This document shows positions 1-64,000 of a stretch of 64,000 bases of DNA, one piece after another (the first letter of the stretch is position 1; each line of letters starts with the position of its first letter). Origin of the DNA: Methanocella paludicola SANAE (GTDB lineage: Archaea; Halobacteriota; Methanocellia; Methanocellales; Methanocellaceae); the NCBI RefSeq assembly GCF_000011005.1, contig NC_013665.1:558001-622000 (forward strand), read 5' to 3'. Under the pieces are notes generated by a model. That model was not told the origin of the DNA, did no database searches, and saw only the letters and a program-made list of their open reading frames with translations. The translations under genes were made by a program, and so were the position numbers.

Positions 1-2
1 GA

Positions 3-815
3 TTCGCTAAGATAACAGTCGAAAACGTGGACGACCTGATGAGCGTTTGCGGCAACGTGCCGGGCATGAGCAAGCATCCCGCCTTCGTGGAGGGGAGGAA
101 AGCGCGGCGGCAGTGGCTGCTGGACATGATCGAGAAGTTCGGCACCGTGGGGATGCTGGCTTATTATGGCGGCAGTGCCCGGGGCTTCGTCGAATGCATT
201 CCGGCCTCGGCGCATCCAATGGGCGTGTTCTCGCCCGATGTGAAAAGGACGGCGGTCATCGACTGCGCCTGGTATGCCCAGAGTAACGGGGAGCCCGGGG
301 GGCTGGCCGTAAGGAAGGCCATCCTGGACGAGATGTTCGCCGTAAAGTTCTTCGATAAGCTGCTGGGCAAGAAGTGCCGGTACGTGGACGTCCTGACGCT
401 GAAGAACGCCCCCATCATGCAGTATGACTTCTACAGAGACTACGGCTTCAGGGATGCCGTGGAGTTCACGGGCCACGCTACCGGGCGGTACCTGCTCAGG
501 TACCCGGTGCTTGGCGACGCCGTAGAGCCAAGGATAGAGCAGCTAAGCTTCAACTGTGGCACGGACAAGAACGTGCTCGTCATCGGCACCTACGACCAGT
601 GCCACCTCCCCCACATGGTGGTGGAAAAGATCAGGAAGGCAGTGGACGGCATGGAAGGCCTCAAGATCAAGGTTGTCGACTACTGGGAGACCGGCACTCC
701 TGCTGTCTGTGAGGCGTCTATCAATGGCTTGCCCGCCTTCGGCGGGCCGGTGTACTTCATGGATGATGAAGGGATAAGGGAGGCCGTAGCCTCAAAGATG
801 ATAAAAATAAAATAG
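3..815 (+). CDS. GNAT-like N-acetyltransferase, 5' partial
   Basis: The reading frame is open from base 3, eight codons upstream of the first GTG at 27, so the true start almost certainly lies outside the window. The visible 270 residues resemble GNAT acetyltransferases: a beta-strand with a GFVECIPAS stretch, then a central segment (ILTLKNAP...YDFYRDYGF-like) typical of the acetyl-CoA fold. The C-terminal ~90 residues (from about QLSFNCGTDKN) look like the YoaP-type domain that follows some GNAT domains in archaea and Bacillus. The acyl acceptor cannot be told. Convergent with the small membrane protein gene at 845. Family assignment is moderately sure; substrate is unknown. Confidence 0.75.
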   Translation, partial: FAKITVENVDDLMSVCGNVPGMSKHPAFVEGRKARRQWLLDMIEKFGTVGMLAYYGGSARGFVECIPASAHPMGVFSPDVKRTAVIDCAWYAQSNGEPGGLAVRKAILDEMFAVKFFDKLLGKKCRYVDVLTLKNAPIMQYDFYRDYGFRDAVEFTGHATGRYLLRYPVLGDAVEPRIEQLSFNCGTDKNVLVIGTYDQCHLPHMVVEKIRKAVDGMEGLKIKVVDYWETGTPAVCEASINGLPAFGGPVYFMDDEGIREAVASKMIKIK

Positions 816-844
816 ATTTGCTCGTGTTGTCGGAGGCTCGTCAC

Positions 845-1081
845 TTACCGGATGATGGGCCTCTCTGCGGGCGCCGTGAGCCACTGGTAGAGCGGGTAGA
901 GCATGTAGATCGCCGCAAGCCCGACCAGGATGTAAATAAGCTTGGTCAGAATGCTCGTCGCGACAGCGCCGAAGATCGCTTCGACTATGTTGATACCGAA
1001 TGCCACCAGTAACCAGTTCAGTCCTCCGATGATCAATAGGATCGCCGATATTATCAGCAATGGATCTCTTCTACCATTCAT
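845..1081 (-). CDS. Small DUF378-type membrane protein
   Basis: A 78-residue protein with two hydrophobic helices, roughly residues 8-30 and 41-65, separated by a short loop, which matches the DUF378 (YuzA-like) family of small membrane proteins of unknown function. The sequence GGLNWLLVAF in the first helix and LVGLAAIYMLY in the second are the family-like segments. The ATG at 1081 is preferred over the in-frame GTG at 1090 because AGGTGA sits six bases upstream of the ATG and overlaps the GTG. It has its own AT-rich upstream region with a TATA-like run around 1110-1135. No operon partner is evident. Confidence 0.75.
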   Translation of the reverse strand: MNGRRDPLLIISAILLIIGGLNWLLVAFGINIVEAIFGAVATSILTKLIYILVGLAAIYMLYPLYQWLTAPAERPIIR

Positions 1082-1246
1082 TAGAATCACCTAATTAGGA
1101 AAATTATAAACTAGATATTTATATATTTTTAAATATAATATTAGCAAACCCGGTATGTAGCGCTGTTATAGTGGGTGTAAGCATGAATGGTGATGTGGGT
1201 GTTAGCGCCTTTTTTGCCTGCTGATTCGGCTTGCTCATTCGTAGAG

Positions 1247-1256
1247 TTTATATATC
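1247..1256 (+). promoter_or_regulatory. TATA box of tRNA-Arg
   Basis: The sequence TTTATATATC lies about 30-39 bases before the mature 5' end of the tRNA, the spacing expected for an archaeal TATA box plus a short precursor leader. No other gene follows on this strand, so the assignment is straightforward, although the start site is inferred. Confidence 0.65.
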
Positions 1257-1285
1257 AGGATAGATAAGTAGGATGCGCGTGTTTT

Positions 1286-1360
1286 GGGCGAGTGGCCTAG
1301 CCAGGACATAGCGCCGGCCTCCTAAGCCGGATACCGTGGGTTCAAATCCCACCTCGCCCG
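1286..1360 (+). tRNA. tRNA-Arg (anticodon CCT)
   Basis: A complete cloverleaf can be folded. The acceptor arms GGGCGAG (1286-1292) and CTCGCCC (1353-1359) pair perfectly, with discriminator G at 1360. The anticodon stem CCGGC/GCCGG (1314-1318 with 1326-1330) encloses the loop CTCCTAA, giving anticodon CCT, which reads AGG. The T arm carries GGTTCAAATCC-type sequence (1340-1350). There is no intron and the 3' CCA is not encoded. A T-rich stretch follows from about 1400. Confidence 0.96.
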
Positions 1361-1578
1361 CTCTATGAGGTAAGAAAAAATTTCCGTCTCCGAATGAGAC
1401 GACACTTTTAAAAGTTTTTTGAAAAAAAGTTGTCCTGCCAAACGAGTAATGGTTTGCTCCACGGGCTTTTAAAATTTAAAAATATAAAATCATAGCGTAT
1501 GAAACCTCAAAACAGGCACAAAAGCCACAAAGTCCCCTAGGCCCACGGCTTTTGCGCCCGAAACCCGAATTACGATCT

Positions 1579-1788
1579 TTACCGGGACTGCGGCAGCGGC
1601 GCCTCTGTAGTCTTCTTCGCCATATTATTACAGATGGGGCAGGCCAGAGAGTTACCGCTCACATACAGCATATACTTCGTATTCTTCGGCTTGATCATCT
1701 TTACGAAGAACTCGTCACCCTTATCGCACACGTGCCTTACGTACACTTCGTCAATATCGGTTTCAAGATAAACTGGTTGTATATCCAT
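1579..1788 (-). CDS. Small CxxC protein, function unknown
   Basis: A 69-residue protein with a short beta-rich N-terminal half (VYLETDIDEVYVRHV), then a Cys at residue ~20 and a CPIC pair near residue 50. The three cysteines suggest metal or redox chemistry but no family is recognised. The ATG at 1788 is chosen because AGGTGGT lies six bases upstream; a GTG three codons earlier overlaps this ribosome-binding sequence. It is divergent from the histidine kinase gene starting at 1939, and the AT-rich region between them (1789-1938) holds TATA-like sequences for both directions. The C-terminal ~15 residues look disordered. Confidence 0.6.
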   Translation of the reverse strand: MDIQPVYLETDIDEVYVRHVCDKGDEFFVKMIKPKNTKYMLYVSGNSLACPICNNMAKKTTEAPLPQSR

Positions 1789-1938
1789 CAAGACCACCTA
1801 CTATTGTTATTATCTACACAATAATATATTTATTTGGTAATTTATTGGCAAAGCAAGGCCCAAATGGCTATAAATATTTTTATATAATTGGGTACTACTG
1901 ACTAATTGATACGTGATAAGGGTTAGCTCTGGTAATGC

Positions 1939-4071
1939 ATGTATGACGGTGGCAAAAAACACGGGGATATTGAGGGGAAGCCCGGGGAAACTTACGAGGA
2001 GCTCGCCCGCCGCTGCCGGGACTATGCGGCGGAGCTTGACCGGACGAAGGCAATGCTGAGGGGCGAGGAGGCCCGCCGGTCCCGGGCAGAGCAGATGGCC
2101 CACATCGGAAGCTGGTGCATGGACATCAAGCTGGATATCATGGCGTGCTCCGACGAGTTTTACCGCATCTTAGGCTACCAGCCCGGCGAATCGACGATAA
2201 CGGTCGAACAGTTCAAGAAGAACGTCCACCACGAGGATATCCAATACGTCGATGAGGTCTTTAACCGTTCCATCCGTGAAAAGAAGCCCTACGAGGCCGA
2301 CTTCCGTATCCTCCGTAAGGACGGCTCCGCGTGCGACGTCCACGCCATTACGGAGTTCGAGTATGGTGAGAGCGGCGATGTGAGATTCATCTATGGTACG
2401 GTGCAGGACATTACCGGGCGCAAGCGCACCGACGAGGCCCTGAAGTACAGGTCCGAGCTCGAGGCGCTGATCACCACGCTGTCGACACGATTCATTAAAC
2501 TGGCACCGGAAGAGCTTGACCCGGCGCTGAACGATGCGCTCAGGAAGATAGGCGAATTCGCCGGAGTCGACCGGAGCTACATCCACCAGACGACGAAGGA
2601 CGGTAAGATGACCGGCATCACCCACGAGTGGTGCCGGGAGGGCGTCGGGCCCAGCATGGAGTTCGGTAAGCAGCTCGATATTATGGAAACCTATCCCTGG
2701 GTATCCGGGTTCTTGCGGAAGCTGGAGGTGCTGCATGTGCCGTCTGTTGAGGATCTTCCCCCCGAGGCGGAGGTGGAAAAGCGCTTATTATCGGCATCCC
2801 GGGTCCTGTCCCTGGTCGCCGTGCCCATGGTCTGTAACAGGGAGTTCATCGGGGTGCTGGGCTTCGACTCGGTCCGTAACAGGAAGGCCTGGACGGAGGA
2901 CGATATCGCGATCCTGAGGATCGTTGGCGAGATCTTCGCGAACGCCATCGTGCGCAGCGAAACGGAGCGGGCGCTGCGCGATAGCGAGGAGCGTTTCCGG
3001 GCCACGTTCGAGCAGGCCGCCGTCGGCATCGCCCACGTCTCGCCTGGCGGGCGATACCTGAGGGTCAACCGGCGCTACTGTAATATCGTCGGCTATTCGC
3101 ATGGCGAGCTCCTATCCCGCAACTTCCAGAGTATAACCCATCCGGACGACCTGGAGGAGGATCTGGGAAATCTGGCGAGCCTGATCTCGGGCCGGATCGA
3201 TACGGCGTCCATGGAAAAGCGTTACATCCGCAAGGACGGCTCCATAATCTGGGTCACGCTGACCACGACCGCCGTAAGAGGGCCTGAAGGCATACCGAAG
3301 TACGTGATATCGGTCATCGAGGACATCACGGCCCGCAAGCGCGCCGAGGCCGAGATGCAGGAGGCCCGGATGAGGGCCGAGCTTTACGTTGACCTGATGG
3401 GCCACGATATCGGTAACATGAACCAGGCCATCATGGGCTACCTGGAGATGGCACAGGATACGGTGAAGCTCAAGGATGACGAGAGGGAGTTCATCGAGAA
3501 ACCGCTTGAGCTGGTGAAGGGCAGCTCTGCTTTGATAGATAATGTGAAGCGTCTGCAAAGGGCCCGCTCCGGAGAGGCGCCCGTGCAGGTTGTGGATATC
3601 GTCCCGCTCATCATGTCGCTCGCTGCCTGCTACTCGAATTCGAGCGGCAAATCGGCCGGCCTGGATTTCAATACCGGGGCCGTTTACCGGGTCGTCGCGA
3701 ACGAGTTCATCAAGGACCTGTTCAGTAATATCATCGAGAACGCCGTGAAATATTCGCGGTCCGACGTGCGTATCGGCATCTCCCCTGTGGAGCGGAACGG
3801 GAAGCCTTTCTACCGCGTCTCCGTGGAGGATAACGGCCCCGGCGTGCCCGACGAGCAGAAGGCGGGCATCTTTTCAGAGCTTGCGGGCCGGGAGAAGTAC
3901 GCACGGCGGAGGGGTCTCGGGCTCCAGATCGTCAAGACGCTGGTCAAGGCTTATGGCGGTAAAGTGTGGGTGGAGGACCGTGTGCCGGGCGACCACGAGC
4001 AGGGCGCACGTTTCGTCGTCATGCTACCGGCACTTGATCAAGTAGCTGCCATGAACGCCGGTGAAAAATGA
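1939..4071 (+). CDS. PAS-GAF-PAS sensor histidine kinase
   Basis: A 710-residue soluble kinase with no membrane helices. The order seen is: coiled N-terminus (1-50), PAS (about 52-162, ending in the PAC-like DITGRKR), GAF (about 172-342), PAS (about 350-470, ending DITARKR), a dimerisation segment with the presumed phospho-acceptor His489 in DLMGHDIGNMNQ, and an ATPase domain. The ATPase shows an N box (NIIENAVKYS near 597), G1 (DNGPG near 632) and G2 (RRGLGLQIVK near 656). No receiver or regulator gene is adjacent, so it is an orphan kinase. The unusual H box is shared with the kinase at 25433-27004. Ligand and partner are unknown. No strong ribosome-binding site precedes the ATG. Confidence 0.93.
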   Translation: MYDGGKKHGDIEGKPGETYEELARRCRDYAAELDRTKAMLRGEEARRSRAEQMAHIGSWCMDIKLDIMACSDEFYRILGYQPGESTITVEQFKKNVHHEDIQYVDEVFNRSIREKKPYEADFRILRKDGSACDVHAITEFEYGESGDVRFIYGTVQDITGRKRTDEALKYRSELEALITTLSTRFIKLAPEELDPALNDALRKIGEFAGVDRSYIHQTTKDGKMTGITHEWCREGVGPSMEFGKQLDIMETYPWVSGFLRKLEVLHVPSVEDLPPEAEVEKRLLSASRVLSLVAVPMVCNREFIGVLGFDSVRNRKAWTEDDIAILRIVGEIFANAIVRSETERALRDSEERFRATFEQAAVGIAHVSPGGRYLRVNRRYCNIVGYSHGELLSRNFQSITHPDDLEEDLGNLASLISGRIDTASMEKRYIRKDGSIIWVTLTTTAVRGPEGIPKYVISVIEDITARKRAEAEMQEARMRAELYVDLMGHDIGNMNQAIMGYLEMAQDTVKLKDDEREFIEKPLELVKGSSALIDNVKRLQRARSGEAPVQVVDIVPLIMSLAACYSNSSGKSAGLDFNTGAVYRVVANEFIKDLFSNIIENAVKYSRSDVRIGISPVERNGKPFYRVSVEDNGPGVPDEQKAGIFSELAGREKYARRRGLGLQIVKTLVKAYGGKVWVEDRVPGDHEQGARFVVMLPALDQVAAMNAGEK

Positions 4072-4122
4072 AATAAGATGTTTATTGACGCGCGCTCTCC
4101 AGTCACATAGAAGGAGTTCATC

Positions 4123-5094
4123 ATGGCGACAATCGGCACGATAACCCGCGGCATTGAGCCTGCTACCCGGTCATTTCTCGAGAAGATCAACGCCTCTAAA
4201 GGCCCTCAGATATATGAGATGTCGGTGGAAGATGCACGTGATACGCTATCGAGCGTGCAGGCCGTCGAAGTTTCTAAAATGCCGGTCGATGTTGAAGAAA
4301 CTGTTTTGCCTGTGGGGCCTGAGGGACGGGTCAACGTGCACATCGTGAGGCCGAAAGGGAGCATGGAAACCCTGCCCGTGGTCATGTACTATCATGGCGG
4401 CGGATGGGTGCTGGGCGATTACAATATTTTCGAGCGGCTTGTGGGCGAGCTGGCCAATAAGGCCAACTCGGCCATCGTCTTCGTCGATTACTCCCGGTCT
4501 CCCGGGGCAAAGTACCCCGTGGCCATCGAAGAAGACTACGCCGCGCTGGAGTATGTGGCCGGCCACGGCAAAGAGCTCAACGTCGACTCATCACGGCTCG
4601 CCATCGCGGGCGACAGCGTCGGAGGTAACATGACTGCCGTCGTATCGATGATGGCTAAGCAGAGGCAGGGCCCGAAGATCGGGTTCCAGGTGCTCTTCTA
4701 CCCCGTAACGGACGCGAGCTTCGATAATGCCTCGTACAGGCAGTTCGCCACCGGGTACTGGCTGACGCGCGAGGCGATGAAGTGGTTCTGGGATAATTAC
4801 CTGCCCGACAGGCCTGAGCGAAATAACCCGATGGCCTCGCCTTTGCAGGCACCCGTAGACCAGCTGAAAGGATTACCTCCGGCGCTGGTGGTCACCAACG
4901 AATATGACGTTTTACGGGATGAAGGCGAAGCGTATGCCCATAAGCTCATGGAGGCGGGAGTCAGGACGACGGGCGTGCGATTCCTGGGCGCGATCCACGA
5001 CATGGTCATGCTCAACGCTATCGCTAATACGCCTGCCCCCGGGAGTGCTATCGACCTCGCAAGCGACATGTTGCGCCGATCGTTCGCGAAATGA
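4123..5094 (+). CDS. Alpha/beta hydrolase (HSL-type esterase)
   Basis: A 323-residue hormone-sensitive-lipase-family carboxylesterase. The oxyanion-hole motif HGGGW is near residue 90, the nucleophile elbow GDSVGGN near 164, the acidic residue probably in NEYDVLRDE near 260, and the catalytic His in AIHDMVM near 290. The family hydrolyses short-chain acyl esters; the physiological substrate cannot be told. The start ATG has a good Shine-Dalgarno sequence (AAGGAG, 7 bases upstream). There is no signal peptide, so it should act in the cytoplasm. It follows the kinase gene with a 51-base gap containing its own TATA-like sequence, so it is probably a separate unit. Confidence 0.92.
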   Translation: MATIGTITRGIEPATRSFLEKINASKGPQIYEMSVEDARDTLSSVQAVEVSKMPVDVEETVLPVGPEGRVNVHIVRPKGSMETLPVVMYYHGGGWVLGDYNIFERLVGELANKANSAIVFVDYSRSPGAKYPVAIEEDYAALEYVAGHGKELNVDSSRLAIAGDSVGGNMTAVVSMMAKQRQGPKIGFQVLFYPVTDASFDNASYRQFATGYWLTREAMKWFWDNYLPDRPERNNPMASPLQAPVDQLKGLPPALVVTNEYDVLRDEGEAYAHKLMEAGVRTTGVRFLGAIHDMVMLNAIANTPAPGSAIDLASDMLRRSFAK

Positions 5095-5196
5095 CCAACT
5101 TTCAACTATTTGGTACAGGAAGGTTTTTGTACTACATAGGCCCCCATATTCTATACTGGCAACCTTTTGGTGCCTGAAGGAATGAAATAATATATT

Positions 5197-5337
5197 ATGA
5201 AAACGCAAAAATGCGAAGACTGCGGGAATGAGCTGTTCTTTCCGCAGCGGGTTATAACTAACGGGCAGATGAAGACTGTGTGTTTTCATTGCTGTCTGTC
5301 GTACGTGAACAGGAAGAAGCGGCCCATCGTGGCCTGA
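5197..5337 (+). CDS. Small zinc-ribbon protein
   Basis: A 46-residue reading frame beginning MKTQKCEDCGNEL. It has two Cys pairs, CEDC and CFHC, about 20 residues apart, plus an extra Cys after the second pair, the layout of a mini zinc ribbon. The basic C-terminal tail (NRKKRPIVA) would suit nucleic-acid binding, but no function can be assigned. A GAAGGA sequence lies about 13 bases upstream, slightly far for a ribosome-binding site. Supported mainly by the ordered cysteines and the codon pattern; it is too short for firm statistical support. Confidence 0.55.
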   Translation: MKTQKCEDCGNELFFPQRVITNGQMKTVCFHCCLSYVNRKKRPIVA

Positions 5338-5408
5338 GACATATTTTTTACGATTACTTTTCCGACTTTACAATCTCTTAAACCCATGATGGATTACCTC
5401 TAGGCGCT

Positions 5409-5916
5409 GGTTTGTTCGGTCGGTATCACGAACCTCTCCAAAGGAATTAAACCACGAATTTTTCTTTTAAATTTTACTCACGAAGCCTCGAATGCTCTAG
5501 CTCACCGTCAATGCCCGAACTCTCGAATACACAGGGCAGTGCTCTAAGCCTCTAACGCGCTAACCCGAAACGAAGGCTCTAAGTCTCTAAATCACGTTTG
5601 AAGCGCTAAACGACATAGCACTAACACTCTAAAAGCCCGGTCGTTCCCCAGTACTTTTGGGTATTAGTGGCGTTGGCGGTTTAGCCGAGCCTTAGAGTGT
5701 TCGTGCTATGTCGTTTAGCGTTTCGAACGTGTATTCGAGTTTTCGAGCCTTCTTTTTGGGTTTGAGGCTTCGGGCGTTCGTGCAATGCCCAGAGTATTAG
5801 AGAGTTCGTGCGTTGACGGTGTTTTAGAGGCTCAGGGATTTAGTGAGTAAAAATTATAAAAGAAAATTAGGGGTTTATTTCCTTTGGTGAGGTTCGAGAT
5901 ACCGACTGGACTGATA
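5409..5916. repeat. Long imperfect palindrome PAL-1 (about 508 bp)
   Basis: The whole gap between the convergent genes ending at 5337 and 5931 is one long imperfect inverted repeat centred near 5660. Outer ends pair (GGTATC at 5422-5427 with GATACC at 5898-5903). An inner block of 29 bases at 5604-5632 pairs with 5692-5720 with one mismatch. The text is built from short CTCTAA/CTCGAA/CGAAG-like words. It has no plausible coding frame. The same element, in reverse orientation, lies at 33913-34421. It is a dispersed, MITE-like or structural repeat; function unknown. Confidence 0.88.
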
Positions 5917-5930
5917 TACACGCGTCTTTT

Positions 5931-6614
5931 TTATGAGCGCTTCTCACGCATCTTTTTGTATATCATCTTGACCTCGTCTCTGGTCAGCACAGGCTCCCCG
6001 GTCTCATCGTCCACCGGTATGTTCTGCATGATCTCGCTCATGATCTGCATGTGGACGATCTCGCGCATCCTCGCATTAGCGGCCTGCGCCAGCCCCTTCT
6101 TGTGAGCGGCCTTCATGCCTTCTTCATCATAAACACCGCCGTGCTGGGCGAGGTACATTTCCTTGACCATGTAGTAGATGCGGCTTTCGGCCATGCGCTC
6201 GAGGTCAGGTATGAGGATGAGGTTGTCGGGCTGCTTGTGGGCCGAGCAGCCGGGGTTTTTGGGCTTTATCTCTTTTTTCTGGGTCTGGGAGAGGTCGAAG
6301 CAGGAGTGGCTGTTGGGGTAGAAGGCGCAGAAGTCGGAGCGGGCTTCGTATATGGCGCATTTTTTGTCTTTCTGGAACTTGCAGCCGCCCTCGATGTTCA
6401 TGGCGAACGTGTGTGCGCCGTCTTTCTCTATGACGGTGACGTATTTTTCAAAAAACTCTTTTGGGGTGATGCCGAGCTTTTCGGCCATCCTGAATATGTC
6501 GGTGATGTGGAGGTCGACGAGCGAGTATATACTGCAGCAGGCGCCGCATGCTTCGCACGTGAAGTCTTTTCCGTTTACGACTTTGTATTTGTTGCGAATG
6601 ATGAGTTCGTCCAT
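5931..6614 (-). CDS. YkgJ-family cysteine-cluster protein
   Basis: About 227 residues with the YkgJ (zinc/iron-chelating) pattern: CEACGACC near the N-terminus, then a central CKFQ...KKCAIYEARSDFCAFYP segment matching the family's C-x-IY-x-R-P/S-x-x-C signature. A further Cys pair occurs downstream. Such proteins are thought to bind Zn or an Fe-S cluster; the reaction is not known. The ATG at 6614 is preferred, with GAGG just upstream. An in-frame GTG seven codons earlier (6635) lacks a ribosome-binding site and lies close to the TATA box CTATAAATC (near 6640-6650). It is divergent from ku and shares that 100-base promoter region. Confidence 0.87.
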   Translation of the reverse strand: MDELIIRNKYKVVNGKDFTCEACGACCSIYSLVDLHITDIFRMAEKLGITPKEFFEKYVTVIEKDGAHTFAMNIEGGCKFQKDKKCAIYEARSDFCAFYPNSHSCFDLSQTQKKEIKPKNPGCSAHKQPDNLILIPDLERMAESRIYYMVKEMYLAQHGGVYDEEGMKAAHKKGLAQAANARMREIVHMQIMSEIMQNIPVDDETGEPVLTRDEVKMIYKKMREKRS

Positions 6615-6716
6615 AGCCTCAAAAAGGATGGGCACGGGATGATTTATAGGTTTCTCAACTGGCTTCCGGGCAATAGTATCATAAAGCCCTCATGCCATAC
6701 GTATTTAGGGTGTTCT

Positions 6717-7475
6717 ATGCAAGCCATCTGGTCCGGCAACTTAGCATTCGGCACAATACTCATACCCGTCCGCATGTATGCGGCAAGCGAAGAACTCAGA
6801 GTCCCCTTCCACTTAGTCCACGCGGAGGACGGCGGCCGAGTAAAGTACAAAAAGGTCTGCGAGCTTGACGGCAAAGAGCTCCATATGAGCGACATACACA
6901 AGGGCTACGAGATCGGCGATAAGATGCTCCAGTTCACCGATGAGGAGCTCGATGAATTGAGGCCTGTTCTCTCGAAGTCCCTCAAGATCCTTGGCTTCTG
7001 CGAGCAGGAGGAAGTGCCCCTCCTGGCGCTGGAGCAGCCATTCTACCTCGGCACCGAGTCCAGAAAGAAGGGCGTGGCGCAGCCCTTCGCCCTGGTGAAA
7101 AAGGCAATGGAAAAAAGCGGCAAAGTCGCCATCGTAAGCTGGGTCACCAGAGCCTCAGAGCAGATAGGCATGATGATGCCCTACGAAAAAGGATTCCTCA
7201 TCAAAGCCATCCTCTACCAGCAACAGATACGGCCCTTCGACCGTGTCGAAGTCCAGGAATCCGAAGTAAGCGAAGACCTCATCGACAAGGGCATCATGCT
7301 CATCGAGCGCATGACCTTCAAATTCGACCACGCCGCCTACAAGGAGTCCTACTCGCAGGCCCTCAGGGAGATCATCGAGGCGAAGGCGCTGGGTAAAGAG
7401 GTCAAGGTCGAGCCCGTCGTGAAGTCGGCGGAGACGCGGTCGCTTGAGGCCGAGCTTGAAAGGATGCTCGTTTAA
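6717..7475 (+). CDS. ku: Ku protein, DNA double-strand-break end binding
   Basis: A 252-residue prokaryotic-type Ku. The N-terminus MQAIWSGNLAFGTILIPVR is the typical Ku start, followed by the FHLVH...GRVKYKKVCELDGKEL region and the core-domain segments VAIVSWVTR and MLIERMTFKFDHAAYKESY that close the DNA-encircling ring. Ku forms a homodimer on broken ends and recruits ligase in non-homologous end joining. The length fits minimal prokaryotic Ku, without a long basic extension. The reading frame is open far upstream, but that part is antisense to the YkgJ gene and does not belong to Ku. No LigD-type ligase, polymerase or phosphoesterase is adjacent; the only ligase here, at 34454, is the replicative type. 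Confidence 0.95.
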   Translation: MQAIWSGNLAFGTILIPVRMYAASEELRVPFHLVHAEDGGRVKYKKVCELDGKELHMSDIHKGYEIGDKMLQFTDEELDELRPVLSKSLKILGFCEQEEVPLLALEQPFYLGTESRKKGVAQPFALVKKAMEKSGKVAIVSWVTRASEQIGMMMPYEKGFLIKAILYQQQIRPFDRVEVQESEVSEDLIDKGIMLIERMTFKFDHAAYKESYSQALREIIEAKALGKEVKVEPVVKSAETRSLEAELERMLV

Positions 7476-7563
7476 CCTTTTTCTTATATAAACTAAAAAA
7501 TTGCTGTTACGTTAGATTATTTTAGCCTGGCTTATTTTCACGTTATACATTCTTATCGATTGT

Positions 7564-8092
7564 AACAAATCAGTTCGGTTTTAGACACTCCTTGTTTTGT
7601 GTTTTCCTACGCCAGGTAAGCGACGCACGCTGAATAGTTCGGTTTCAGACACGAAAACACGAAATTCCTTTTTAGAGTTACACGAAGTACTCGAAGTACT
7701 CTATGCTTCACGGCTAAAATCCTAAAACCAAGAAAATCACTATTAAGAATCGAAGGGCACCAAAGTCGCGGTCTTAAAACAAATAACAAACGGACATAAA
7801 GTCACGAGCGCACACCAACTAAAACAATTAATCAAACGCTATTCCAGACCTCCATTAGAATAACCGCTTACCTGTACTGTCGTTATTTTACTTGTTTTGG
7901 TTGGTGTGCGTTCGTGTCCTTAAGTCAATTTGTTATTTGATTTTAAACCGAGTATTTGGTGCCCTTCGATCCTTAATAGTGGAATTAGAGAACTTAGGGT
8001 TTTAACCGTGCGCCATAGGGTATTTAGGGATTTTAGTGAAAACTCTAAAAAATAGTTTTGTGTTTTCGTGTCTGAAACCAAACAAATCAGCG
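7564..8092. repeat. Long imperfect palindrome PAL-2 (about 450-530 bp)
   Basis: This fills the gap between the convergent ku gene and the gene ending at 8140. The best paired outer arms are 7637-7679 with 8041-8083, including GGTTTCAGACACGAAAACAC and its complement. Further in, 7734-7753 pairs with 7956-7975, and CGCACACCAACTAAAAC (from 7809) pairs with its complement ending at 7910. The centre is near 7860. The left flank repeats part of the end motif (CAAATCAGTTCGGTTT at 7566-7581), and the right end also finishes in AAATCAG. No credible reading frame is present. Sequence words resemble PAL-1 but it is a different subfamily. Confidence 0.83.
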
Positions 8093-8139
8093 AATGCGGT
8101 TACCCGGACAGTTCAGGCATATCGTAGTAAGCATTCCGA

Positions 8140-9018
8140 CTACGGGTCCAGAATATTCAGCTCTTTAACGAACCCGCAGTTAAACTGGTCGTTCACGTAG
8201 AACTTCACGGTGATCTTATAGAACCCCTTGTAGCCGGTCACATTCGGGACAGCATAGCTCAGATTCTTAGTGAAAGATCCCTTCTCACCGACAGCGATCT
8301 GCGTGGTGAACTGCTGGCCAGGGATGATATCGTCGAGCCAGAACGAACCATAGGGCGTGATGACCATCCTCGATAGATTAAGCGTCACGCGGGCGTTCGT
8401 GTTCAACGCGGGGCCGTCATTGTACATCTTCAGCTTAACGCCGATCGTATCACCGGGGTATGCCCAGCCCGAGCCCATGTAGGAGTTACCGAGGTCCAGG
8501 TATAGCGGGCCGTCGCCGGCAATGTAGCTGTTCTCCACCGGGGCCAGGCTGAACTGGTCCTTATCCTTCAGGGGCGTGATGCTCTCGTAGAAGGGCGTAT
8601 CCGCCGGTAAATCGATAGGTGTCGCAGTAGGCGTCGGAGTAACAGTAGGTGTGGGCGTGGGGGTAGGTGTCGCTGTCGGGGTCGGCGTGGGCGTGGCAGT
8701 AGGCGTTACCGTGGGGGTCGCCGTAACAGTCACGGTCGGCGTCGGAGTGGCGGTCGCCGTAGGCGTAGCCGTCACCGTAGGGGTCGCCGTAGCAGAAGCG
8801 GCAGGAGTCGAAGTAACGGTCACATCAGAGGACGGCGAAGCCGTGGGCAGGATCGTAGGCGAAACTGCAACGGACGGGACAACCGTAGGGTCATCAGACC
8901 CGTCATTCATCGTAAGCGTCCTTCCGATGAACACGCCTATAGCGAGCACCACCATCAGCAAAAACGCGACGGCGGCCACGTTCAGGAACACCCTCTGGTT
9001 AAAACGATCTCTAGCCAA
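8140..9018 (-). CDS. Membrane-anchored exported protein with Thr/Pro stalk
   Basis: A 292-residue protein with an N-terminal membrane helix (about 12-32) after a short basic segment. About 90 residues of Thr/Pro/Ala/Val repeats follow (units such as TPTPT and TATPTVT). The ~145-residue C-terminal domain is probably beta-rich and resembles CARDB or Ig-like folds (GDTIGVKLKMYNDGP, ARVTLNLS). The Thr-rich stalk is a probable O-glycosylation or spacer region that lifts the domain from the membrane through the S-layer. It starts at TTG (9018), supported by AAGGG six bases upstream. Ligand unknown. It is divergent from another exported low-complexity protein gene at 9198, which suggests a common cell-surface role. 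Confidence 0.82.
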   Translation of the reverse strand: MARDRFNQRVFLNVAAVAFLLMVVLAIGVFIGRTLTMNDGSDDPTVVPSVAVSPTILPTASPSSDVTVTSTPAASATATPTVTATPTATATPTPTVTVTATPTVTPTATPTPTPTATPTPTPTPTVTPTPTATPIDLPADTPFYESITPLKDKDQFSLAPVENSYIAGDGPLYLDLGNSYMGSGWAYPGDTIGVKLKMYNDGPALNTNARVTLNLSRMVITPYGSFWLDDIIPGQQFTTQIAVGEKGSFTKNLSYAVPNVTGYKGFYKITVKFYVNDQFNCGFVKELNILDP

Positions 9019-9197
9019 TCCTATCCCTTACCCTATAATGAGCATGGTAGCCATATATTTTTTGGACCCTGCGCTTATCCAAAAAAGCCCGAATAAGCAT
9101 TATTTAACAATTATTCAACAAAAAAATGCCATTAAGGGATAAAACCTGCCCATAATTATATTAAACCAGTCCATATCTTTGCACATGGGGATGGTAT

Positions 9198-11324
9198 ATG
9201 AAAAAATACACGAATGCAAGGCTAGTTTTCACCAGGCTCGCATGCGTTTTTATGGCGATCACTCTCGCCATGCTACTCTGCGCGGCCTGCTCGGCAGCCC
9301 AGCAATACTCAAGCCAGGCGCTGCCCGACGACTGGCCCCAGACGATCAGCGTGCCCGGCATGGAAAAGGTGACCGGGCTCGTACAGGGGGAGAACAACCT
9401 CAGCTATTCCATTAACATCATATCTGAGGACTCGGGAAAGATCAACTTCCAGGTGAACGCGTTCTGCGTATACAACCCGGCATCGGACTACGCGATGCTG
9501 CACATCCTGAACAACCCTCTCCCGGGCGTCGTCGACCAGGACAAGAAGACACTACAGATCGACTTCTCGCCCCTCGACACCGGGCTGAAGTCGGTGAGCA
9601 TCATAGACAAGAGCGACGTGAGCAAGGTGCTCATGCAGGACAAGAACTCGCTCGTGCTCAACACGGCCATGGCCGTCGATTCGGCGGACGAGTCTCAGGT
9701 AAAGTTCTCCATCACGGACATGTCGCTCATGCAGCCCGACGGAGTACTTAACGAGTTCTCGCTGCCCGAGGCCGTGCCGGCCTATTACAGCCCGGAGACG
9801 GACCGCTTCTCGACGGTCGCGTTCGACGAGATGGCGAGCGTGATGCAGCAGAATTACGTGCTCATCCAGCAGAACACGTACGTTAACGTGGTCAACATCG
9901 TCAACGAGGTCAACGTGATCAACGTCGTGGGCTTCGGAGGCTACGGGGGCTGGGGCTGCGGCTATGGCGGAGGCATACCCTATAGCGGCTGCGGCTATGG
10001 CGACTACGGAGGCTATGGTGGCTGTGGCGATTACTACGGTGGATATGGCGGAGGATACGCGCCGTATTGCGACCCGCTGCCGCTGGTAAACCCCGGCCCC
10101 GTGCCGCCGTTAGGAATACCTCACGATGTGCCCGTCTACCGTGCCCGGCATTCCGGGCTGGATGACCGCATGCCGATCGCGGAGAGGCGGGACCATGGAG
10201 GCCGATACTCCGACGCAGGAGGCAGGTATAGCGATGGCGGCCCCGGCTTTTCGGAAGGCCCAGGAGACCGGATGGCGCCGTACACGGGTCAGAATGTTGT
10301 CCCGGGGAACACAATCGCTGCCGACAATCCTGTGGCGCCCATGGGCCAGGGCATATCGACGCCTGCATTTACGCAAAGTCGGCCGGATACCGGTGTAGAT
10401 CGGACGAGCGTAAGGTCAGTCGGCAGCCCGGCAAGGAGAACGTCGGACTTGTCCAAGCCTGTCGTGGACTCGGTATCCAATCCTACCACAAGAGTCACCA
10501 GACCGGCCACGACAGTGACCCAGGACCGTCCGAACCCGAGGAGCGCATCTACTAACCTCAGGTCGGCCAACGCTCCTGCTAAGCAGACATCCGCGAGGTC
10601 GACTCCAGCGTTACAGACGACCAACTCCAGGCCAACGACGAAGATCACGGCTCCTGTGGCTTCGACATCGCTCGATCAGACCCGGCCGAACGCCAGGACT
10701 GCGCCGACCAGCGTAAAGTCCGCGAGCGCGCCCACAGTTACCAGGACGAACACTCAGCCGTCGAAGCAGACGGTCACGAGGCCGGTCACACAGAGCGTCA
10801 GGTCCCCGGCTTCCTCGTCTCAGAAGTCGACATCGGTACAGCATGCTCCGGAGGCGTCCTCGCCAAAGACGACTTCCGTACAGCAGGCTCCGGCCGTGAC
10901 GAGGACGAGCAGCCAGCCGGCGAAGCAAACAGCCGCCAGGCAGACGCCATCGTATAAGTCGGGCTCGGCACCTCAAACGGTCAAGTCTTCAGCCTCCCCG
11001 GCTCATAAAGCCACGTCAGTACAGCGCTCGCCGGCCGTATCCGCGCCAAAGACCACATCGGTAAAGCAGGCGCCCGCCACGACCAGGACGAGCAGCCAGC
11101 CGTCGAAGCAGACGGTCACGAGGCCCGCAACACAAACGGTCAAGTCTCCGGCCTCGTCACAGAAGGCCGCATCGGTGCAGCGTGCTCCGCAGGCATCCTC
11201 GCCGAAGACCACTTCAGTAAGACAGGCACAGGCGCCGGCCCGTTCATCGAAGAGCTCGGCGCCTTCGGCGCCTTCTCACGCGGTCTCCCGGCCGTCGTCG
11301 AGCGGAGGGGGGCGGAAGAAATAG
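9198..11324 (+). CDS. Exported protein with Gly/Tyr-rich and Ser/Thr/Pro repeat regions
   Basis: A 708-residue exported protein. Residues 1-35 form a signal peptide ending LLCAACSAAQ, which could be a lipobox. Residues about 40-235 form a folded, probably beta-rich domain. Residues about 248-300 are almost entirely Gly, Tyr and Cys, after a VNVVNIVNEVNVINVV hydrophobic stretch. The last ~300 residues are a disordered tail of imperfect repeats built from units such as SSPKTTSVQQAP and TRTSSQPSKQT, rich in Ser, Thr, Pro and Lys and without acidic residues. A ribosome-binding GGGGAT precedes the ATG. The Gly/Tyr block suggests adhesive or matrix-forming behaviour; function is unknown. Confidence 0.85.
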   Translation: MKKYTNARLVFTRLACVFMAITLAMLLCAACSAAQQYSSQALPDDWPQTISVPGMEKVTGLVQGENNLSYSINIISEDSGKINFQVNAFCVYNPASDYAMLHILNNPLPGVVDQDKKTLQIDFSPLDTGLKSVSIIDKSDVSKVLMQDKNSLVLNTAMAVDSADESQVKFSITDMSLMQPDGVLNEFSLPEAVPAYYSPETDRFSTVAFDEMASVMQQNYVLIQQNTYVNVVNIVNEVNVINVVGFGGYGGWGCGYGGGIPYSGCGYGDYGGYGGCGDYYGGYGGGYAPYCDPLPLVNPGPVPPLGIPHDVPVYRARHSGLDDRMPIAERRDHGGRYSDAGGRYSDGGPGFSEGPGDRMAPYTGQNVVPGNTIAADNPVAPMGQGISTPAFTQSRPDTGVDRTSVRSVGSPARRTSDLSKPVVDSVSNPTTRVTRPATTVTQDRPNPRSASTNLRSANAPAKQTSARSTPALQTTNSRPTTKITAPVASTSLDQTRPNARTAPTSVKSASAPTVTRTNTQPSKQTVTRPVTQSVRSPASSSQKSTSVQHAPEASSPKTTSVQQAPAVTRTSSQPAKQTAARQTPSYKSGSAPQTVKSSASPAHKATSVQRSPAVSAPKTTSVKQAPATTRTSSQPSKQTVTRPATQTVKSPASSQKAASVQRAPQASSPKTTSVRQAQAPARSSKSSAPSAPSHAVSRPSSSGGGRKK

Positions 11325-11454
11325 CCCCCTTCCATTTGAGCAAAAATATGAAAATAATTTTGCGCGAAAAGCGGTGCGGGACAGGGAATGTACCTAAAAT
11401 AAAATATTAAACACCATACGATATAAGCCTTACGAAAATAAGTATAAATAATGC

Positions 11455-11590
11455 GAAACCAAAAATATTTATTGTCTCAAGGTTTTCGACTCTCGGTTGC
11501 GGGCAGCTAAACCTTGAAGCGGTGTGAGGTGGTTGCCGGTGTGGAGAATGTGCAACCACCCCGCCGGATTGTTCTTTGATGCTTTTCCGA
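11455..11590. ncRNA. Candidate structured RNA between convergent genes
   Basis: In the gap 11325-11608 two perfect 9-bp stems occur in tandem: TCAAGGTTT (11477-11485) with AAACCTTGA (11509-11517), and GGTGGTTGC (11528-11536) with GCAACCACC (11552-11560). On the plus strand a TATA-like AAAATATTTATTG (11461-11474) precedes the first stem, and T-rich sequence follows from about 11570. The block is GC-rich within an AT-rich gap and has no reading frame. The strand is not certain, since the stems fold on either. It may also act as a bidirectional terminator. Confidence 0.45.
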
Positions 11591-11608
11591 CTATTAATAA
11601 TTTGTCGC

Positions 11609-12172
11609 CTATTGAATTTCCTTCTCGCCGTTCAGCGTAACGCGTAGCTTAGAATAGTCTTCCTTGATGTTGGCATCGAACCCCATTCCGGCGAAAGTCT
11701 CTTCCAGGAACTCGCGCACGAAACGCCGCTGGGTGCCCGAGCCGGTCAAAAGCGTATACTCGTTCGGGGCGCTATCGGAGCGGCTGATCTTGAACAGGTT
11801 GCACGTCTCCAGCCGCTTCAGGAGCGCCTCCGGGGACGTGACCTTTTTGGCGAGCTGCTCGGCGTGGGACCTGGCGATGTCCCGGTGCGTGTTCCAGAAC
11901 TCCGACTGATTCGAAGAGCTCTCCACAGTCTTAAGGAATAGCAGCCAGTGGTCGACGTCCAGGATGATATGCTCCCCGTTCCCGAGCATATCCTTATACC
12001 CGGAGACGCGCTCGTCGGGCGGGCTATCCAGCGAAGAGCGGTTCTCGTAATAATAGTTAATGGCGCGCCGGATCAGCTCGCTCTGGGAGACGTCTATCTC
12101 GCCCCTCAGAGCCTCGAAGTTACGGTAAGACTTCTCGTCGAAAGAGATCGTTACCCGGATGGGAGCGTTCAT
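11609..12172 (-). CDS. Ribbon-helix-helix transcriptional regulator
   Basis: A 187-residue protein. Residues 1-45 (APIRVTISFDEKSYRNFEAL...SQSELIRRAINYYYE) form a typical CopG/MetJ-like ribbon-helix-helix domain: a beta strand, then two helices. The ~140-residue C-terminal domain is not recognised; it could bind a ligand or partner. The family binds DNA as dimers. The ATG at 12172 makes the N-terminus fit other RHH proteins; the in-frame TTG at 12196 would add eight residues. A TATA box (TTATAAATAA near 12205) sits about 34 bases before the ATG, so the mRNA has little leader. It is divergent from amt1 across a 274-base region, so it could regulate itself or the transporter; this is untested. 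Confidence 0.82.
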   Translation of the reverse strand: MNAPIRVTISFDEKSYRNFEALRGEIDVSQSELIRRAINYYYENRSSLDSPPDERVSGYKDMLGNGEHIILDVDHWLLFLKTVESSSNQSEFWNTHRDIARSHAEQLAKKVTSPEALLKRLETCNLFKISRSDSAPNEYTLLTGSGTQRRFVREFLEETFAGMGFDANIKEDYSKLRVTLNGEKEIQ

Positions 12173-12336
12173 CAGGAAGCATATTGCCTTGTACAATTAT
12201 TTATAATTTTCTAGTACTATTCGCTGGCATTGTTTACGCCTGCATGAGCCAAACCAACATTAGCCATTTCATAAAAAATCATACGATTTATGAAAGATTA
12301 TGATGGTTATGAAATAGTAAGAATTATATACTGGTT

Positions 12337-12356
12337 ATAGGAAAAGGAAATCCTAT
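12337..12356. promoter_or_regulatory. Putative nitrogen-control operator of amt1-glnK1
   Basis: ATAGGA (12337-12342) and TCCTAT (12351-12356) form a perfect inverted repeat with an 8-base spacer. It lies directly after the TATA box (about 12323-12330), at the predicted transcription start, where a bound repressor would block initiation. The same TAGGA-N8-TCCTA site sits at the same place before amt2. It resembles, but does not match exactly, the GGAA-N6-TTCC and GGTA-N6-TACC operators of the methanogen repressor NrpR. The regulator is inferred. Confidence 0.65.
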
Positions 12357-12446
12357 GGTGATACTTAGTATATAATTAATCGTCGGGCGAGAAGGATACA
12401 ATAACGCTCAACAGGTGAATTTTGTGATGACCAGACAGGTGATGAC

Positions 12447-13652
<1,206 letters not shown>

Positions 13653-13667
13653 AGTGTTTATACATAA

Positions 13668-13997
<330 letters not shown>

Positions 13998-14007
13998 GGG
14001 CCTACAG

Positions 14008-14024
14008 TTTCCCTTTTCTTTTTT
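14008..14024 (+). terminator. T-rich terminator after glnK1
   Basis: A run of mostly T residues (TTTCCCTTTTCTTTTTT) follows the glnK1 stop codon by about ten bases, matching archaeal intrinsic terminators, which need a T-tract but no hairpin. It separates the two amt-glnK units. Confidence 0.55.
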
Positions 14025-14092
14025 AATTATCATTTCAAGCGCGTTGTGATATTTTATGATTTAATATGATTAGTAAACTATATATACAACAA

Positions 14093-14112
14093 GTAGGAAT
14101 TACATATCCTAC
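14093..14112. promoter_or_regulatory. Putative nitrogen-control operator of amt2-glnK2
   Basis: GTAGGA (14093-14098) and TCCTAC (14107-14112) form a perfect inverted repeat with an 8-base spacer, immediately after the TATA box CTATATATA (about 14078-14086). Spacing and core (TAGGA-N8-TCCTA) are the same as in front of amt1, so both units should answer to one regulator, probably NrpR-like. The spacer bases differ between the two copies, so the arms alone are conserved. Confidence 0.68.
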
Positions 14113-14204
14113 AGTGATGCCTGGCTAAAAACCCGATGGCCCGTGATATCGTCTCGTGGGAGCCATTTTCCAGGACAGATCGTATTCGCAGGAGATACAT
14201 AAAC

Positions 14205-15446
14205 ATGGTAATCAGTTCAGGAGATACGGCATGGCTTCTGGCCTCGACGGCGCTCGTCATGCTCATGACGCCCGGAGTAGGGTTCTTCTACGGGGGACTT
14301 GTGAGGAGAAAGAACCTTGTATCGATGATCACACTATCCTTCGTCGCATTCGCCCTGGTCAGCCTCCAGTGGGTGCTCTTCGGGTATAGCCTTGTTTTCG
14401 GCCACGACATCGGCGGCCTCATCGGAGGGCTGGATTTCCTGGGGCTGAGCGGCGTAGGCCAGAGCCCTGCGGTCATCGTGGGCACCGAGCTGACGGTGCC
14501 GTCGCTCGCGTACATGATATTCCAGCTCGTGTTCGCCACAGTGACGCTGGCCATTGTGACATCGGTATTCGCCGAGAGAGTAAAGCTCTCGTCCTTTATT
14601 ATATTCGGCCTGTTGTGGACCACGCTGGTCTATGATCCCCTGGCCCACTGGGTGTGGGGCGGCGGATGGCTGGCGAACCTGGGCAGCCTGATCGGGCTGA
14701 CGGGCGGCGCCCTGGACTTCGCGGGCGGCACCGTCGTCCACATCAGCGCGGGCTTCTCCGCGCTGGCGATCGCGCTCGTCATACGCAAGCGTATGGGCTT
14801 TGGCACCGACATGATGGAGCCGAGCAACATCCCGCTGGCCCTCCTGGGCGCGGCGCTGCTCTGGTTCGGCTGGTTCGGGTTCAACGCCGGCAGCGCCATC
14901 GCGGCTAACGGCCTTGCAGCCAACGCGTTCGTCGTGACCAACACGGCCGCGGCCGCGGCAGCTCTGGCCTGGATGCTACTCAGCTGGTGGAACGGCAGGC
15001 CTGCATCGCTCGGATTTGCGAGCGGCGCCATCGCGGGCCTCGTCGCGATCACGCCTGCCGCCGGCTACGTAGATCCGCTGGCCGCCATCATTATCGGCAT
15101 CGTGGCCGGAGCGGTCTGCTACTACGCCATGATCTACCGCATTAAGAAAGGCCTGGACGAGTCCTGCGACTGCTGGTCGGTACACGGCATGGGCGGCGTG
15201 GTCGGCGCTCTACTTACGGGCGTATTCGCCACGACGGCGGTCAACAATTACTCGGGCCTGCTCGCAGGCAACGTCGACCAGTTCATCATACAGGTCATCG
15301 CCGTCCTGGTGTCGGTCTCGTATGCGTTCATCGTCACGTTCGTCCTAGCCAAGGTGCTGGACTCGACGATCGGCATGACCGTGAAGGAAGAAGAGGAGTA
15401 CGTGGGGCTCGACATCTCCCAGCACGGGGAGCGGGCGTACCCGTGA
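14205..15446 (+). CDS. amt: Ammonium transporter Amt2
   Basis: A 413-residue paralogue of Amt1 with the same landmarks: the GDTAWLL...[10 protein letters not shown] first helix, [13 protein letters not shown] with the conserved Asp and His, and the second pore His in [11 protein letters not shown]. It has a short insertion ([13 protein letters not shown]-like) in the first periplasmic loop relative to Amt1. The C-terminal tail [19 protein letters not shown] is nearly identical to that of Amt1, so both probably bind GlnK in the same way. The ATG at 14205 is chosen, since GGAGAT lies eight bases upstream and homology begins there. The upstream in-frame extension from 14136 is not Amt-like. Confidence 0.97.
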
Positions 15447-15456
15447 GGTGACAATA

Positions 15457-15786
15457 ATGAAGATGGTACAGGCAATTATCCGGCCGGAGAGGCTGGACGC
15501 CGTGAAAAAGGCACTTGAGGATCAGGGTTTTATCGCCCTGACCATCATCGAGAGCAAGGGCAGGGGCGAGCAAAAAGGCATCACCCTTGAGTACCGCGGA
15601 AAGAAGGTCGAAGTCGACATGCTTCCCAAGATCAAGATCGAGGTCGTCGTCCACGACGAGGACGTCGAGAAGATCATCTCCATCGTCCGGGGCGCCGGCA
15701 GGACCGGCAAGTTCGGCGACGGGAAGATCTTCGTCATGCCCGTCGAGATGATGGCCAAAGTCAGGACAGATGAAGTCTGGACATAA
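15457..15786 (+). CDS. glnK: P-II nitrogen regulator GlnK2
   Basis: A 109-residue P-II protein, the partner of Amt2. It shares most residues with GlnK1, including the RGRGEQKG stretch before the T-loop and TGKFGDGKIFVMPVE. The T-loop has Tyr where GlnK1 has Phe (EYRG against EFRG), but the bacterial uridylylation position is again Val. The two paralogues may thus differ in effector response without covalent control. The ATG at 15457 is chosen because AGGTGA is five bases upstream; a GTG three codons earlier overlaps that site. It begins ten bases after the amt2 stop. Confidence 0.95.
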   Translation: MKMVQAIIRPERLDAVKKALEDQGFIALTIIESKGRGEQKGITLEYRGKKVEVDMLPKIKIEVVVHDEDVEKIISIVRGAGRTGKFGDGKIFVMPVEMMAKVRTDEVWT

Positions 15787-15795
15787 GACGGAACG

Positions 15796-15826
15796 GCCCT
15801 GCCACAGGGCTTTTCCTCTTTTTTAT
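15796..15826 (+). terminator. Hairpin and T-tract terminator after glnK2
   Basis: A perfect hairpin, GCCCTG (15796-15801) with CAGGGC (15805-15810) around a CCA loop, is followed at once by TTTTCCTCTTTTTT. It lies ten bases after the glnK2 stop and ends the nitrogen operon. Confidence 0.75.
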
Positions 15827-15889
15827 ATTAATTTTCATGCAGTTACTCGCGAAAAGCTTTTTATCATGTATTAATATCTGGAGGAGCAT

Positions 15890-16783
15890 ATGAGCGATAT
15901 GAAAAAAGGCGCAAGAAAGCCGAAAGACAGCCCGGAGGCGGGCCGGCAGATCAAGCCGGAGCTCGTCACGTCGGCGCTGATCGCGGCCCTTTATGCCCTG
16001 TTCCTTATCGAGACGATCTGGGAGGGCAGCCTGGCTGCGCTGGCCTTCTCCGTCCTGTTATTCGCCATCATGGTACTGATGTCCTATTTTGTAGACAGGG
16101 GCAAGCTTCATAAAAAAGAGCTGTTCAAGTCGCTCATCTACGTCTTCGCCGGACTCTCGGCCCTGTCAATGATCGTTGAGCTGCTGCGGTACCTGAACGT
16201 TCCCGGCATGGCCGGAGTATACTGGGCCGCTGTCCTGGGCATTGCCAGCGCCATCGCGTCCGTTGCGATCATCGCCGGCCTGATCTACCTGGAAAAGGAC
16301 GAGCTTAAAAGGCTATACGTTGGCCTTGGCGACAAGAAAGCGGCCGGGCTCGGCGTCATCGGGCTTGTGCTGTGCGTAGCGGCCGCCCTCGTGGGCGCAT
16401 ACTTTATGTTCGGCGGCAACGCCATCGGCCAGGAAAAGTTCATTCAGATCGCGGCATCCGCCATCGTGTTCGGCATCCTGGCGGGCATTGTCGAGGAGCT
16501 CTGGTTCCGCGGGCTGCTCCTGTCCAGGATATTGCCGCTCCTGGGCGAATCTCAGGGCAACATATATCAGGCCGCGGTCTTCGGCGTTTTCGAGGCGGTC
16601 ATATTCTACACGATCACCGGCCTCATCGCTTACCTGCCGGTCATCTTCATCATCGGGGCGTTCACGGGCTTCTACTGGGGCAGGGCGACGCTCAAAGCCG
16701 GTAGCATGGCCGCCCCCGTCCTGCTGCATGTCGGCCTCTACATTTTGCTGCTACTACCCATTATGACAGGGCTCATGTCCTGA
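15890..16783 (+). CDS. CPBP-family membrane protease-like protein
   Basis: A 297-residue protein with about eight membrane helices after a charged N-terminal 25 residues. The C-terminal third carries the CPBP (Abi/CAAX protease-like) first motif EExxxR as VEELWFRGLLLSR. The third-motif His is present in APVLLHVGLY. The second motif usually reads FxxxH, but here the aligned stretch is VFGVFEAV with Glu in place of His. Members act as intramembrane prenyl-protein proteases or bacteriocin-immunity proteins; whether this one is active is uncertain. A good ribosome-binding GGAGGA precedes the start by seven bases. It stands alone, with T-rich DNA before it. Confidence 0.83.
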   Translation: MSDMKKGARKPKDSPEAGRQIKPELVTSALIAALYALFLIETIWEGSLAALAFSVLLFAIMVLMSYFVDRGKLHKKELFKSLIYVFAGLSALSMIVELLRYLNVPGMAGVYWAAVLGIASAIASVAIIAGLIYLEKDELKRLYVGLGDKKAAGLGVIGLVLCVAAALVGAYFMFGGNAIGQEKFIQIAASAIVFGILAGIVEELWFRGLLLSRILPLLGESQGNIYQAAVFGVFEAVIFYTITGLIAYLPVIFIIGAFTGFYWGRATLKAGSMAAPVLLHVGLYILLLLPIMTGLMS

Positions 16784-16887
16784 GGCTAGCGGCCGCTTTT
16801 CCACTAAATGCCAGCATACAACTATACATAGTATGATGCCAATACTGTATCGGCTACGAACAGCCACGAATTTCATTGGTGAACTAT

Positions 16888-18156
16888 ATGGAAGCGATGC
16901 GGGAGATAGAGCTCAGAGGACATATCATCGACTCTTTCCTCCTACCCAAAGTCTTCGACAAAGTCATGGACATGAACGGCGAGTTCGAGATCATCGAATT
17001 CGAGATAGGCAAGCATAAGACGGATACCAGCTACGCCAGGCTGATGATCCGGGGCAAGGACCAGGAGCACCTGGACGACATTATCGGGGAGCTTCACAGG
17101 CTCGGCGCGTACGTGCCCGAGGCCGAGGATGCCGTCGTCGCCGAGGCGCCGAAGGACAAGGTCGTGCCCAAGGGATTTTACTCTACTACCAATCACCCGA
17201 CCTTCGTTAAAGTGGACGGCGAGTGGCTCCGGGTCAAGAATCAAAAGATGGACTCGCTCATCGTCCTCAGGAACGGCAGCGCGGCCTGCAAGACCATCGG
17301 CCACGTCAAGAAGGGCGACCGGGTCGTCATCGGCAATAGCGGCATCCGCGTGGTGCCCCCGGAGAGGCCCCGCGGCCACACGATTTTCGATTTCATGGGG
17401 AGCCAGGTCTCGTCCGAGAGGCCGTCCCAGTCGCTCATAAGAGAGATCGCCGAGGAGATCTTCGAGGTCCACGAGAGTGGCGGGAAGATCGTCGTGGTCG
17501 GCGGCCCGGCCATCGTACACACGGGCGGCCAGCAGGCCCTCGCCGAATTAGTGAGAAAAGGCTATGTGGATGCGCTGCTCTCGGGCAACGCCCTCGCGGT
17601 ACACGACGTGGAATACAACTTATATGGTACTTCTCTTGGAATGGACCTGAAGACGGCCGAGCTGGCGCCGGAAGGCCACAAGCACCACCTCTATGCGATC
17701 AGCGAGATCACCCGGGCGGGCTCTTTGAAGGAGGCCGTGAAGCAGGGCGTGCTCACGGGCGGCATCATGTACGAGTGCATAGTGAACAATGTCCCGTACG
17801 TGCTCGCGGGGTCCATAAGGGACGACGGTCCCCTGCCGGACGTCATCACGGACACCATGAAGGCGCAGGACCTCATGAGGGAACAGGTCAAGAACGCCGA
17901 CATCGTGCTCATGATGGCCACCATGCTGCACTCCATCGCCACCGGTAACTGCCTCTCATCCAGCGTCCGCACTATCTGCGTGGACATCAACCCGTCTACG
18001 GTCACGAAGCTCATGGACCGGGGCACCGCCCAGGCCATCGGCATCGTCACCGACGTGGGCACATTCCTGCCCTGGCTGGCCGAAGAGCTCGATAACCTGG
18101 AGAAGAGCCGTAAGAAGCAGATGCCGGCCCTCCGTGTCAAGAGCAAGAAGCGCTGA
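16888..18156 (+). CDS. Archaeal ornithine cyclodeaminase / LOR-SDH family protein (TIGR00300)
   Basis: A 422-residue protein of the archaeal TIGR00300 family. The N-terminal ~110 residues (REIELRGHIIDSFLLPKVFD...) match the LOR/SDH N-terminal domain. The rest carries a Rossmann-type nucleotide-binding region (GGKIVVVGGPAIVHTGG near 195-210) and conserved segments such as YVDALLSGNALAVHDVE and NCLSSSVRTICVDINP. A Methanococcus member is described as an ornithine cyclodeaminase making proline from ornithine; I infer the same here. The ATG at 16888 is chosen, since GGTGA lies five bases upstream; GTG (16879) and TTG (16876) are in frame but overlap that signal. Monocistronic. Confidence 0.87.
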   Translation: MEAMREIELRGHIIDSFLLPKVFDKVMDMNGEFEIIEFEIGKHKTDTSYARLMIRGKDQEHLDDIIGELHRLGAYVPEAEDAVVAEAPKDKVVPKGFYSTTNHPTFVKVDGEWLRVKNQKMDSLIVLRNGSAACKTIGHVKKGDRVVIGNSGIRVVPPERPRGHTIFDFMGSQVSSERPSQSLIREIAEEIFEVHESGGKIVVVGGPAIVHTGGQQALAELVRKGYVDALLSGNALAVHDVEYNLYGTSLGMDLKTAELAPEGHKHHLYAISEITRAGSLKEAVKQGVLTGGIMYECIVNNVPYVLAGSIRDDGPLPDVITDTMKAQDLMREQVKNADIVLMMATMLHSIATGNCLSSSVRTICVDINPSTVTKLMDRGTAQAIGIVTDVGTFLPWLAEELDNLEKSRKKQMPALRVKSKKR

Positions 18157-18251
18157 TACGGCTCGTTCCAGCCGCTTTATTTTTAATAACGGTTATTTAT
18201 CCACCATGCGTATATTCAGCCGGAGGCATCGACGCGGACAGCTGGGAAGAT

Positions 18252-18821
18252 GTGTACGAGGGCAGGCCGCCCTGGGATATCGGGCGCCCCCAGCCGGCTT
18301 TTGTAAAGCTCTTCAGGGATGGCGAAATAAAGCGCGGGCGTATCCTGGACGTGGGATGCGGGACCGGCGAGAACGCCCTGTTCCTGGCAGAAGCCGGCTG
18401 TGACGTGACCGGCGTGGACATCGCCCACCGAGCTATCGAGCTTGCGAAGGAGAAGGCAGCTAAGCGCAATAAAAGTGTGGACTTTTTCGTCTGCGACGTG
18501 CTTACGCTGGGCTCCTGCTTCCGCGAGGGCGAGTTCGATACCGTGATCGACTCGGGCCTGTTCCATACGCTGGCTGACGAGGATCGGCCCGTGTTCCTGA
18601 AACAAGTTTTTAGTGTGCTGAAGAGCAATGGCGAATACTTCATGATGTGCTTCTCGGATAAGGAGCCGGGGGAATGGGGTCCGCGCAGGGTGTCGAAGGG
18701 AGAGATCATCGGGGCGCTTGAACCCCATTTTAGGATTAATTACATAAAGGATGCTGCCTTCGAGTCTTTAACCCGCAGAGGTGGGTCAAAAGCATACCTG
18801 GTATCGGCCAATAAAAAGTAA
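18252..18821 (+). CDS. SAM-dependent methyltransferase, class I
   Basis: About 189 residues of a class I methyltransferase. Motif I is ILDVGCGTGENALFLAE, followed by the acidic SAM contact in VTGVDIAHRAI and motif II/III at FDTVIDSGLFHTL. The N-terminal YEGRPPWDIGRPQP motif is shared with a common archaeal/bacterial group, related to tellurite- or thiopurine-type methyltransferases; the substrate is unknown. The start is unclear. Family homology seems to begin about eight residues before this GTG (DADSWEDVYEG), where GGAGG (18222-18226) would place a start near 18228-18234, but there is no ATG, GTG or TTG there. A TATA-like TTATTTAT lies at 18193-18200. Confidence 0.85.
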   Translation: MYEGRPPWDIGRPQPAFVKLFRDGEIKRGRILDVGCGTGENALFLAEAGCDVTGVDIAHRAIELAKEKAAKRNKSVDFFVCDVLTLGSCFREGEFDTVIDSGLFHTLADEDRPVFLKQVFSVLKSNGEYFMMCFSDKEPGEWGPRRVSKGEIIGALEPHFRINYIKDAAFESLTRRGGSKAYLVSANKK

Positions 18822-18843
18822 AAATAGTACCTCATAACGTTAC

Positions 18844-19422
18844 CTATTGCGGGCGTATTACCGCCCTTATCCTCATGCCCGACGCCAGTACCTGCGCGGA
18901 AGAAACGACGCATAGTAGGCCTGCCACAAGGAATATAGCTATATTGTACGGGGCCGGTGATAAGAGGCCGGCGACCAGTAATGCGATCCTTTCGGGCCGG
19001 CCGAACGTGGCGGCATTGGAGTTGAGGCCCTTTATGTGATTATTTATTCTCGATGCCATCAGGAGCACGGAGCCCGCAATGACGGCAAAGGCCAGGACAG
19101 GCGCGCCCCCTATGACCGCGCCGGCAATAAATGCCAGCTCCGAAATCCGGTCGCAGGCGCTGTCAAAATATCTGCCGAATTCGCTGCAAAGGCCGCAGGC
19201 CCTCGCGAGCGAGCCGTCTATCGCATCCAGGCAGGCGCCGATCATGAAAAAGAAAATGCCCGCATACAGGTGGCCGGATGCGGCAAGCACCCCCGCGATG
19301 AGGGACATGAACAGGCCGCATATAGTGACCATGTTCGGCGTCACCCTCATCGCAAACAGGGTATGGCTAATCGAGCGCAAGGCCTGGTCCTTGAACGGCT
19401 TAAACGCGTATAACCAGCTCAT
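18844..19422 (-). CDS. CDP-alcohol phosphatidyltransferase
   Basis: A 192-residue membrane enzyme with five to six helices. It carries the complete signature D-x2-DG-x2-AR-x8-G-x3-D-x3-D (from DAIDGSLARACG to FGRYFDSACDR), which binds the CDP-lipid and Mg. In archaea such enzymes swap CMP of CDP-archaeol for a polar head group (glycerol phosphate, inositol phosphate or serine); which one is not clear. The ATG at 19422 is chosen because AAGGG lies six bases upstream; an ATG two codons earlier touches that site. It is the last gene of the minus-strand operon tetR1-flavodoxin-methyltransferase-phosphatidyltransferase, 46 bases after the previous gene. Confidence 0.88.
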   Translation of the reverse strand: MSWLYAFKPFKDQALRSISHTLFAMRVTPNMVTICGLFMSLIAGVLAASGHLYAGIFFFMIGACLDAIDGSLARACGLCSEFGRYFDSACDRISELAFIAGAVIGGAPVLAFAVIAGSVLLMASRINNHIKGLNSNAATFGRPERIALLVAGLLSPAPYNIAIFLVAGLLCVVSSAQVLASGMRIRAVIRPQ

Positions 19423-19468
19423 GCTCATCCCTTCCGATTGTAGCACAACGGATACAAAATCTCCCGTG

Positions 19469-19957
19469 TCATAAAAATTTGATCAGTACCTTCTTCCGGT
19501 ATTCCTCGTATTGCCTGCCGAACTTCTCCCGCAGGGCGTCGTCCTCCTCGCGGATGAACATCCGCTGGGCGACGTACATGACGACCGACGTCAGCAGGAC
19601 CGGCCACCAGTTGAGCACCAGCGAGATGCCCGGTATGACGAAGACGATCCAGCTACCGTAAATGGGGTTCGGCATGATGGCGAAGGGGCCCCGCGTCTCC
19701 AGCTGGCCCCCGAAGTAGGCGAGCAGGAACATCACGGTCGACAGAAGCCAGAACGGCACACCGACCAGGAGGAACAATGCGCCGAGCGCCAGCGTCCATT
19801 CCGCAGGCACCAGAGGGTAGTTGAACATCGGCCGGTAGGCATAGCTTATCCACGCCGTAATGGCGAACGTTACGAACAGCGGCAGCATTATCTTAGGGCC
19901 TGCGCCTTCGATCCTCATTTTCTTGATCTTCTGAGATCGGAGCATGCTCATACTCAT
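19469..19957 (-). CDS. Isoprenylcysteine carboxyl methyltransferase-like membrane protein
   Basis: A 162-residue protein with four to five membrane helices. The C-terminal half matches the ICMT/PEMT-type membrane methyltransferase family: GPFAIMPNPIYGSW supplies the conserved Pro-x-Tyr region, and IREEDDALREKFGRQYEEYRKKV carries the ExE...FG..Y..Y signature near the active site. Members methylate prenyl or lipid-like acceptors with SAM at the membrane face. The true acceptor in archaea is unknown. Several in-frame ATG codons occur at the start (MSMSM); AAGGAAAGG precedes them. It starts nine bases after the flavodoxin-like gene, so the two are surely co-transcribed. Confidence 0.85.
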   Translation of the reverse strand: MSMSMLRSQKIKKMRIEGAGPKIMLPLFVTFAITAWISYAYRPMFNYPLVPAEWTLALGALFLLVGVPFWLLSTVMFLLAYFGGQLETRGPFAIMPNPIYGSWIVFVIPGISLVLNWWPVLLTSVVMYVAQRMFIREEDDALREKFGRQYEEYRKKVLIKFL

Positions 19958-19966
19958 CCTTTCCTT

Positions 19967-20545
19967 TTACACGACAGCCGATACGAAGTCAGAGCAGTCC
20001 CTATTAGCGGCGTCGCCCGAGCGGATCGTCTTCGTGGCGGCCTTCTTATCGAGCACGACGCCGCCCAGGTCGATCGTGACCTGTTCCCCGAACGTAGCGA
20101 TATCGCCGTCATTGAACTGCGGTGCGCCGGTCGTCCCAAATACTCCCACCGCCATGCCCTTTTGCGGCTTTAGCGCTTTCAGGTATGCATCGACCGAGTT
20201 GCTCACCCGACCCCAGTACATCGGCCCGCCCGCGATGACCACGTCATAGCCCGTGGTGTTAGCCGCGGCCGTGCTCTTTATGCCCGCCAGTGTAACGGTA
20301 TATCCCTTTGACTGCAGGTCACCGGCTATCTCGTTCGCAGCATTCTTCGAGGCGCCCGAGAGGCCCGGGTTATATACGACGAGCGCTTTTCCACTCGATG
20401 CCCCGGCCGGGCTCAAGACCTTGCTGCCCGTGTCCGTGTAGCTCATGATGTCTCCGCAGAAGAGCGCCCCCATGGCAATCCCGATCGCCGCGACCAGTAA
20501 TATGATGCCGACGACGACCAATCCTATGATCATTAATGCATTCAT
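19967..20545 (-). CDS. Membrane-anchored flavodoxin-like protein
   Basis: A 192-residue protein with one N-terminal membrane helix (about 4-26) and a flavodoxin domain behind a 25-residue linker. The domain starts KALVVYNPGLSGASKNAA, where flavodoxins have their phosphate-binding loop, and continues through DVVIAGGPMYWGRVS and VGVFGTTGAP, which would border the flavin ring. The anchor places an FMN electron carrier at the membrane. It is the first gene after tetR1 (gap 53 bases), followed by a prenyl-type methyltransferase and a phosphatidyltransferase. A role in membrane-linked redox or lipid modification is inferred. Confidence 0.87.
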   Translation of the reverse strand: MNALMIIGLVVVGIILLVAAIGIAMGALFCGDIMSYTDTGSKVLSPAGASSGKALVVYNPGLSGASKNAANEIAGDLQSKGYTVTLAGIKSTAAANTTGYDVVIAGGPMYWGRVSNSVDAYLKALKPQKGMAVGVFGTTGAPQFNDGDIATFGEQVTIDLGGVVLDKKAATKTIRSGDAANRDCSDFVSAVV

Positions 20546-20598
20546 TTGTATTACCTCAGATTACGATTTCAGTTGTGCTATTTTCCATTCCCGGCGCT

Positions 20599-21264
20599 TT
20601 ATGGCCGTATCGCGTTCTTGAAGAACTCGTTATGCTCCTCGATACGGGCGCCGTACTCCTCGACGAACGATTTAGACGAGCTGCCGTACCGCAGGAGAAA
20701 ATGGTCCACGAGCGCCATCATGTAGAACGACATGTATTCATCGGTCAGGACCTTCGGGTCCGCAGGCTTGATGAGCCTATGCTTCATCAGGATGGCGAAG
20801 CTCGCCTCGAAGAACTCCGGCCCGGCGCCGAAGAACGTCAGCATGAAATTTTTTACCTGGTCGTTATGGTAAAGCTCGATGAAAGCGATCCTCATGATCT
20901 TCTCCATGCGAGGGTCTTCAAGCCAGCTCCCGGATACGCCGATGGCCATGGCCATGAACCCATCCAGCCCCATCGATACGATCTGAGCTTCGGCCTCATC
21001 GCTATCCGACCATCTCCCAACCTTGCTTTGATCCCACCTCAGCAGAACATATTCAAAGATCTTCCCGAGTATCTCCTCCTTCCCGGAGTAGTGTTTGTAG
21101 ATCGAGCTTTCCTTGATGCCGACGGCGGCGGCGATGTCCCGGATGGTGACGTGGTCGTAGCCCCTCGCGGCGAACAGGTCGATCGCCGCGTCCAGGATCT
21201 TCTCCTTCGTCTCCTTTTCGCCCGGGACCTTCACGGGCCTGCCGGATTTCCGTTTCACAGCCAT
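20599..21264 (-). CDS. TetR-family repressor 1
   Basis: A 221-residue TetR regulator. The N-terminal DNA-binding domain reads KEKILDAAIDLFAARGYDHVTIRDIAAAVGI...IYKHYSGKEEIL, the standard TetR helix-turn-helix. The C-terminal helical domain (about 80-220) would bind a small hydrophobic ligand. It starts at ATG 21264 with GGAGAT five bases upstream; the open frame upstream is antisense-like and belongs to no protein. It heads the operon with the flavodoxin, methyltransferase and phosphatidyltransferase genes. Two identical 22-base operators flank its TATA box, so it very probably represses its own operon. It is paralogous to the TetR at 22463. Confidence 0.94.
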   Translation of the reverse strand: MAVKRKSGRPVKVPGEKETKEKILDAAIDLFAARGYDHVTIRDIAAAVGIKESSIYKHYSGKEEILGKIFEYVLLRWDQSKVGRWSDSDEAEAQIVSMGLDGFMAMAIGVSGSWLEDPRMEKIMRIAFIELYHNDQVKNFMLTFFGAGPEFFEASFAILMKHRLIKPADPKVLTDEYMSFYMMALVDHFLLRYGSSSKSFVEEYGARIEEHNEFFKNAIRP

Positions 21265-21276
21265 GCTTATCTCCAA

Positions 21277-21298
21277 AAAGCTAACGTTTGTTAGCTTT
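21277..21298. promoter_or_regulatory. tetR1 operator, proximal copy
   Basis: A perfect 9-bp inverted repeat, AAAGCTAAC and GTTAGCTTT, around a GTTT spacer. It lies 12-33 bases before the tetR1 start codon, at the predicted transcription start. An identical copy is at 21328-21349. Confidence 0.82.
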
Positions 21299-21327
21299 AC
21301 AATCCACACTATATGCTCAAAGTATAT

Positions 21328-21349
21328 AAAGCTAACGTTTGTTAGCTTT
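21328..21349. promoter_or_regulatory. tetR1 operator, distal copy
   Basis: An identical copy of the 21277-21298 operator, overlapping the upstream edge of the TATA box (AGTATATAAA, 21321-21330). The copies are 51 bases apart, about five helical turns, so two TetR dimers would sit on the same DNA face and cover the promoter. Confidence 0.82.
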
Positions 21350-21374
21350 TTCTTTGAAAAAATATAACGTTCGC

Positions 21375-22454
21375 TTACTCTGTCAGCGATTTCACCCACT
21401 CGGGCTTCTTCCAGAGGGCACAGCCGCCGTTCGATTCCATGAGCTGGTCCCGGTTCGCCCTCAGTGCCCGGAAGAGCTTCGAGTTCAGCGCTTCCTTCAG
21501 CGGCATGTCCAGGATCGAGCTGTCCGAGAACGGCGCGAAGGGGCAGGGCTCGAGGTCGCCGGAAGCGCTGACGTGGATGAAGCCCCTGCCGGAGGACAGG
21601 CACCCGCCGAACAGCTTTTCGTCGCCCGGGAACCCGATATAGACGCCAGGCTGACTCTTCCTGTATGCGGCCATCTTAGCCAGGATCTCGTCCCTCTGCG
21701 CGTCGGTCACGACCCAGTCCTCGGTGCCCTTCTTGACCGGGTTGTACTCCACGTAGATGAACGCCTTGCAGCCGTGCTCCCGCATACGCTTCACGAACGG
21801 CTCGCCGGTGACTTCATCATAGTTCATCCGGGTAACGGTGAGCGACGAGCCGAAGAATACGCCGCGCTCGCAGAGCTTCGTCATGTCCCGCATGAGCCGG
21901 TCATATGTGCCGGAGCCCCTGCGCAGGTCGGTGATGTTCTCGTGGCCCTCCATGCTAAGGATGGGTATGACGTGCTTCTGCTCCTTGAACTTTTGAATGA
22001 CCGCGTCGTCGATGAGCGTGCCGTTCGTGAACAGCGTGAAGATCATGTCAGGGAAGTCTTTGGTGACGTTGAAGATCTCGGGCCTGGTCAGCGGCTCGCC
22101 GCCTACGACCAGTACGATGGATATGCCAAGCTCGCTGGCCTGCTTCAGGACGTTCCTCAATCCTGCCTCGTCGAGTTCCGGCTTCCTCTCCCGGGGGACG
22201 AGCCTGGAATAGCACCCGGCGCAGTGCAGGTTGCACTTGTTCGTGATACTCAATATCATGACGGGCGGCACATGGACCCCATGTTCTTCATTGTACTGCC
22301 GGACAGCGGCCGCCTTTTTCTGCGCGAGCGCCGCCCGGACGAAGAACGCCGCCATGGCAGGGTCCTTGAGCGATACGCCCAGCGCATCGGAGAAAATCCC
22401 CCGTATCATCTCATTGATCATCCGGTTAAGGTCATTGTTATTTTCCATTTCCAT
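21375..22454 (-). CDS. Radical SAM/SPASM-type protein
   Basis: A 359-residue radical SAM enzyme. Cys74, Cys78 and Cys81 in CNLHCAGC bind the catalytic 4Fe-4S cluster; VVGGEPLTRPEI is the SAM-binding GGE-type motif. The C-terminal part has further Cys residues (GGCLSSGRGFIHVSASG, EPCPFAPF, GGCAL), as in SPASM or twitch domains with auxiliary clusters. The N-terminal ~60 residues are helical and family-specific. Such proteins often modify peptides or cofactors; the substrate is unknown and no small peptide precursor is obvious beside it. It begins eight bases after the tetR2 stop, so both form one operon. Confidence 0.9.
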   Translation of the reverse strand: MEMENNNDLNRMINEMIRGIFSDALGVSLKDPAMAAFFVRAALAQKKAAAVRQYNEEHGVHVPPVMILSITNKCNLHCAGCYSRLVPRERKPELDEAGLRNVLKQASELGISIVLVVGGEPLTRPEIFNVTKDFPDMIFTLFTNGTLIDDAVIQKFKEQKHVIPILSMEGHENITDLRRGSGTYDRLMRDMTKLCERGVFFGSSLTVTRMNYDEVTGEPFVKRMREHGCKAFIYVEYNPVKKGTEDWVVTDAQRDEILAKMAAYRKSQPGVYIGFPGDEKLFGGCLSSGRGFIHVSASGDLEPCPFAPFSDSSILDMPLKEALNSKLFRALRANRDQLMESNGGCALWKKPEWVKSLTE

Positions 22455-22462
22455 AACCCCTG

Positions 22463-23104
22463 TTAAGCTTTTATCGAATTAACTAAGAACTTCATGTGCT
22501 TGTCGAGCTTCGCCTCGTTAGCCTCGAGGAAAGTGCCGTCGCCGTCAAAGTGAGCGATGAAATAGTCCATGAAGGTGTAAATGTAGAACGACAGGTACTC
22601 CCGGGCCAGCACTTCCGGGTCCACGGTCTTGATAAGGCCGTGCTTACGCATGATCCGGAAGTTCGACGCCCAGAAGGCGATGGCATCTCCCGAGAACTGG
22701 TCGTAGAACTTTTTGATGCGCTTATCATGGTATAGCTCGATGCAGATGATCCGCCAAACCTTTTCCATATCGGGTGCCGCGATCCACTTATTGAACACGC
22801 CGCAGGCCATTTTCATGAAGCCCTCGACGCCCATGGACACGATCATGGTCTCAGCATTCTCGCCTTTCGGCCCCGCGAGCTCCAGCGCCATCGTCGGATA
22901 GTTAAAGATCTGCTCTATTAATGCGTCCTTGCTGGCAAAATGGCTGTATAGCGATGCCTTTTTTATGCCTACCGCGTCCGCGATCTCGCGCATAGACACC
23001 GCGTCGAACCCCTTCTGTGCGAAGAGATCGAGCGAGGCCTCGAATATGCGCTGCTTCGTGGTCTTATCGTTCGAATCCGTCGCAATATCGTTCCTTATAG
23101 CCAT
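22463..23104 (-). CDS. TetR-family repressor 2
   Basis: A 213-residue TetR regulator paralogous to TetR1. The DNA-binding domain reads KQRIFEASLDLFAQKGFDAVSMREIADAVGIKKASLYSHF; the C-terminal domain keeps motifs in common with TetR1 (SMGVEGFMKMA against SMGLDGFMAMA, and ICIELYHDKRIKKF against IAFIELYHNDQVKNF). GAGGATGA precedes the ATG. It is the first gene of an operon with the radical SAM gene. Its promoter has twin CTACCGACC-type operators, unrelated to those of tetR1, around a nearly identical TATA core. Ligand unknown. Confidence 0.94.
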   Translation of the reverse strand: MAIRNDIATDSNDKTTKQRIFEASLDLFAQKGFDAVSMREIADAVGIKKASLYSHFASKDALIEQIFNYPTMALELAGPKGENAETMIVSMGVEGFMKMACGVFNKWIAAPDMEKVWRIICIELYHDKRIKKFYDQFSGDAIAFWASNFRIMRKHGLIKTVDPEVLAREYLSFYIYTFMDYFIAHFDGDGTFLEANEAKLDKHMKFLVNSIKA

Positions 23105-23124
23105 TTACGTCATCCTCGAGCTTG

Positions 23125-23142
23125 CTACCGACCGGTCGGTAG
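23125..23142. promoter_or_regulatory. tetR2 operator, proximal copy
   Basis: CTACCGACCGGTCGGTAG is a perfect 18-base palindrome, 21-38 bases upstream of the tetR2 start codon, at the expected transcription start. Confidence 0.82.
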
Positions 23143-23181
23143 TTTTCCTGGAGCCCCTGTATATGCTTAAAGTATATAAAG

Positions 23182-23199
23182 CTACCGACCGATAGGTAG
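23182..23199. promoter_or_regulatory. tetR2 operator, distal copy
   Basis: CTACCGACCGATAGGTAG repeats the 23125-23142 operator with two changes in the right half (a perfect copy would end GTCGGTAG). It overlaps the upstream edge of the TATA box (AGTATATAAA, 23171-23180). Centres are 57 bases apart. Confidence 0.78.
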
Positions 23200-23258
23200 T
23201 AAATATTAACGCCAGGGAATAGAAGAGAATTTAGCCTTAACGCTCAAAGTATCATATT

Positions 23259-23447
23259 ATGCTGAGCAATGGCGAGATCTACCACATGGCCTTCCGGCTA
23301 TGGGAGGAAGTAATAAAAAAGCATAAGCAGCTCTCGGTCGTGGAGCTGCGGGACCACCTTAAAGAGCTGAACCGGCAGGACATGCCACAAGAGCAGCTCG
23401 AAGAGAAGGCCCGGGAATGGATCAAGGAAAAAACAAATCAGGGTTAA
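23259..23447 (+). CDS. Small helical protein, function unknown
   Basis: A 62-residue, highly charged protein predicted to be almost wholly helical: IYHMAFRLWEEVIKKHKQ, then LSVVELRDHLKELNRQDMPQEQLEEKAREWIKEKTNQG. The second part could pack like a small winged or degenerate helix-turn-helix domain, but this is not clear. No family is recognised. It is divergent from tetR2, starting 154 bases away, so it may share that control region. The codon pattern is like that of neighbouring genes, which supports it as real. Confidence 0.62.
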   Translation: MLSNGEIYHMAFRLWEEVIKKHKQLSVVELRDHLKELNRQDMPQEQLEEKAREWIKEKTNQG

Positions 23448-23549
23448 AAACCAGTAAATTTTCGATCCTCCCCGATAATAACCTGCAGGCGCCAAAATAT
23501 TCACATATATTTTTTATTACGCTGGCACAATTTGTCTCGGGGATAGATT

Positions 23550-24236
23550 GTGCAAAGACATAAGATAACAATAGCATTGGCTCTCTTACTCGCATCCCTT
23601 ATGCTCGTGTCCGTCGTCGCCGTGGCGTCGCAGGATGCGGGCCTGAAGGAACTGCGGTGGGGAGGCCGGAAGGCCGGAGGAGGCATCGATATCGTATACC
23701 ATACCATCCAGGTGACCGGCACGACCGGGGACTCGATGACTTTCAACATCCTGAACACGGCGGTCAAGGGGAAAAGCGGCAACGTGACGACTAAGACTTA
23801 TACGCCGCCCGTCACCGCCACGTACTACTTCTCGAACGATACGGCCGTGCTGAAAGGAAAGCCGGCGGGCATGATGGAAAGGGCCCGGGAGAGGGGCCGC
23901 CAGGGGCCGCCTACGAAGGGCTATAACGACGCGACCATTAACGTTGCAGGCGCATCGGCCGTGATCGCCCTGAAGAACATGACCATCAACCGGGTCGACA
24001 GGAACACAACGGAAGTGCAGTTCGGGGCGTTCTCCGTGTATCTGCCCGATGGTACAGTAAAGTCCTATAAGCTGGACACGCCGGTCAAGGACGTAAGGTC
24101 CCGTATGGAGATGACGAGGAAAATAACCGGCAACCCGCAGTTCAGGGCAGACCTGCAGGACGCGCTCAAGGGGGGTGCCACGTTCCCGGCAGGCACGGCG
24201 CCTGTCCCGTTGAAGACCATTGACTCAAAAATGTGA
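23550..24236 (+). CDS. Exported protein, function unknown
   Basis: A 228-residue protein with a signal peptide (residues 1-27, ALALLLASLMLVSVVAVASQ). The mature part looks beta-rich with several Thr/Asn-rich strands (IQVTGTTGDSMTFNIL, VTTKTYTPPVTATYYFS) and a short Arg/Gly/Pro-rich loop (ERARERGRQGPP). No family is recognised. It starts at GTG with GGGGAT eight bases upstream. A TATA-like TCACATATATTTTTT lies 40-50 bases before the start. It converges on the flavoprotein gene with only 16 bases between. Confidence 0.75.
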   Translation: MQRHKITIALALLLASLMLVSVVAVASQDAGLKELRWGGRKAGGGIDIVYHTIQVTGTTGDSMTFNILNTAVKGKSGNVTTKTYTPPVTATYYFSNDTAVLKGKPAGMMERARERGRQGPPTKGYNDATINVAGASAVIALKNMTINRVDRNTTEVQFGAFSVYLPDGTVKSYKLDTPVKDVRSRMEMTRKITGNPQFRADLQDALKGGATFPAGTAPVPLKTIDSKM

Positions 24237-24252
24237 AGCCCGAGGGCCCATC

Positions 24253-25044
24253 CTATTTTTTAGCCTCCATCGGCCACTTCACTTCGCCCGGGCCCATGTC
24301 CTTCATCATTCCCATCATAAGCCCTACAAGCGTCCTGGCCGCCGCACCCATGGCAGGGCTTATCTTTGTCTCGTAGAAGTAGTCCTTCCCGCTATAGAAT
24401 TCGAAGTCCGCGGGCAGCCACTCCTTGCACCCGAAGGCCACGTTCCTCTGGATGAGGAAGCGCATGTACTCGTTGAACGTGGGCGACGGCAGGGACGTAT
24501 CAAGGCATGCCCTGTAAAACTTTTCCGCCGCGAAGCTAATGGCCTTTTCCTTCTTCGCCACGGCGCCGATGGTCTGCGGCCACGGGGGCGTGCCCACGCC
24601 CAGCTCGTGCACCACCCGGGCGCCGCCCAGGGCGATCCTCATGGCGGCCAGAGTCTCGTTGAGGCCGGCGCCGCCGGAGTTGGCCACCAGAAGCACCTTC
24701 TGGCGGAAAAATCTAAGACGGTGATTGGTATAGGCGAAGCGGTCCATGAAATTCTTCATGTGCGAGCTCACGTTCTGCACGTAGCCGGGAGACGAGAGAA
24801 TGATGCCGTCGGCCTCGAGCATCTTTTTCTCGATGTCGGCCCTTGCGTCCTTCAGCGGGCACTTATCCTCGCCCCTGGCGACACAATTAAAACAGCCTAT
24901 GCAGGGCTTAAGGTCTGCCTCTTTAAGGAACAGGTACTCGAACTCGGCGTCGCCCATGGCCTTCATTCTTTCCTCGACCATCTTCACGATCTTATATCCG
25001 GCTCCCCTCCCCCGGGGGCTGCCCATTATCGCCAGTATCTTCAT
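24253..25044 (-). CDS. Iron-sulfur flavoprotein / NADPH-dependent FMN reductase family
   Basis: A 263-residue flavodoxin-like protein. The FMN phosphate loop is GSPRGRGAGYKIV near residue 8. A compact Cys motif, CIGCFNCVARGEDKC near residue 50, matches the 4Fe-4S ligands of methanogen iron-sulfur flavoproteins (Isf). SSPGYVQNVSSHMKNFMDR is the family's flavin-proximal loop. The ~90-residue C-terminal extension is longer than in typical Isf. Isf proteins pass electrons from ferredoxin to acceptors such as O2 or H2O2 and aid oxidative-stress defence; that role is inferred here. The ATG at 25044 has GGAG eight bases upstream. It is divergent from the KGG stress-protein gene. Confidence 0.88.
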   Translation of the reverse strand: MKILAIMGSPRGRGAGYKIVKMVEERMKAMGDAEFEYLFLKEADLKPCIGCFNCVARGEDKCPLKDARADIEKKMLEADGIILSSPGYVQNVSSHMKNFMDRFAYTNHRLRFFRQKVLLVANSGGAGLNETLAAMRIALGGARVVHELGVGTPPWPQTIGAVAKKEKAISFAAEKFYRACLDTSLPSPTFNEYMRFLIQRNVAFGCKEWLPADFEFYSGKDYFYETKISPAMGAAARTLVGLMMGMMKDMGPGEVKWPMEAKK

Positions 25045-25061
25045 GTTTTTTTCTCCTGTCT

Positions 25062-25082
25062 GTAGGTGCATCCGACACCTAC
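25062..25082. promoter_or_regulatory. Dyad in the isf / KGG divergent promoter
   Basis: GTAGGTG (25062-25068) and CACCTAC (25076-25082) form a perfect 7-bp inverted repeat with a 7-base spacer. It lies 18 bases before the iron-sulfur flavoprotein start codon and about 90 before the KGG gene. It could be an operator for either gene or an mRNA hairpin in the isf leader. The regulator is unknown. Confidence 0.4.
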
Positions 25083-25173
25083 GATACCATGGGCTAATAA
25101 GGTTTTGCCCGGGTCGCATTTTACTGCCTTTAACATTATTGCAATGAGAACAAAGTATGAGCGAGGTGAGAGG

Positions 25174-25425
25174 ATGGCGGAAAAAAAGACCGAGAAAAAA
25201 GGCGATATGACCGTCGAGGAAGCCGGCCACAAGGGCGGGGAAAAGACGGCCGAGACACACGGAAAGGAATTCTACGAGAAGATCGGCCACAAGGGCGGAG
25301 AAGAGACCGCGAAGACCCACGGCCACGAGTTCTACCAGGAGATCGGCCACAAGGGCGGCGAGAAGGGCGGCCAGAAGGTAAAGAGGCTTATCGAGGAGGG
25401 CAAGGAAGCCGAAGAGAAGAAGTAA
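25174..25425 (+). CDS. KGG-repeat stress protein (GsiB/LEA-like)
   Basis: An 83-residue, very hydrophilic protein with three GHKGGE motifs. Two 20-residue repeats, each reading GHKGGExTAxTHGxEFYxxI, make up the middle. This is the KGG motif of general-stress proteins such as Bacillus GsiB and plant group 1 LEA proteins, which are disordered when hydrated and linked with desiccation or osmotic tolerance. The ATG at 25174 is chosen, with AGGTGA six bases upstream; the longer upstream frame is not KGG-like. It is divergent from the iron-sulfur flavoprotein and converges on the histidine kinase gene. Confidence 0.88.
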   Translation: MAEKKTEKKGDMTVEEAGHKGGEKTAETHGKEFYEKIGHKGGEETAKTHGHEFYQEIGHKGGEKGGQKVKRLIEEGKEAEEKK

Positions 25426-25432
25426 CGGCCGG

Positions 25433-27004
25433 TCAGCCGTTATTATATTCGGGAAGCACGACCACGAAACGGGCGCCTTTAGTGCAGTCGCCGCTCACGC
25501 GGTCCTCTACCCAGAACTGCCCGCCATAGTCGTCCACCAGCATTTTTATCAGGCATAGCCCGAAGCCCTTGCCCCGGGCCCGGGTGGTCGCAAGGTTCAG
25601 GCGGTCAAAAAGCGTGAGCTTGAGCGAGTCGGGTATGCCGGGGCCGTCGTCCTCCACGGCTACCTTAAAGCATGGCAGGCCGTCATGCTCTATCTTTTCT
25701 ATGTGGATGTCGACCTTTAGCGGCCCGGTAGAGTGTTTTATGGAGTTGCCGACCAGGTTGAGGAACACGTCCTTGAGCAGCACGTTCGCCTTGACGAGGC
25801 ATGCCTCCCCGGGCATGCAGGAGATGCTGACGTCCCTGTTAGGGACGAGGCTGAACTGCGCGGCGACCTCCTCCAGAAGGGCGCTCACGTCGATGACCTC
25901 GGCCTCGTACAGGCCCATCCTCTCGCGCTGCATCTTGCGCACGTTATCGATAAGCTTCGAGCTGTTCTCAAGCGAGTGGATGGCGTTTTCCAGCAGGTGC
26001 CCGTTCTCCGGGCTCAGCTTTCCCTCGAAGTCCAGGATGTTATGGGCAAGCTCGAGATACCCCATGGATATCTGGTTCATGTTGTTGATATCGTGGCCCA
26101 TGAGGTCAACGTACAGCTCGGCCTCGTTCTTGGCCTTTAACAGCGCTTCCTCGGCCAGCTTACGGTCCGTCACGTCCTGGTTGATGCCGTAGACCCGCTC
26201 CGGGAGCCCCGACTTTCCGACGACGATCTTATCCGCCACGGAATTCACATAGCGGATGGTCCCGTCGGGCCATACGATGCGGTAATCCACGCTGCAACGC
26301 TTGCGCTCCCGTGCGATGGTCCTGTAAAAGTCGCTGACGATCTGCCGGTCGTCGGCATAGACGCGGGACGTCACCCAGCCCCTTGTCGGCCGTACCGAGC
26401 CTGGCTCGTAGCCGAATATGCGGTACGCCTCGTCCGAAAAGTTATACTGGCCCGTGTTCATGTTCAGCGCCCAGTTGCCCACGTGGGCGATCTGCTGGGC
26501 CTTGGCGAGAATATACTGGCTCTTCTTCAGGGCCTCTTCGGCACGCTTCAGCTCCGTGATGTCCTGCATGATGAGCAGTACGGCCGGCTTTCCCTGCAGG
26601 GTGAAGACGCCCGAGGACACGACCGCCCAGCGCTCCTCGCCGTTCTTCCTGATAAGCTTAAGCTCGCTCCTTGCCGGGACGTCGATGCCTTTTTTCCAGT
26701 CCGCCCCTTTCATCCTCACCCTGTCCTGGAATGCCGGGTGTATGGTCTCCCAGAACTTCATGCGGAGCCGCTCTTCGATAGTATAGCCCTCGATATCGGC
26801 CATAGCCCTGTTCACGTATATCGTGTCGTCGCCCTGGTAGATGAGTATCCCGGCCCTGGACGAATCGGCCACGGCACGAAAGATCCTGTCGGTCTCCCGC
26901 CACGCGTCCGCCGCCGAGGCGCGAAGTGATCTCAGCTCTACCAGTAGTTCTTCTCTTGTCTTGTCCTCGTCCTTATTCCCGCCCGGCGCTGCCCCGCTAT
27001 GCAT
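25433..27004 (-). CDS. PAS-PAS sensor histidine kinase
   Basis: A 523-residue soluble kinase. Two PAS domains (about 38-155 and 165-285, each ended by a DITELKR- or DVTDRKL-type PAC motif) precede the dimerisation helix with His304 in DLMGHDINNMNQ. The ATPase domain has an N box (NLVGNSIKHS near 416), G1 (EDDGPG near 451) and G2 (KGFGLCLIKML near 479). The H box and following helix (MGYLELAHN) match those of the kinase at 1939, which marks one methanogen kinase subfamily. No response regulator is adjacent. It ends seven bases from the convergent KGG gene. There is no clear ribosome-binding site before its ATG. Confidence 0.92.
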   Translation of the reverse strand: MHSGAAPGGNKDEDKTREELLVELRSLRASAADAWRETDRIFRAVADSSRAGILIYQGDDTIYVNRAMADIEGYTIEERLRMKFWETIHPAFQDRVRMKGADWKKGIDVPARSELKLIRKNGEERWAVVSSGVFTLQGKPAVLLIMQDITELKRAEEALKKSQYILAKAQQIAHVGNWALNMNTGQYNFSDEAYRIFGYEPGSVRPTRGWVTSRVYADDRQIVSDFYRTIARERKRCSVDYRIVWPDGTIRYVNSVADKIVVGKSGLPERVYGINQDVTDRKLAEEALLKAKNEAELYVDLMGHDINNMNQISMGYLELAHNILDFEGKLSPENGHLLENAIHSLENSSKLIDNVRKMQRERMGLYEAEVIDVSALLEEVAAQFSLVPNRDVSISCMPGEACLVKANVLLKDVFLNLVGNSIKHSTGPLKVDIHIEKIEHDGLPCFKVAVEDDGPGIPDSLKLTLFDRLNLATTRARGKGFGLCLIKMLVDDYGGQFWVEDRVSGDCTKGARFVVVLPEYNNG

Positions 27005-27177
27005 AAAAATAACTCGCCCGAAAATGTTCGTTAAAAAACCAAGACCGGTTGAATATAAATATTTTCAGATGGAAGGCAAAGCCGTCTTCAGGCCACTAAA
27101 ATAGGCTTTAATAGTAAGCCGGCGCACATATTATTTTATCTACATGCCCGTCAAAAATGTAATTGTACGATGATAAC

Positions 27178-27864
27178 ATGGCCGACCCCATACGCACCAT
27201 ACTGAACCTGTTCGCCCGCTCGCCCTTCAAGCCCCTCGACGAGCACGCCGAGAAGGTAAAGCTGACCGTCCTCAAGATGGACGAGGCGGTGCGCGCCTAC
27301 GTGGAAGAGGATAAGGCGAAGGTGGAGGCCCTCTACAGGCAGATCAGCGAGCTGGAGCACGAGGCGGATAAGGTGAAGCACGCCATCCGGGAGCACATGC
27401 CCTCGTCCGTGCTCATGCCGGTGGACAGGGCCGACATGCTTTCCTATCTCAAGCAGCAGGACGACGTGGCCAACAGCGCTGAGATGGTCGCCCAGCTTCT
27501 GGAGATCAAGATGGTACCTATGCCTCGTGCGGTGAAAGACGTGCTCTTAAAAATGGATGGAGAAGTGCTCGTCACTGTGGAGGAGCACGTGGCGGCGTCC
27601 AATAAGATCATCGAGATACTGGACTCGTCATCCGTCTCGAAACACATGGCCGAGGCCCAGGGCCTCATCGACCGGGTGGACAGCCAGAAGCATAACGTCG
27701 ACGTCACCAGGCTCGAGGCCATGCAAACCGTCTATGCCCACGAGAAAGAGCTCGGGCCCGTCGGGGTCTATCATCTGCTGGCCGTCATCCGCGACCTGGG
27801 CTGGGTGGCGGAGCACGCCGAGAGCGCCTCGAACCGATTAAGGCTGATGATCGCGAAAAGATAA
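27178..27864 (+). CDS. PhoU-like DUF47 protein (TIGR00153 family)
   Basis: A 228-residue, all-helical protein of the DUF47/TIGR00153 family, related to the phosphate-signalling protein PhoU. The N-terminal helix ADPIRTILNLFARSPFKPL, the ISELEHEADKVKHAIREHM metal-binding-type motif and LMPVDRADMLSYLKQQDDVANSAE are typical. In other genomes it often sits beside a PiT phosphate transporter, but none is adjacent here. It may tune transport or bind Fe/metal clusters as PhoU does. The ATG at 27178 is chosen over a TTG five codons earlier, since homology begins at MADP; no clear ribosome-binding site is seen. Confidence 0.88.
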   Translation: MADPIRTILNLFARSPFKPLDEHAEKVKLTVLKMDEAVRAYVEEDKAKVEALYRQISELEHEADKVKHAIREHMPSSVLMPVDRADMLSYLKQQDDVANSAEMVAQLLEIKMVPMPRAVKDVLLKMDGEVLVTVEEHVAASNKIIEILDSSSVSKHMAEAQGLIDRVDSQKHNVDVTRLEAMQTVYAHEKELGPVGVYHLLAVIRDLGWVAEHAESASNRLRLMIAKR

Positions 27865-27878
27865 AAAAGAGGGCTTCA

Positions 27879-28037
27879 CTATTTGCAGCTCAGCCCGACC
27901 GATTCTGCGATGTTCTTTGCAGCGTCGTCTACCGACTGATTGGCGGCCTTCGCCGCTTTCTGGAGCTCGTCCATCGTGATGAGCTCGGACTTGCCATGAT
28001 TGTCGTTAGGCTGCCCGCATCCGCAACTTATGCACAT
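27879..28037 (-). CDS. Small Cys-rich protein (CISCGCG motif)
   Basis: A 52-residue protein beginning MCISCGCGQPNDNHG, with three clustered cysteines, followed by a helical part (MDELQKAAKAANQSVDDAAKNIAESVGL) and a final Cys two residues from the end. The motif resembles small archaeal proteins of unknown function that may bind a metal. The ATG at 28037 is chosen: GGTGA lies seven bases upstream, and the longer upstream frame is not conserved-looking. It lies 70 bases downstream of the aIF1A gene on the same strand and could be co-transcribed, though a TATA-like CTTTATATC lies just before it. Confidence 0.72.
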   Translation of the reverse strand: MCISCGCGQPNDNHGKSELITMDELQKAAKAANQSVDDAAKNIAESVGLSCK

Positions 28038-28107
28038 GTTTTTATCACCGATATAAAGAGCGCGGGGCGTAGGCATAAAGAATCCTGGCAAAAAATGCAG
28101 GCCGGCA

Positions 28108-28431
28108 TCAGGCGTTCTTCAGGAACCCTTTCCGCTCGAGCCAGCTTACCTGGGGGCCGGTGTAGCGCCATACAACGTCGCCCTTCTCGTCCTGGATTTC
28201 CCAGGGCACGACGATGACCACGTCGCCTTCCCGGACCCAGACGCGCTTCTTCATTTTGCCCCGTATGCGGCACATCCTGGTGACGCCGTCGATGCAGCGC
28301 ACCACTACGCGGCTGGCGCCGAGCATGCTGATGACAGTGCCCAGCACTTCTCTCTCTTTCTTATTGGGCGTGCGGACCCTGGTTATGGCCTCGCCCTCGC
28401 CCGTATGACCCTGATCATTCTGTCTGTTCAG
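28108..28431 (-). CDS. eif1A: Translation initiation factor aIF1A, apparent CTG start
   Basis: A 107-residue aIF1A, an OB-fold factor that helps place the initiator tRNA on the small ribosomal subunit. Core segments are clear: [37 protein letters not shown] and [17 protein letters not shown]. The first ATG/GTG in frame is at 28347, but the preceding codons read [15 protein letters not shown], which is the well-conserved aIF1A N-terminus, so translation must begin earlier. Between the upstream stop and that motif the only near-cognate start is CTG at 28431. AAGGTG lies five bases before it and a TATA-like ATTTTAAAGG about 30 bases before. The CTG start is thus inferred, not proven. Confidence 0.88.
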
Positions 28432-28620
28432 CTTAACACCTTCTTTACCGCAGGACCTTTAAAATGTGACTGCCGGTATCGTAAAGCCGGCCCGGATGAT
28501 GAGGCGAAGATCGGATGCCCGGTGTCGGGCGAACGAAAAGTATGACTTTACAGATATGTATACAGTCCTGTCAAAATATATTAACTTGCCCTTTATTTGG
28601 CCGGCCTTTTCACGCCTTCC

Positions 28621-29313
28621 GTGGCGCAACTATTTAATATTCTCGCAATCATGTTTCTGGTAATGCGCCTGGACCGGGACCTGTTATCTGCCGAGGCCGA
28701 GCGTAAGCTCTTTCATATCGCCTGGGCGATAGACCCGCTTCTTTATTATTTCGGATACCCCCGGGATGGCATGCTTCTCCTCATCGGCTGCCAGCTTCTC
28801 ATCTGGATCGGCTTCGAGGCCGCCCGCGGGATGGGCTATTCGGCGTTCTCCACTTCCTACATGCGGCCCGAGGAGGCCCGGGGGGCTCCAATGGGCACGC
28901 TTTTTCAGGTTGCCTCGCTCTTCCTGGCCGTGCTGCTCTTCGACAAGTCGATCGCGATCATAGCCATGGTGTTCAACTGTGTGGGCGATTCAGCGGTGGG
29001 CCTTGCAGGTGCAGTCCTGTACCCTTACATCGGCAGGGAGAAGGCGGCTATTCGTGAGCAGGGGGTCCGAGGGCTGTGGAATATGCTGAAGAGCCATAAA
29101 GCGCCTGTCCTGATGGCCGTGATGTTCCTGGCGTGTGTAGTACCCGGCTTTATCCTCTTCCCGCGGGCGTCTCCCCTGCTAATGGGCGTGGGCGCGCTCG
29201 GCGCGGTCATTGCCGACGCGTTCGCATGGAAGCTGTTCGGCTACACGCTGAACGATGACCTGACGATCACGCTTGCCGCCGGCAGCGCTATGGCGATAGC
29301 AGCTTCTTTTTAG
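28621..29313 (+). CDS. Polyprenol/dolichol kinase-like membrane protein
   Basis: A 230-residue protein with about seven membrane helices. It resembles the SEC59/VTE5 family of CTP-dependent polyprenol and phytol kinases: an N-terminal ERKLFHIAW segment (the RK..H motif), a central FNCVGDSAVGLAGA stretch with the conserved GD, and a C-terminal GAVIADAFAWKLFG. In archaea such a kinase may feed isoprenoid phosphates to lipid or glycan-carrier synthesis. The start is uncertain: GTG at 28621 follows the TATA box (AAATATATTA, 28572-28581) by a suitable distance, while TTG at 28597 lies too close to it. It ends directly against the convergent carS gene. Confidence 0.78.
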   Translation: MAQLFNILAIMFLVMRLDRDLLSAEAERKLFHIAWAIDPLLYYFGYPRDGMLLLIGCQLLIWIGFEAARGMGYSAFSTSYMRPEEARGAPMGTLFQVASLFLAVLLFDKSIAIIAMVFNCVGDSAVGLAGAVLYPYIGREKAAIREQGVRGLWNMLKSHKAPVLMAVMFLACVVPGFILFPRASPLLMGVGALGAVIADAFAWKLFGYTLNDDLTITLAAGSAMAIAASF

Positions 29314-29850
29314 CTACCAGAGCACCTTCTTCTTCCCGAGCGCCACGGCAACCATGTTATGGAAAAGCTGGAGCGGGAAGGTCATCAGAACGATCGTTAC
29401 GACGACAGGTATCGTATAGTAAGCGAGGGACCACTGGGGCGCAGCGATAAGGCCCAGCACGAGGGCGCCGATGACGAAGTCGAGCTGGTCGGCAACGGGC
29501 AGCATGGCCCCGCTCTCCACGCCCAGGCGGCGCTTGAAAAAGCTCTTCACGGCATCGCCCGCTAACGCTCCAAGGGGCAGGGCGATAATGACGGCCGGCG
29601 GCATGGCAGGCACTGTGAAATAAGCCATCATATACGGGGCCGCGATAACCTGTACGACGCCCATACCGATGCCCCCGAGCACTCCCAAAAAGAACCCGCG
29701 AAACGTCTTATGGTCACCCAGGATACGCTTTCCATCGAAGAACGACCTCTCCCCGTCCAGAGGCCTCCCGCCGCCGAAAAGCGTGGCGCAGTTATTGGCC
29801 GTATAGGCGGGAAGCATAAGCCATAATGCTGTGAATATCAAGTCCCACAA
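29314..29850 (-). CDS. carS: CDP-archaeol synthase CarS
   Basis: CTP:2,3-di-O-geranylgeranylglycerol-1-phosphate cytidyltransferase. It activates the archaeal diether lipid core before head-group addition. Motifs include LWLMLPAYTANNCATLFGGG, DGKRILGDHKTFRGFFLGVL and the catalytic-region SFFKRRLGVESGAMLPVADQLDF. About five membrane helices. The TTG at 29850 gives 178 residues, the usual CarS length, with GGGAT seven bases upstream and a TATA-like ACTATACG 25-30 bases earlier. An ATG at 29916 is in frame and would add 22 residues of no likeness to the family. It fits with the CDP-alcohol transferases at 18844 and 30650, which use its product. Confidence 0.93.
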   Translation of the reverse strand: MWDLIFTALWLMLPAYTANNCATLFGGGRPLDGERSFFDGKRILGDHKTFRGFFLGVLGGIGMGVVQVIAAPYMMAYFTVPAMPPAVIIALPLGALAGDAVKSFFKRRLGVESGAMLPVADQLDFVIGALVLGLIAAPQWSLAYYTIPVVVTIVLMTFPLQLFHNMVAVALGKKKVLW

Positions 29851-29954
29851 GCGAGGATCCCGGCAAAATGAAAGCCCGTATAGTACATCAACATTTGTAC
29901 TGCTGACCAATCGCATCCTTTTTATGCAGGCAGCGAAAATACACCATTAATCAT

Positions 29955-30647
29955 ATGGAGAAGCGGGGTATGAGGTTAAACCACTTACTGACGGCGTTAC
30001 TCATCGTAGCGGTCGTGGCGGCGCTGAGCGGCTGTATCTGCTGCTTCGGGCAGGACGGCTTTTTCAGCAAGCTCAAGAAGCCAGTGAGCGCGATACAGTT
30101 CCCATCGGCGCTCAAGATCGGCCAGAAGACGTACAATAAGGCTTACTCGAACGAATACCTGGACAGGGACTCAGCGAAGTCCGGCCTCAAGGCATTTGCC
30201 AGAAAGCTGGGCTACGGCTCGGGCGACATGCAGGGCCTGGTCGATAAGGCCATCGAGCTATCCGGCATCAACCAGTACAAGTCGTTCAAGTATACCGACG
30301 GCTCTGCTAAGGGCATCGTCGGGGGCCTCGTGGCGAAGACGGACGCGCCGTCGACGGTCACCGGGGGATATGAGGCCATCAAGCAGAGCGCCACTGCCGG
30401 CCAGTCGGCCATCAACGACCCGTCCCAGAACACGGGCGACGTCCGGAATGTCGTGAGCGGCGGTAGCTCCAGCCTCGGCGATGGTGGGGACAGGTACACG
30501 ATGACCGTGAACGGCGAGACGTGCTACGTCGTGGTCGTCAAGTACAGTAACATGTACATCAGCGCCTACTCCTTCGAGTCGTACGATGCCTGCGATGCCG
30601 CCATCGCCATGGCGATCGAGCAGGTGGACATAGCCGCATCATCGTAA
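29955..30647 (+). CDS. Lipoprotein, function unknown
   Basis: A 230-residue exported protein. The N-terminal helix LLTALLIVAVVAALSGC ends in a good lipobox (LSGC), so the mature Cys is likely lipid-anchored. The mature region is Gly/Ser-rich with several Tyr/Thr strands (DRYTMTVNGETCYVVVVKYSNMYISAYSFE). No family is recognised. ATG at 29955 and ATG at 29970 are both possible; the second has GGAG upstream. It is followed after two bases by a CDP-alcohol phosphatidyltransferase gene, so the two form an operon, and its promoter is divergent from that of carS. Confidence 0.8.
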   Translation: MEKRGMRLNHLLTALLIVAVVAALSGCICCFGQDGFFSKLKKPVSAIQFPSALKIGQKTYNKAYSNEYLDRDSAKSGLKAFARKLGYGSGDMQGLVDKAIELSGINQYKSFKYTDGSAKGIVGGLVAKTDAPSTVTGGYEAIKQSATAGQSAINDPSQNTGDVRNVVSGGSSSLGDGGDRYTMTVNGETCYVVVVKYSNMYISAYSFESYDACDAAIAMAIEQVDIAASS

Positions 30648-30649
30648 GC

Positions 30650-31204
30650 ATGAAGGGCCTTGCGAACCTGGTCACGCTGTCCAGGTTCGTCTTCATTTTT
30701 TTAGCCGCCATCTGCATCATCGCCTATTCGCCTGCCCACGACGAGTACCGGTGGGCTACCTTATGCCTTGTAGTGCTGGCCATACTCTCCGACATTGCGG
30801 ATGGAAAAGTGGCCAGGCTGCTGAACCAGGAGTCCAGCCTTGGGGCAGCAATGGATGCCGTCGCGGATGCGCTGGGCTTCACTCTGGGCTTCATATTCTT
30901 ATCGTTCTTCGATCTGGGCATGAAATTCCCTTTATGGTTCGTCGTCATCGTTGTGGGCCGAGAGGTCGCTGTCTACGGGCTCTACCTGGCGGTCATGCTG
31001 AAAAAGGGCCGGGTCGACAGGAAGCCGTCCCGCCTTGCGAAGTGGAACACGACGCTGCTGGCCGTTTGCGTGGTGCTGCTCCTGCTGAGGTTCGAATACG
31101 CCTGGCCTCTCTGGCTCCTCGCATCGCTCACGACAATCGTGACTGGCACCGAGAACATCGCCTATTCGTGGGATGCGCTAAGGGCCGCCAGTCGTAAATC
31201 GTAA
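30650..31204 (+). CDS. CDP-alcohol phosphatidyltransferase (PgsA-like)
   Basis: A 184-residue membrane enzyme with the full signature: DIADGKVARLLNQESSLGAAMDAVADA gives D-x2-DG-x2-AR-x8-G-x3-D-x3-D. About five helices follow the short N-terminus KGLANLVTLSRFVFIF, which is typical of PgsA/PgsA2-like enzymes making archaetidylglycerol phosphate or archaetidylinositol phosphate. The exact head group is unknown. It starts two bases after the lipoprotein stop. With carS and the polyprenol-kinase-like gene next door, this 2.6-kb stretch is a small lipid-biosynthesis cluster, and it is the second such transferase in the window (other at 18844). Confidence 0.88.
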   Translation: MKGLANLVTLSRFVFIFLAAICIIAYSPAHDEYRWATLCLVVLAILSDIADGKVARLLNQESSLGAAMDAVADALGFTLGFIFLSFFDLGMKFPLWFVVIVVGREVAVYGLYLAVMLKKGRVDRKPSRLAKWNTTLLAVCVVLLLLRFEYAWPLWLLASLTTIVTGTENIAYSWDALRAASRKS

Positions 31205-31435
31205 TATTTTGCTCACGCATGAAAAAATGCGTAAGCGCTTAGTCAGTCATAGAAAAAAATCATAAAAAGCTAAAAAAAATCCATATATATTGAGAATAAT
31301 AATTTCTTTGTTCTTAAAGTCAGGAAAATATTATCGAGGGAAAACCAGTTTTTAGCGCTTATAGGCATTATGGATGAAAAAGTTTATAAGCCGCTTAGTC
31401 ATTTTATGAATTGGAAGCAATTGCTTATAACTATA

Positions 31436-31491
31436 ATGGCCGGTCGAGCCGTTCATCCTGGGGGCAATGTGGATCACGAGCTCCCGGCCAT
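31436..31491. ncRNA. Candidate small RNA or leader hairpin
   Basis: ATGGCCGG (31436-31443) pairs perfectly with CCGGCCAT (31484-31491) around a 40-base GC-rich loop region, in otherwise very AT-rich DNA. On the plus strand a TATA-like AGTTTATAAGCC lies at 31381-31392 and T-rich sequence follows after about 31520. It has no reading frame. GC-rich islands in AT-rich gaps are a common sign of structured RNA in archaea; strand and function are unknown. Confidence 0.35.
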
Positions 31492-31586
31492 GCTATTATT
31501 TAGCAACCAATAATTATCATAATCTTTATTTAACTTTTTGGTCAAAAATCCAAATTTAACTACGGTTCAGACCGTACCTAACGTAG

Positions 31587-31639
31587 CCATAAAAAACGTA
31601 ATTTTTAATAAATAAGCATAATATGCCATAAAAAACGTC
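31587..31639. promoter_or_regulatory. Paired direct repeats upstream of chagasin-type gene
   Basis: GCCATAAAAAACGT occurs twice in the same direction, near 31587 and near 31626, 39 bases apart, each followed by a TTTTTAAT stretch. They lie 70-120 bases before the gene start at 31709. They may be activator or repressor sites; no regulator is known. Confidence 0.4.
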
Positions 31640-31708
31640 TGATTTTTAATTATATGTTAAATTAAATATTATTATTTGTATGAACGGTATTTAACTATGA
31701 GGAGGTTA

Positions 31709-32218
31709 ATGGAGGTATTACTCGTCTTACCGCTCATCATGCTCGTGTCCCTCATGCTGGCGATGGCGCCCGCGCTGGCCATGGGCACGTATACGGGCAG
31801 CGATAACGGCAAGGCGATCGCGGTGAAAAGCGGAGAGACTTTCACGGTAAAGCTCGACGAGAACCCGACCACGGGCTACTCGTGGAACATGACGGTGGGC
31901 GACGGCCTGAAGATTATCAATGACCGGTATGTGGCCAACAATACCGGGCTCGTAGGCAGCGGAGGCTACCATATATGGACCATCCAGGCCACGAAGCCGG
32001 GCACCTACAAGGTGGCCGGGGTCTATAAGCGCCCGTGGGAGCCACTGACGGGCGGGGAGCAGAAATATTCGCTGTCCGTTAGCGTCACGGCAGCCGGTGC
32101 CGGCCCTACAGTGCCGATAAACATGAAGTTCCAGGTACCATCGATGGCCGACCTTACGCCGAAGTTCTCGTTCAACTTCTCGAGCATGATGAGCCATTTC
32201 CCAAAGCTTATCGGTTAA
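31709..32218 (+). CDS. Chagasin-type cysteine-protease inhibitor, exported
   Basis: A 169-residue exported protein. Residues 1-25 form a signal peptide (VLLVLPLIMLVSLMLAMAPALA). The mature part carries the chagasin/I42 inhibitor loop NPTTGYSW, followed by GGYHIWTIQATKPGTYKV and the YKRPWEP loop, all three of the loops that plug papain-type active sites. It should inhibit cysteine peptidases at the cell surface. The C-terminal ~40 residues are an extra Pro/Phe-rich tail. The ATG at 31709 is chosen for the GGAGG just upstream; an ATG four codons earlier lacks one. Its stop overlaps that of the convergent metallopeptidase gene. Confidence 0.9.
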   Translation: MEVLLVLPLIMLVSLMLAMAPALAMGTYTGSDNGKAIAVKSGETFTVKLDENPTTGYSWNMTVGDGLKIINDRYVANNTGLVGSGGYHIWTIQATKPGTYKVAGVYKRPWEPLTGGEQKYSLSVSVTAAGAGPTVPINMKFQVPSMADLTPKFSFNFSSMMSHFPKLIG

Positions 32219-32952
32219 GCGGCTGCGTGCCCTGTGGAAATAACATAAGCTTTCCAGTCGTCGTAGACTGAGGCGAAGCTTTCGTCGGCGCATTGCCGGA
32301 AGGCGGCATCGAAGCATTCCTCGGGGCATCCCAGCAATTTTTTTATCATATCGAACCCGTAGCGCCCTTCCATGTATTTTACCAGGCTGTAGGACTGCAT
32401 GTACCCGTTCTTCGATACGGCACAGTCCTCGCTTTTTATGGCATCGAAGATCTCGCCGGTATCCAGGAAGCCATGCTCAAGGATATACCTGGATGCTTCG
32501 GCATCGTCCATAGGCTCGCCGGAGGCGAGCGTACAGATGCCCTCCTCCATCCAGTGGAACTCTGCAGGGTCTTTTTTAAATAATAGCTCGTTGACCGCAA
32601 GGTGTGTGAGCTCATGTGCGCCCAGGAAACGTAAAGACGACCGGCGCTGCAGAGAACTATTCCTGAGAATAATGACGCTGAACTCCTTATTCCACCCGGA
32701 GAACGAGTCCACCTGTTTACCGACCCTGTCCATGGCCCCGTCGCTTATGATGACCGTTTCGACATGGTCCGGGCAGGTGCCGAACAGGCCGTTCACCTGT
32801 TCGTAGGCCGTTTCAAGCACACTTAGAAGCCCTGTATCGCCCGTATCCCGGCAGCCATCGAACGTGACGCCGAAGTGCCCGGTATCAGCGCAGGCCGTTC
32901 CTGCCAGCAATAGGAGTAATGCCATTGTACATGATACGGCCATCCATCCCAT
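32215..32952 (-). CDS. Exported gluzincin metallopeptidase (MA-like)
   Basis: A 245-residue protein with a signal peptide (about 1-22). The zinc motif HELTH is at residues 113-117, and the third ligand is probably a Glu in HWMEEGICTLASGE near 136, giving a gluzincin pattern as in the peptidase MA-like family. Three or four Cys in the mature part could form disulfides outside the cell. Substrate unknown. It converges on the chagasin-type inhibitor gene with a 4-base overlap of the stop codons; one is a metallopeptidase and the other inhibits cysteine peptidases, so a direct pair is unlikely. Confidence 0.85.
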   Translation of the reverse strand: MGWMAVSCTMALLLLLAGTACADTGHFGVTFDGCRDTGDTGLLSVLETAYEQVNGLFGTCPDHVETVIISDGAMDRVGKQVDSFSGWNKEFSVIILRNSSLQRRSSLRFLGAHELTHLAVNELLFKKDPAEFHWMEEGICTLASGEPMDDAEASRYILEHGFLDTGEIFDAIKSEDCAVSKNGYMQSYSLVKYMEGRYGFDMIKKLLGCPEECFDAAFRQCADESFASVYDDWKAYVISTGHAAA

Positions 32953-33021
32953 GAACAGCTATAAGGCCCGTATCGATTTATCCTGTCTTACAAAAAAGAG
33001 CGGCAAAAGCAAATAGAAAAA

Positions 33022-33099
33022 TGGTGGGGCCAGCCGAATTTGAACCGGCGTCTCAAGACCCCCAGTCTTGAAGGATGGACCAGGCTACCCTATGGCCCC
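33022..33099 (-). tRNA. tRNA-Pro (anticodon GGG), CCA encoded
   Basis: On the minus strand, acceptor arm GGGGCCA (33099-33093) pairs with TGGCCCC (33032-33026), the discriminator is A (33025) and CCA follows directly (33024-33022), so the 3' end is encoded. The anticodon stem CAAGA/TCTTG encloses the loop CTGGGGG, giving anticodon GGG for Pro. The T arm carries GGTTCAAAT. There is no intron. A TATA-like stretch (ATATATATGTATAAA on this strand, about 33130-33145) lies upstream. Confidence 0.96.
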
Positions 33100-33311
33100 A
33101 CAAAAATCCGACGTAGCCTTAAAGTGTTTTTATACATATATATGGTTTTTGATTCAAATCGACATTATGCTTATTATACATAGCATCCAATTAATTAATA
33201 GGTAAAAAATCAGGATATTTATAATATCATCGTATTGTCCCGTTAAAAAAATAAGCCGCATCATATAAGTACCTTTAAAATAAATGATTTACTCGATACA
33301 GGGAGATGCAC

Positions 33312-33872
33312 ATGGTCGATCTGGACGAAAAAGATAGAAAGATACTCTCGCTTTTCGAGTCTAACCCGGATGTCTCGCAGGTCGAGATCGCGGAGCAGGT
33401 CGGCCTCTCTCAGCCCACCGTGGGCGCCCGCATCGGCAAGCTGAAGCAGACTGGCGTCATTTCCACGATCGCCGGCATGAACCTGCTAAAGGTCGGCCTC
33501 CGGATGGCGAAAGTGGACGTCACGACCAAGGACTCCATCAAGGTCATCAACCAGTTCAAAAATTGTCCCTACTTTTTAAACGGCCTCGTGGTGTCCGGTA
33601 AAGAGAATTTATGCATGTACTTCGTCGCCGAGGACATTTCGTCCGTGGAGGCGATCATCGATAAGCACATCCGCAGCGACCCGGCGGTCATGGACGTTGA
33701 CCTGGGCATCGTCATCACCAGCGTGAACGATCTTATCCAGCCCGTGAAGCTTAACGTGGAGAAGAGCGACCTGACGCCCTGCGGGCACGACTGTACTGCG
33801 TGCGAGTACTATACGAATAACCGGTGTCTTGGGTGTGCGGCTTCTAAGGCTTATAAAGGTAACTTCTGGTAA
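33312..33872 (+). CDS. Lrp/AsnC-type regulator with C-terminal Cys cluster
   Basis: A 186-residue regulator. Residues 1-50 (LDEKDRKILSLFESNPDVSQVEIAEQVGLSQPTVGARIGKL) form a standard Lrp-type winged helix. The middle (about 65-150) is the ligand/dimer domain. The C-terminal ~30 residues carry CGHDCTACEYYTNNRCLGC, five Cys in an order like a metal- or cluster-binding site, which ordinary Lrp proteins lack. It may thus sense redox state or metal. The ATG at 33312 has GGGAG seven bases upstream and is preferred over the ATG two codons earlier. TATA box near 33272-33283. Regulated genes unknown. Confidence 0.88.
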   Translation: MVDLDEKDRKILSLFESNPDVSQVEIAEQVGLSQPTVGARIGKLKQTGVISTIAGMNLLKVGLRMAKVDVTTKDSIKVINQFKNCPYFLNGLVVSGKENLCMYFVAEDISSVEAIIDKHIRSDPAVMDVDLGIVITSVNDLIQPVKLNVEKSDLTPCGHDCTACEYYTNNRCLGCAASKAYKGNFW

Positions 33873-33912
33873 TCGTTATAGGCAAAAAACAAAATTCTCG
33901 TATTCTGTGAAG

Positions 33913-34421
33913 TTGATTTGTTTGGTCGGTATCTCGAACCTCTCCAAAGGAATTAAACCACGAATCTCTTTTTAGATTTTTCTCACGAAGCCTCTAAGCC
34001 TCTAAAACACCGTCAACGCACGAACTCCCTAATACTCCGGGCATTGCACGAACGCCCGAAGCCTCAAACCCGAAAAGAAGGCTCGAAAACTCGAATACAC
34101 GTTCGAAACGCTAAACGACATAGCACTAACCCTCCAATGATCGGCTAAAACGCCAACGACACTAATACCCAAAATGGGGGGGAATGACCGGGCTCTTAGA
34201 GTGTTAGTGCTCCATAGTTTAGCGTTTCGAACGTGTATTCGAGCTTTAGAGACTTCTTTTCGGGTTAGCGCGTTAGAGACTTAGAGCACTGCCCTGAGTA
34301 TTCGAGAGTTCGGGCATTGACGGTGAGTTCGAGGCTTAGAGGCTTAGTGAGAAAATCTTAAAAGAAAAATTCGTGGCTTATTTCCTTTGGAGAGGTTCGT
34401 GATACCGACCGAACTGATTTG
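33913..34421. repeat. Long imperfect palindrome PAL-3 (about 509 bp), inverted copy of PAL-1
   Basis: The gap between the convergent Lrp and DNA ligase genes is a long imperfect inverted repeat centred near 34167. Outer ends pair (GGTCGGTATC from 33924 with GATACCGACC at 34401-34410). It is a reversed copy of PAL-1: 34039-34065 is the exact complement of 5764-5790 (27 of 27), a block that the opposite arm of PAL-1 does not share. It has the same length within a few bases. No coding frame. The two copies are 28.5 kb apart in opposite orientation. Confidence 0.88.
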
Positions 34422-34453
34422 CACGACGATGATCTTATTTACTAACATGACGG

Positions 34454-36178
34454 TTAAGGCTCTTTTTGTGCCCCATCCGGCTGAGGCTCGGCATGCTTAA
34501 CGCCTATACCGTGCGAGATATCGTAAATATTCATGACACGCCCGAAGGTGTTGACCTCCTCGGGGCTCAGGTCATCCCGCACGCGCACCAGCCTCGGGAA
34601 GCGCAGCGCGTAGCCGCTAGAGTAGATCGGGCTCTTCTGTATCTCCTGGAACTTCACCTCAACGATCACGTCCGGCTTAACATCTACAATACGACCGTGC
34701 TCGGCCGTTATAAGAGGCTTCAGGCGCTCGGTCATCTCCTGGAGCTGCTCGTCGGAAAAGCCGCTCGCGACCCGGCCGAGCACCACGTACTGGTCCGTGT
34801 TCTCGTCCAGGGCGGCCACCTCGAACGAGGTAAGCCAGCCCGCCTTGCGGCCATGGCCCCACTCCGAGGAAACGATCGCGAGATCCAGGGTATCCAGGAC
34901 TTCCTTGATCTTCACCATCTTCTTGCCCCGGACGCCCGGGGTGTACGTGGCGTTCAGGTCTTTGGCCATGAGGCCCTCGTTGCCGCTCTTCAGGGACTCC
35001 TTGAACAGGTCCTGCGCGGCCTTAACATCGTCCGTGATGAGCGCCATCGCCGGCTTACAGGTCTCATCAAGAGGCAGTATCGTCGTCTCCAGGATCTGCC
35101 GGCGCTCGATGAACGGCTTATCGATCTCGCTCTCGCCGTCGAGATAAAGGATATCAAAAGGCCTCAGGAAGAGCGGGAACAGCTTCTTCTTCTCCTCCAC
35201 GTTATAGATGCGCCGCAGCCTGGTCAGGATGTTCTGGAATGGCACGGGTCGGCCGGTCTTCGGGTCCGTAGCGATGCACTCGCTATCCAGGATAGCCGAG
35301 TCGGCCTTCACGCTCTGCCTCACGTAGTCCACGATCTCGGGCAGGGCGTCCGTTAAATTCTCGAGACGGCGGCTGTAGAGCCGCACCTCGTCGCCCAGCT
35401 TGTGGACCTGCAGGCGGGCGCCGTCGTACTTGGTCTCGAAGTCCGCTCTCCCGCCCATGGCGTCCAGCGCCTCCTGGATGCTGGCCACGTTCTGGGCGAG
35501 CATGGGGCGGACGGGGCGCATGGGGCGGATGTTGATGGCCTGAAGGCCCGCCTCGCCCGTAAGCATCGCAACTCTGGCGGTCTCGCCCAGGTCGCTGATG
35601 AGCATGTTGGACCTCCGCACGAGCTCCACGGGGACGCCGAAAGCCCGGGCGATCGCCTCCTCCATGACGCCCTCTTTGGCGCCGGAGAGCACGTACTCCA
35701 TGGCCAGGCTGACGATGTATTCTGCCTCCTTCGGCGTGGCCCGGTGTAGCAGCCCGATGAGCACTTTCTGCTTCTTCGTGGCCGAGCCGGCGCCGGTCAG
35801 CCTCGCGATCTCGACGAAAGTATCGTAAACATTCCGTACGGTGATCTCGTCGGCCTCGAAGAACATGGTCTGCTTGCGCTTCTGGAACATCTCCTCGGCC
35901 GTGACGCCCAGGTGGCCCGTGTTCTTGTAGCTCTCGACGACCTTGTTCTCCGGATTATAGGTAATAGTGGAAATGATCTTGATGACGGTCTGGCTGGCGA
36001 TGCCGATCTTGCGCTCGTCCCAGAGCGGGAACACCCGGCCCGTCAGAAAGGCGACGATGACGGGCAGGTCGTCGGCCGGGACGCCCTTGATAAAGTCAGC
36101 TATGATGGCCGTCTTCTCGAGGCGGCTCGAGGTCTTTCTCAGTTTCTCAAAAACATCAACTAGCGCGCTGAATAACAT
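34454..36178 (-). CDS. lig: ATP-dependent DNA ligase (replicative type)
   Basis: A 574-residue archaeal DNA ligase of the ligase I type. The N-terminal helical DNA-binding domain spans about 1-215. The adenylated lysine is Lys250 in FETKYDGARLQVHK. Other nucleotidyltransferase motifs follow (FDILYLDGES and EGLMAKDLNATYTPG with GKKMVKIK), then the C-terminal OB domain with the FPRLVRVRDDLSPEE end motif. It seals Okazaki fragments and repair nicks. The length is normal, and there is no polymerase or phosphoesterase domain as in LigD, so it is not an NHEJ-dedicated ligase, although Ku is encoded 27 kb away. Confidence 0.96.
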   Translation of the reverse strand: MLFSALVDVFEKLRKTSSRLEKTAIIADFIKGVPADDLPVIVAFLTGRVFPLWDERKIGIASQTVIKIISTITYNPENKVVESYKNTGHLGVTAEEMFQKRKQTMFFEADEITVRNVYDTFVEIARLTGAGSATKKQKVLIGLLHRATPKEAEYIVSLAMEYVLSGAKEGVMEEAIARAFGVPVELVRRSNMLISDLGETARVAMLTGEAGLQAINIRPMRPVRPMLAQNVASIQEALDAMGGRADFETKYDGARLQVHKLGDEVRLYSRRLENLTDALPEIVDYVRQSVKADSAILDSECIATDPKTGRPVPFQNILTRLRRIYNVEEKKKLFPLFLRPFDILYLDGESEIDKPFIERRQILETTILPLDETCKPAMALITDDVKAAQDLFKESLKSGNEGLMAKDLNATYTPGVRGKKMVKIKEVLDTLDLAIVSSEWGHGRKAGWLTSFEVAALDENTDQYVVLGRVASGFSDEQLQEMTERLKPLITAEHGRIVDVKPDVIVEVKFQEIQKSPIYSSGYALRFPRLVRVRDDLSPEEVNTFGRVMNIYDISHGIGVKHAEPQPDGAQKEP

Positions 36179-36265
36179 AAAGTCAACTAATAATGCGGGT
36201 TATTGGGCATATTATTTTTCGTTAAGGCTACTCAAATAATTTTTAATATTCTCCGTAGCCTCTGG

Positions 36266-36709
36266 CTATTCGAACAGCTTCCTGTATTCCCCGTAGCCCT
36301 CTTTCTCCAGGTCTTCCTTCGGTATGAACCGCAGCGCCGCCGAGTTGATGCAGTACCGCAGCCCCGAGGGTCCCGGCCCGTCATTGAACACGTGCCCCAG
36401 ATGCGAGTCCGAACCTTTGCCGCGCACCTCTGTCCTCACCATGCCGTGGCTGGTATCAATCTTTTCCTCGACCTTGCCCTTCTCCATGGGCTTCGTGAAG
36501 CTGGGCCACCCGCAGCCCGAGTCGAACTTATCCTTCGAGGTGAACAGGGGCTCGCCCGTTACGATATCAACGTAGAGCCCTTCCCGGTGCTCGTTCCAGA
36601 ACTCATTCTGGAAGGGCGGCTCCGTGCCCTGCTCCTGCGTGACCTTATACTGCATGGGGGTCAATTTTTTCTTTAGCTCCTCCTTAGGGGGTTTCGAGAC
36701 TTGTGTCAT
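36266..36709 (-). CDS. msrB: Peptide-methionine (R)-S-oxide reductase MsrB
   Basis: A 147-residue MsrB, which repairs R-methionine sulfoxide in proteins. The core signatures are [41 protein letters not shown], with the catalytic Cys in RYCINS near residue 120. The two CxxC pairs that bind zinc in some MsrB proteins are not complete; only one Cys is present in DSGCGWPSF, so this is probably a zinc-free form. GGGCTC is not a useful ribosome-binding site and the start ATG is chosen from the conserved N-terminal length. It is monocistronic and divergent from the TPR gene. Confidence 0.95.
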
Positions 36710-36815
36710 CGAGCATCATTTTTTATTTTAAGGATGATAAATCCGGCGCGCTGTAATGCCCGGAAGACCATAGAACGCTTATATACGGAGACCCATATAT
36801 AAGGAATGACCTGAT

Positions 36816-38195
36816 ATGGATGCCTCGAGATCGCTTAACATCGCCCGCCGCCGCTTCCAGAACGGGAACTACATGCTCTCGCTCAAAAAGTTCCCGGCGG
36901 CCAGGAAGGAGTTCGAAGTCGCCCTCTCTATTTTTGAAAAAGGTGATGCGTACAGGGAAACTGCCGAAGCGCTGAACAACATCGGCATCACTTATGTGAA
37001 AGAGGGAGAGCCCGAGGAGGCAAAGGGCTATTTCGAGAGGTCGTACGAGCTCAAGAAAGTTCACGACGAGGCCTGCGATTCGCCGGGCAGCAAATCGCCG
37101 GTCAGAGAATCGCTTTTTAACTCTCTCTATAACATCGTCGGATTAGGGGATGCGCTCACGCCCGAAGAATTCGAGAAATACTTCCTGGAGATGAAGGCGC
37201 TCGGCGACAGCCTGGGCGGCGAGCACGCCGGCATCGTGGCGAAGGAGCAACAGGCATACGACCGCTTTGTAGAGGCGAAAGAGGCGGAGCGGAAGAGACA
37301 GGAAGAGGAGGCGCTGGCGAGGACGACGCCGGCAGGGGCGCTGGCCCACCTGGAGCGGCTGGGCAAGCCCTGCGTGATCGGCCTCAGGTTCGCCCTGCAG
37401 GGCATCACTGTTACGGTGCCCGAATTTTCCTATGACGACGGCGTCAGGGTCCGGCTCTCGGGCATTACTCCGGGCGACGGCATGTCCGCCGGCGAGATCG
37501 AGTTCCGGGTGGACTACGACAGCGTCAGGGAATTTTTAGAAAAGACGGAGGAGCCCGCCCTGCTCGAAGAGGCCTTCGAGCACGTGAAAAAGTTCATGGA
37601 GGCCGTAGCCCTCGTGCGCGAGGACATCGACTTCTGCGTCGGCAAGCGGGGCTACTCCGTGCTATCCATCACGCTCAAAAATGCGTTCGGCGACCCGGTC
37701 GAGATATACCATGCGGACGCCGCCGCGCCGGTCGCTGCGGCCGCGCTCACCGGCGAGGACGCCATGCTCGTCGGCATGATGCTGTCGGCGAAGCACGGGC
37801 TCTACAAGATGCTGCTGCTGAACGCGAAGCGGTCCATGGCCGAGGAGAACCATTCCCTCTGTATCGTGGATGCCGTGGCGAGCTTCGAGGCCTTCATGGA
37901 CCTGCTCCTGAAAAAAGCGCTGCCCGAGGCGGAGAAGAAGGATTACCTCTCGATGGAGAACCCGTGCCTGCGGGAGCGCCTGCGGTTCATGAAGAGGCTC
38001 ATCGGGGGCACGGACGCTTCCGATTCCTTAGAGCATTACATGGGCGACGTCGGCAGGGACATGGACGATGTGCTGGCCTACTACGATTCGATCATGGGCA
38101 ATGACGAGCACACCATCGGCGCCTACGAGTCGCGTAAAGCCCTCGTTGCCGTGAGCCGGGCCATCTACAATCTAAAAGCGCTCTACGATATCTGA
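36816..38195 (+). CDS. TPR-containing protein, function unknown
   Basis: A 459-residue protein. The N-terminal ~75 residues contain two TPR-like helix pairs (ARKEFEVALSIFEKGDAYRETAEALNNIGI and GEPEEAKGYFERSYELKK). A Glu/Lys/Arg-rich coiled stretch lies around 150-175. The region about 180-310 may be a beta-rich domain. The C-terminal ~130 residues are helical, with LCIVDAVASFEAFMDLLLKKAL; this is faintly like HEPN-type helical bundles seen in some nuclease or defence proteins, but no catalytic Rx4-6H motif can be seen. No signal peptide. Function unknown. Promoter is divergent from msrB. Confidence 0.75.
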   Translation: MDASRSLNIARRRFQNGNYMLSLKKFPAARKEFEVALSIFEKGDAYRETAEALNNIGITYVKEGEPEEAKGYFERSYELKKVHDEACDSPGSKSPVRESLFNSLYNIVGLGDALTPEEFEKYFLEMKALGDSLGGEHAGIVAKEQQAYDRFVEAKEAERKRQEEEALARTTPAGALAHLERLGKPCVIGLRFALQGITVTVPEFSYDDGVRVRLSGITPGDGMSAGEIEFRVDYDSVREFLEKTEEPALLEEAFEHVKKFMEAVALVREDIDFCVGKRGYSVLSITLKNAFGDPVEIYHADAAAPVAAAALTGEDAMLVGMMLSAKHGLYKMLLLNAKRSMAEENHSLCIVDAVASFEAFMDLLLKKALPEAEKKDYLSMENPCLRERLRFMKRLIGGTDASDSLEHYMGDVGRDMDDVLAYYDSIMGNDEHTIGAYESRKALVAVSRAIYNLKALYDI

Positions 38196-38221
38196 GCCAC
38201 TCAAAAATCAATAAGAACGCC

Positions 38222-38786
38222 CGAAGACTATTTCAGCCACAAAGTGACTCAAAGCCGGCCTGAAATGACACGAAGAAATTATAAAATATAACTCTTCCGC
38301 GGTTTTGGGATGAATGTTTTTTTTATTCTTTTCTAGTTATGCCGTCGTTGAGTGGTCCAACCACAGGGGCACGGAGCGCACGGGAGTTACACAGAGTTAT
38401 TTTTTAATAATTTGAGACTCAGAGAGCTCAGAGCCCGGTTTATTAGTTTGCCTGGGGCACAGAGTTTATTGAGGCTCGGTTGACCAATAAACAATAATGC
38501 GGTTTATCCTCGCCAGTGCCTCTAACTACTCCGTGCCCCGGGAATGTTATAAACCCGTCCCCTGTGCCCTCTGGGTCTCCCTTTATAAGAAAACTCCGTG
38601 AAACTCAGCGCTCTCCGTGCCCCTGTGGTTGGACCACTCAACGACGGCATAACATAAAAACGAGCGAAGGCATCAGCCAAAGCAATATATCATCCCAAAA
38701 ACGCACAAGAACCTAAAATATTTTAATAAAGTCTTAGAGTAGCTTAGAGCAGGCTTTGAGCAACTTCGTGGCTGAAAAAGTCTTCG
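38222..38786. repeat. Long palindrome PAL-4 (about 565 bp) with 41-bp perfect arms
   Basis: The gap between the convergent TPR and universal stress protein genes is a long inverted repeat centred near 38504. Outer arms 38222-38245 and 38763-38786 pair with two mismatches. Inner arms 38336-38376 and 38613-38653 pair perfectly over 41 bases. The intervening halves continue to pair with gaps (CACAGAG/CTCCGTG-like words). There is no credible reading frame. It resembles PAL-5 in wording (CCAACCACAGGGGCACGGAG against CCACAATGGCACGGAG). Confidence 0.88.
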
Positions 38787-38821
38787 TGCAACTTATCGTT
38801 TTTCGAGGGACTTGAATAAGA

Positions 38822-39673
38822 CTACTTTTTAGTCCGCACGATAAGCACGTTACACGGCGCCCGGGTGACGACTTCGTCCGCCGTGCTGCCTAATAAGAAC
38901 TTATAGTAGGAGGGGCGCTCTGTGGAGCCGATGATAATGAGCGTGTAGCCCCCGGACCGGGCAATATCGACGATAGTATCGACGACGCTGCCCGTCTTAT
39001 ACAACGTCTCGATCTTCGAGCCAAGTTGCTCCGCGTGCGTCCGGGCGCTATCCTGTATCTGGTCCGCTTTTGCCCGGTCATCACCGACGTACAATGAAGC
39101 GACCGAGCTCCCGAACAGCATCTGGAAATGAAGGGCGATATCCAGCGCCCTCCAGGCATGCTTGAAGCCGGAAGTCGGGACGAGTATCCTATCGTACTTT
39201 ATGGGCTGCATCGTCTTCGGATAGCTGTAAACGATGACCTCGCAGGGGGCCTCGCGCAGCACCCGGCCAACGATGCTCCCGAAGAGGACTTTTTCCGGCA
39301 CCGAGCGCTGGCTCGAGCCCATCAGGATCAGATCGGCCTTATACCGGTCCGCCATATCAAGTATCGCCTGGGGTATGTCGCGGGCGACGACGACTTCCTG
39401 CCTGGGTGTGAAGCCGCGTTTTCGGGAATGGTCTGCCGCCATCGCGAGCAGTTCCGTTGCCTTCGTTTTCCTTGTTTCGGCGAACTCGAGGGGAAGCTGG
39501 TAGGGGACCTCGATGACGTACAACAGCCTCAGCGTGCCGTCGTCCGCCAGCATATCACAGGCGATATTCACTATGCTTTCGATAGTCTCCGGCCTCGAGA
39601 TGGGCACGACCACGCTGTCGTGCAGGATGCCTTCCTCCGCGGATATCGTTCGCCTTTCGACGTGCATTACCAT
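38822..39673 (-). CDS. Tandem universal stress protein (two UspA domains)
   Basis: A 283-residue protein with two UspA domains, about 18-150 and 160-282. Each keeps the ATP-binding loop: GSSQRSVPEKVLFGSIVGRVLREAPCEVIV in the first and GSTERPSYYKFLLGSTADEVVTRAPCNVLIV in the second (pattern G-x2-x-G-x9-GS/T). Tandem Usp proteins are thought to help survival under starvation, oxidants or membrane stress, often by nucleotide sensing. It is preceded by its own promoter, and its end borders the palindrome PAL-4. ATG at 39673 or 39667 could serve. Confidence 0.92.
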   Translation of the reverse strand: MVMHVERRTISAEEGILHDSVVVPISRPETIESIVNIACDMLADDGTLRLLYVIEVPYQLPLEFAETRKTKATELLAMAADHSRKRGFTPRQEVVVARDIPQAILDMADRYKADLILMGSSQRSVPEKVLFGSIVGRVLREAPCEVIVYSYPKTMQPIKYDRILVPTSGFKHAWRALDIALHFQMLFGSSVASLYVGDDRAKADQIQDSARTHAEQLGSKIETLYKTGSVVDTIVDIARSGGYTLIIIGSTERPSYYKFLLGSTADEVVTRAPCNVLIVRTKK

Positions 39674-39803
39674 TACACCATAATACCATGTGTCGTCGCA
39701 TTTCTTAACTTCTTCCGCTATAGGGAGATAATGTCCGGCATCGCCCTAATATTCAATTAGGCTTATTAGCCCGCGTTCCGGGATTTTACAGGAGGACTTA
39801 TTC

Positions 39804-40220
39804 ATGCCCCGGCTCACGAAGAACGAGGACGTTTGCATCACCTGTCACAGGTGTGAGACCATATGCGCCTGGGTCCACGAGGTCGTTTTCAACCCGGACA
39901 AGGGCCGGGTCATCGTCGACCTGGACTACCCGGACGAGCACCGCCTGCGCATCTGCATACAATGCGGCCGATGTGCCGATGCCTGCCCCATGGATGCCTT
40001 TTACCAGGACTTTAACATTCTTACGACGAGCGAGCAGGGCATATACCGGCTCGACGAAAGCAAGTGCACGGGCTGCGGGGAGTGCATCGAGGCCTGCCCG
40101 ACCAAAGTGCTCCAGTTTTACCCGGACAGGCGTGTCCCGAGGAAGTGCGATTTCTGCCTGGGCCAGCCCATGTGCGCCCGTTACTGTCCCACGAACGCGC
40201 TCGGGTGGGTGTTGATGTGA
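39804..40220 (+). CDS. Poly-ferredoxin with four 4Fe-4S motifs (AOR partner)
   Basis: A 138-residue electron carrier with four Cys groups: CITCHRCETIC, CIQCGRCADACP, CTGCGECIEACP and CDFCLGQPMCARYCP. These can bind up to four 4Fe-4S clusters, as in the 16-Fe ferredoxins (AorA-like) tied to aldehyde oxidoreductases. It is the direct electron acceptor or donor for the tungsten enzyme encoded next. GGAGG lies seven bases before the ATG. Its stop codon overlaps the AOR start by four bases, so the two are translationally coupled. Confidence 0.94.
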   Translation: MPRLTKNEDVCITCHRCETICAWVHEVVFNPDKGRVIVDLDYPDEHRLRICIQCGRCADACPMDAFYQDFNILTTSEQGIYRLDESKCTGCGECIEACPTKVLQFYPDRRVPRKCDFCLGQPMCARYCPTNALGWVLM

Positions 40221-42121
40221 CCACGGGTGGTTATACTGGCCGGCTGCTGCGGCTCGACATGAATGAGCTTGATTTTAGCGTGGAGACTCCCCGCGAGGAA
40301 GATCTAAAGGATCTTATAGGCGGTGAAGGGCTTGGCATTAAGTACCTGTATGACGAGGTACCCGCTCATGCGGATGCCCTCGGGCCCGATAATAAGCTCG
40401 TATTTATGACAGGCCCCCTGACTGGCACGCTTGCTCCCACATCGGGCAGACACTGCGTGGTCACGAAGTCGCCGCTGACCGGCCTGGAGACAACGGCGCA
40501 CGCGGGCGGCTACTGGGGCCCCGAGCTCAAGTTCGCCGGGTACGATGGCATAATCGTGGAGGGGCAGAGCGAAAAGCCCGTGTACGTCTTCGTCGACGAT
40601 GAAGAAGTCCATTTTTACAAGGCCGACGGGCTCTGGGGCAGGGACACTATACAGACTGACACGCTCATTAAGCGGCAGCTTGACGACGATAAGCTCAACA
40701 TCACCTACATCGGGCCGGCTGGAGAGAACTTAGTAAAGTATGCGACCATCATGAACGACCAGCAGCGCTCGGCCAGCCGGGGAGGGCCGGGCGCCGTCAT
40801 GGGCTCCAAGAAGCTAAAGGCCATCGCGGTCAGGGGCACCAGGGACGTCCATGCCGCGAATCCTGCGAAGTATTATCAGTCGATGAACGAGCTGCTGGAC
40901 ACCTGCTATGACCACGTCGTCACGGGGAGCCTTTTCCCTGCCTACGGCGTTACCGGCATCATGGGCTTGATGAACGAGAAGGGCGTATTGCCCACGAAGA
41001 ACCACTATACCGGGAACTTCCGGGGGGCCGACAAAATATCTGGCCAGGCCATGGCCAAAACGATGCTGACGAAGACACGGGGCTGCTTCTGCTGTACGAT
41101 CCATTGTACCCGCGTTATCGACATCGAGTACGGGCCATATCACGGCATCCGCGGAAAAGGCCCCGATTACGATTCCACCGTGGCTTTCGGCTCCCAGTGT
41201 GGCAACGATAACCTGGAGGCCATAGCACAGGCTAACATCTTGTGCGACCAGTATGGCCTCGATACCGTCTCTGCGGGCGCCACTATCGCGTGGGCCATGG
41301 AGCTGTACGAGAAGGGCATCATCGATAAACTCGATACACGGGGCGTTGAGCTTAGCTGGGGCAACCACGAGGCCATGACCTCCATGGTCCCCAAGATCGC
41401 GACCCGTTCTGAGTTCGGCGCGGTGCTGGCCGACGGCCTGGACGAGGCCGCGAAAAAAATCGGAAGAGGGTCCGAGAAGTACATACAGTGCGTCAAGAAC
41501 CTCGACCTGCCAGGCATCGAGGCCCGGGGCAGCAAGGGCATGGCGCTGGGATATGCGACAGATAACCGGGGAGGCGATAACCTGAGGCCCTTCGCCTCTA
41601 TGGCCGAGTGCTTTGGCTTCCGCTCTAAAGAGCTGGGCATGCCCGACAGCTTCGACCCGTTATCCGAGGCCGGCAAGGCGCAGTGGATGATACCATGCCA
41701 GAACTATTTTGTGGCGGTGAACTCGCTGGTCGTGTGCATGTTCACCGTGATCGCCTTCACCGTGGAGCCGAGCCAGTATGCCAGGCACCTGTCCGCTCTC
41801 ACGGGCTTTTCTTTCGATAAGGAGAGGCTGCTTGAGGCCGGCGAGCGGATATGGAATTTGCAGCGGGCATTCAACGCCCGGGAGGGCTTCACCAGGAAGG
41901 ATGACCGGCTGCCGTTTCGCATGACAGAGCCCCTGCCGAACGGCCCCGACGCGGGCAGCGCCGTATACCTAAATAGAATGCTCGACGAGTATTACGAGCT
42001 CCGGGGATGGGACAAAGAGACAGGATGGCCGACTCCCGGGAAGCTAAGGGCACTACGTCTGGACTACGTCGTAAAGGACCTGGAAAAGGCCGGGCCGGCG
42101 GCCAGGCAGGCCGCGGCATAA
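40217..42121 (+). CDS. aor: Aldehyde:ferredoxin oxidoreductase (tungsten AOR family)
   Basis: A 634-residue AOR-family enzyme that oxidises aldehydes to acids with ferredoxin and a tungsto-bispterin cofactor. The N-terminus GYTGRLLRLDM is typical. The 4Fe-4S ligands are in CFCCTIHC (C-x2-C-x3-C), with a fourth Cys further on (NSLVVCMFTV). The first domain has TGPLTGTLAPTSGRHCVVTKSP, and GAVMGSKKLKAIAVRGT is the family's second hallmark. GTG at 40217 overlaps the ferredoxin stop (GTGA). The open frame further upstream lies inside the ferredoxin gene and does not code for AOR. Substrate aldehyde unknown. Confidence 0.95.
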   Translation: MTTGGYTGRLLRLDMNELDFSVETPREEDLKDLIGGEGLGIKYLYDEVPAHADALGPDNKLVFMTGPLTGTLAPTSGRHCVVTKSPLTGLETTAHAGGYWGPELKFAGYDGIIVEGQSEKPVYVFVDDEEVHFYKADGLWGRDTIQTDTLIKRQLDDDKLNITYIGPAGENLVKYATIMNDQQRSASRGGPGAVMGSKKLKAIAVRGTRDVHAANPAKYYQSMNELLDTCYDHVVTGSLFPAYGVTGIMGLMNEKGVLPTKNHYTGNFRGADKISGQAMAKTMLTKTRGCFCCTIHCTRVIDIEYGPYHGIRGKGPDYDSTVAFGSQCGNDNLEAIAQANILCDQYGLDTVSAGATIAWAMELYEKGIIDKLDTRGVELSWGNHEAMTSMVPKIATRSEFGAVLADGLDEAAKKIGRGSEKYIQCVKNLDLPGIEARGSKGMALGYATDNRGGDNLRPFASMAECFGFRSKELGMPDSFDPLSEAGKAQWMIPCQNYFVAVNSLVVCMFTVIAFTVEPSQYARHLSALTGFSFDKERLLEAGERIWNLQRAFNAREGFTRKDDRLPFRMTEPLPNGPDAGSAVYLNRMLDEYYELRGWDKETGWPTPGKLRALRLDYVVKDLEKAGPAARQAAA

Positions 42122-42171
42122 ATAAAGGCAGATTATATATTATACGAAAGCATAATATAAAAGTGGTAGAT

Positions 42172-42411
42172 ATGAAGAAGATCAAGATCTATTCCCAGCC
42201 CACCTGCCCTGACTGTAACCGTGTCAAAGCATACCTGGATAAAAAAGGCGTGTCCTACGAGGACATCAACGTCCGGAAGGACAAGAAGGCGATGGACGAG
42301 ATGGTAAAACGATACGGCATCAGGGTGACGCCGGTGGTCGTCATCGGGGACCGGGTCATGGTCGGCTTCAACGTGCCGAAGATCGACAAGTTCCTGGGCG
42401 CGCAAGATTAA
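42172..42411 (+). CDS. Glutaredoxin / NrdH-like protein
   Basis: A 79-residue glutaredoxin-fold protein, KIKIYSQPTCPDCNRVKAYLDKKG. The active site is CPDC, and the conserved cis-Pro follows in RVTPVVVIG. The short length and lack of glutathione-binding residues suit NrdH/thioredoxin-like use, taking electrons from the reductase encoded next. A TATA box (GATTATATATTATAC, near 42131-42145) precedes it by about 27-40 bases. The open frame upstream runs through the aor end and is not part of the protein. Gap to trxB is 27 bases. Confidence 0.92.
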   Translation: MKKIKIYSQPTCPDCNRVKAYLDKKGVSYEDINVRKDKKAMDEMVKRYGIRVTPVVVIGDRVMVGFNVPKIDKFLGAQD

Positions 42412-42438
42412 TCTTTTTTTACGGCGATACATCGCGTG

Positions 42439-43353
42439 ATGGCTTTACTCGACCTCATCATCATTGGCGCCGGCCCTGCGGGCATGACGGCGGCCATTTA
42501 CGCGAAACGGAAGGGGCTTACTTTACAGGTGCTGGCCGACTCCGTCGGCGGCCAGGTCACAAAGACCGGCAACGTGGAGAACTATCCGGGCTATAAGAGC
42601 ATACCGGGGCCCCAGCTGGCGGCCCTCATCAAGAAACAGCTCGAGGAGATGACGGTGGACATTACGATGAGCCGCGCGGCGAAGCTCGAAAAGTCCGGCG
42701 ATTATTTTAAAGTGACGTCCGGGGACGGCCATACGTACGAGGCGAGGGCCGTCATCATTGCGTCGGGCTCGAAGTGGAAAGAGCTGAACGTCCCGGGCGA
42801 GAAGGAATTTAAGAACCGGGGCGTGAGCTATTGTCCGACGTGCGACGGCCCCCTGTTCTCGGGCATGGACGTAGCGGTCATCGGCGGCGGGAACGCGGCT
42901 GCTGAGGCGGTGCTCGACCTCATACCCCTGGCAACGAAGGTATACCTGGTCGTCCGGAGCACCCTGAAGGCGGATAAGGTCGTCATCGATAAGATATCGG
43001 CGAACGATAAGGTGACAATCCTTACCGGGTACACGGTCGATAAGATCAACGGCACGGATTTCGTGGAATCGGTGGATATCGTTTCCACGGGCGGCGAGCG
43101 TAAGACGCTCAGCGTGGGCGGCGTGTTCGTCGAGGTCGGGCTGGCGCCCAACGTGGCCTTCGCCAAAGACCTGGTGCAGCTCAACGACAGGGGCGAGATC
43201 GTGATCGACGAGCGCTGCCGGACCAGCGTTTGTGGCGTCTATGCGGCCGGCGACGTGAGCGATGTGCCCCAGAAGCAGATCATCGTGGCAGCCGGCGAGG
43301 GTGCAAAGGCAGCCATGTCGGCGTTCACCTATATCAGCACGCAGAAGTGCTAG
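42439..43353 (+). CDS. trxB: Thioredoxin-disulfide reductase-like flavoprotein
   Basis: A 304-residue TrxB-family flavoprotein. It has an FAD site (GAGPAGMTAAIYA near 10), the redox pair CPTC at about 132-135, a second nucleotide fold (IGGGNAAAEAVL) and the C-terminal FAD motif GVYAAGDVSD. The usual NADPH-binding HRRxxxR is absent: the equivalent stretch reads VVRSTLKADK. Methanogen homologues can use F420H2 instead, and that is my inference here. It pairs with the glutaredoxin gene 27 bases upstream. ATG at 42439 preferred over an adjacent GTG. Confidence 0.92.
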   Translation: MALLDLIIIGAGPAGMTAAIYAKRKGLTLQVLADSVGGQVTKTGNVENYPGYKSIPGPQLAALIKKQLEEMTVDITMSRAAKLEKSGDYFKVTSGDGHTYEARAVIIASGSKWKELNVPGEKEFKNRGVSYCPTCDGPLFSGMDVAVIGGGNAAAEAVLDLIPLATKVYLVVRSTLKADKVVIDKISANDKVTILTGYTVDKINGTDFVESVDIVSTGGERKTLSVGGVFVEVGLAPNVAFAKDLVQLNDRGEIVIDERCRTSVCGVYAAGDVSDVPQKQIIVAAGEGAKAAMSAFTYISTQKC

Positions 43354-43358
43354 ATGCC

Positions 43359-43574
43359 TTACTTTTTTTCCAGCGCCTCGATACGCATCTCCATCTCGAT
43401 CATGGCGTTCATGAGGGCGGCCTCGGTATGGTTAGGGTGCATGACCAGCGTCTCCTCCCGGCGCCCGGCCAGCTCGAACATGATGTAATCGAACACTTCA
43501 CGCCGTTTTCTATCGAGGGCAAGGCGGTAATTATCGAACCGCTTTGCGACCATCATCAAATGCATGCTGGGCAT
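43359..43574 (-). CDS. Small helical protein, function unknown
   Basis: A 71-residue, Met-rich protein predicted to be helical (KRFDNYRLALDRKRREVFDYIMFELAGRREE, then HTEAALMNAMIEMEMRIEALEKK). The last ~30 residues could form a short coiled coil. No family is recognised. It lies 99 bases after the actin-like ATPase gene on the same strand, with its own TATA-like sequence between, so operon membership is possible but not certain. It converges on trxB with five bases between. Confidence 0.62.
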   Translation of the reverse strand: MPSMHLMMVAKRFDNYRLALDRKRREVFDYIMFELAGRREETLVMHPNHTEAALMNAMIEMEMRIEALEKK

Positions 43575-43673
43575 TGCTCACACTTCCATAGCCCATGGTA
43601 AGCAGGAGGAATACTTAAAAAGAAGAGAATATGCGCCGTGAAAATAATCGGCGCGCGATCGATAACTGCGCCC

Positions 43674-44801
43674 TTATTCGCGGTACTGCAGCGTGTACTC
43701 GGAGATGCGGTAAGCGCCGATCGCGGGCGCAAGGTCCGGGCGGTCGCTCGAGATCACGGTGACCTTCTGCTCCAGCTCGTCCGAGAGAAGCTGCTGTATG
43801 CGCTCCTTCAGGCCGGGGATGCACGCCATGCCGCCCGTAAGGATAATGGGCTCGGACAGGACACGCTTGTACGTCTGGTAGTGGTCCTGGGCTAACTGGG
43901 GGAAGAAGTTCTCCATGATGGCCTCGACCACGTTGTTCACGTACTCCTCGACGGGCTTCATGATGCTCTTCTCGATCTTGAAGCCGTACTGGCCCTTGTC
44001 GTGGATGTGGACGGAATCGTAAACGGGCTTGTAGTCGATGAAGTTGGCGAACTCCTCTTTGTACTTTCTCGCCGTGTTCAGGTCGATGTTCACGATGCCC
44101 TGGGTCTCGTTCTGGACGCCCAGCCTTATCTTCCGGTCAACGATGTTGCCGCTGATGGTACCCAGCGTAACAGTATGCACGGGCTCGCCGTTACGGAACA
44201 CGCTCATCTCGAGCGTGGTGGAGCCCATGTTGACGCTCATGAAGGTCTTCTTGATGGCGTCGAGGCCGTCGAACGCGGGAATGGCGCCGCAGAACGCCTC
44301 GGACCAGGCCTGCCTGCCGGCGCGGCCGATGGACATGCCCGATATGATCTCCTTCAGGTTCTTCCTTCCCCGGTCGTTCTCGACCGCGGGGTGAGCCAGC
44401 GTAACGTAGCTGTTCTCCGGGATGTTATACTTATAAACGAGATACTCGATGAACTGGGCGGCCAGCTTTACGCTGTCGTCGTCCTGGGGCAGGCCCGCGC
44501 GGAACATGAAGTACACGGAATCGGCGTACTCCTCTGCCGCCTCATCGCCGAACTTGGTGGCCAGCTTGCCCGTAAAAAGGTCCCTGTACTTGGCGACGCA
44601 GGTCAGGGTCCGCACTATGTCCAGGCTGCCCTCGTAGTTGGGCATCACGAGCACCGTCCTGGTAGACCCTATCTTCAGCCCGATGGGTATGGAGTCGGTG
44701 CTCCTCTTCCTCATGGTATTGTTATTCTCCGCAAATCCGTATGCGGGATTACCATCGTCTGCCATCGTATCATTGCCTATGTTATCATTAGGTTCGACCA
44801 T
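43674..44801 (-). CDS. Actin/MreB/ParM-like ATPase
   Basis: A 375-residue actin-superfamily protein. The nucleotide-site motifs are present: phosphate-1 near 38-53 (IPIGLKIGSTRTVLV), phosphate-2 near 188-202 (MSVNMGSTTLEMSVF) and the adenosine motif near 319-331 (IILTGGMACIPGL). The first ~35 residues are Asn/Asp-rich and probably disordered. It lacks the HSP70 substrate domain and is closer in length to MreB/ParM-type filament proteins, though no subfamily is assignable by eye. It begins 15 bases after the transmembrane PEGA/winged-helix gene, so the two are co-transcribed and probably work together. GGAT lies five bases before the ATG. Confidence 0.85.
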   Translation of the reverse strand: MVEPNDNIGNDTMADDGNPAYGFAENNNTMRKRSTDSIPIGLKIGSTRTVLVMPNYEGSLDIVRTLTCVAKYRDLFTGKLATKFGDEAAEEYADSVYFMFRAGLPQDDDSVKLAAQFIEYLVYKYNIPENSYVTLAHPAVENDRGRKNLKEIISGMSIGRAGRQAWSEAFCGAIPAFDGLDAIKKTFMSVNMGSTTLEMSVFRNGEPVHTVTLGTISGNIVDRKIRLGVQNETQGIVNIDLNTARKYKEEFANFIDYKPVYDSVHIHDKGQYGFKIEKSIMKPVEEYVNNVVEAIMENFFPQLAQDHYQTYKRVLSEPIILTGGMACIPGLKERIQQLLSDELEQKVTVISSDRPDLAPAIGAYRISEYTLQYRE

Positions 44802-44816
44802 TCAAATCCAGCCTCT

Positions 44817-47066
44817 TTACTTATCGCCGTCCAGCCTCCAGACGACCACGGACGACGAGCTGTCGTCGGACGACGACGAGTGGGACTTGTAGTAGTACAG
44901 CCCTTTGACCTTCTCGATGTCGTCGTTGATGACCAGCTCCTTGGTGATGTAGGTGAGATTATTGGGGATGATCTCCAGATCGTTGCTCATCTGGATGAAC
45001 GAGACGCCCTCCGGGTGGTCCCGGATGTAGCGGAGCACGCGCTCCTTGTCGCCCGCGGACGTGCTGGCGTCGCGCTGGCCAGATATCCTCGGGATGCGGA
45101 ACCGCTCGTTGCGCTCCGGGGCCGTTGGCCTTTCGACCAGCGCCTCCCTCTCGCTCACGGGCTGCGCCCGCTGCGGGGGGTCATAGCTGCTTCTGGACGG
45201 CTCCTCGTAGCTCCTGGCCTCGTAATTCCTCGAGGGCTCGGCGTAGCGCTCTACGTTGCTCTTGGACTTCTTGTAGATATCGTTCGCGAAGACGACGGGG
45301 CTCTTCTCCTTCGGGGCCTCGATCGGCTCCCGCGCCTTGATCTTTTTGGGCACGCCCTCGGCGATGTGCTTCAGGTCGAAGTCGAGGATCTTTTTCTTCC
45401 TGCCCTCTTCTACCGGGGCCGGCTCGCGCTTTCTCTTCACCGGGTCGACGTTTACGACATTCACGTTGTCCCCTGGCGTGCTTTCCTGCCTCGCCCTGAT
45501 CGTTTCCCTCTTCGAGGCCTCCTGCTTCGCCACCTCTGCTTTATGAGATTTAGCCACTTCGCGGTCGGCCTTCGCGCTTCCCAGCTTATGGGTGAACCCG
45601 TTCAGAGCCCTGGAGACTGGGGCGAGAATGCCCTTGATCCGGGTCGCCAGCAGGAAGACGATGGCGATGATGGCGATGAGAAGTATGATGATCGCAACGA
45701 CGAGCGTTACCCACGCGGGCACTACGGCCTTCTCCATGCTCATGATGAAGTCGGGGTGCTGCTGGTTGGCCTCCATCGTGATGGTGTCCGTGCTGTCGGA
45801 ATAGCCGTCCTTGCTCATCTTGATCGTATGTGTGCCTGCGTCGATGTAGGCCGTACACGGCGTCATCAGGGGCGTGTTATCGGGGCCGAAAAGCTGCTGG
45901 CCGTCGACATAGATGTACGCTCCGGTCGGGACCGAGGAGAGGCTTACCCAGCCGCCTTTGGAAAAGGACACCACGACGTTCGGCATCGTGACGCTCCGGG
46001 CGGCGTTCTCCATCCCGTAGCCCATGATGACGTTCGGGAAGTACAGCGCCCTGGCATCGCTGTTAGGGGCGATGACCGTCTGTTTTTGGTTGCTCAGGTC
46101 CGTGTACTCCACCTGGACCTTGATGTCCTTCTTGGACTGGATGGACTTGCCGTCGTTCGTCGTCGGGGCCACGCCGTTAAACACGTACTTGCCGTTGCTG
46201 TCCGTGACGGTCGTCACCATGGACCCGTCCATGTTTTTCATCGGTATGTACCCGGACTGGTTATCCGCCTTCTGCAGGAGGGTCACGACCGCCCCTTCGA
46301 CGGGCTTGCCGTCCTTGGTGATCACGGTGCCGTTAACGATATTGGAATGGCTTGTCGGCATATCCGACGGGTCGGGGCTGCTGGACGGTGTTGTAAGCGG
46401 TAAGATGATGCGGGTCTCGAGGACGTTGTTGATGTCCGCGTTCCGCGTTACTGTGATCTGCTTGTGAGTGGACTCGTAACAGACGCCGTTCTCCCAGTGC
46501 TGGGCATATATCATGTACGTGCCGGCCGGGACGTAGAACGTGTAGCTTCCCTTGCCGTCCGTCCTCTCCGCGAACTGGTAATACTTGACATCGTTATCCA
46601 TGCTCACCAGGTAGACGATCCCGGTGATGAAGCTGGCACTGTTGCCCGTTCCGCTCTGGATGGCGCCGTAGACGTATCCGTATTCGGGCTCGGGATAGTT
46701 AGGTATCTGGGTCTCTGAGGACGGTATGGTCTGTATGCTCTTGGTCGGATACCATCGGGCATAATACGTCGGCATCTCGTATTTTGTGCCGTCCGTGTCC
46801 GTGTACGAAACCCTCACGGTACACGTATCAGTGTCGGCGATGACGTTGATAAAATCGAAGTTGCCATTCTCGTTCGTTTTCTTAGTTGCGATCGTTTTGT
46901 ATGCGTTATCGATGAGCGTGACATCGGCGCCGGATAAAGGGTTCCCGTACCGGTCGACGACCATGCCGCTGATACTAAACGCGGTACCCGCGGCGTTTAC
47001 TCCCGTGACGGCAGTTAGTGATAATAATATGACGCTAATAAGCAATAGGTTAATGAACTTTTTCAT
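44817..47066 (-). CDS. Transmembrane Ig/PEGA protein with cytoplasmic winged helix
   Basis: A 749-residue single-pass protein. Residues 1-25 are a signal peptide. Carboxypeptidase-regulatory/Ig-like domains span about 30-110, 125-215 and 240-345; a PEGA domain spans about 371-440 (GWVSLSSVPTGAYIYVDGQ, then HTIKMSKDGYSD). The membrane helix is about 450-475. A basic, disordered linker (476-665) leads to a winged-helix domain (about 672-727, KERVLRYIRDHPEGVSFIQMSNDLEI). With the signal peptide the N-part is outside and the winged helix inside. This could be a membrane-bound transcription factor or a DNA-membrane tether, and the neighbouring actin-like ATPase favours the second; both are inference. 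The final residues are Ser/Asp-rich. Confidence 0.86.
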   Translation of the reverse strand: MKKFINLLLISVILLSLTAVTGVNAAGTAFSISGMVVDRYGNPLSGADVTLIDNAYKTIATKKTNENGNFDFINVIADTDTCTVRVSYTDTDGTKYEMPTYYARWYPTKSIQTIPSSETQIPNYPEPEYGYVYGAIQSGTGNSASFITGIVYLVSMDNDVKYYQFAERTDGKGSYTFYVPAGTYMIYAQHWENGVCYESTHKQITVTRNADINNVLETRIILPLTTPSSSPDPSDMPTSHSNIVNGTVITKDGKPVEGAVVTLLQKADNQSGYIPMKNMDGSMVTTVTDSNGKYVFNGVAPTTNDGKSIQSKKDIKVQVEYTDLSNQKQTVIAPNSDARALYFPNVIMGYGMENAARSVTMPNVVVSFSKGGWVSLSSVPTGAYIYVDGQQLFGPDNTPLMTPCTAYIDAGTHTIKMSKDGYSDSTDTITMEANQQHPDFIMSMEKAVVPAWVTLVVAIIILLIAIIAIVFLLATRIKGILAPVSRALNGFTHKLGSAKADREVAKSHKAEVAKQEASKRETIRARQESTPGDNVNVVNVDPVKRKREPAPVEEGRKKKILDFDLKHIAEGVPKKIKAREPIEAPKEKSPVVFANDIYKKSKSNVERYAEPSRNYEARSYEEPSRSSYDPPQRAQPVSEREALVERPTAPERNERFRIPRISGQRDASTSAGDKERVLRYIRDHPEGVSFIQMSNDLEIIPNNLTYITKELVINDDIEKVKGLYYYKSHSSSSDDSSSSVVVWRLDGDK

Positions 47067-47526
47067 CCTTTGACCGTCCGACCTTGTGAATTAAGCTTTT
47101 CTGACTACAAATATTTTTTCGTGTTACCGGATATTTTTCAAGCTTTTCGCCTATGGCCACTATATTAGCCTTTTTTCACCGAAAACTTGGGTTTATATCG
47201 TCACTGCGGTTAGTGTGTGATTTAAGCTGTTAGTATATAAAAGCATCGATTTCGTCCGGCCGTGGAATTTGGGCTAAAAAGTCAGCTACGCTGGGCGAAA
47301 AACAGGGCTTGCTCAGGTCGATGGCGCATGAATTTTTTGCGGTTATCCGACTTATCTCTAATCTACTGAGCGATCGTTAAGCACAGAAGTTAAGCGATTA
47401 TGACAGAAAAGCTATATTATGGGTTGTCTTTTGAGAGGGCCTTACCCGGCGCAGTTACGTCCACACATAATATATATCATGATAAAAGGCGAGGATTATT
47501 CATATCATGGGGGCTGCGGTCGCCAC
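47067..47526. other. Long divergent control region with possible RNA
   Basis: A 460-base gap between the PEGA gene and amrS. Near the PEGA start it is AT-rich and holds that gene's promoter. A strong TATA-like AGTATATAAAAGC lies at 47232-47244 on the plus strand; the ~75 bases after it are GC-rich (CAGC-TAC-GCTG mini-hairpin at 47284-47294) and end in a run of six T at about 47332-47338, so a small RNA is possible. The amrS promoter TATA is at 47467-47477. No supported reading frame. Confidence 0.5.
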
Positions 47527-48549
47527 ATGCTAAAGGAAGCCATTCTCTGGGAGCCATTGAAAGACGGCAAGGCGAAGTGTAACGTCTGCTCATACCGGTG
47601 CGTCATATTGCCTGGAAAGCTCGGCCACTGCCGTACCCGGAAGAACATCGACGGCAAAGTATTTTCTTTGATCTATGGCACGGTGACCTCCGAGGCCAGC
47701 GACCCCATCGAGAAGAAGCCGCTGTACCACTTTTACCCGGGCAGCTACTCGTACTCGGTCGGTTCGGTGGGATGTAATTTCCAGTGCGAGCACTGCCAGA
47801 ACTGGGGCATTTCCCAGGCCGAGATACAGGAGGTCTATACGCAGGACATCATGCCCGAAGAGCTGGCCCGTAATGCCGTCGATACGCTGTGTAAGAGCGT
47901 CTCGTGGACCTATAACGAGCCCGGTATCTGGGTCGAATACTCCCATGATTGCGCCGTGAAGTGCCACGAGAAGGACATTAAGACCATCTACGTCACTAAC
48001 GGCTATCCTACGCCCGAACATTTAGACGTAATGAAGGGCCTGCTGGACGCGTTCCGGGTGGACATCAAGGCTTTCAGCGAGGACTTCTATAAAAAGATCT
48101 GCAAGTCTAAGCTCGAGCCAGTGCTCCAGTCCACGAAAATGGCGAAGGACATGGGCATGCACATCGAAGTGGTGAACCTTGTCATTCCGGGGCAGAACGA
48201 CTCGCCGGAAGAGATCAGGGCGCTCTCGAAGTGGTGCTTCGATAACCTGGGCCCCGATACGCCCATACACTTCACCCGGTTCCACCCCATGTACCACATG
48301 GACCACCTCGAGTCCACGCCGATCGTGGTGCTGGAGAGGGCCCACGATATCGCGAAAAAAGAGGGCATGAACTACGTGTACCTCGGCAACACGCTCGGTA
48401 ACAAATACGAGAATACCTGGTGCCCGAAGTGTAACGAATTACTCATCGAGCGCTATGGGTTCCAGATCATGCGCTACAGCATTACCCCGGATAAGAAATG
48501 CCCAAAGTGCGGGGAAAAAATACCGATCGTGGGGGACTACGGCCGCTAG
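47527..48549 (+). CDS. amrS: AmmeMemoRadiSam system radical SAM enzyme AmrS
   Basis: A 340-residue radical SAM protein. The cluster ligands are Cys83, Cys87 and Cys90 in CNFQCEHCQNW. Before these an extra Cys group, CNVCSYRC near 18-25 with HC at 35, and a final zinc-ribbon-like pair set (CPKC...CPKC) are typical of AmrS. VSWTYNEPGIWVEY and TIYVTNGYPTPE match the family well. AmrS is found with the AmmeMemoRadiSam genes AmrA and AmrB; those are not in this window. The reaction is unknown. ATG 47527 is chosen since homology begins there; no strong ribosome-binding site is seen. The stop overlaps the convergent MAT gene by four bases. Confidence 0.93.
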   Translation: MLKEAILWEPLKDGKAKCNVCSYRCVILPGKLGHCRTRKNIDGKVFSLIYGTVTSEASDPIEKKPLYHFYPGSYSYSVGSVGCNFQCEHCQNWGISQAEIQEVYTQDIMPEELARNAVDTLCKSVSWTYNEPGIWVEYSHDCAVKCHEKDIKTIYVTNGYPTPEHLDVMKGLLDAFRVDIKAFSEDFYKKICKSKLEPVLQSTKMAKDMGMHIEVVNLVIPGQNDSPEEIRALSKWCFDNLGPDTPIHFTRFHPMYHMDHLESTPIVVLERAHDIAKKEGMNYVYLGNTLGNKYENTWCPKCNELLIERYGFQIMRYSITPDKKCPKCGEKIPIVGDYGR

Positions 48550-49658
48550 AGCCTGCCCTTCACGAAGTCCTCGGTGATGTCCGGTATGTGCTCCAGCCAG
48601 TAGTCGATGACGGCCTCGATCTTTTTCTCGTTAGCCTTGCCGTATATGCTCGCCGACTTGATCTGGGGCTCCTCCAGGGGGGCGCCGATGCGGCTGACTA
48701 AATAGACGTACGCCTCTTCCACGCCGTCGAATGCGGCGATCTCCGCCGCCATCCTGTTCGCCGCGATGTTGTAGAGCTTGCCCACGTGGCTGACCGGGTT
48801 CTTGCCCGCGGTGGCCTCCATGGTCATGGGCCGTCCTGGCGTGATGAGGCCGTTCGGCCTGTTGCCCCTGCCCGTCTCGCCGTCGTCGCCCATCTCTGCC
48901 GATGTGCCCGTTACGGTCAGGTAAATGTCCTCGCCTTTGTCGGCGTTGTTCACGATGGCGGACACGTCGGCCCATCCCGGGGTTACATAGCCGAGGACTT
49001 TCTCTTCGACCTTACGCTTTGTATCGTTGTACTGCTCCATGTCCTCGATATATTTCGAGACAATGGCAGATGCCATCGTGAGCTGGATGCCGTTCCCTTT
49101 CCGGATGCCCATGATCTTGACATCCTCCCCGACGCCCTTTACCGATCGCATCAGGGGCTCGATCTTCGTGACGTTCTCCTCGAGATGGCTGAGGGGCGCA
49201 TATCCCAGGCCGATGGACGTGTCGTTCGCCACGACCCTGCCCACCAAGCTCCTCAATTCCGTGGACCCCATGCCGATACGGGGCTCTACCGTAAAGTGCC
49301 CGTTCAGGTTATTCACCGTCTTCTTAAGGAACTTCTCGGTGGCCTCCTTCGCGATGTCATTGACGGGTATCTTCGTGCCGTCCGCGTCGTCCGTGGCCCT
49401 TCCGCCGATGACGATGGCCAGCGGCCTCAGGATCTCGCCGCCGCCGAACTCGGGCCTCGACCGGCCGCCTATGAGGAGCACCTTGTCCACGTTATGGTGT
49501 AAAATATGGCCAAAATGGTCAATGTAATACTTGCTCAGGCTCCGGGAGATGGCGTCGGATATCCCGTCGCACAGGGTATCCGGGTGTCCCAGGCCCTTCT
49601 TCTCGACGATCTCGAACTTGTTGGCGCCGTAGGGGCGAAGTAGTTGTTCAACGAGCAC
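48546..49658 (-). CDS. mat: Archaeal S-adenosylmethionine synthetase (MAT)
   Basis: A 370-residue archaeal-type methionine adenosyltransferase, which makes SAM from Met and ATP. It is unrelated in length and motifs to bacterial MetK. Segments include [21 protein letters not shown] near the N-terminus, [69 protein letters not shown] at 49658 is preferred: GGAGG lies seven bases upstream, and a TATA box (TTATATAAATTT) sits 25-30 bases before that. An ATG seven codons earlier is in frame but lies before the ribosome-binding site. SAM here would feed several local methyltransferases and radical SAM enzymes. Confidence 0.96.
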
Positions 49659-49736
49659 TTGATGGCCTCCGGTAATCATATATTAAATTTATATAATAAA
49701 TATCTACCTTTAAAATTTTAAGTCACTAAGCTGACG

Positions 49737-50026
49737 GAGGCACTATTTTCACCACAATGGCACGGAGTTCACGAAGGCTCACAAAGTCTTTTTTTAAATG
49801 TAAGAGCACAGAGGCCACAAAGCCCGGTTCATTGGCGATAGGGCACAAAGGATACAATGGCACAATGAAATGAACATGCGAACACTTTTTGCTATCGTGT
49901 CATTGTCCCCTTCGTGCCCTAATAACCCAAAAAGCCTTCTCAGCGGCCTTTGTGACCTTACATTAAAAATGAAATCTTTGTGAAACTCAGTGGGCTTAGT
50001 GCCATTGTGGTGAAAAATAGTGCCTC
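49737..50026. repeat. Palindrome PAL-5 (about 290 bp)
   Basis: An inverted repeat centred near 49882. Outer arms 49737-49763 and 49999-50026 pair over 27 bases with a single one-base gap. Inner halves continue with AAAG/CTTT-like words (GCACAGAGGCCACAAAG with its partner CTTTGTGACC region). It lies between the mat promoter region and the end of scpB, so unlike PAL-1 to PAL-4 it is between two genes on the same strand. No reading frame. Wording is like PAL-4. Confidence 0.82.
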
Positions 50027-50063
50027 TGTCCCCTTTGTGCCAGTTATTTAAAAAAGCCGTAAT

Positions 50064-50651
50064 CTACTTTACCTTGGGCATCAGCTTGCTAACGGCATCG
50101 AAGGCGTCCACATCGGGCACCTTCGAGTCCACCCACTTCGTCAGCGACTCTTTCTTGAGCTTCGCCTTCTTCATGATCTGGGTCTTGATGGACTCGACGT
50201 CGCCCTTCGTGAGCCCGAAGTAATCGCAAAACGCCTCGGTCGTCGTGAGCTCGTACGAACGCCCGACGCGCTTCTTCTCGATAAGGTCCTTTTCCAGGAG
50301 CATGGCCACGTGATCGTAGGCGGCCTGGCCCCGGATGTCCACCAGGTCTGACTGCTGGATGGGCTGGTAATAGGCGATGACCGATAACGTGCGCAGCGCG
50401 GGGGCCCGGAGCTCGCCCGGCGAAAAGCCCACAACGCGCTCGGCGTACTCCGGCCTGAGCTGCATGGCGTATTTTCCCTCAAGCCTCACGATCTCCAGAG
50501 GCGAGTTACGCTCACGATACTCCTCCATGAGCTTCTGCGCCAGCGAATTGATGTAGGTGCTCGACCGGTTCAGCAGGCTTTTCAATTGCTGCTCGCTCAC
50601 GGGCTTACCGGCCGAAAACAGCGCGGCCTCCATCAGGCTCTTCTCATCCAT
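50064..50651 (-). CDS. scpB: Condensin subunit ScpB
   Basis: A 195-residue ScpB, the winged-helix kite subunit of the SMC-ScpAB condensin. The N-terminal KSLMEAALFSAGKPVSEQQLKSLL is the usual ScpB start (EAxLFxxGxPV), the middle has LSVIAYYQPIQQSDLVDIRG, and the second winged helix includes DYFGLTKGD near the end. ScpB dimers bind the ScpA kleisin. The start ATG overlaps the scpA end by eight bases, with GGAGG ten bases upstream, so it is translationally coupled. It is last in the condensin operon. Confidence 0.95.
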   Translation of the reverse strand: MDEKSLMEAALFSAGKPVSEQQLKSLLNRSSTYINSLAQKLMEEYRERNSPLEIVRLEGKYAMQLRPEYAERVVGFSPGELRAPALRTLSVIAYYQPIQQSDLVDIRGQAAYDHVAMLLEKDLIEKKRVGRSYELTTTEAFCDYFGLTKGDVESIKTQIMKKAKLKKESLTKWVDSKVPDVDAFDAVSKLMPKVK

Positions 50652-51339
50652 TCGGCACAGACCTCCTGATGAAAATATCCTCGAACAATATCTCCTGCGT
50701 GAGCATAACGTACTTGCGGTTCGCCAAAAACAGCAGGGGCAGGTACACGTCCACGATGCCGTGGGGCGTGGGGTCCTTGATTAATTCGGAGAACATGACG
50801 AAGTCCCGGTAGGCGAACTCCCGGTCCAGCGCGCTGGTCATCTCCAGGATGCTCGCCTCGATGTCCTCGTTGTGGGCGATGCCCAGCACTTCCTCGATGG
50901 TCTTCCTGGGCGGCTTCTCGATCTTCAGGGCCTTCCTCATGTGCGAAGCGTCCTTCGTGGCCACGGCCCGCTGCAGCTCGGTGATTAGCTCCTGCAGGGT
51001 GACGGGGCGGGCGACGGCGTTCCGCTGCCGGGGCTCCAGCATCGGGTAGTCCTCGGGCTCCAGGTCGAAGTCAGGCCCGAAGGCGTAATCGTCATCGGGC
51101 TCGGGCGGCGGGGCGTTGACCAGCACGTCGGACTTCATGCGCAATAAGATGGAAGCGTACAGCAGCGTCCTGGCCGAGGCGGGGAGGTCGACCTTTTCCC
51201 TCTCCACGATCCTGGCCAGGAAACGGTCGGTGACGTCGATGATGTCGATGTTCCACGGGTCGATCTCGCCCGACCTGGCCATCTCCAGCAGTATCTCGAT
51301 GGACTCTTCCTGGTGCTGCGCCGGCGCCTCAGTCTGCAC
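50644..51339 (-). CDS. scpA: Condensin kleisin subunit ScpA
   Basis: A 231-residue kleisin that bridges SMC heads. The N-terminal part reads EESIEILLEMARSGEIDPWNIDIIDVTDRFLARIV, the conserved ScpA N-terminus; LPASARTLLYASILLRMKSDVLV follows. The C-terminal winged helix binds the second SMC head. The GTG start overlaps the smc stop by 11 bases, with GGGGTGA seven bases upstream, so translation is coupled. A disordered acidic linker lies near 80-115. Confidence 0.95.
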   Translation of the reverse strand: MQTEAPAQHQEESIEILLEMARSGEIDPWNIDIIDVTDRFLARIVEREKVDLPASARTLLYASILLRMKSDVLVNAPPPEPDDDYAFGPDFDLEPEDYPMLEPRQRNAVARPVTLQELITELQRAVATKDASHMRKALKIEKPPRKTIEEVLGIAHNEDIEASILEMTSALDREFAYRDFVMFSELIKDPTPHGIVDVYLPLLFLANRKYVMLTQEILFEDIFIRRSVPNG

Positions 51340-54300
51340 GGAGCTTCACCCCCGTGATGCTCGAGATGTTATTTTCCTGCATGGCGATGCCGATGGTGCG
51401 GTTGGCCGACTCGATCATGGGCTTCCTCAGGGAGACGACTATGAACTGCGCATTCGTGGATAATTTCTTTATCATTCTTGCGACTCTTTCAGCGTTGGCG
51501 CCGTCCAGGAACATGTCGATCTCGTCGAACGCGTAGAACGGCGCTGGCTTGTAGCGCTGGATGGCAAATATGAAAGCTAAAGCAGTAAGGCTCTTTTCTC
51601 CTCCCGACATGGCTTCCAGCCGATACAACGACTTGCCGTAGGGCTGGGCGCGGATGGTCAGGCCGCCGGAGAACGGGTCCTCCGGGCTCTCCAGGACCAG
51701 CTCGCCGAACCCGTCGGACAGCTCGTTGAAAATCACCTTGAACTGCTCGTTGATGGCGTTGAACGTAGTGAGGAACGTCTCCATCTTCATGGTCTTATAG
51801 TGCTCGATCTTCTCCAGGATGTTCTCTCTTTCCTTTTGCAGCGTGTCCCTCTTGCCCGTGAGCTCGGCCAGCCTGGCCTGGACGCCGTCGTACTCCGTGA
51901 TGGAGAGCATGTTGACCGGCTCCAGCGCCTGCATCTTCTTTTCGAGCTGGGATATGCTGGCCCGGACCTTATCGACCGGCGGCACGTCCTCGGACGGCAT
52001 AACGCCCCGCTCCTGCACCACCTTCTCGAACACCTTGATCTTGTCCAGGCTCTCCTCTCTCGCTATTTCGAGCGAGTTGAGCATGCCCGTGAGCCTTTCC
52101 AGTGAGCGGCGGGCGTCGTACAGGTCGTGATCGGCCGCCGTCAGGGCGTCGGACATCTCGTCGCGCTGCTTTTTCATCCCGGCGAGCTCCGACTCGATGG
52201 CCTTCTCGCGTTTCGTGAGATCCTCGATCTTCCCGTTGAACTCGCCGATGGCCGCCTCGTTCTGCGAGATCTTCTCCCTCAGCGAGGCGATGTTCTCGTC
52301 GACCTTCTCGCCCCTGCCCTTGTTCTCCTCGACGCGGGCCCTCACGTAGTTCTGTTCAATTTTTAATGACGCGATGGCCGATTCCGTGTCCCTGAGCCGC
52401 CCGTCGAGGCGCTTCATCTCATCCTCGATGCGCCCCGACTCTTCCGTAAGGGCGGGTACCTCGGAGCCCTTTAGCTCCTCTTCGAGCTTGCCGGCTTCGG
52501 CGCCGATCGTGGTGATCTCGCTGTCCGCCTTCGATATGGCCTCCTCGGCGGCTATGAGCTCGTCCCTGAGCTTCCTGCGGTCTTCCCGGAGAGACTCGAT
52601 AGAGGCCTCCTTCTCCTTGATAACGGCTTCCAGCCGGGTAAGACGCCCGGCCAGCTCCTCCTTACGGGCCGTGAGCTTCGAGGCCTGCGTCTCCATGTCC
52701 GACCGGTCCTTCTTGAGGCCGTAGATGTGGCCGTCGATGGACTCGACCTTCTTGAGGACTGAGTCGCGGCTCGACTCCAGTATCGTGATCTGCTCGGCTA
52801 ATTCCTTGATGTGTTCCTCTTCGGAGGCCTTGAACTTGAGCTTCGTGCGGGAGCGGTAGCCGCCGGTCATGGCGCCGCTCTTCTCGACGAGATCGCCGTC
52901 CAGCGTGACCATCCTGCCGGTGCCGATGAGGCGGCGGGCGGTCTCCAGCGTGTCCACGACCAGGGTGTCGCCGAACACGTACCAGAAGGCCGGGTCGAAC
53001 CTCCCGTCGAACTGTACGAGGTTAATGGCATAGTCGATGACGCCAGGCTCCCTGATATTGCGCAGCTGGACCCGCTGGCGCATCTTGTTGAGCGGCAGGA
53101 ACGTGGCCGTGCCCTTCCGCTGGCCTTTTAAGTAGTAAATGCACCGGGCGGCGTCCTCGTCGTTGTCCACCACGATGTTCTGCATGCGATTGCCCGCAGC
53201 CACTTCGAGCGCGGTCGCATACTCCTGGTCGACCTTGCCTAATTCGGCGATGGTGCCGTAGATGCCCGGTAATTCGTGCGAGTTCCGGGCGCCGATGATG
53301 GTCCCGACGGCCTCGCTGTACCCGTCCAGGTCCTCGTAAGCCCTGACCCTGGCCTCGGCCTTCGCGAACTCTTCCTGCAGCTTGCGCAGCTTCTCCTCGA
53401 TGCCGTGCTGCTCTGCCCTCGTCCTCGACCGGGCCCCTTCCATGTCGTTGATGTCGGCCGTCAGGGCCTGGCTGCGGCGCTGCAGCTCGGCAACGTCCTT
53501 CTCCAGGTTCTTCGACTCGACCCGGGCCTCCTCGATGCGGCTCCGGCTCGATGTAATTTCAGTCGAGGCGTCCTGCTCCTCGTCCTGCTTGCGGCGGGCC
53601 GCGTCCAGGATACGGTCCTTTTCACGTAATTTCTCGTTCCGCAGATTCCGGGAGGCCTCCAGGGCCGCCTTCACCTCGACGAGCCGGGTCCGCACGCCGA
53701 TGAACTTCTCGTCGATGGCCGATATTTTCTTCTGCACCTCGTCCAGGCTGGCCTGGCGGAAGTTCAGCTCGTTAGTGAGGCTAAGCTTGCGCTTCTCCTC
53801 TTCGGCGATCTTGCCGTCGTACTCCTCGATCTGGCCCTTCGCCTTTTCCGTCTCCAGGAAGAGCTTTTGCTTCTCCGAGTCTCTGTTCGCGATCTCGGAC
53901 TTCGAGAAATCGATGATGCTGATGCAGGCCTTGATCCCGGCGCGGGCCTCCTCGATCTGCCTGCGGATGAGTATCTGCTCGCCCTCGCCCTTTTCCGTTA
54001 TGGTGGCGTTGAGCGCCTTGATGTCGTCCTTGAGCTTTTGTACGGCCGCGCTTTTCTTCTCAACGTCTGCCGTTATCGCGGCCCTCTTATCGGTCTTGTC
54101 CCTGATGTCCTCGAGCAGAGAATCGAGCAGCTGCTGAGCTTCCTTCAGCTCGGACAAAACAAGATAACCTTCGTTCTTGACCTTCTCGTCCCTGTACGAC
54201 TGGTACAGGAGCGCGTGGTCGCGCTCGTCCTTTAGCTGGGCGAGGCGGGCCTCGACTTCGGAAATAATTATGGCGACCCGGTCGATCCGGTCACGTACGA

Positions 54301-54850
54301 TATCCAGCTCTGACAATGCTTTGTCGGTCTTTTCGTCAAACTCCGCCGTGCCGGCGATCTCGTCGATCATCTTGCGGCGCTCGAAGTTACTCACCTCGAT
54401 GATGCGCGTAACGTCCCCCTGCATTACCACGTTATAGCCGTCGGGGGATATTTTCGCCTTCAAGAGGTGCTCGTGGATCTCCGAGAGGGAGACGGGCTTC
54501 TCGTTAAAGTAATAGTATGAGTAGTAGCCGCTGTCGCTGGACTTGATGCGTCTCGTTATCGTGACCTCGTCCTGGTCGATGGGCATCTCCCGGTCCGTGT
54601 TATCGAACCGGATGGTGACGTCCGCGGACCCGGGGCTCTTGCCGTTCACGCTGTAGATGAGGTCCGTCAGCTTTTCGGCCCTCATAGAGCGGGAGTTCGA
54701 CAGGCCCAGGCAAAAGAGTATGCTATCGATGACGTTGCTTTTACCGGAGCCGTTGGGGCCGCTGATGGTGGTAAAGTCGTCAAAGAAGGGTATTTTGGCC
54801 TTACGGCCGAACGATTTGAAATTGTTAAGCTCGATCTCTTTGATGTGCAT
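51329..54850 (-). CDS. smc: Chromosome-condensation ATPase SMC
   Basis: An 1173-residue SMC, the normal length. The N-terminal head has Walker A GPNGSGKSN near 33-41; long coiled coils flank a hinge domain (about 510-665, starting near GYSEAVGTIIGARNSHELPGIYG). The C-terminal head has signature LSGGE-like AMSGGEKSL and Walker B FYAFDEIDMFLDG. SMC dimers with ScpA and ScpB compact and segregate chromosomes by loop extrusion. A TATA sequence in a small dyad (CGAGTTTATACTCG, near 54868-54881) lies between it and the upstream coiled-coil gene, so it may also have its own promoter. It leads the scpA-scpB genes. Confidence 0.97.
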   Translation of the reverse strand: MHIKEIELNNFKSFGRKAKIPFFDDFTTISGPNGSGKSNVIDSILFCLGLSNSRSMRAEKLTDLIYSVNGKSPGSADVTIRFDNTDREMPIDQDEVTITRRIKSSDSGYYSYYYFNEKPVSLSEIHEHLLKAKISPDGYNVVMQGDVTRIIEVSNFERRKMIDEIAGTAEFDEKTDKALSELDIVRDRIDRVAIIISEVEARLAQLKDERDHALLYQSYRDEKVKNEGYLVLSELKEAQQLLDSLLEDIRDKTDKRAAITADVEKKSAAVQKLKDDIKALNATITEKGEGEQILIRRQIEEARAGIKACISIIDFSKSEIANRDSEKQKLFLETEKAKGQIEEYDGKIAEEEKRKLSLTNELNFRQASLDEVQKKISAIDEKFIGVRTRLVEVKAALEASRNLRNEKLREKDRILDAARRKQDEEQDASTEITSSRSRIEEARVESKNLEKDVAELQRRSQALTADINDMEGARSRTRAEQHGIEEKLRKLQEEFAKAEARVRAYEDLDGYSEAVGTIIGARNSHELPGIYGTIAELGKVDQEYATALEVAAGNRMQNIVVDNDEDAARCIYYLKGQRKGTATFLPLNKMRQRVQLRNIREPGVIDYAINLVQFDGRFDPAFWYVFGDTLVVDTLETARRLIGTGRMVTLDGDLVEKSGAMTGGYRSRTKLKFKASEEEHIKELAEQITILESSRDSVLKKVESIDGHIYGLKKDRSDMETQASKLTARKEELAGRLTRLEAVIKEKEASIESLREDRRKLRDELIAAEEAISKADSEITTIGAEAGKLEEELKGSEVPALTEESGRIEDEMKRLDGRLRDTESAIASLKIEQNYVRARVEENKGRGEKVDENIASLREKISQNEAAIGEFNGKIEDLTKREKAIESELAGMKKQRDEMSDALTAADHDLYDARRSLERLTGMLNSLEIAREESLDKIKVFEKVVQERGVMPSEDVPPVDKVRASISQLEKKMQALEPVNMLSITEYDGVQARLAELTGKRDTLQKERENILEKIEHYKTMKMETFLTTFNAINEQFKVIFNELSDGFGELVLESPEDPFSGGLTIRAQPYGKSLYRLEAMSGGEKSLTALAFIFAIQRYKPAPFYAFDEIDMFLDGANAERVARMIKKLSTNAQFIVVSLRKPMIESANRTIGIAMQENNISSITGVKLRAD

Positions 54851-54880
54851 AACTGCGGGAGGCTGCCGAGTTTATACTCG

Positions 54881-55279
54881 CTACGAGTTCTTACTCAGGT
54901 GAAAGAACCTGGTAACGTCGCTCTGGTTATGGCCGTCTTCCTTAATATCCTTCTGGTCGGCCGATGCCGCGAACCTGTCGAAGGGCTGCTGATCCGGGGG
55001 AACTCCGGGCTGGGACAGGTCATCTTCGGGATACCCTTCCTCGGCCGCGCTCGCCATGTTCATTAACATGGTGCTTATCGCGCCTTCGAGTGCGCCCACT
55101 TTTTTCATCACTTCGGACAGCGTGACCTGGGTCTCCTTGACCTCCATCTCGAGGTGGTCGACCCGTTCGGCGAGGGCCTTCACGTCGCCGCCGCTGTTCA
55201 GTTCCTTCTTCAGAGAGCGGATCTGGTCGTCCTTCTCTTTCAGCCTCTGCTCTAATCGCTCGAGCACAATCTCCTTCAT
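54881..55279 (-). CDS. Coiled-coil protein upstream of smc
   Basis: A 132-residue protein whose first ~80 residues form a coiled coil (EIVLERLEQRLKEKDDQIRSLKKELN, ALAERVDHLEMEVKETQVTLSEVMKKVGALEGAI); the C-terminal ~45 residues are acidic and disordered. No family is recognised. ATG 55279 is chosen because GGAAGGGG lies just upstream; an ATG four codons earlier has no ribosome-binding sequence. It ends 30 bases before smc, and it may be a condensin accessory or simply share transcription. Codon use matches the operon. Confidence 0.75.
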   Translation of the reverse strand: MKEIVLERLEQRLKEKDDQIRSLKKELNSGGDVKALAERVDHLEMEVKETQVTLSEVMKKVGALEGAISTMLMNMASAAEEGYPEDDLSQPGVPPDQQPFDRFAASADQKDIKEDGHNQSDVTRFFHLSKNS

Positions 55280-55362
55280 ATCCCCTTCCATTGTAAACCC
55301 TTAGTTGATTAAAACGAAGTTAAAATATATATCTGTTGCTCTAAGCGGAAAATAAGTGGACG

Positions 55363-57525
55363 TCAGGCTTTGAAACTCTTCGTCCACTCCGGCGTCTCGG
55401 GCGCCTGGCCGTTCTTGAGCATGTCCTGCCATTTCGGGTCAGTGAGCCGGTCGCTCATGGGCCACTTGAACTCGTAATAGGCGAATGCGGCTCCCTTCGC
55501 TACGACCACTTTGCCCTCGACGGGCACGGCCGCGTAGATGTGGTACGGGTTGCCGACGCCCTCTTCGAGGACCTGCTCCGTGTTAACGTCCGTGTGCACG
55601 TCGGCCACGATGGCCATCCTCTCGTCCGTATCGTTGGTGATGGCGTCCTTGACTTCGGGCGGGAAGGTGGTGATGTTTTCGAGTGTGGCGCCGACGTACC
55701 TTATTGTGGAGTATTCGTCGTCCGACAGCGTTGTGCCGGTAAGCTCCTTTTCGGATATGGCCTTCAGGGACGTGAGGAGGTCCTTGAGACGGGTCAGGCG
55801 GTCGCCGAACACGTCTAGCAGCAGGTCCCGGGACTTGAGCCCGTCGATGGTCATCCCCGCCAGCGACGAGAGGCGCCCGTACAGCTCGGGGTTCGGCTCC
55901 ACGTAGCCCTTCGGCGGCTCATGCGTCGGCATGATACCCGTGGCCCGCATCGTATAGCTCTGCTTGGCATACAGTATCGTGTCGTGCCTCAACTCGGTCC
56001 AGCTTCCCAGCGACGTATTCAGCTCTTTATCGGTCCACGCCTGGCTCTTCATGAACGTCGGGTACCCATCGCCCTTCTCATTCAACAAAGGCATCAGGCA
56101 GTAGAGCCAGCACCAGTAGAGGTTCTGGGTCCACGCGTCGGCCCCCAGGGCGGCGAACTGTCTCTTGAGGGACTCCATTTGCTTCACGTAATTGGAATAG
56201 CGGGTCTCGTTGTAGACCCTGTCAAGTATCTCGTAGGCCCGCTTCGAGCCCAGCACGGCCATGACGTCCAGCCCCATCGGGAAAAGCCGGGGCTGGCCCT
56301 GCGTGCCCACCTTTGCGTATACGAGTTCCTGGAACATGTAAGAGTCCGGGATGAAGCGCTGGCCCATGAACCGTAAGCCCTTGATAGAATCCATGCCGCT
56401 CTCGTCGTAATCCGTATCGTTCAGCTCCGTGGACACGATCTTCGGCTCCTTCAGCTTCAGCGCCTTATCCATGAGCGCCTGGAGCTTCGCATCGTCGGCC
56501 AGGTCGGCCAGCCCGACGCTAATACCGTAAACTTCCTTGATGAGCGTATTGTAGTCATACACAGAAAGGTCGTCGGTCTCGCCGACGAAGAACACGGTGG
56601 GCTCGTAGACGCTCTTCCACAGGTCGAAAGCCTGGTTCTTTAATGCGAGTGTGATGAGGATGGCACGGCGGGTCTGCTCCTTTGCCGCCTCGGGGTCGTC
56701 CTTGTTCTCGAGGCGGAACGACATGCGGCCGTACCACATCATGGCCTTGAAATATTTCTTCAGGGTCTCGTTACGGTCGTAGTGGCCCCGGGGCAGGTAC
56801 TGGCTGTAGTCTTCCTTGTAGCCGAAGATGGGCGAGCCCGCGAAGCCTTCATGGCCGCTGATCAGGGATAGCTCGTCCTCTACCATCCCGCTCACGGCCG
56901 AGGGGAGCGAGGGCGACTCGCCCAGCAGCTTAAGCGCTACGGCGAAGAACGCCGTGTTCTTGAGGGCGGCCACCTTGACAGTGCCAGTCGCAGCGTCCAT
57001 CTGCGCTATCGACTCATTCATCATCAGCTTCGAGAGCTCGATGACGTCCGGGCTGAAGTGCTGTACCTCCAGCATGCGCAGGATGTAGTCGAACAAAATG
57101 TGATACGTGTGGAGCACCGAGTCGGTGGTCACGAACGCCGGGAGCCCGGCCTCGCTCAGGCTCTTGTAGACGTCGTAGACCTGGGCATCCATGGACGGCG
57201 TAAGGTAGAACAAATTTTTTGCGAGGGCGCTCTTCCCGGCGTCGCTGACGCCGAGCTCATCCAGGCCAGTGAGCTTCGAAACGTCGACAGAGTAGTCTTT
57301 CAGGGCTGGCGTCACCGTCGACGGCAGCGGCACGAACTGGGCGAACTTCGCCTGGGTCCTGCCCGTGACCGTGTACATGATGTTGCCCGTCGGGCGTATC
57401 GAAGGATTATCGTTCAGCGAGCTGCCCACGCAGCCCAGGACGCCGGAGCCCAACGCCAGCGCTCCCGCCGCGCCCATCGCCTTCAGAAAGGCGCGCCTGT
57501 TGATGCCTGAAAGACCATCGCTCAT
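55363..57525 (-). CDS. DUF3160 protein, Tat-exported lipoprotein
   Basis: A 720-residue exported protein of the DUF3160 family, whose function is unknown. The signal has a twin-arginine motif NRRAFLKAMGAAGALALGSG and ends GVLGC, a lipobox, so the protein is probably folded in the cytoplasm, exported by Tat and anchored by lipid. The mature part is mostly helical with the family segments VTTDSVLHTYHILFDYILR and GQRFIPDSYMFQELVYAKVG. The start at ATG 57525 places the Tat motif near residue 10; an in-frame extension upstream gives an impossible signal. Divergent from mtnA. Tat use suggests a folded cofactor or metal, not shown. Confidence 0.88.
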   Translation of the reverse strand: MSDGLSGINRRAFLKAMGAAGALALGSGVLGCVGSSLNDNPSIRPTGNIMYTVTGRTQAKFAQFVPLPSTVTPALKDYSVDVSKLTGLDELGVSDAGKSALAKNLFYLTPSMDAQVYDVYKSLSEAGLPAFVTTDSVLHTYHILFDYILRMLEVQHFSPDVIELSKLMMNESIAQMDAATGTVKVAALKNTAFFAVALKLLGESPSLPSAVSGMVEDELSLISGHEGFAGSPIFGYKEDYSQYLPRGHYDRNETLKKYFKAMMWYGRMSFRLENKDDPEAAKEQTRRAILITLALKNQAFDLWKSVYEPTVFFVGETDDLSVYDYNTLIKEVYGISVGLADLADDAKLQALMDKALKLKEPKIVSTELNDTDYDESGMDSIKGLRFMGQRFIPDSYMFQELVYAKVGTQGQPRLFPMGLDVMAVLGSKRAYEILDRVYNETRYSNYVKQMESLKRQFAALGADAWTQNLYWCWLYCLMPLLNEKGDGYPTFMKSQAWTDKELNTSLGSWTELRHDTILYAKQSYTMRATGIMPTHEPPKGYVEPNPELYGRLSSLAGMTIDGLKSRDLLLDVFGDRLTRLKDLLTSLKAISEKELTGTTLSDDEYSTIRYVGATLENITTFPPEVKDAITNDTDERMAIVADVHTDVNTEQVLEEGVGNPYHIYAAVPVEGKVVVAKGAAFAYYEFKWPMSDRLTDPKWQDMLKNGQAPETPEWTKSFKA

Positions 57526-57654
57526 GATAGTAATTCTGGTGGTCGAGATAAAATATGTTGCCTTGACTACGGCCGGGTTCGTAATTATTATGGCGGGGCT
57601 TGCATCCACGTGAAACCAACAGGTTTTTATCTTCTCTCCTTCACTCTAATGTGG

Positions 57655-58731
57655 ATGCGAACGATAGACTGGAGCGACGAGAAGGGCTGTATAACAATAA
57701 TAGACCAGACGGCCCTGCCCTCGAAGCTTGTTTTGCTTGACATTGATCACGTTAATGTGCTTCATGAGGCCATCCTGAAGCTCCGGGTACGAGGAGCCCC
57801 GGCGCTGGGCGCAGCCGGGGGCTTCGGCGTGGCATTGCTGGCCCGCAGCATCAGGGCTAACGACTTTAAAGATTATATTAAAAAGCTGACAGAGGGTGCC
57901 GAAAGCCTGAAAAAGGTAAGGCCCACGGCCGTGAACCTTTCATGGGGCGTCGACCGGGTGCTGGCTGCGGCGCTTACCGGCAAGGACCGGGCGGAAGTAG
58001 AATCCACGGCCCTGCGGGAGGCGAAGGCGCTTGCTGACGAGGACGTGGCGCAGTGCCGGGCCATCGGCGAGCACGGCGCTAAATTACTGGAAAGCAGCGA
58101 CACGGTCATGACCCATTGTAACGCCGGCCGCCTCGCCTGCGTCGACTGGGGCACAGCTCTTGGTGTCATTCGATCTGCAGTCGAGCAGGGAAAAGACATC
58201 AAAGTAATTTCCTGCGAAACGAGGCCCCTCAACCAGGGCAGCCGCATCACGTGCTTCGAGCTCATGGATGACCGCATCCCGGTCACGCTCATTACCGATA
58301 GCATGGCGGGCCACTTCATGCGCGCGGGCAAAATCCAAAAAGTCATCGTGGGCGCCGACCGCATCGTCGAGGACGCCGTATTCAACAAGATCGGTACTTA
58401 CTCGCACTCCGTGCTGGCGAAGGCCCACGGCATACCGTTCTACGTGGCCGCCCCGCTTTCCACCTTCGACTTCACCCGCAGGGAAAAGGACGTCATCATA
58501 GAAGAGCGAGACCCCGAAGAGCTGAGGCGCTGGAACGCCACACAGATCGCCCCGGCGGGCGTGCCCGTCTACAACCCGGCGTTCGACGCCACGCCGATGC
58601 AAAACGTCACGGCCATCATCACCGAGCAAGGCATCCTGGAGCCGCCGATATCATTTGCCCGGCTTAAGAAAAGTTCAAGCCAAAAACCGTACATAAGGGA
58701 TAGAACTAAGGGAGTCCAGGATGGCATATAG
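57655..58731 (+). CDS. mtnA: MtnA-type aldose-phosphate isomerase
   Basis: A 358-residue protein of the MtnA/eIF2B-like isomerase family (S-methyl-5-thioribose-1-phosphate isomerase). Motifs are RVRGAPALGAAGGFGVAL, the catalytic-region ETRPLNQGSRITCFEL and GADRIVEDAVFNKIGTYSHSVLAKAHGIPFYVAAPLSTFD. It recycles methylthioadenosine after SAM use; archaeal relatives may instead act on ribose-1,5-bisphosphate. ATG 57655 gives the typical MRTIDW start and lies about 25 bases after the TATA box (GTTTTTATCT, near 57620), so the mRNA may be leaderless. The stop overlaps the next gene by 11 bases. Confidence 0.9.
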   Translation: MRTIDWSDEKGCITIIDQTALPSKLVLLDIDHVNVLHEAILKLRVRGAPALGAAGGFGVALLARSIRANDFKDYIKKLTEGAESLKKVRPTAVNLSWGVDRVLAAALTGKDRAEVESTALREAKALADEDVAQCRAIGEHGAKLLESSDTVMTHCNAGRLACVDWGTALGVIRSAVEQGKDIKVISCETRPLNQGSRITCFELMDDRIPVTLITDSMAGHFMRAGKIQKVIVGADRIVEDAVFNKIGTYSHSVLAKAHGIPFYVAAPLSTFDFTRREKDVIIEERDPEELRRWNATQIAPAGVPVYNPAFDATPMQNVTAIITEQGILEPPISFARLKKSSSQKPYIRDRTKGVQDGI

Positions 58732-59830
58732 GTACAATTCCCAGGAAATGAAAGGGGCCATGGAGGCCGTCATCGATAAGATCGAGCAGGGCTGCGAGCT
58801 CAAGGAATACTTCATATCGGGCCTGCAGCACGTCTACAGGGTGGACGGCCAGTACTTGCTTGTCCTGCGATACAGCAAGAACAAGGACGGCCACTTCTAC
58901 TTCTCCATCCCGCAGGAATTCCTGTATAACCCTACTATCAAGCATTTAGTTCTCGTCTGCGAGAAGCCGGATAACGCCATCGTCCTGCCGGCGTCGCAGA
59001 TCGCCGACCTTCTCGAGGACATCGAGCCCGGCGAGAAGGGCTGGACTTTAGACGTTTACGATAAGGAAGGATGGGAGCTCAAGATCGCCAGGACCGAGAA
59101 GGTCCTGTACGTCGATAATTACGTGAACGAGTACGAGCTCATCTATTCCCGGAGCGCCATGTCGACGGGCAAGACGGCGCTGAACTTATTCTGCAAGGAC
59201 AAGCCCGGCGTGCTCCGGGACGTGGCCGGAATGGTCGCAAAGCACGGCGGCAACATCACCTATACTCAGCAGTTCATCGTCGATAAGGGCGATAGGGAGG
59301 GCCAGTCCAATGTCTACATGGAGGTCGAGAACGTCAAGGACATCGACGACCTCGTCAAGGCTCTCGAAAAGCTCTCCTTGGTGCAGGAAGTCACGCTCCA
59401 CCCGCCCCTGGACCGTATCTATGGGTCGCGTGTCATCATCATCGGCGGCGGCGCGCAGGTCGCCCAGGTCGCCGTGGGCGCCATCAACGAGGCGGACCGG
59501 CACAACATCCGGGGCGAGCGCATCAGCGTCGATACCATCCCCCTGGTGGGCGAGGACACGCTGGCCGACGCCGTGGAAGCAGTGAAGCGCCTCCACCGTG
59601 CCCAGATCCTGGTCCTTGCGGGCTCCATCATGGGCGGCAGCATATCCGAAGAGATCAAGAAGCTCCACCGCGAGGGCATCCCTGTCATCTCGCTGAACAT
59701 GGCCGGTAGCGTTCCCGACTATGCCGACCTCGTGGTTACCGACCCCATCCAGGCGGGGACGTTCGCGGTCATGCACGTCGCCAAGACCGCCGTGTTCGAC
59801 ATCGACCGGGTCCGCGGGAAAAAGTTTTGA
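58721..59830 (+). CDS. ACT-domain / DUF5612 protein
   Basis: A 369-residue methanogen protein. The N-terminal ~135 residues form an unassigned domain. An ACT domain spans about 148-228 (KTALNLFCKDKPGVLRDVAGMVAKHGGNITYTQQF), the kind that binds amino acids in metabolic regulators. The C-terminal ~140 residues (GSRVIIIGGGAQVAQVAVGAINEADRHNIRGERISVDTIPLVGEDTLADAVEAV) match the DUF5612-type domain often found beside ACT in methanogens. It probably senses an amino acid. It overlaps mtnA by 11 bases, so it is in the same operon and likely coupled to methionine or SAM metabolism, by inference. Confidence 0.85.
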   Translation: MAYRYNSQEMKGAMEAVIDKIEQGCELKEYFISGLQHVYRVDGQYLLVLRYSKNKDGHFYFSIPQEFLYNPTIKHLVLVCEKPDNAIVLPASQIADLLEDIEPGEKGWTLDVYDKEGWELKIARTEKVLYVDNYVNEYELIYSRSAMSTGKTALNLFCKDKPGVLRDVAGMVAKHGGNITYTQQFIVDKGDREGQSNVYMEVENVKDIDDLVKALEKLSLVQEVTLHPPLDRIYGSRVIIIGGGAQVAQVAVGAINEADRHNIRGERISVDTIPLVGEDTLADAVEAVKRLHRAQILVLAGSIMGGSISEEIKKLHREGIPVISLNMAGSVPDYADLVVTDPIQAGTFAVMHVAKTAVFDIDRVRGKKF

Positions 59831-59868
59831 TCCCGTTTTTTATCCGGCCGAATGCATTCGATGTCAGG

Positions 59869-59879
59869 CATATATATAA
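59869..59879 (+). promoter_or_regulatory. TATA box of the peroxiredoxin gene
   Basis: CATATATATAA lies 21-31 bases before the start ATG at 59900, which puts the transcription start at or within a few bases of the ATG. No ribosome-binding sequence occurs between them, so this mRNA is probably leaderless. Confidence 0.72.
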
Positions 59880-59899
59880 TTAAAAAATTATATTATATT

Positions 59900-60556
59900 A
59901 TGCACGACGAGGTAAGCGTAATTTCTCCCCAGGGCATCCTGTCCATAGGCATGCCCGCTCCCGATTTCGAGGCCGTGACCACGCATGGCAAGATCAAGCT
60001 ATCCCAGTATAAGGGCAAATGGGTGGTGCTATTCTCCCACCCATCGGATTTTACGCCCGTATGCACGACGGAGTTCATCGCGTTCGCCGAACGCTACGAG
60101 GACTTTAAAAAGCGGAACGTGGAGATCATCGGCCTCAGCATCGACAGCGTCTACTCCCACATCGCGTGGGCTCGCAGCATCCAGGAAAAGACGGGCTGCC
60201 GCATACCGTTCCCCATCATCGCGGACCTGGACATGCGCGTCGCGAAGGCGTTCAACATGATCCACCCGGCGATGAGCGAAACGTCGGCCGTTCGCGCGGT
60301 ATTTTTCATCGACCCTAACCGTATCCTGAGGGCGATGGTCTATTACCCGCAGACGACCGGAAGGAACATGGACGAGCTCCTGCGGATCGTCGACTCGCTG
60401 CAGATCGTGGATAAGGAGAAGGTGGCGACCCCGGCCAACTGGAGGCCCGGCGACGCGGTCATCGTTCCCGCCCCGAACACCCAGGAGGGCGCGGAGAAGA
60501 GGCTTAACGAAGGATATGAGTGTATGGACTGGTACCTCTGTAAAAAGAAGCTTTAA
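59900..60556 (+). CDS. Peroxiredoxin (archaeal Prx6-type)
   Basis: A 218-residue thiol peroxidase. The peroxidatic Cys55 is in [13 protein letters not shown], with the conserved Thr and an Arg further on. The C-terminal pair Cys208 and Cys214 (ECMDWYLC) matches archaeal Prx6-like proteins that use a C-terminal resolving Cys. It reduces H2O2 and alkyl hydroperoxides; electrons may come from the thioredoxin system encoded at 42172-43353. The ATG at 59900 is fixed by the TATA-box spacing and homology; the longer upstream frame is not conserved. Confidence 0.95.
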
Positions 60557-60580
60557 TTCGTCGGCTTATTTTACTTTTTT

Positions 60581-61486
60581 TTAACCTTGTGACGTTTTTC
60601 GGATAACAGCTATAGCAGCCCGGACAAGCCCCAGCTGGAGCGCAGCAACGGCCCCCATGAATATGAGGACGTCGGTGGTCCCGGGGCCGGGCGCCGGGGC
60701 CTCCTGGAATGGCCCGACGAAGGCGAAGGTGCCGTCGCCGCTGGATATCGTCTCGTAAATGACGCTCTCGTTGGACCTGATCGCCTTGCAGGCCAGCCGG
60801 GTCACGCCCCCATCACCATACCGGTAGGCAGAGACGTTGTCGCCGGCATAGGGGGCTTTCATGCGAACGATGATGTAGCTTATGGATTCACCGTTCACAT
60901 CGAGCATGAGCTTCACCTTGCCCGTCTGGCCGCTCTTTGTCGCCTCGTCCGATACGGCCTTTTTAATCGTCCCGTTATTCGATATGGAAATATGATAAGT
61001 TGGCCTGTCCGGCCACACATTCAGGTATAGCACCGCCCCGGCCGCGGCGTCTCCGTCAGCCAATGCTACCGTGTCCAGCTCCACATCCGTGACCTGGCCG
61101 TAGAACCGTGTCCCGTCGCTCGTCAGGTCCCCGGTCATGAGGGCCATACTGGCAGCAGGCCCCGATGTGCCATTTATCGCCAGCATCAGCGTGTTGTTCC
61201 TGAACAGGGCACCGGTGCTCGTGTCCTGGAAGAAAGCGAGCCTGGCGCCTGCCGGCGAGTTCGTCGGCACGCTTACATAGGCATTATTACCGACTTTGAA
61301 TATCTCGACGGGGCCCCATATATCGACTACATTATTAGCCGAATCGCGAGCCTTTGTCCCGTTAATGATAAACGACGAAGGCAGGGTCATGTCGAGTAAG
61401 CTTTGGCCCAGGGCGGGTGCTATGGCCAAAGCTAAAATAAATAAAACAATGACCGATCTAGTAGCGTACGCAGGGCCGGCTGGCAC
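60581..61486 (-). CDS. Exported protein with C-terminal membrane anchor, function unknown
   Basis: A 301-residue protein with a signal peptide (about 8-28, SVIVLFILALAIAPALGQ), a beta-rich region with many Asn/Thr and possible glycosylation sites, and a Pro/Gly stretch (EAPAPGPGTT) before a C-terminal hydrophobic segment (VLIFMGAVAALQLGLVRAAIAVI). The C-terminal arrangement recalls archaeal surface proteins anchored by a terminal helix. No family is recognised. It starts at GTG (61486), with no clear ribosome-binding site; another start could be used. It converges on the peroxiredoxin gene and is followed by isochorismatase on the same strand, 77 bases away. Confidence 0.75.
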   Translation of the reverse strand: MPAGPAYATRSVIVLFILALAIAPALGQSLLDMTLPSSFIINGTKARDSANNVVDIWGPVEIFKVGNNAYVSVPTNSPAGARLAFFQDTSTGALFRNNTLMLAINGTSGPAASMALMTGDLTSDGTRFYGQVTDVELDTVALADGDAAAGAVLYLNVWPDRPTYHISISNNGTIKKAVSDEATKSGQTGKVKLMLDVNGESISYIIVRMKAPYAGDNVSAYRYGDGGVTRLACKAIRSNESVIYETISSGDGTFAFVGPFQEAPAPGPGTTDVLIFMGAVAALQLGLVRAAIAVIRKTSQG

Positions 61487-61563
61487 AATATAGACAAAAC
61501 CGGGCGGATACTTAGAATTAATATACCGTTATAGCGATAAAGAGAAAATTAAAAAGCGGGCCT

Positions 61564-62271
61564 TTATGCCCGGGCCTCTCTTGCGCCTGGCGCGGGCTTT
61601 TTTGCTCCGGGGGTATAGTCATGGAAAGCATTGACTTCGTTCTCCAGCGTAAGATACCAGCCCCAGGCCTCGCCTTGCTCGATTATCGGCTGGACCCATC
61701 CCGGCACCGTCTCTGCACGGGCCCAATCGCGCTGCAGCTCGCATCCCACGCCGTTCCAGGTCGTCAGATGCCCGCCGGCCTGAGATATGCGGTCCAGGGC
61801 AGCCCTATGCGATTCAATCGACGTGCCTCCCAGCGCGTCGATCACGGGATAGACATCAAATCCGTCCTTGATCGCGTCGAGCGCGGGGAATAGCAGGCAG
61901 GCTTCCGTCCACAGCGCGGCCATGATGAGCTTCTTACGGCCGGTCGCCTTTACAGCATTCAGGACCGCCTCGTCTTCCCACGAGTTGATGGTCGTCCTGT
62001 CATACGATCGGACATCGGGGATAACGCTACGCAATTGCGGGATCGTGTCAGGGTTCGTGCCATTCGTCACGTTGACCGTCGTAAGGATGATCGGCAGGCC
62101 AAAATTCTTCGCGATCTTCGTGAGCGCGACCACGTTGTTGATCATCTGCTGCCTGTCCATCGATTTCGTAGTGAAAATTTGTGGCGGCTGATAGTCGATG
62201 ATGACCAGCACAGAATTCTTAGGCGTAAGGAGGTGATCCTCCTCCTGGTTTCGTATAGGTAAAGACGTCAT
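61564..62271 (-). CDS. Isochorismatase-like (YcaC-type) hydrolase
   Basis: A 235-residue cysteine hydrolase of the isochorismatase/nicotinamidase superfamily. The catalytic triad is seen: Asp in VLVIIDYQPPQ, Lys in TGRKKLIMAAL, and the nucleophile Cys in LWTEACLLFPALDAI. The closest pattern is the YcaC-type group, whose true substrate is unclear. The ~50-residue C-terminal extension (from about LQRDWARAETV) is longer than usual. ATG 62271 is preferred, with GGAGG five bases upstream; an ATG four codons earlier overlaps that sequence. A dyad lies at the predicted transcription start. Confidence 0.88.
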   Translation of the reverse strand: MTSLPIRNQEEDHLLTPKNSVLVIIDYQPPQIFTTKSMDRQQMINNVVALTKIAKNFGLPIILTTVNVTNGTNPDTIPQLRSVIPDVRSYDRTTINSWEDEAVLNAVKATGRKKLIMAALWTEACLLFPALDAIKDGFDVYPVIDALGGTSIESHRAALDRISQAGGHLTTWNGVGCELQRDWARAETVPGWVQPIIEQGEAWGWYLTLENEVNAFHDYTPGAKKPAPGAREARA

Positions 62272-62295
62272 GGTATCCTCCATTAGGTGATTGAC

Positions 62296-62311
62296 CGTGT
62301 AAAATTACACG
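62296..62311. promoter_or_regulatory. Operator-like dyad before the isochorismatase-like gene
   Basis: CGTGTAA and TTACACG form perfect 7-bp arms around two A bases. On the minus strand it lies about 25-45 bases before the start codon and just after a TATA-like TTATTTAAAAA (about 62330-62342), at the expected transcription start, where a repressor would act. The regulator is unknown. Confidence 0.5.
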
Positions 62312-62428
62312 CCCATTTACGTCTATTTAGCATTTTTAAATAACAAATTGCGTAAAGCAGCGTAAGGCCGATATTGAGCTTTAAAGAAATCGAAAAATAA
62401 AAAAGATGAGGAATGTAAGGTCGTAACC

Positions 62429-64000
62429 TTACATGCCCATGTCGCCCATGTCGCCCATGCCGGGAGGCATGCCGCCGGGGCCGCCACGGCCGCCAGACAG
62501 CTTGCTCGCGGCGATGACGTCGTCGATCCTCAGGATCATGACGGCCGCCTCGGAGGCGCCGCTGATTGCCTGGGTCTTGACGCGGAGAGGCTCGACAACT
62601 CCTTCCTTCTTCATGTCCACGGCTTCGCCGGTGAACACGTTGATGCCGAAGTTCTTGCCGTCCTTGTTCTTGCCCTCGTGCTTGCTCCTCAGGTCGACCA
62701 GCGTGTCGATCGGGTCCAGGCCCGCGTTCTCGGCGAGAGTCCTGGGGATGATCTCCATGGATTCAGCGAATGCCTCGATGGCAAGCTGTTCCCTGCCGCC
62801 GACGGTGGACGCGAACTCCTTAAGGCGCAGTGCCAGCTCGACTTCAGTGGAGCCGCCGCCAGCGACGTACTTCTTGTCCTCGACGACGACGCCGACAACC
62901 CTAAGCGCATCGTGCACGGCCCTCTCGAGCTCGTCGACGACGTGCTCAGTTCCGCCCTTGAGTATCAGGCTGACCGCCTTCGGGTCCTTGCACTGCTCGA
63001 CGAAGATCATGTTCTCGTCGCCGATCTTGCGTTCCTCTACGAGGCCCGCGACGCCGAGGTCGTCCTTCGCTAATTCGTCGATGCTGTTGCTGACCTTGGC
63101 GCCCGTCGCCTTGGCGAGCTTCTTGAGATCGGACTCTTTTACTCTCCGGGCTGCCATGATGCCGTTCTTGGCCAGGTAGTGCTGGACGAGGTCGTCAACG
63201 CCCTTCTGGCAGAACACGACGTTCGCGCCGGTGGCCTTGATCTTGTCGACCATGGTCTTCAGCATCTTCTCTTCCTGGTCCAGGAAGCTCTGGAGCTGGT
63301 CCGGGCTGGTGATCTCGATCTTTGCGTCGATCTCGGTCTTCTCGATCTCTAATGGCGTATCAAGTAACGCGATCTTCGCGTTCTTTACAGTCTTCGGCAT
63401 GTTCGGGTGGATCCTTTCCTTGTCGATGACCAGGCCCTGGATAAGCTCGGAGTCGCCGATGGTGCCGCCGACCTTCTTCTCGACCTTGATATCGTCGACG
63501 TCGACCTTGCCGTCCTCGTCAACGACTGCCTTGATAGACCTGACGCACAGGTCCGCGAGCTTCTCGCCCGCGGCCTCGGCGCCCTTGCCGGACATCGCCG
63601 TGATGGCGAACTTCTTGAGCAGGCCCTCGTCCTTGAGGGTGACCGGGTAAGCCAGCGAGTCGAGGATCTCCCTCGCCTTTGACGCCGCTTCCCTGTAGCC
63701 CGCCGCGATGACGGTCGGGTGGACGTCCTGGTCGAGCAGGTTCTCGGACCTCTTCAGTAATTCGCCGGCTAATACGACCGCGGTCGTCGTGCCGTCGCCC
63801 ACTTCATCGTCCTGGGTCTTGGCGATCTCGACGATCATCTTCGCCGCCGGGTGCTCGATGTCCATTTCCTTTAATATAGTGACTCCATCGTTCGTTATGA
63901 CGACGTCGCCGAGCGAGTCTACGAGCATCTTGTCCATGCCCTTCGGACCCAGAGTGGTCCTGACCGCCTCAGCCACGGCCCTCGCGGCCATGAGGTTCAT
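62429..64000 (-). CDS. thsA: Thermosome subunit (group II chaperonin), 5' partial
   Basis: Only the last ~523 residues are inside the window; the N-terminal ~25-40 residues are cut off at the right edge. Visible are the phosphate-binding [35 protein letters not shown] and the [15 protein letters not shown] loop of the equatorial domain, the helical lid region, and the ATPase Asp in [16 protein letters not shown]. The C-terminal tail is the usual Gly/Met-rich [18 protein letters not shown]. Thermosomes are eight-member-ring ATP-driven folding chambers. No neighbouring gene is in the same operon within the window. Confidence 0.97.

Follow-up and report, generated by a model that had tools for sequence, protein, structure and literature searches.

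The 375-residue actin-like ATPase encoded in the window (the whole stretch of 64,000 nucleotides of the Methanocella paludicola genome that was analysed) belongs to salactin, an already described family, and its profile matches make this assignment certain. Its gene directly follows that of a 749-residue membrane protein ending in a probable winged helix. By analogy with the bacterial protein RodZ, we propose that this membrane protein may be a bitopic anchor or nucleator for salactin filaments, RodZ-like in function and non-homologous to RodZ, a reading to which we give slightly less than an even chance. The original prediction knew of no described system with this layout. This was not upheld for the actin, since the salactin half has been known since 2023 (PMC10746226), whereas the pairing with a transmembrane winged-helix protein seems undescribed.

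The gene pair occupies the genome positions 601674 to 605066 on the minus strand. The two predicted open reading frames are both present on the minus strand of the window, at 44817-47066 for the 749-residue protein and at 43674-44801 for salactin. The predicted spacing of 15 nucleotides was also found (44802-44816, minus strand), and the motif GAGG in it may serve the actin gene as a ribosome-binding site. The two genes presumably form an operon and are co-transcribed. An open reading frame of 71 residues (43359-43574) had been suggested as a third part; it is a conserved gene, yet it is distant from salactin in the remaining three Methanocellales genomes, and this role was rejected as the linkage is not kept in relatives.

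The actin-superfamily ATPase had been correctly recognized. The protein begins with a variable N-terminal tail of about 37 residues, and the actin core that follows matches the Pfam family PF25229 from residue 38 to residue 369 (E=3e-146, 487 bits for a cut-off of 27.1). The NCBIfam equivalog NF053533 is matched with 465 bits (cut-off 400). Salactin is present in a single copy in the M. paludicola genome (2,957,635 bases searched). The residues Lys43 and Asn191 and the motif GGM at positions 323-325 are common to 36-37 aligned salactins from several families; we take Lys43 and Asn191 to occupy the sites of the two phosphate-loop aspartates of actins and MreB. Salactin is one of the few archaeal actins with known dynamics. 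In Halobacterium salinarum it forms dynamically unstable filaments growing from the poles (Zheng et al. 2023, PMC10746226), and the dynamic instability of polar filaments has been shown in Halobacterium only. When phosphate is low and ploidy declines, its deletion in Halobacterium disturbs the distribution of DNA (PMC10746226). The Methanocellales are listed there among the lineages with salactin homologues, and the synteny of salactin is called poor.

The 749-residue protein, encoded immediately upstream of salactin, has the domain plan that had been predicted, as found by Pfam and hydrophobicity, with a weaker case for the winged helix. All its domains are given here on the minus strand. Hydrophobic stretches are limited to residues 1-27 and 443-485. 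The former corresponds to a predicted signal peptide (residues 1-26, positions 46989-47066) with a hydrophobic N-terminus after MKK and a start conserved in the four orthologues; the latter is the sole internal hydrophobic stretch and the putative membrane helix region (45612-45740). Between them are found carboxypeptidase-regulatory/Ig-like domains, predicted to be extracellular (residues 27-365, 45972-46988; PF13620, E=3.3e-25, in three stretches), and a PEGA domain (residues 374-436, 45759-45947; PF08308, E=6.4e-11, above the cut-off). The sequence after the membrane helix is rich in Lys and Arg, and the C-terminus is therefore predicted to be inside the cell. It comprises a linker (residues 486-668 approximately, 45063-45611), then the winged-helix domain (residues 669-729) and a conserved tail (residues 730-749) with the end SSVVVWRLDG (44820-45062). 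The linker is basic in all four orthologues despite its divergence (pI 9.7-10.2, net charge +8 to +11). In the same orthologues both the winged helix (pI 5.5-6.1, net charge -1 to -2) and the tail (pI 4.1) are acidic. No full-length paralogue and no second copy of the winged-helix protein were found in the M. paludicola genome. A paralogue of the outer half only (402 residues, L074:1405-2613, minus strand) displays 55% identity in this half; it terminates with a membrane helix and lacks both the PEGA domain and the winged helix.

The C-terminal domain is probably, though not provably from profile evidence, a winged helix. Residues 669-729 (approximately) have no Pfam match above the cut-off, the best ones being PF24266 (HTH_HVO_0163_N, E=0.024) and RPA_C (E=0.067). 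A profile was built from the four Methanocellales orthologues and searched against 394 genomes of the phylum, where it mostly recovers winged helices of the IclR/HTH_24/MarR or B-block TFIIIC types at the same positions; many of these matches have E-values of about 0.005, near the chance expectation for 394 genomes, and they were used only to define the kind of domain. Profile-profile comparisons with these winged helices gave probabilities of 90-96%, where two unrelated alignments gave 0.1-0.2%, but the targets were chosen among hits of the same profile and are thus biased in favour of a match. AlphaFold2 did not confirm the fold (pLDDT of 44 for the domain alone and of 48 with one relative). 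The best match of the domain profile in the PDB, a designed helical protein, was rejected as compositional. No match to DUF7343 or DUF7345 was found, either with the whole protein (E<=1) or with the domain (E<=10).

The comparison set consists of four Methanocellales genomes from three genera, including that of the window. It had been stated that the proposal would fall if the two genes were usually apart in relatives; salactin is present in all four genomes and is preceded each time, on the same strand, by the orthologue of the 749-residue protein (700-731 residues in the other three), with gaps of 13, 13 and 16 nucleotides in these relatives. The mean pairwise identity of the four orthologues is 37% for the extracellular part, 40% for the PEGA domain, 26% for the linker, 77% for the winged helix and 69% for the tail, and that of the salactin core reaches 95%. 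The conservation of the winged helix and tail relative to the diverged outer half and linker indicates that selection holds the cytoplasmic end. Upstream, scpB, metK and a radical SAM gene on the opposite strand are retained in this order in all four genomes, as are smc and scpA where the contig reaches; in the window, smc, scpA and scpB follow each other at 50064-54850 (minus strand), some 3 kb upstream of the two genes. Downstream, two genomes keep the gene order, from which the window and L034 depart. A gene for an archaeal prepilin peptidase is located after salactin in two Methanocellales loci (L033:9170-9988, PF06847, and L035:7909-8703). Beyond the order, no orthologue of the winged-helix domain was detected among the 394 genomes of the phylum, and the layout is not general to salactin.

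According to the explanation that we propose, the 749-residue protein would cross the membrane once. Its Ig-like and PEGA domains would face the exterior, where they probably contact the S-layer or the envelope, and its long flexible basic linker and winged helix would lie inside the cell. The winged helix and the conserved tail would bind salactin and, at the membrane, fix or nucleate its filaments, in the manner of the HTH domain of RodZ with MreB. The filaments would then grow and shrink from the anchored site and act on the distribution of the chromosome as in haloarchaea. The binding of salactin, the anchoring, the polar site and the segregation role of the pair are what we infer from this comparison. 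An anchor is expected because salactin grows from the poles (PMC10746226). The pair is co-directional, with gaps of 13-16 nucleotides in four of four genomes, though the downstream genes differ. Moreover, since the winged helix is 77% identical, as compared with 37% for the outer part and 26% for the linker, the constraint should lie on a conserved cytoplasmic partner. Another salactin locus (L051, described below) also carries a membrane protein with a weakly matched winged helix; against the anchor, this second domain is not detectably related to that of Methanocella, and the fold is not confirmed by AlphaFold2.

An unlikely alternative is that the 749-residue protein is an envelope protein, co-transcribed with salactin and physically unlinked to it, the adjacency reflecting a conserved gene order in a small archaeal order. 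This alternative and the doubts about an anchor share their evidence: the pairing is supported by four related genomes only, and the upstream position of metK and of the radical SAM gene is kept as well. As conservation extends in part to the whole block smc-scpA-scpB-metK-radical SAM-partner-salactin, some of the adjacency may be an inherited order. The partner is also absent from the other salactin clades and is therefore not a universal anchor. However, the short and constant gap, the persistence of the pair where the downstream order changes and a strong selective constraint restricted to the cytoplasmic domain speak against an unlinked envelope protein.

The other two alternatives give the cytoplasmic domain a different role. 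A role of the pair in segregation can reasonably be supposed, given that the loss of salactin perturbs the distribution of DNA (PMC10746226) and that smc-scpA-scpB lies nearby in conserved order. As a membrane-tethered segregation adaptor, the protein would bind a chromosomal site by its winged helix while salactin moves or holds this site, and the chromosome would be tied to the envelope. Winged helices bind DNA in many families, the profile recovers domains of the HTH_IclR/MarR type, the winged-helix protein TubR is the adaptor of a filament system (PMC5016525), and the linker of the 749-residue protein is basic. The winged helix and its tail are nevertheless acidic, a composition which fits protein binding better than DNA binding, and the sequence predicted as recognition helix (NNLTYITKELVIND) has a polar, non-basic character, with a short wing. 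The DNA binding initially predicted is thus not favoured by the composition, RodZ-like protein binding being at least as likely, and we regard the adaptor as improbable. Very improbable in our opinion is an envelope sensor or regulator, in which the outer domains would sense the envelope state or a ligand, the winged helix would regulate genes or the assembly of salactin, and the actin would be the effector. Ig-like and PEGA domains are typical binding modules and membrane-anchored winged-helix proteins exist in archaea; but no ligand-binding signature was found, the extracellular half is poorly conserved (37%) and no match of the DUF7343/DUF7345 type links the protein to such regulators.

In other archaea, salactin has other neighbours. 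Among the haloarchaeal salactin loci (L053-L072, L114-L120 and L003-L032), 29 of 38 have a co-directional gene with an ArlD/E domain (PF04659) next to salactin, located upstream in 28. The 13 haloarchaeal genomes checked each contain exactly two PF04659 genes. In seven of the 13, the short one adjoins salactin, and in three genomes of another family it adjoins the long one. As only two such genes exist per genome checked, ArlD itself, a polar protein, may be this neighbour; in Haloferax, FlaD-GFP has a polar localization (PMC6509185). In family f5 (apparently Archaeoglobus-like) and in one genome of f31, a coiled-coil protein and a ParA/MinD-type ATPase come after salactin, in this order, and the ATPase is conserved in both families. 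The coiled-coil proteins downstream of salactin in L037-L050 (f5, f31 and f6) share the start KWDxLFEEL and the C-terminus SPRIL/SPRLL. A genome of another class (G155, L051) displays, in one putative operon, salactin, a 499-residue coiled-coil protein ending in TPRIL, the same short C-terminal motif, and then a protein of 258 residues with a weak winged-helix family match in its middle and a C-terminal membrane helix; no relationship between this winged helix and that of Methanocella was detectable. In L036, L037, L041 and L046, a PhoU-type regulator is found directly upstream of salactin, and this regulator adjoins a divergent operon resembling those for phosphate uptake (binding protein and two permeases), which is of note because the salactin phenotype appears at low phosphate. 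Genes of the type IV pilus type occur near salactin in some f5 loci.

Salactin thus has conserved, clade-specific neighbours, several of them polar or membrane-linked, whereas the published account, centred on Halobacterium, reports poor synteny. Most economically, each clade would have a way of its own to fix salactin at a membrane or pole. A wider proposal, which we consider rather unlikely, is that a transmembrane receptor couples the envelope to chromosome-moving salactin filaments, with an anchor replaced according to the lineage (PEGA/winged helix, ArlD/E, or coiled coil and ParA). The conserved membrane-spanning partner offers a tangible candidate for the anchor that should hold salactin at the membrane, and the way in which an archaeal segregation filament is held and positioned becomes a directly testable question.

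Among known systems, the salactin of H. salinarum belongs to the same actin family as the M. paludicola protein over the whole core. Unlike the Methanocella pair, it was described without a partner, and neither an anchor or adaptor nor a PEGA or winged-helix protein is mentioned in the text of that account (PMC10746226). In haloarchaea, a PF04659 gene (ArlD/FlaD) takes the place of the partner next to salactin; however, its product is cytosolic and its profile compares with the Methanocella winged helix at a probability of 0.2%. The type III partition system TubR-TubZ also pairs a winged-helix protein with a polymerising NTPase, TubR binding both the centromere DNA (tubC) and the TubZ filament through its winged helix (PMC5016525), but TubR is small and soluble and its filament is a tubulin, whereas Methanocella has a 749-residue membrane protein and an actin. 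In the RodZ-MreB system, as in Methanocella, a bitopic membrane protein whose inner domain is of the HTH type is found beside an actin-like filament protein, and the HTH domain of RodZ binds MreB and not DNA (PMC6946637). The topology is opposite, the inner domain of the Methanocella protein being C-terminal, and the outer domains differ; no match to the RodZ family or to an XRE-type HTH was found in the 749-residue protein with Pfam or NCBIfam, and by these tests the two proteins do not appear homologous. A bridge between envelope, cytoskeleton and chromosome, if true, would be an archaeal counterpart by function only.
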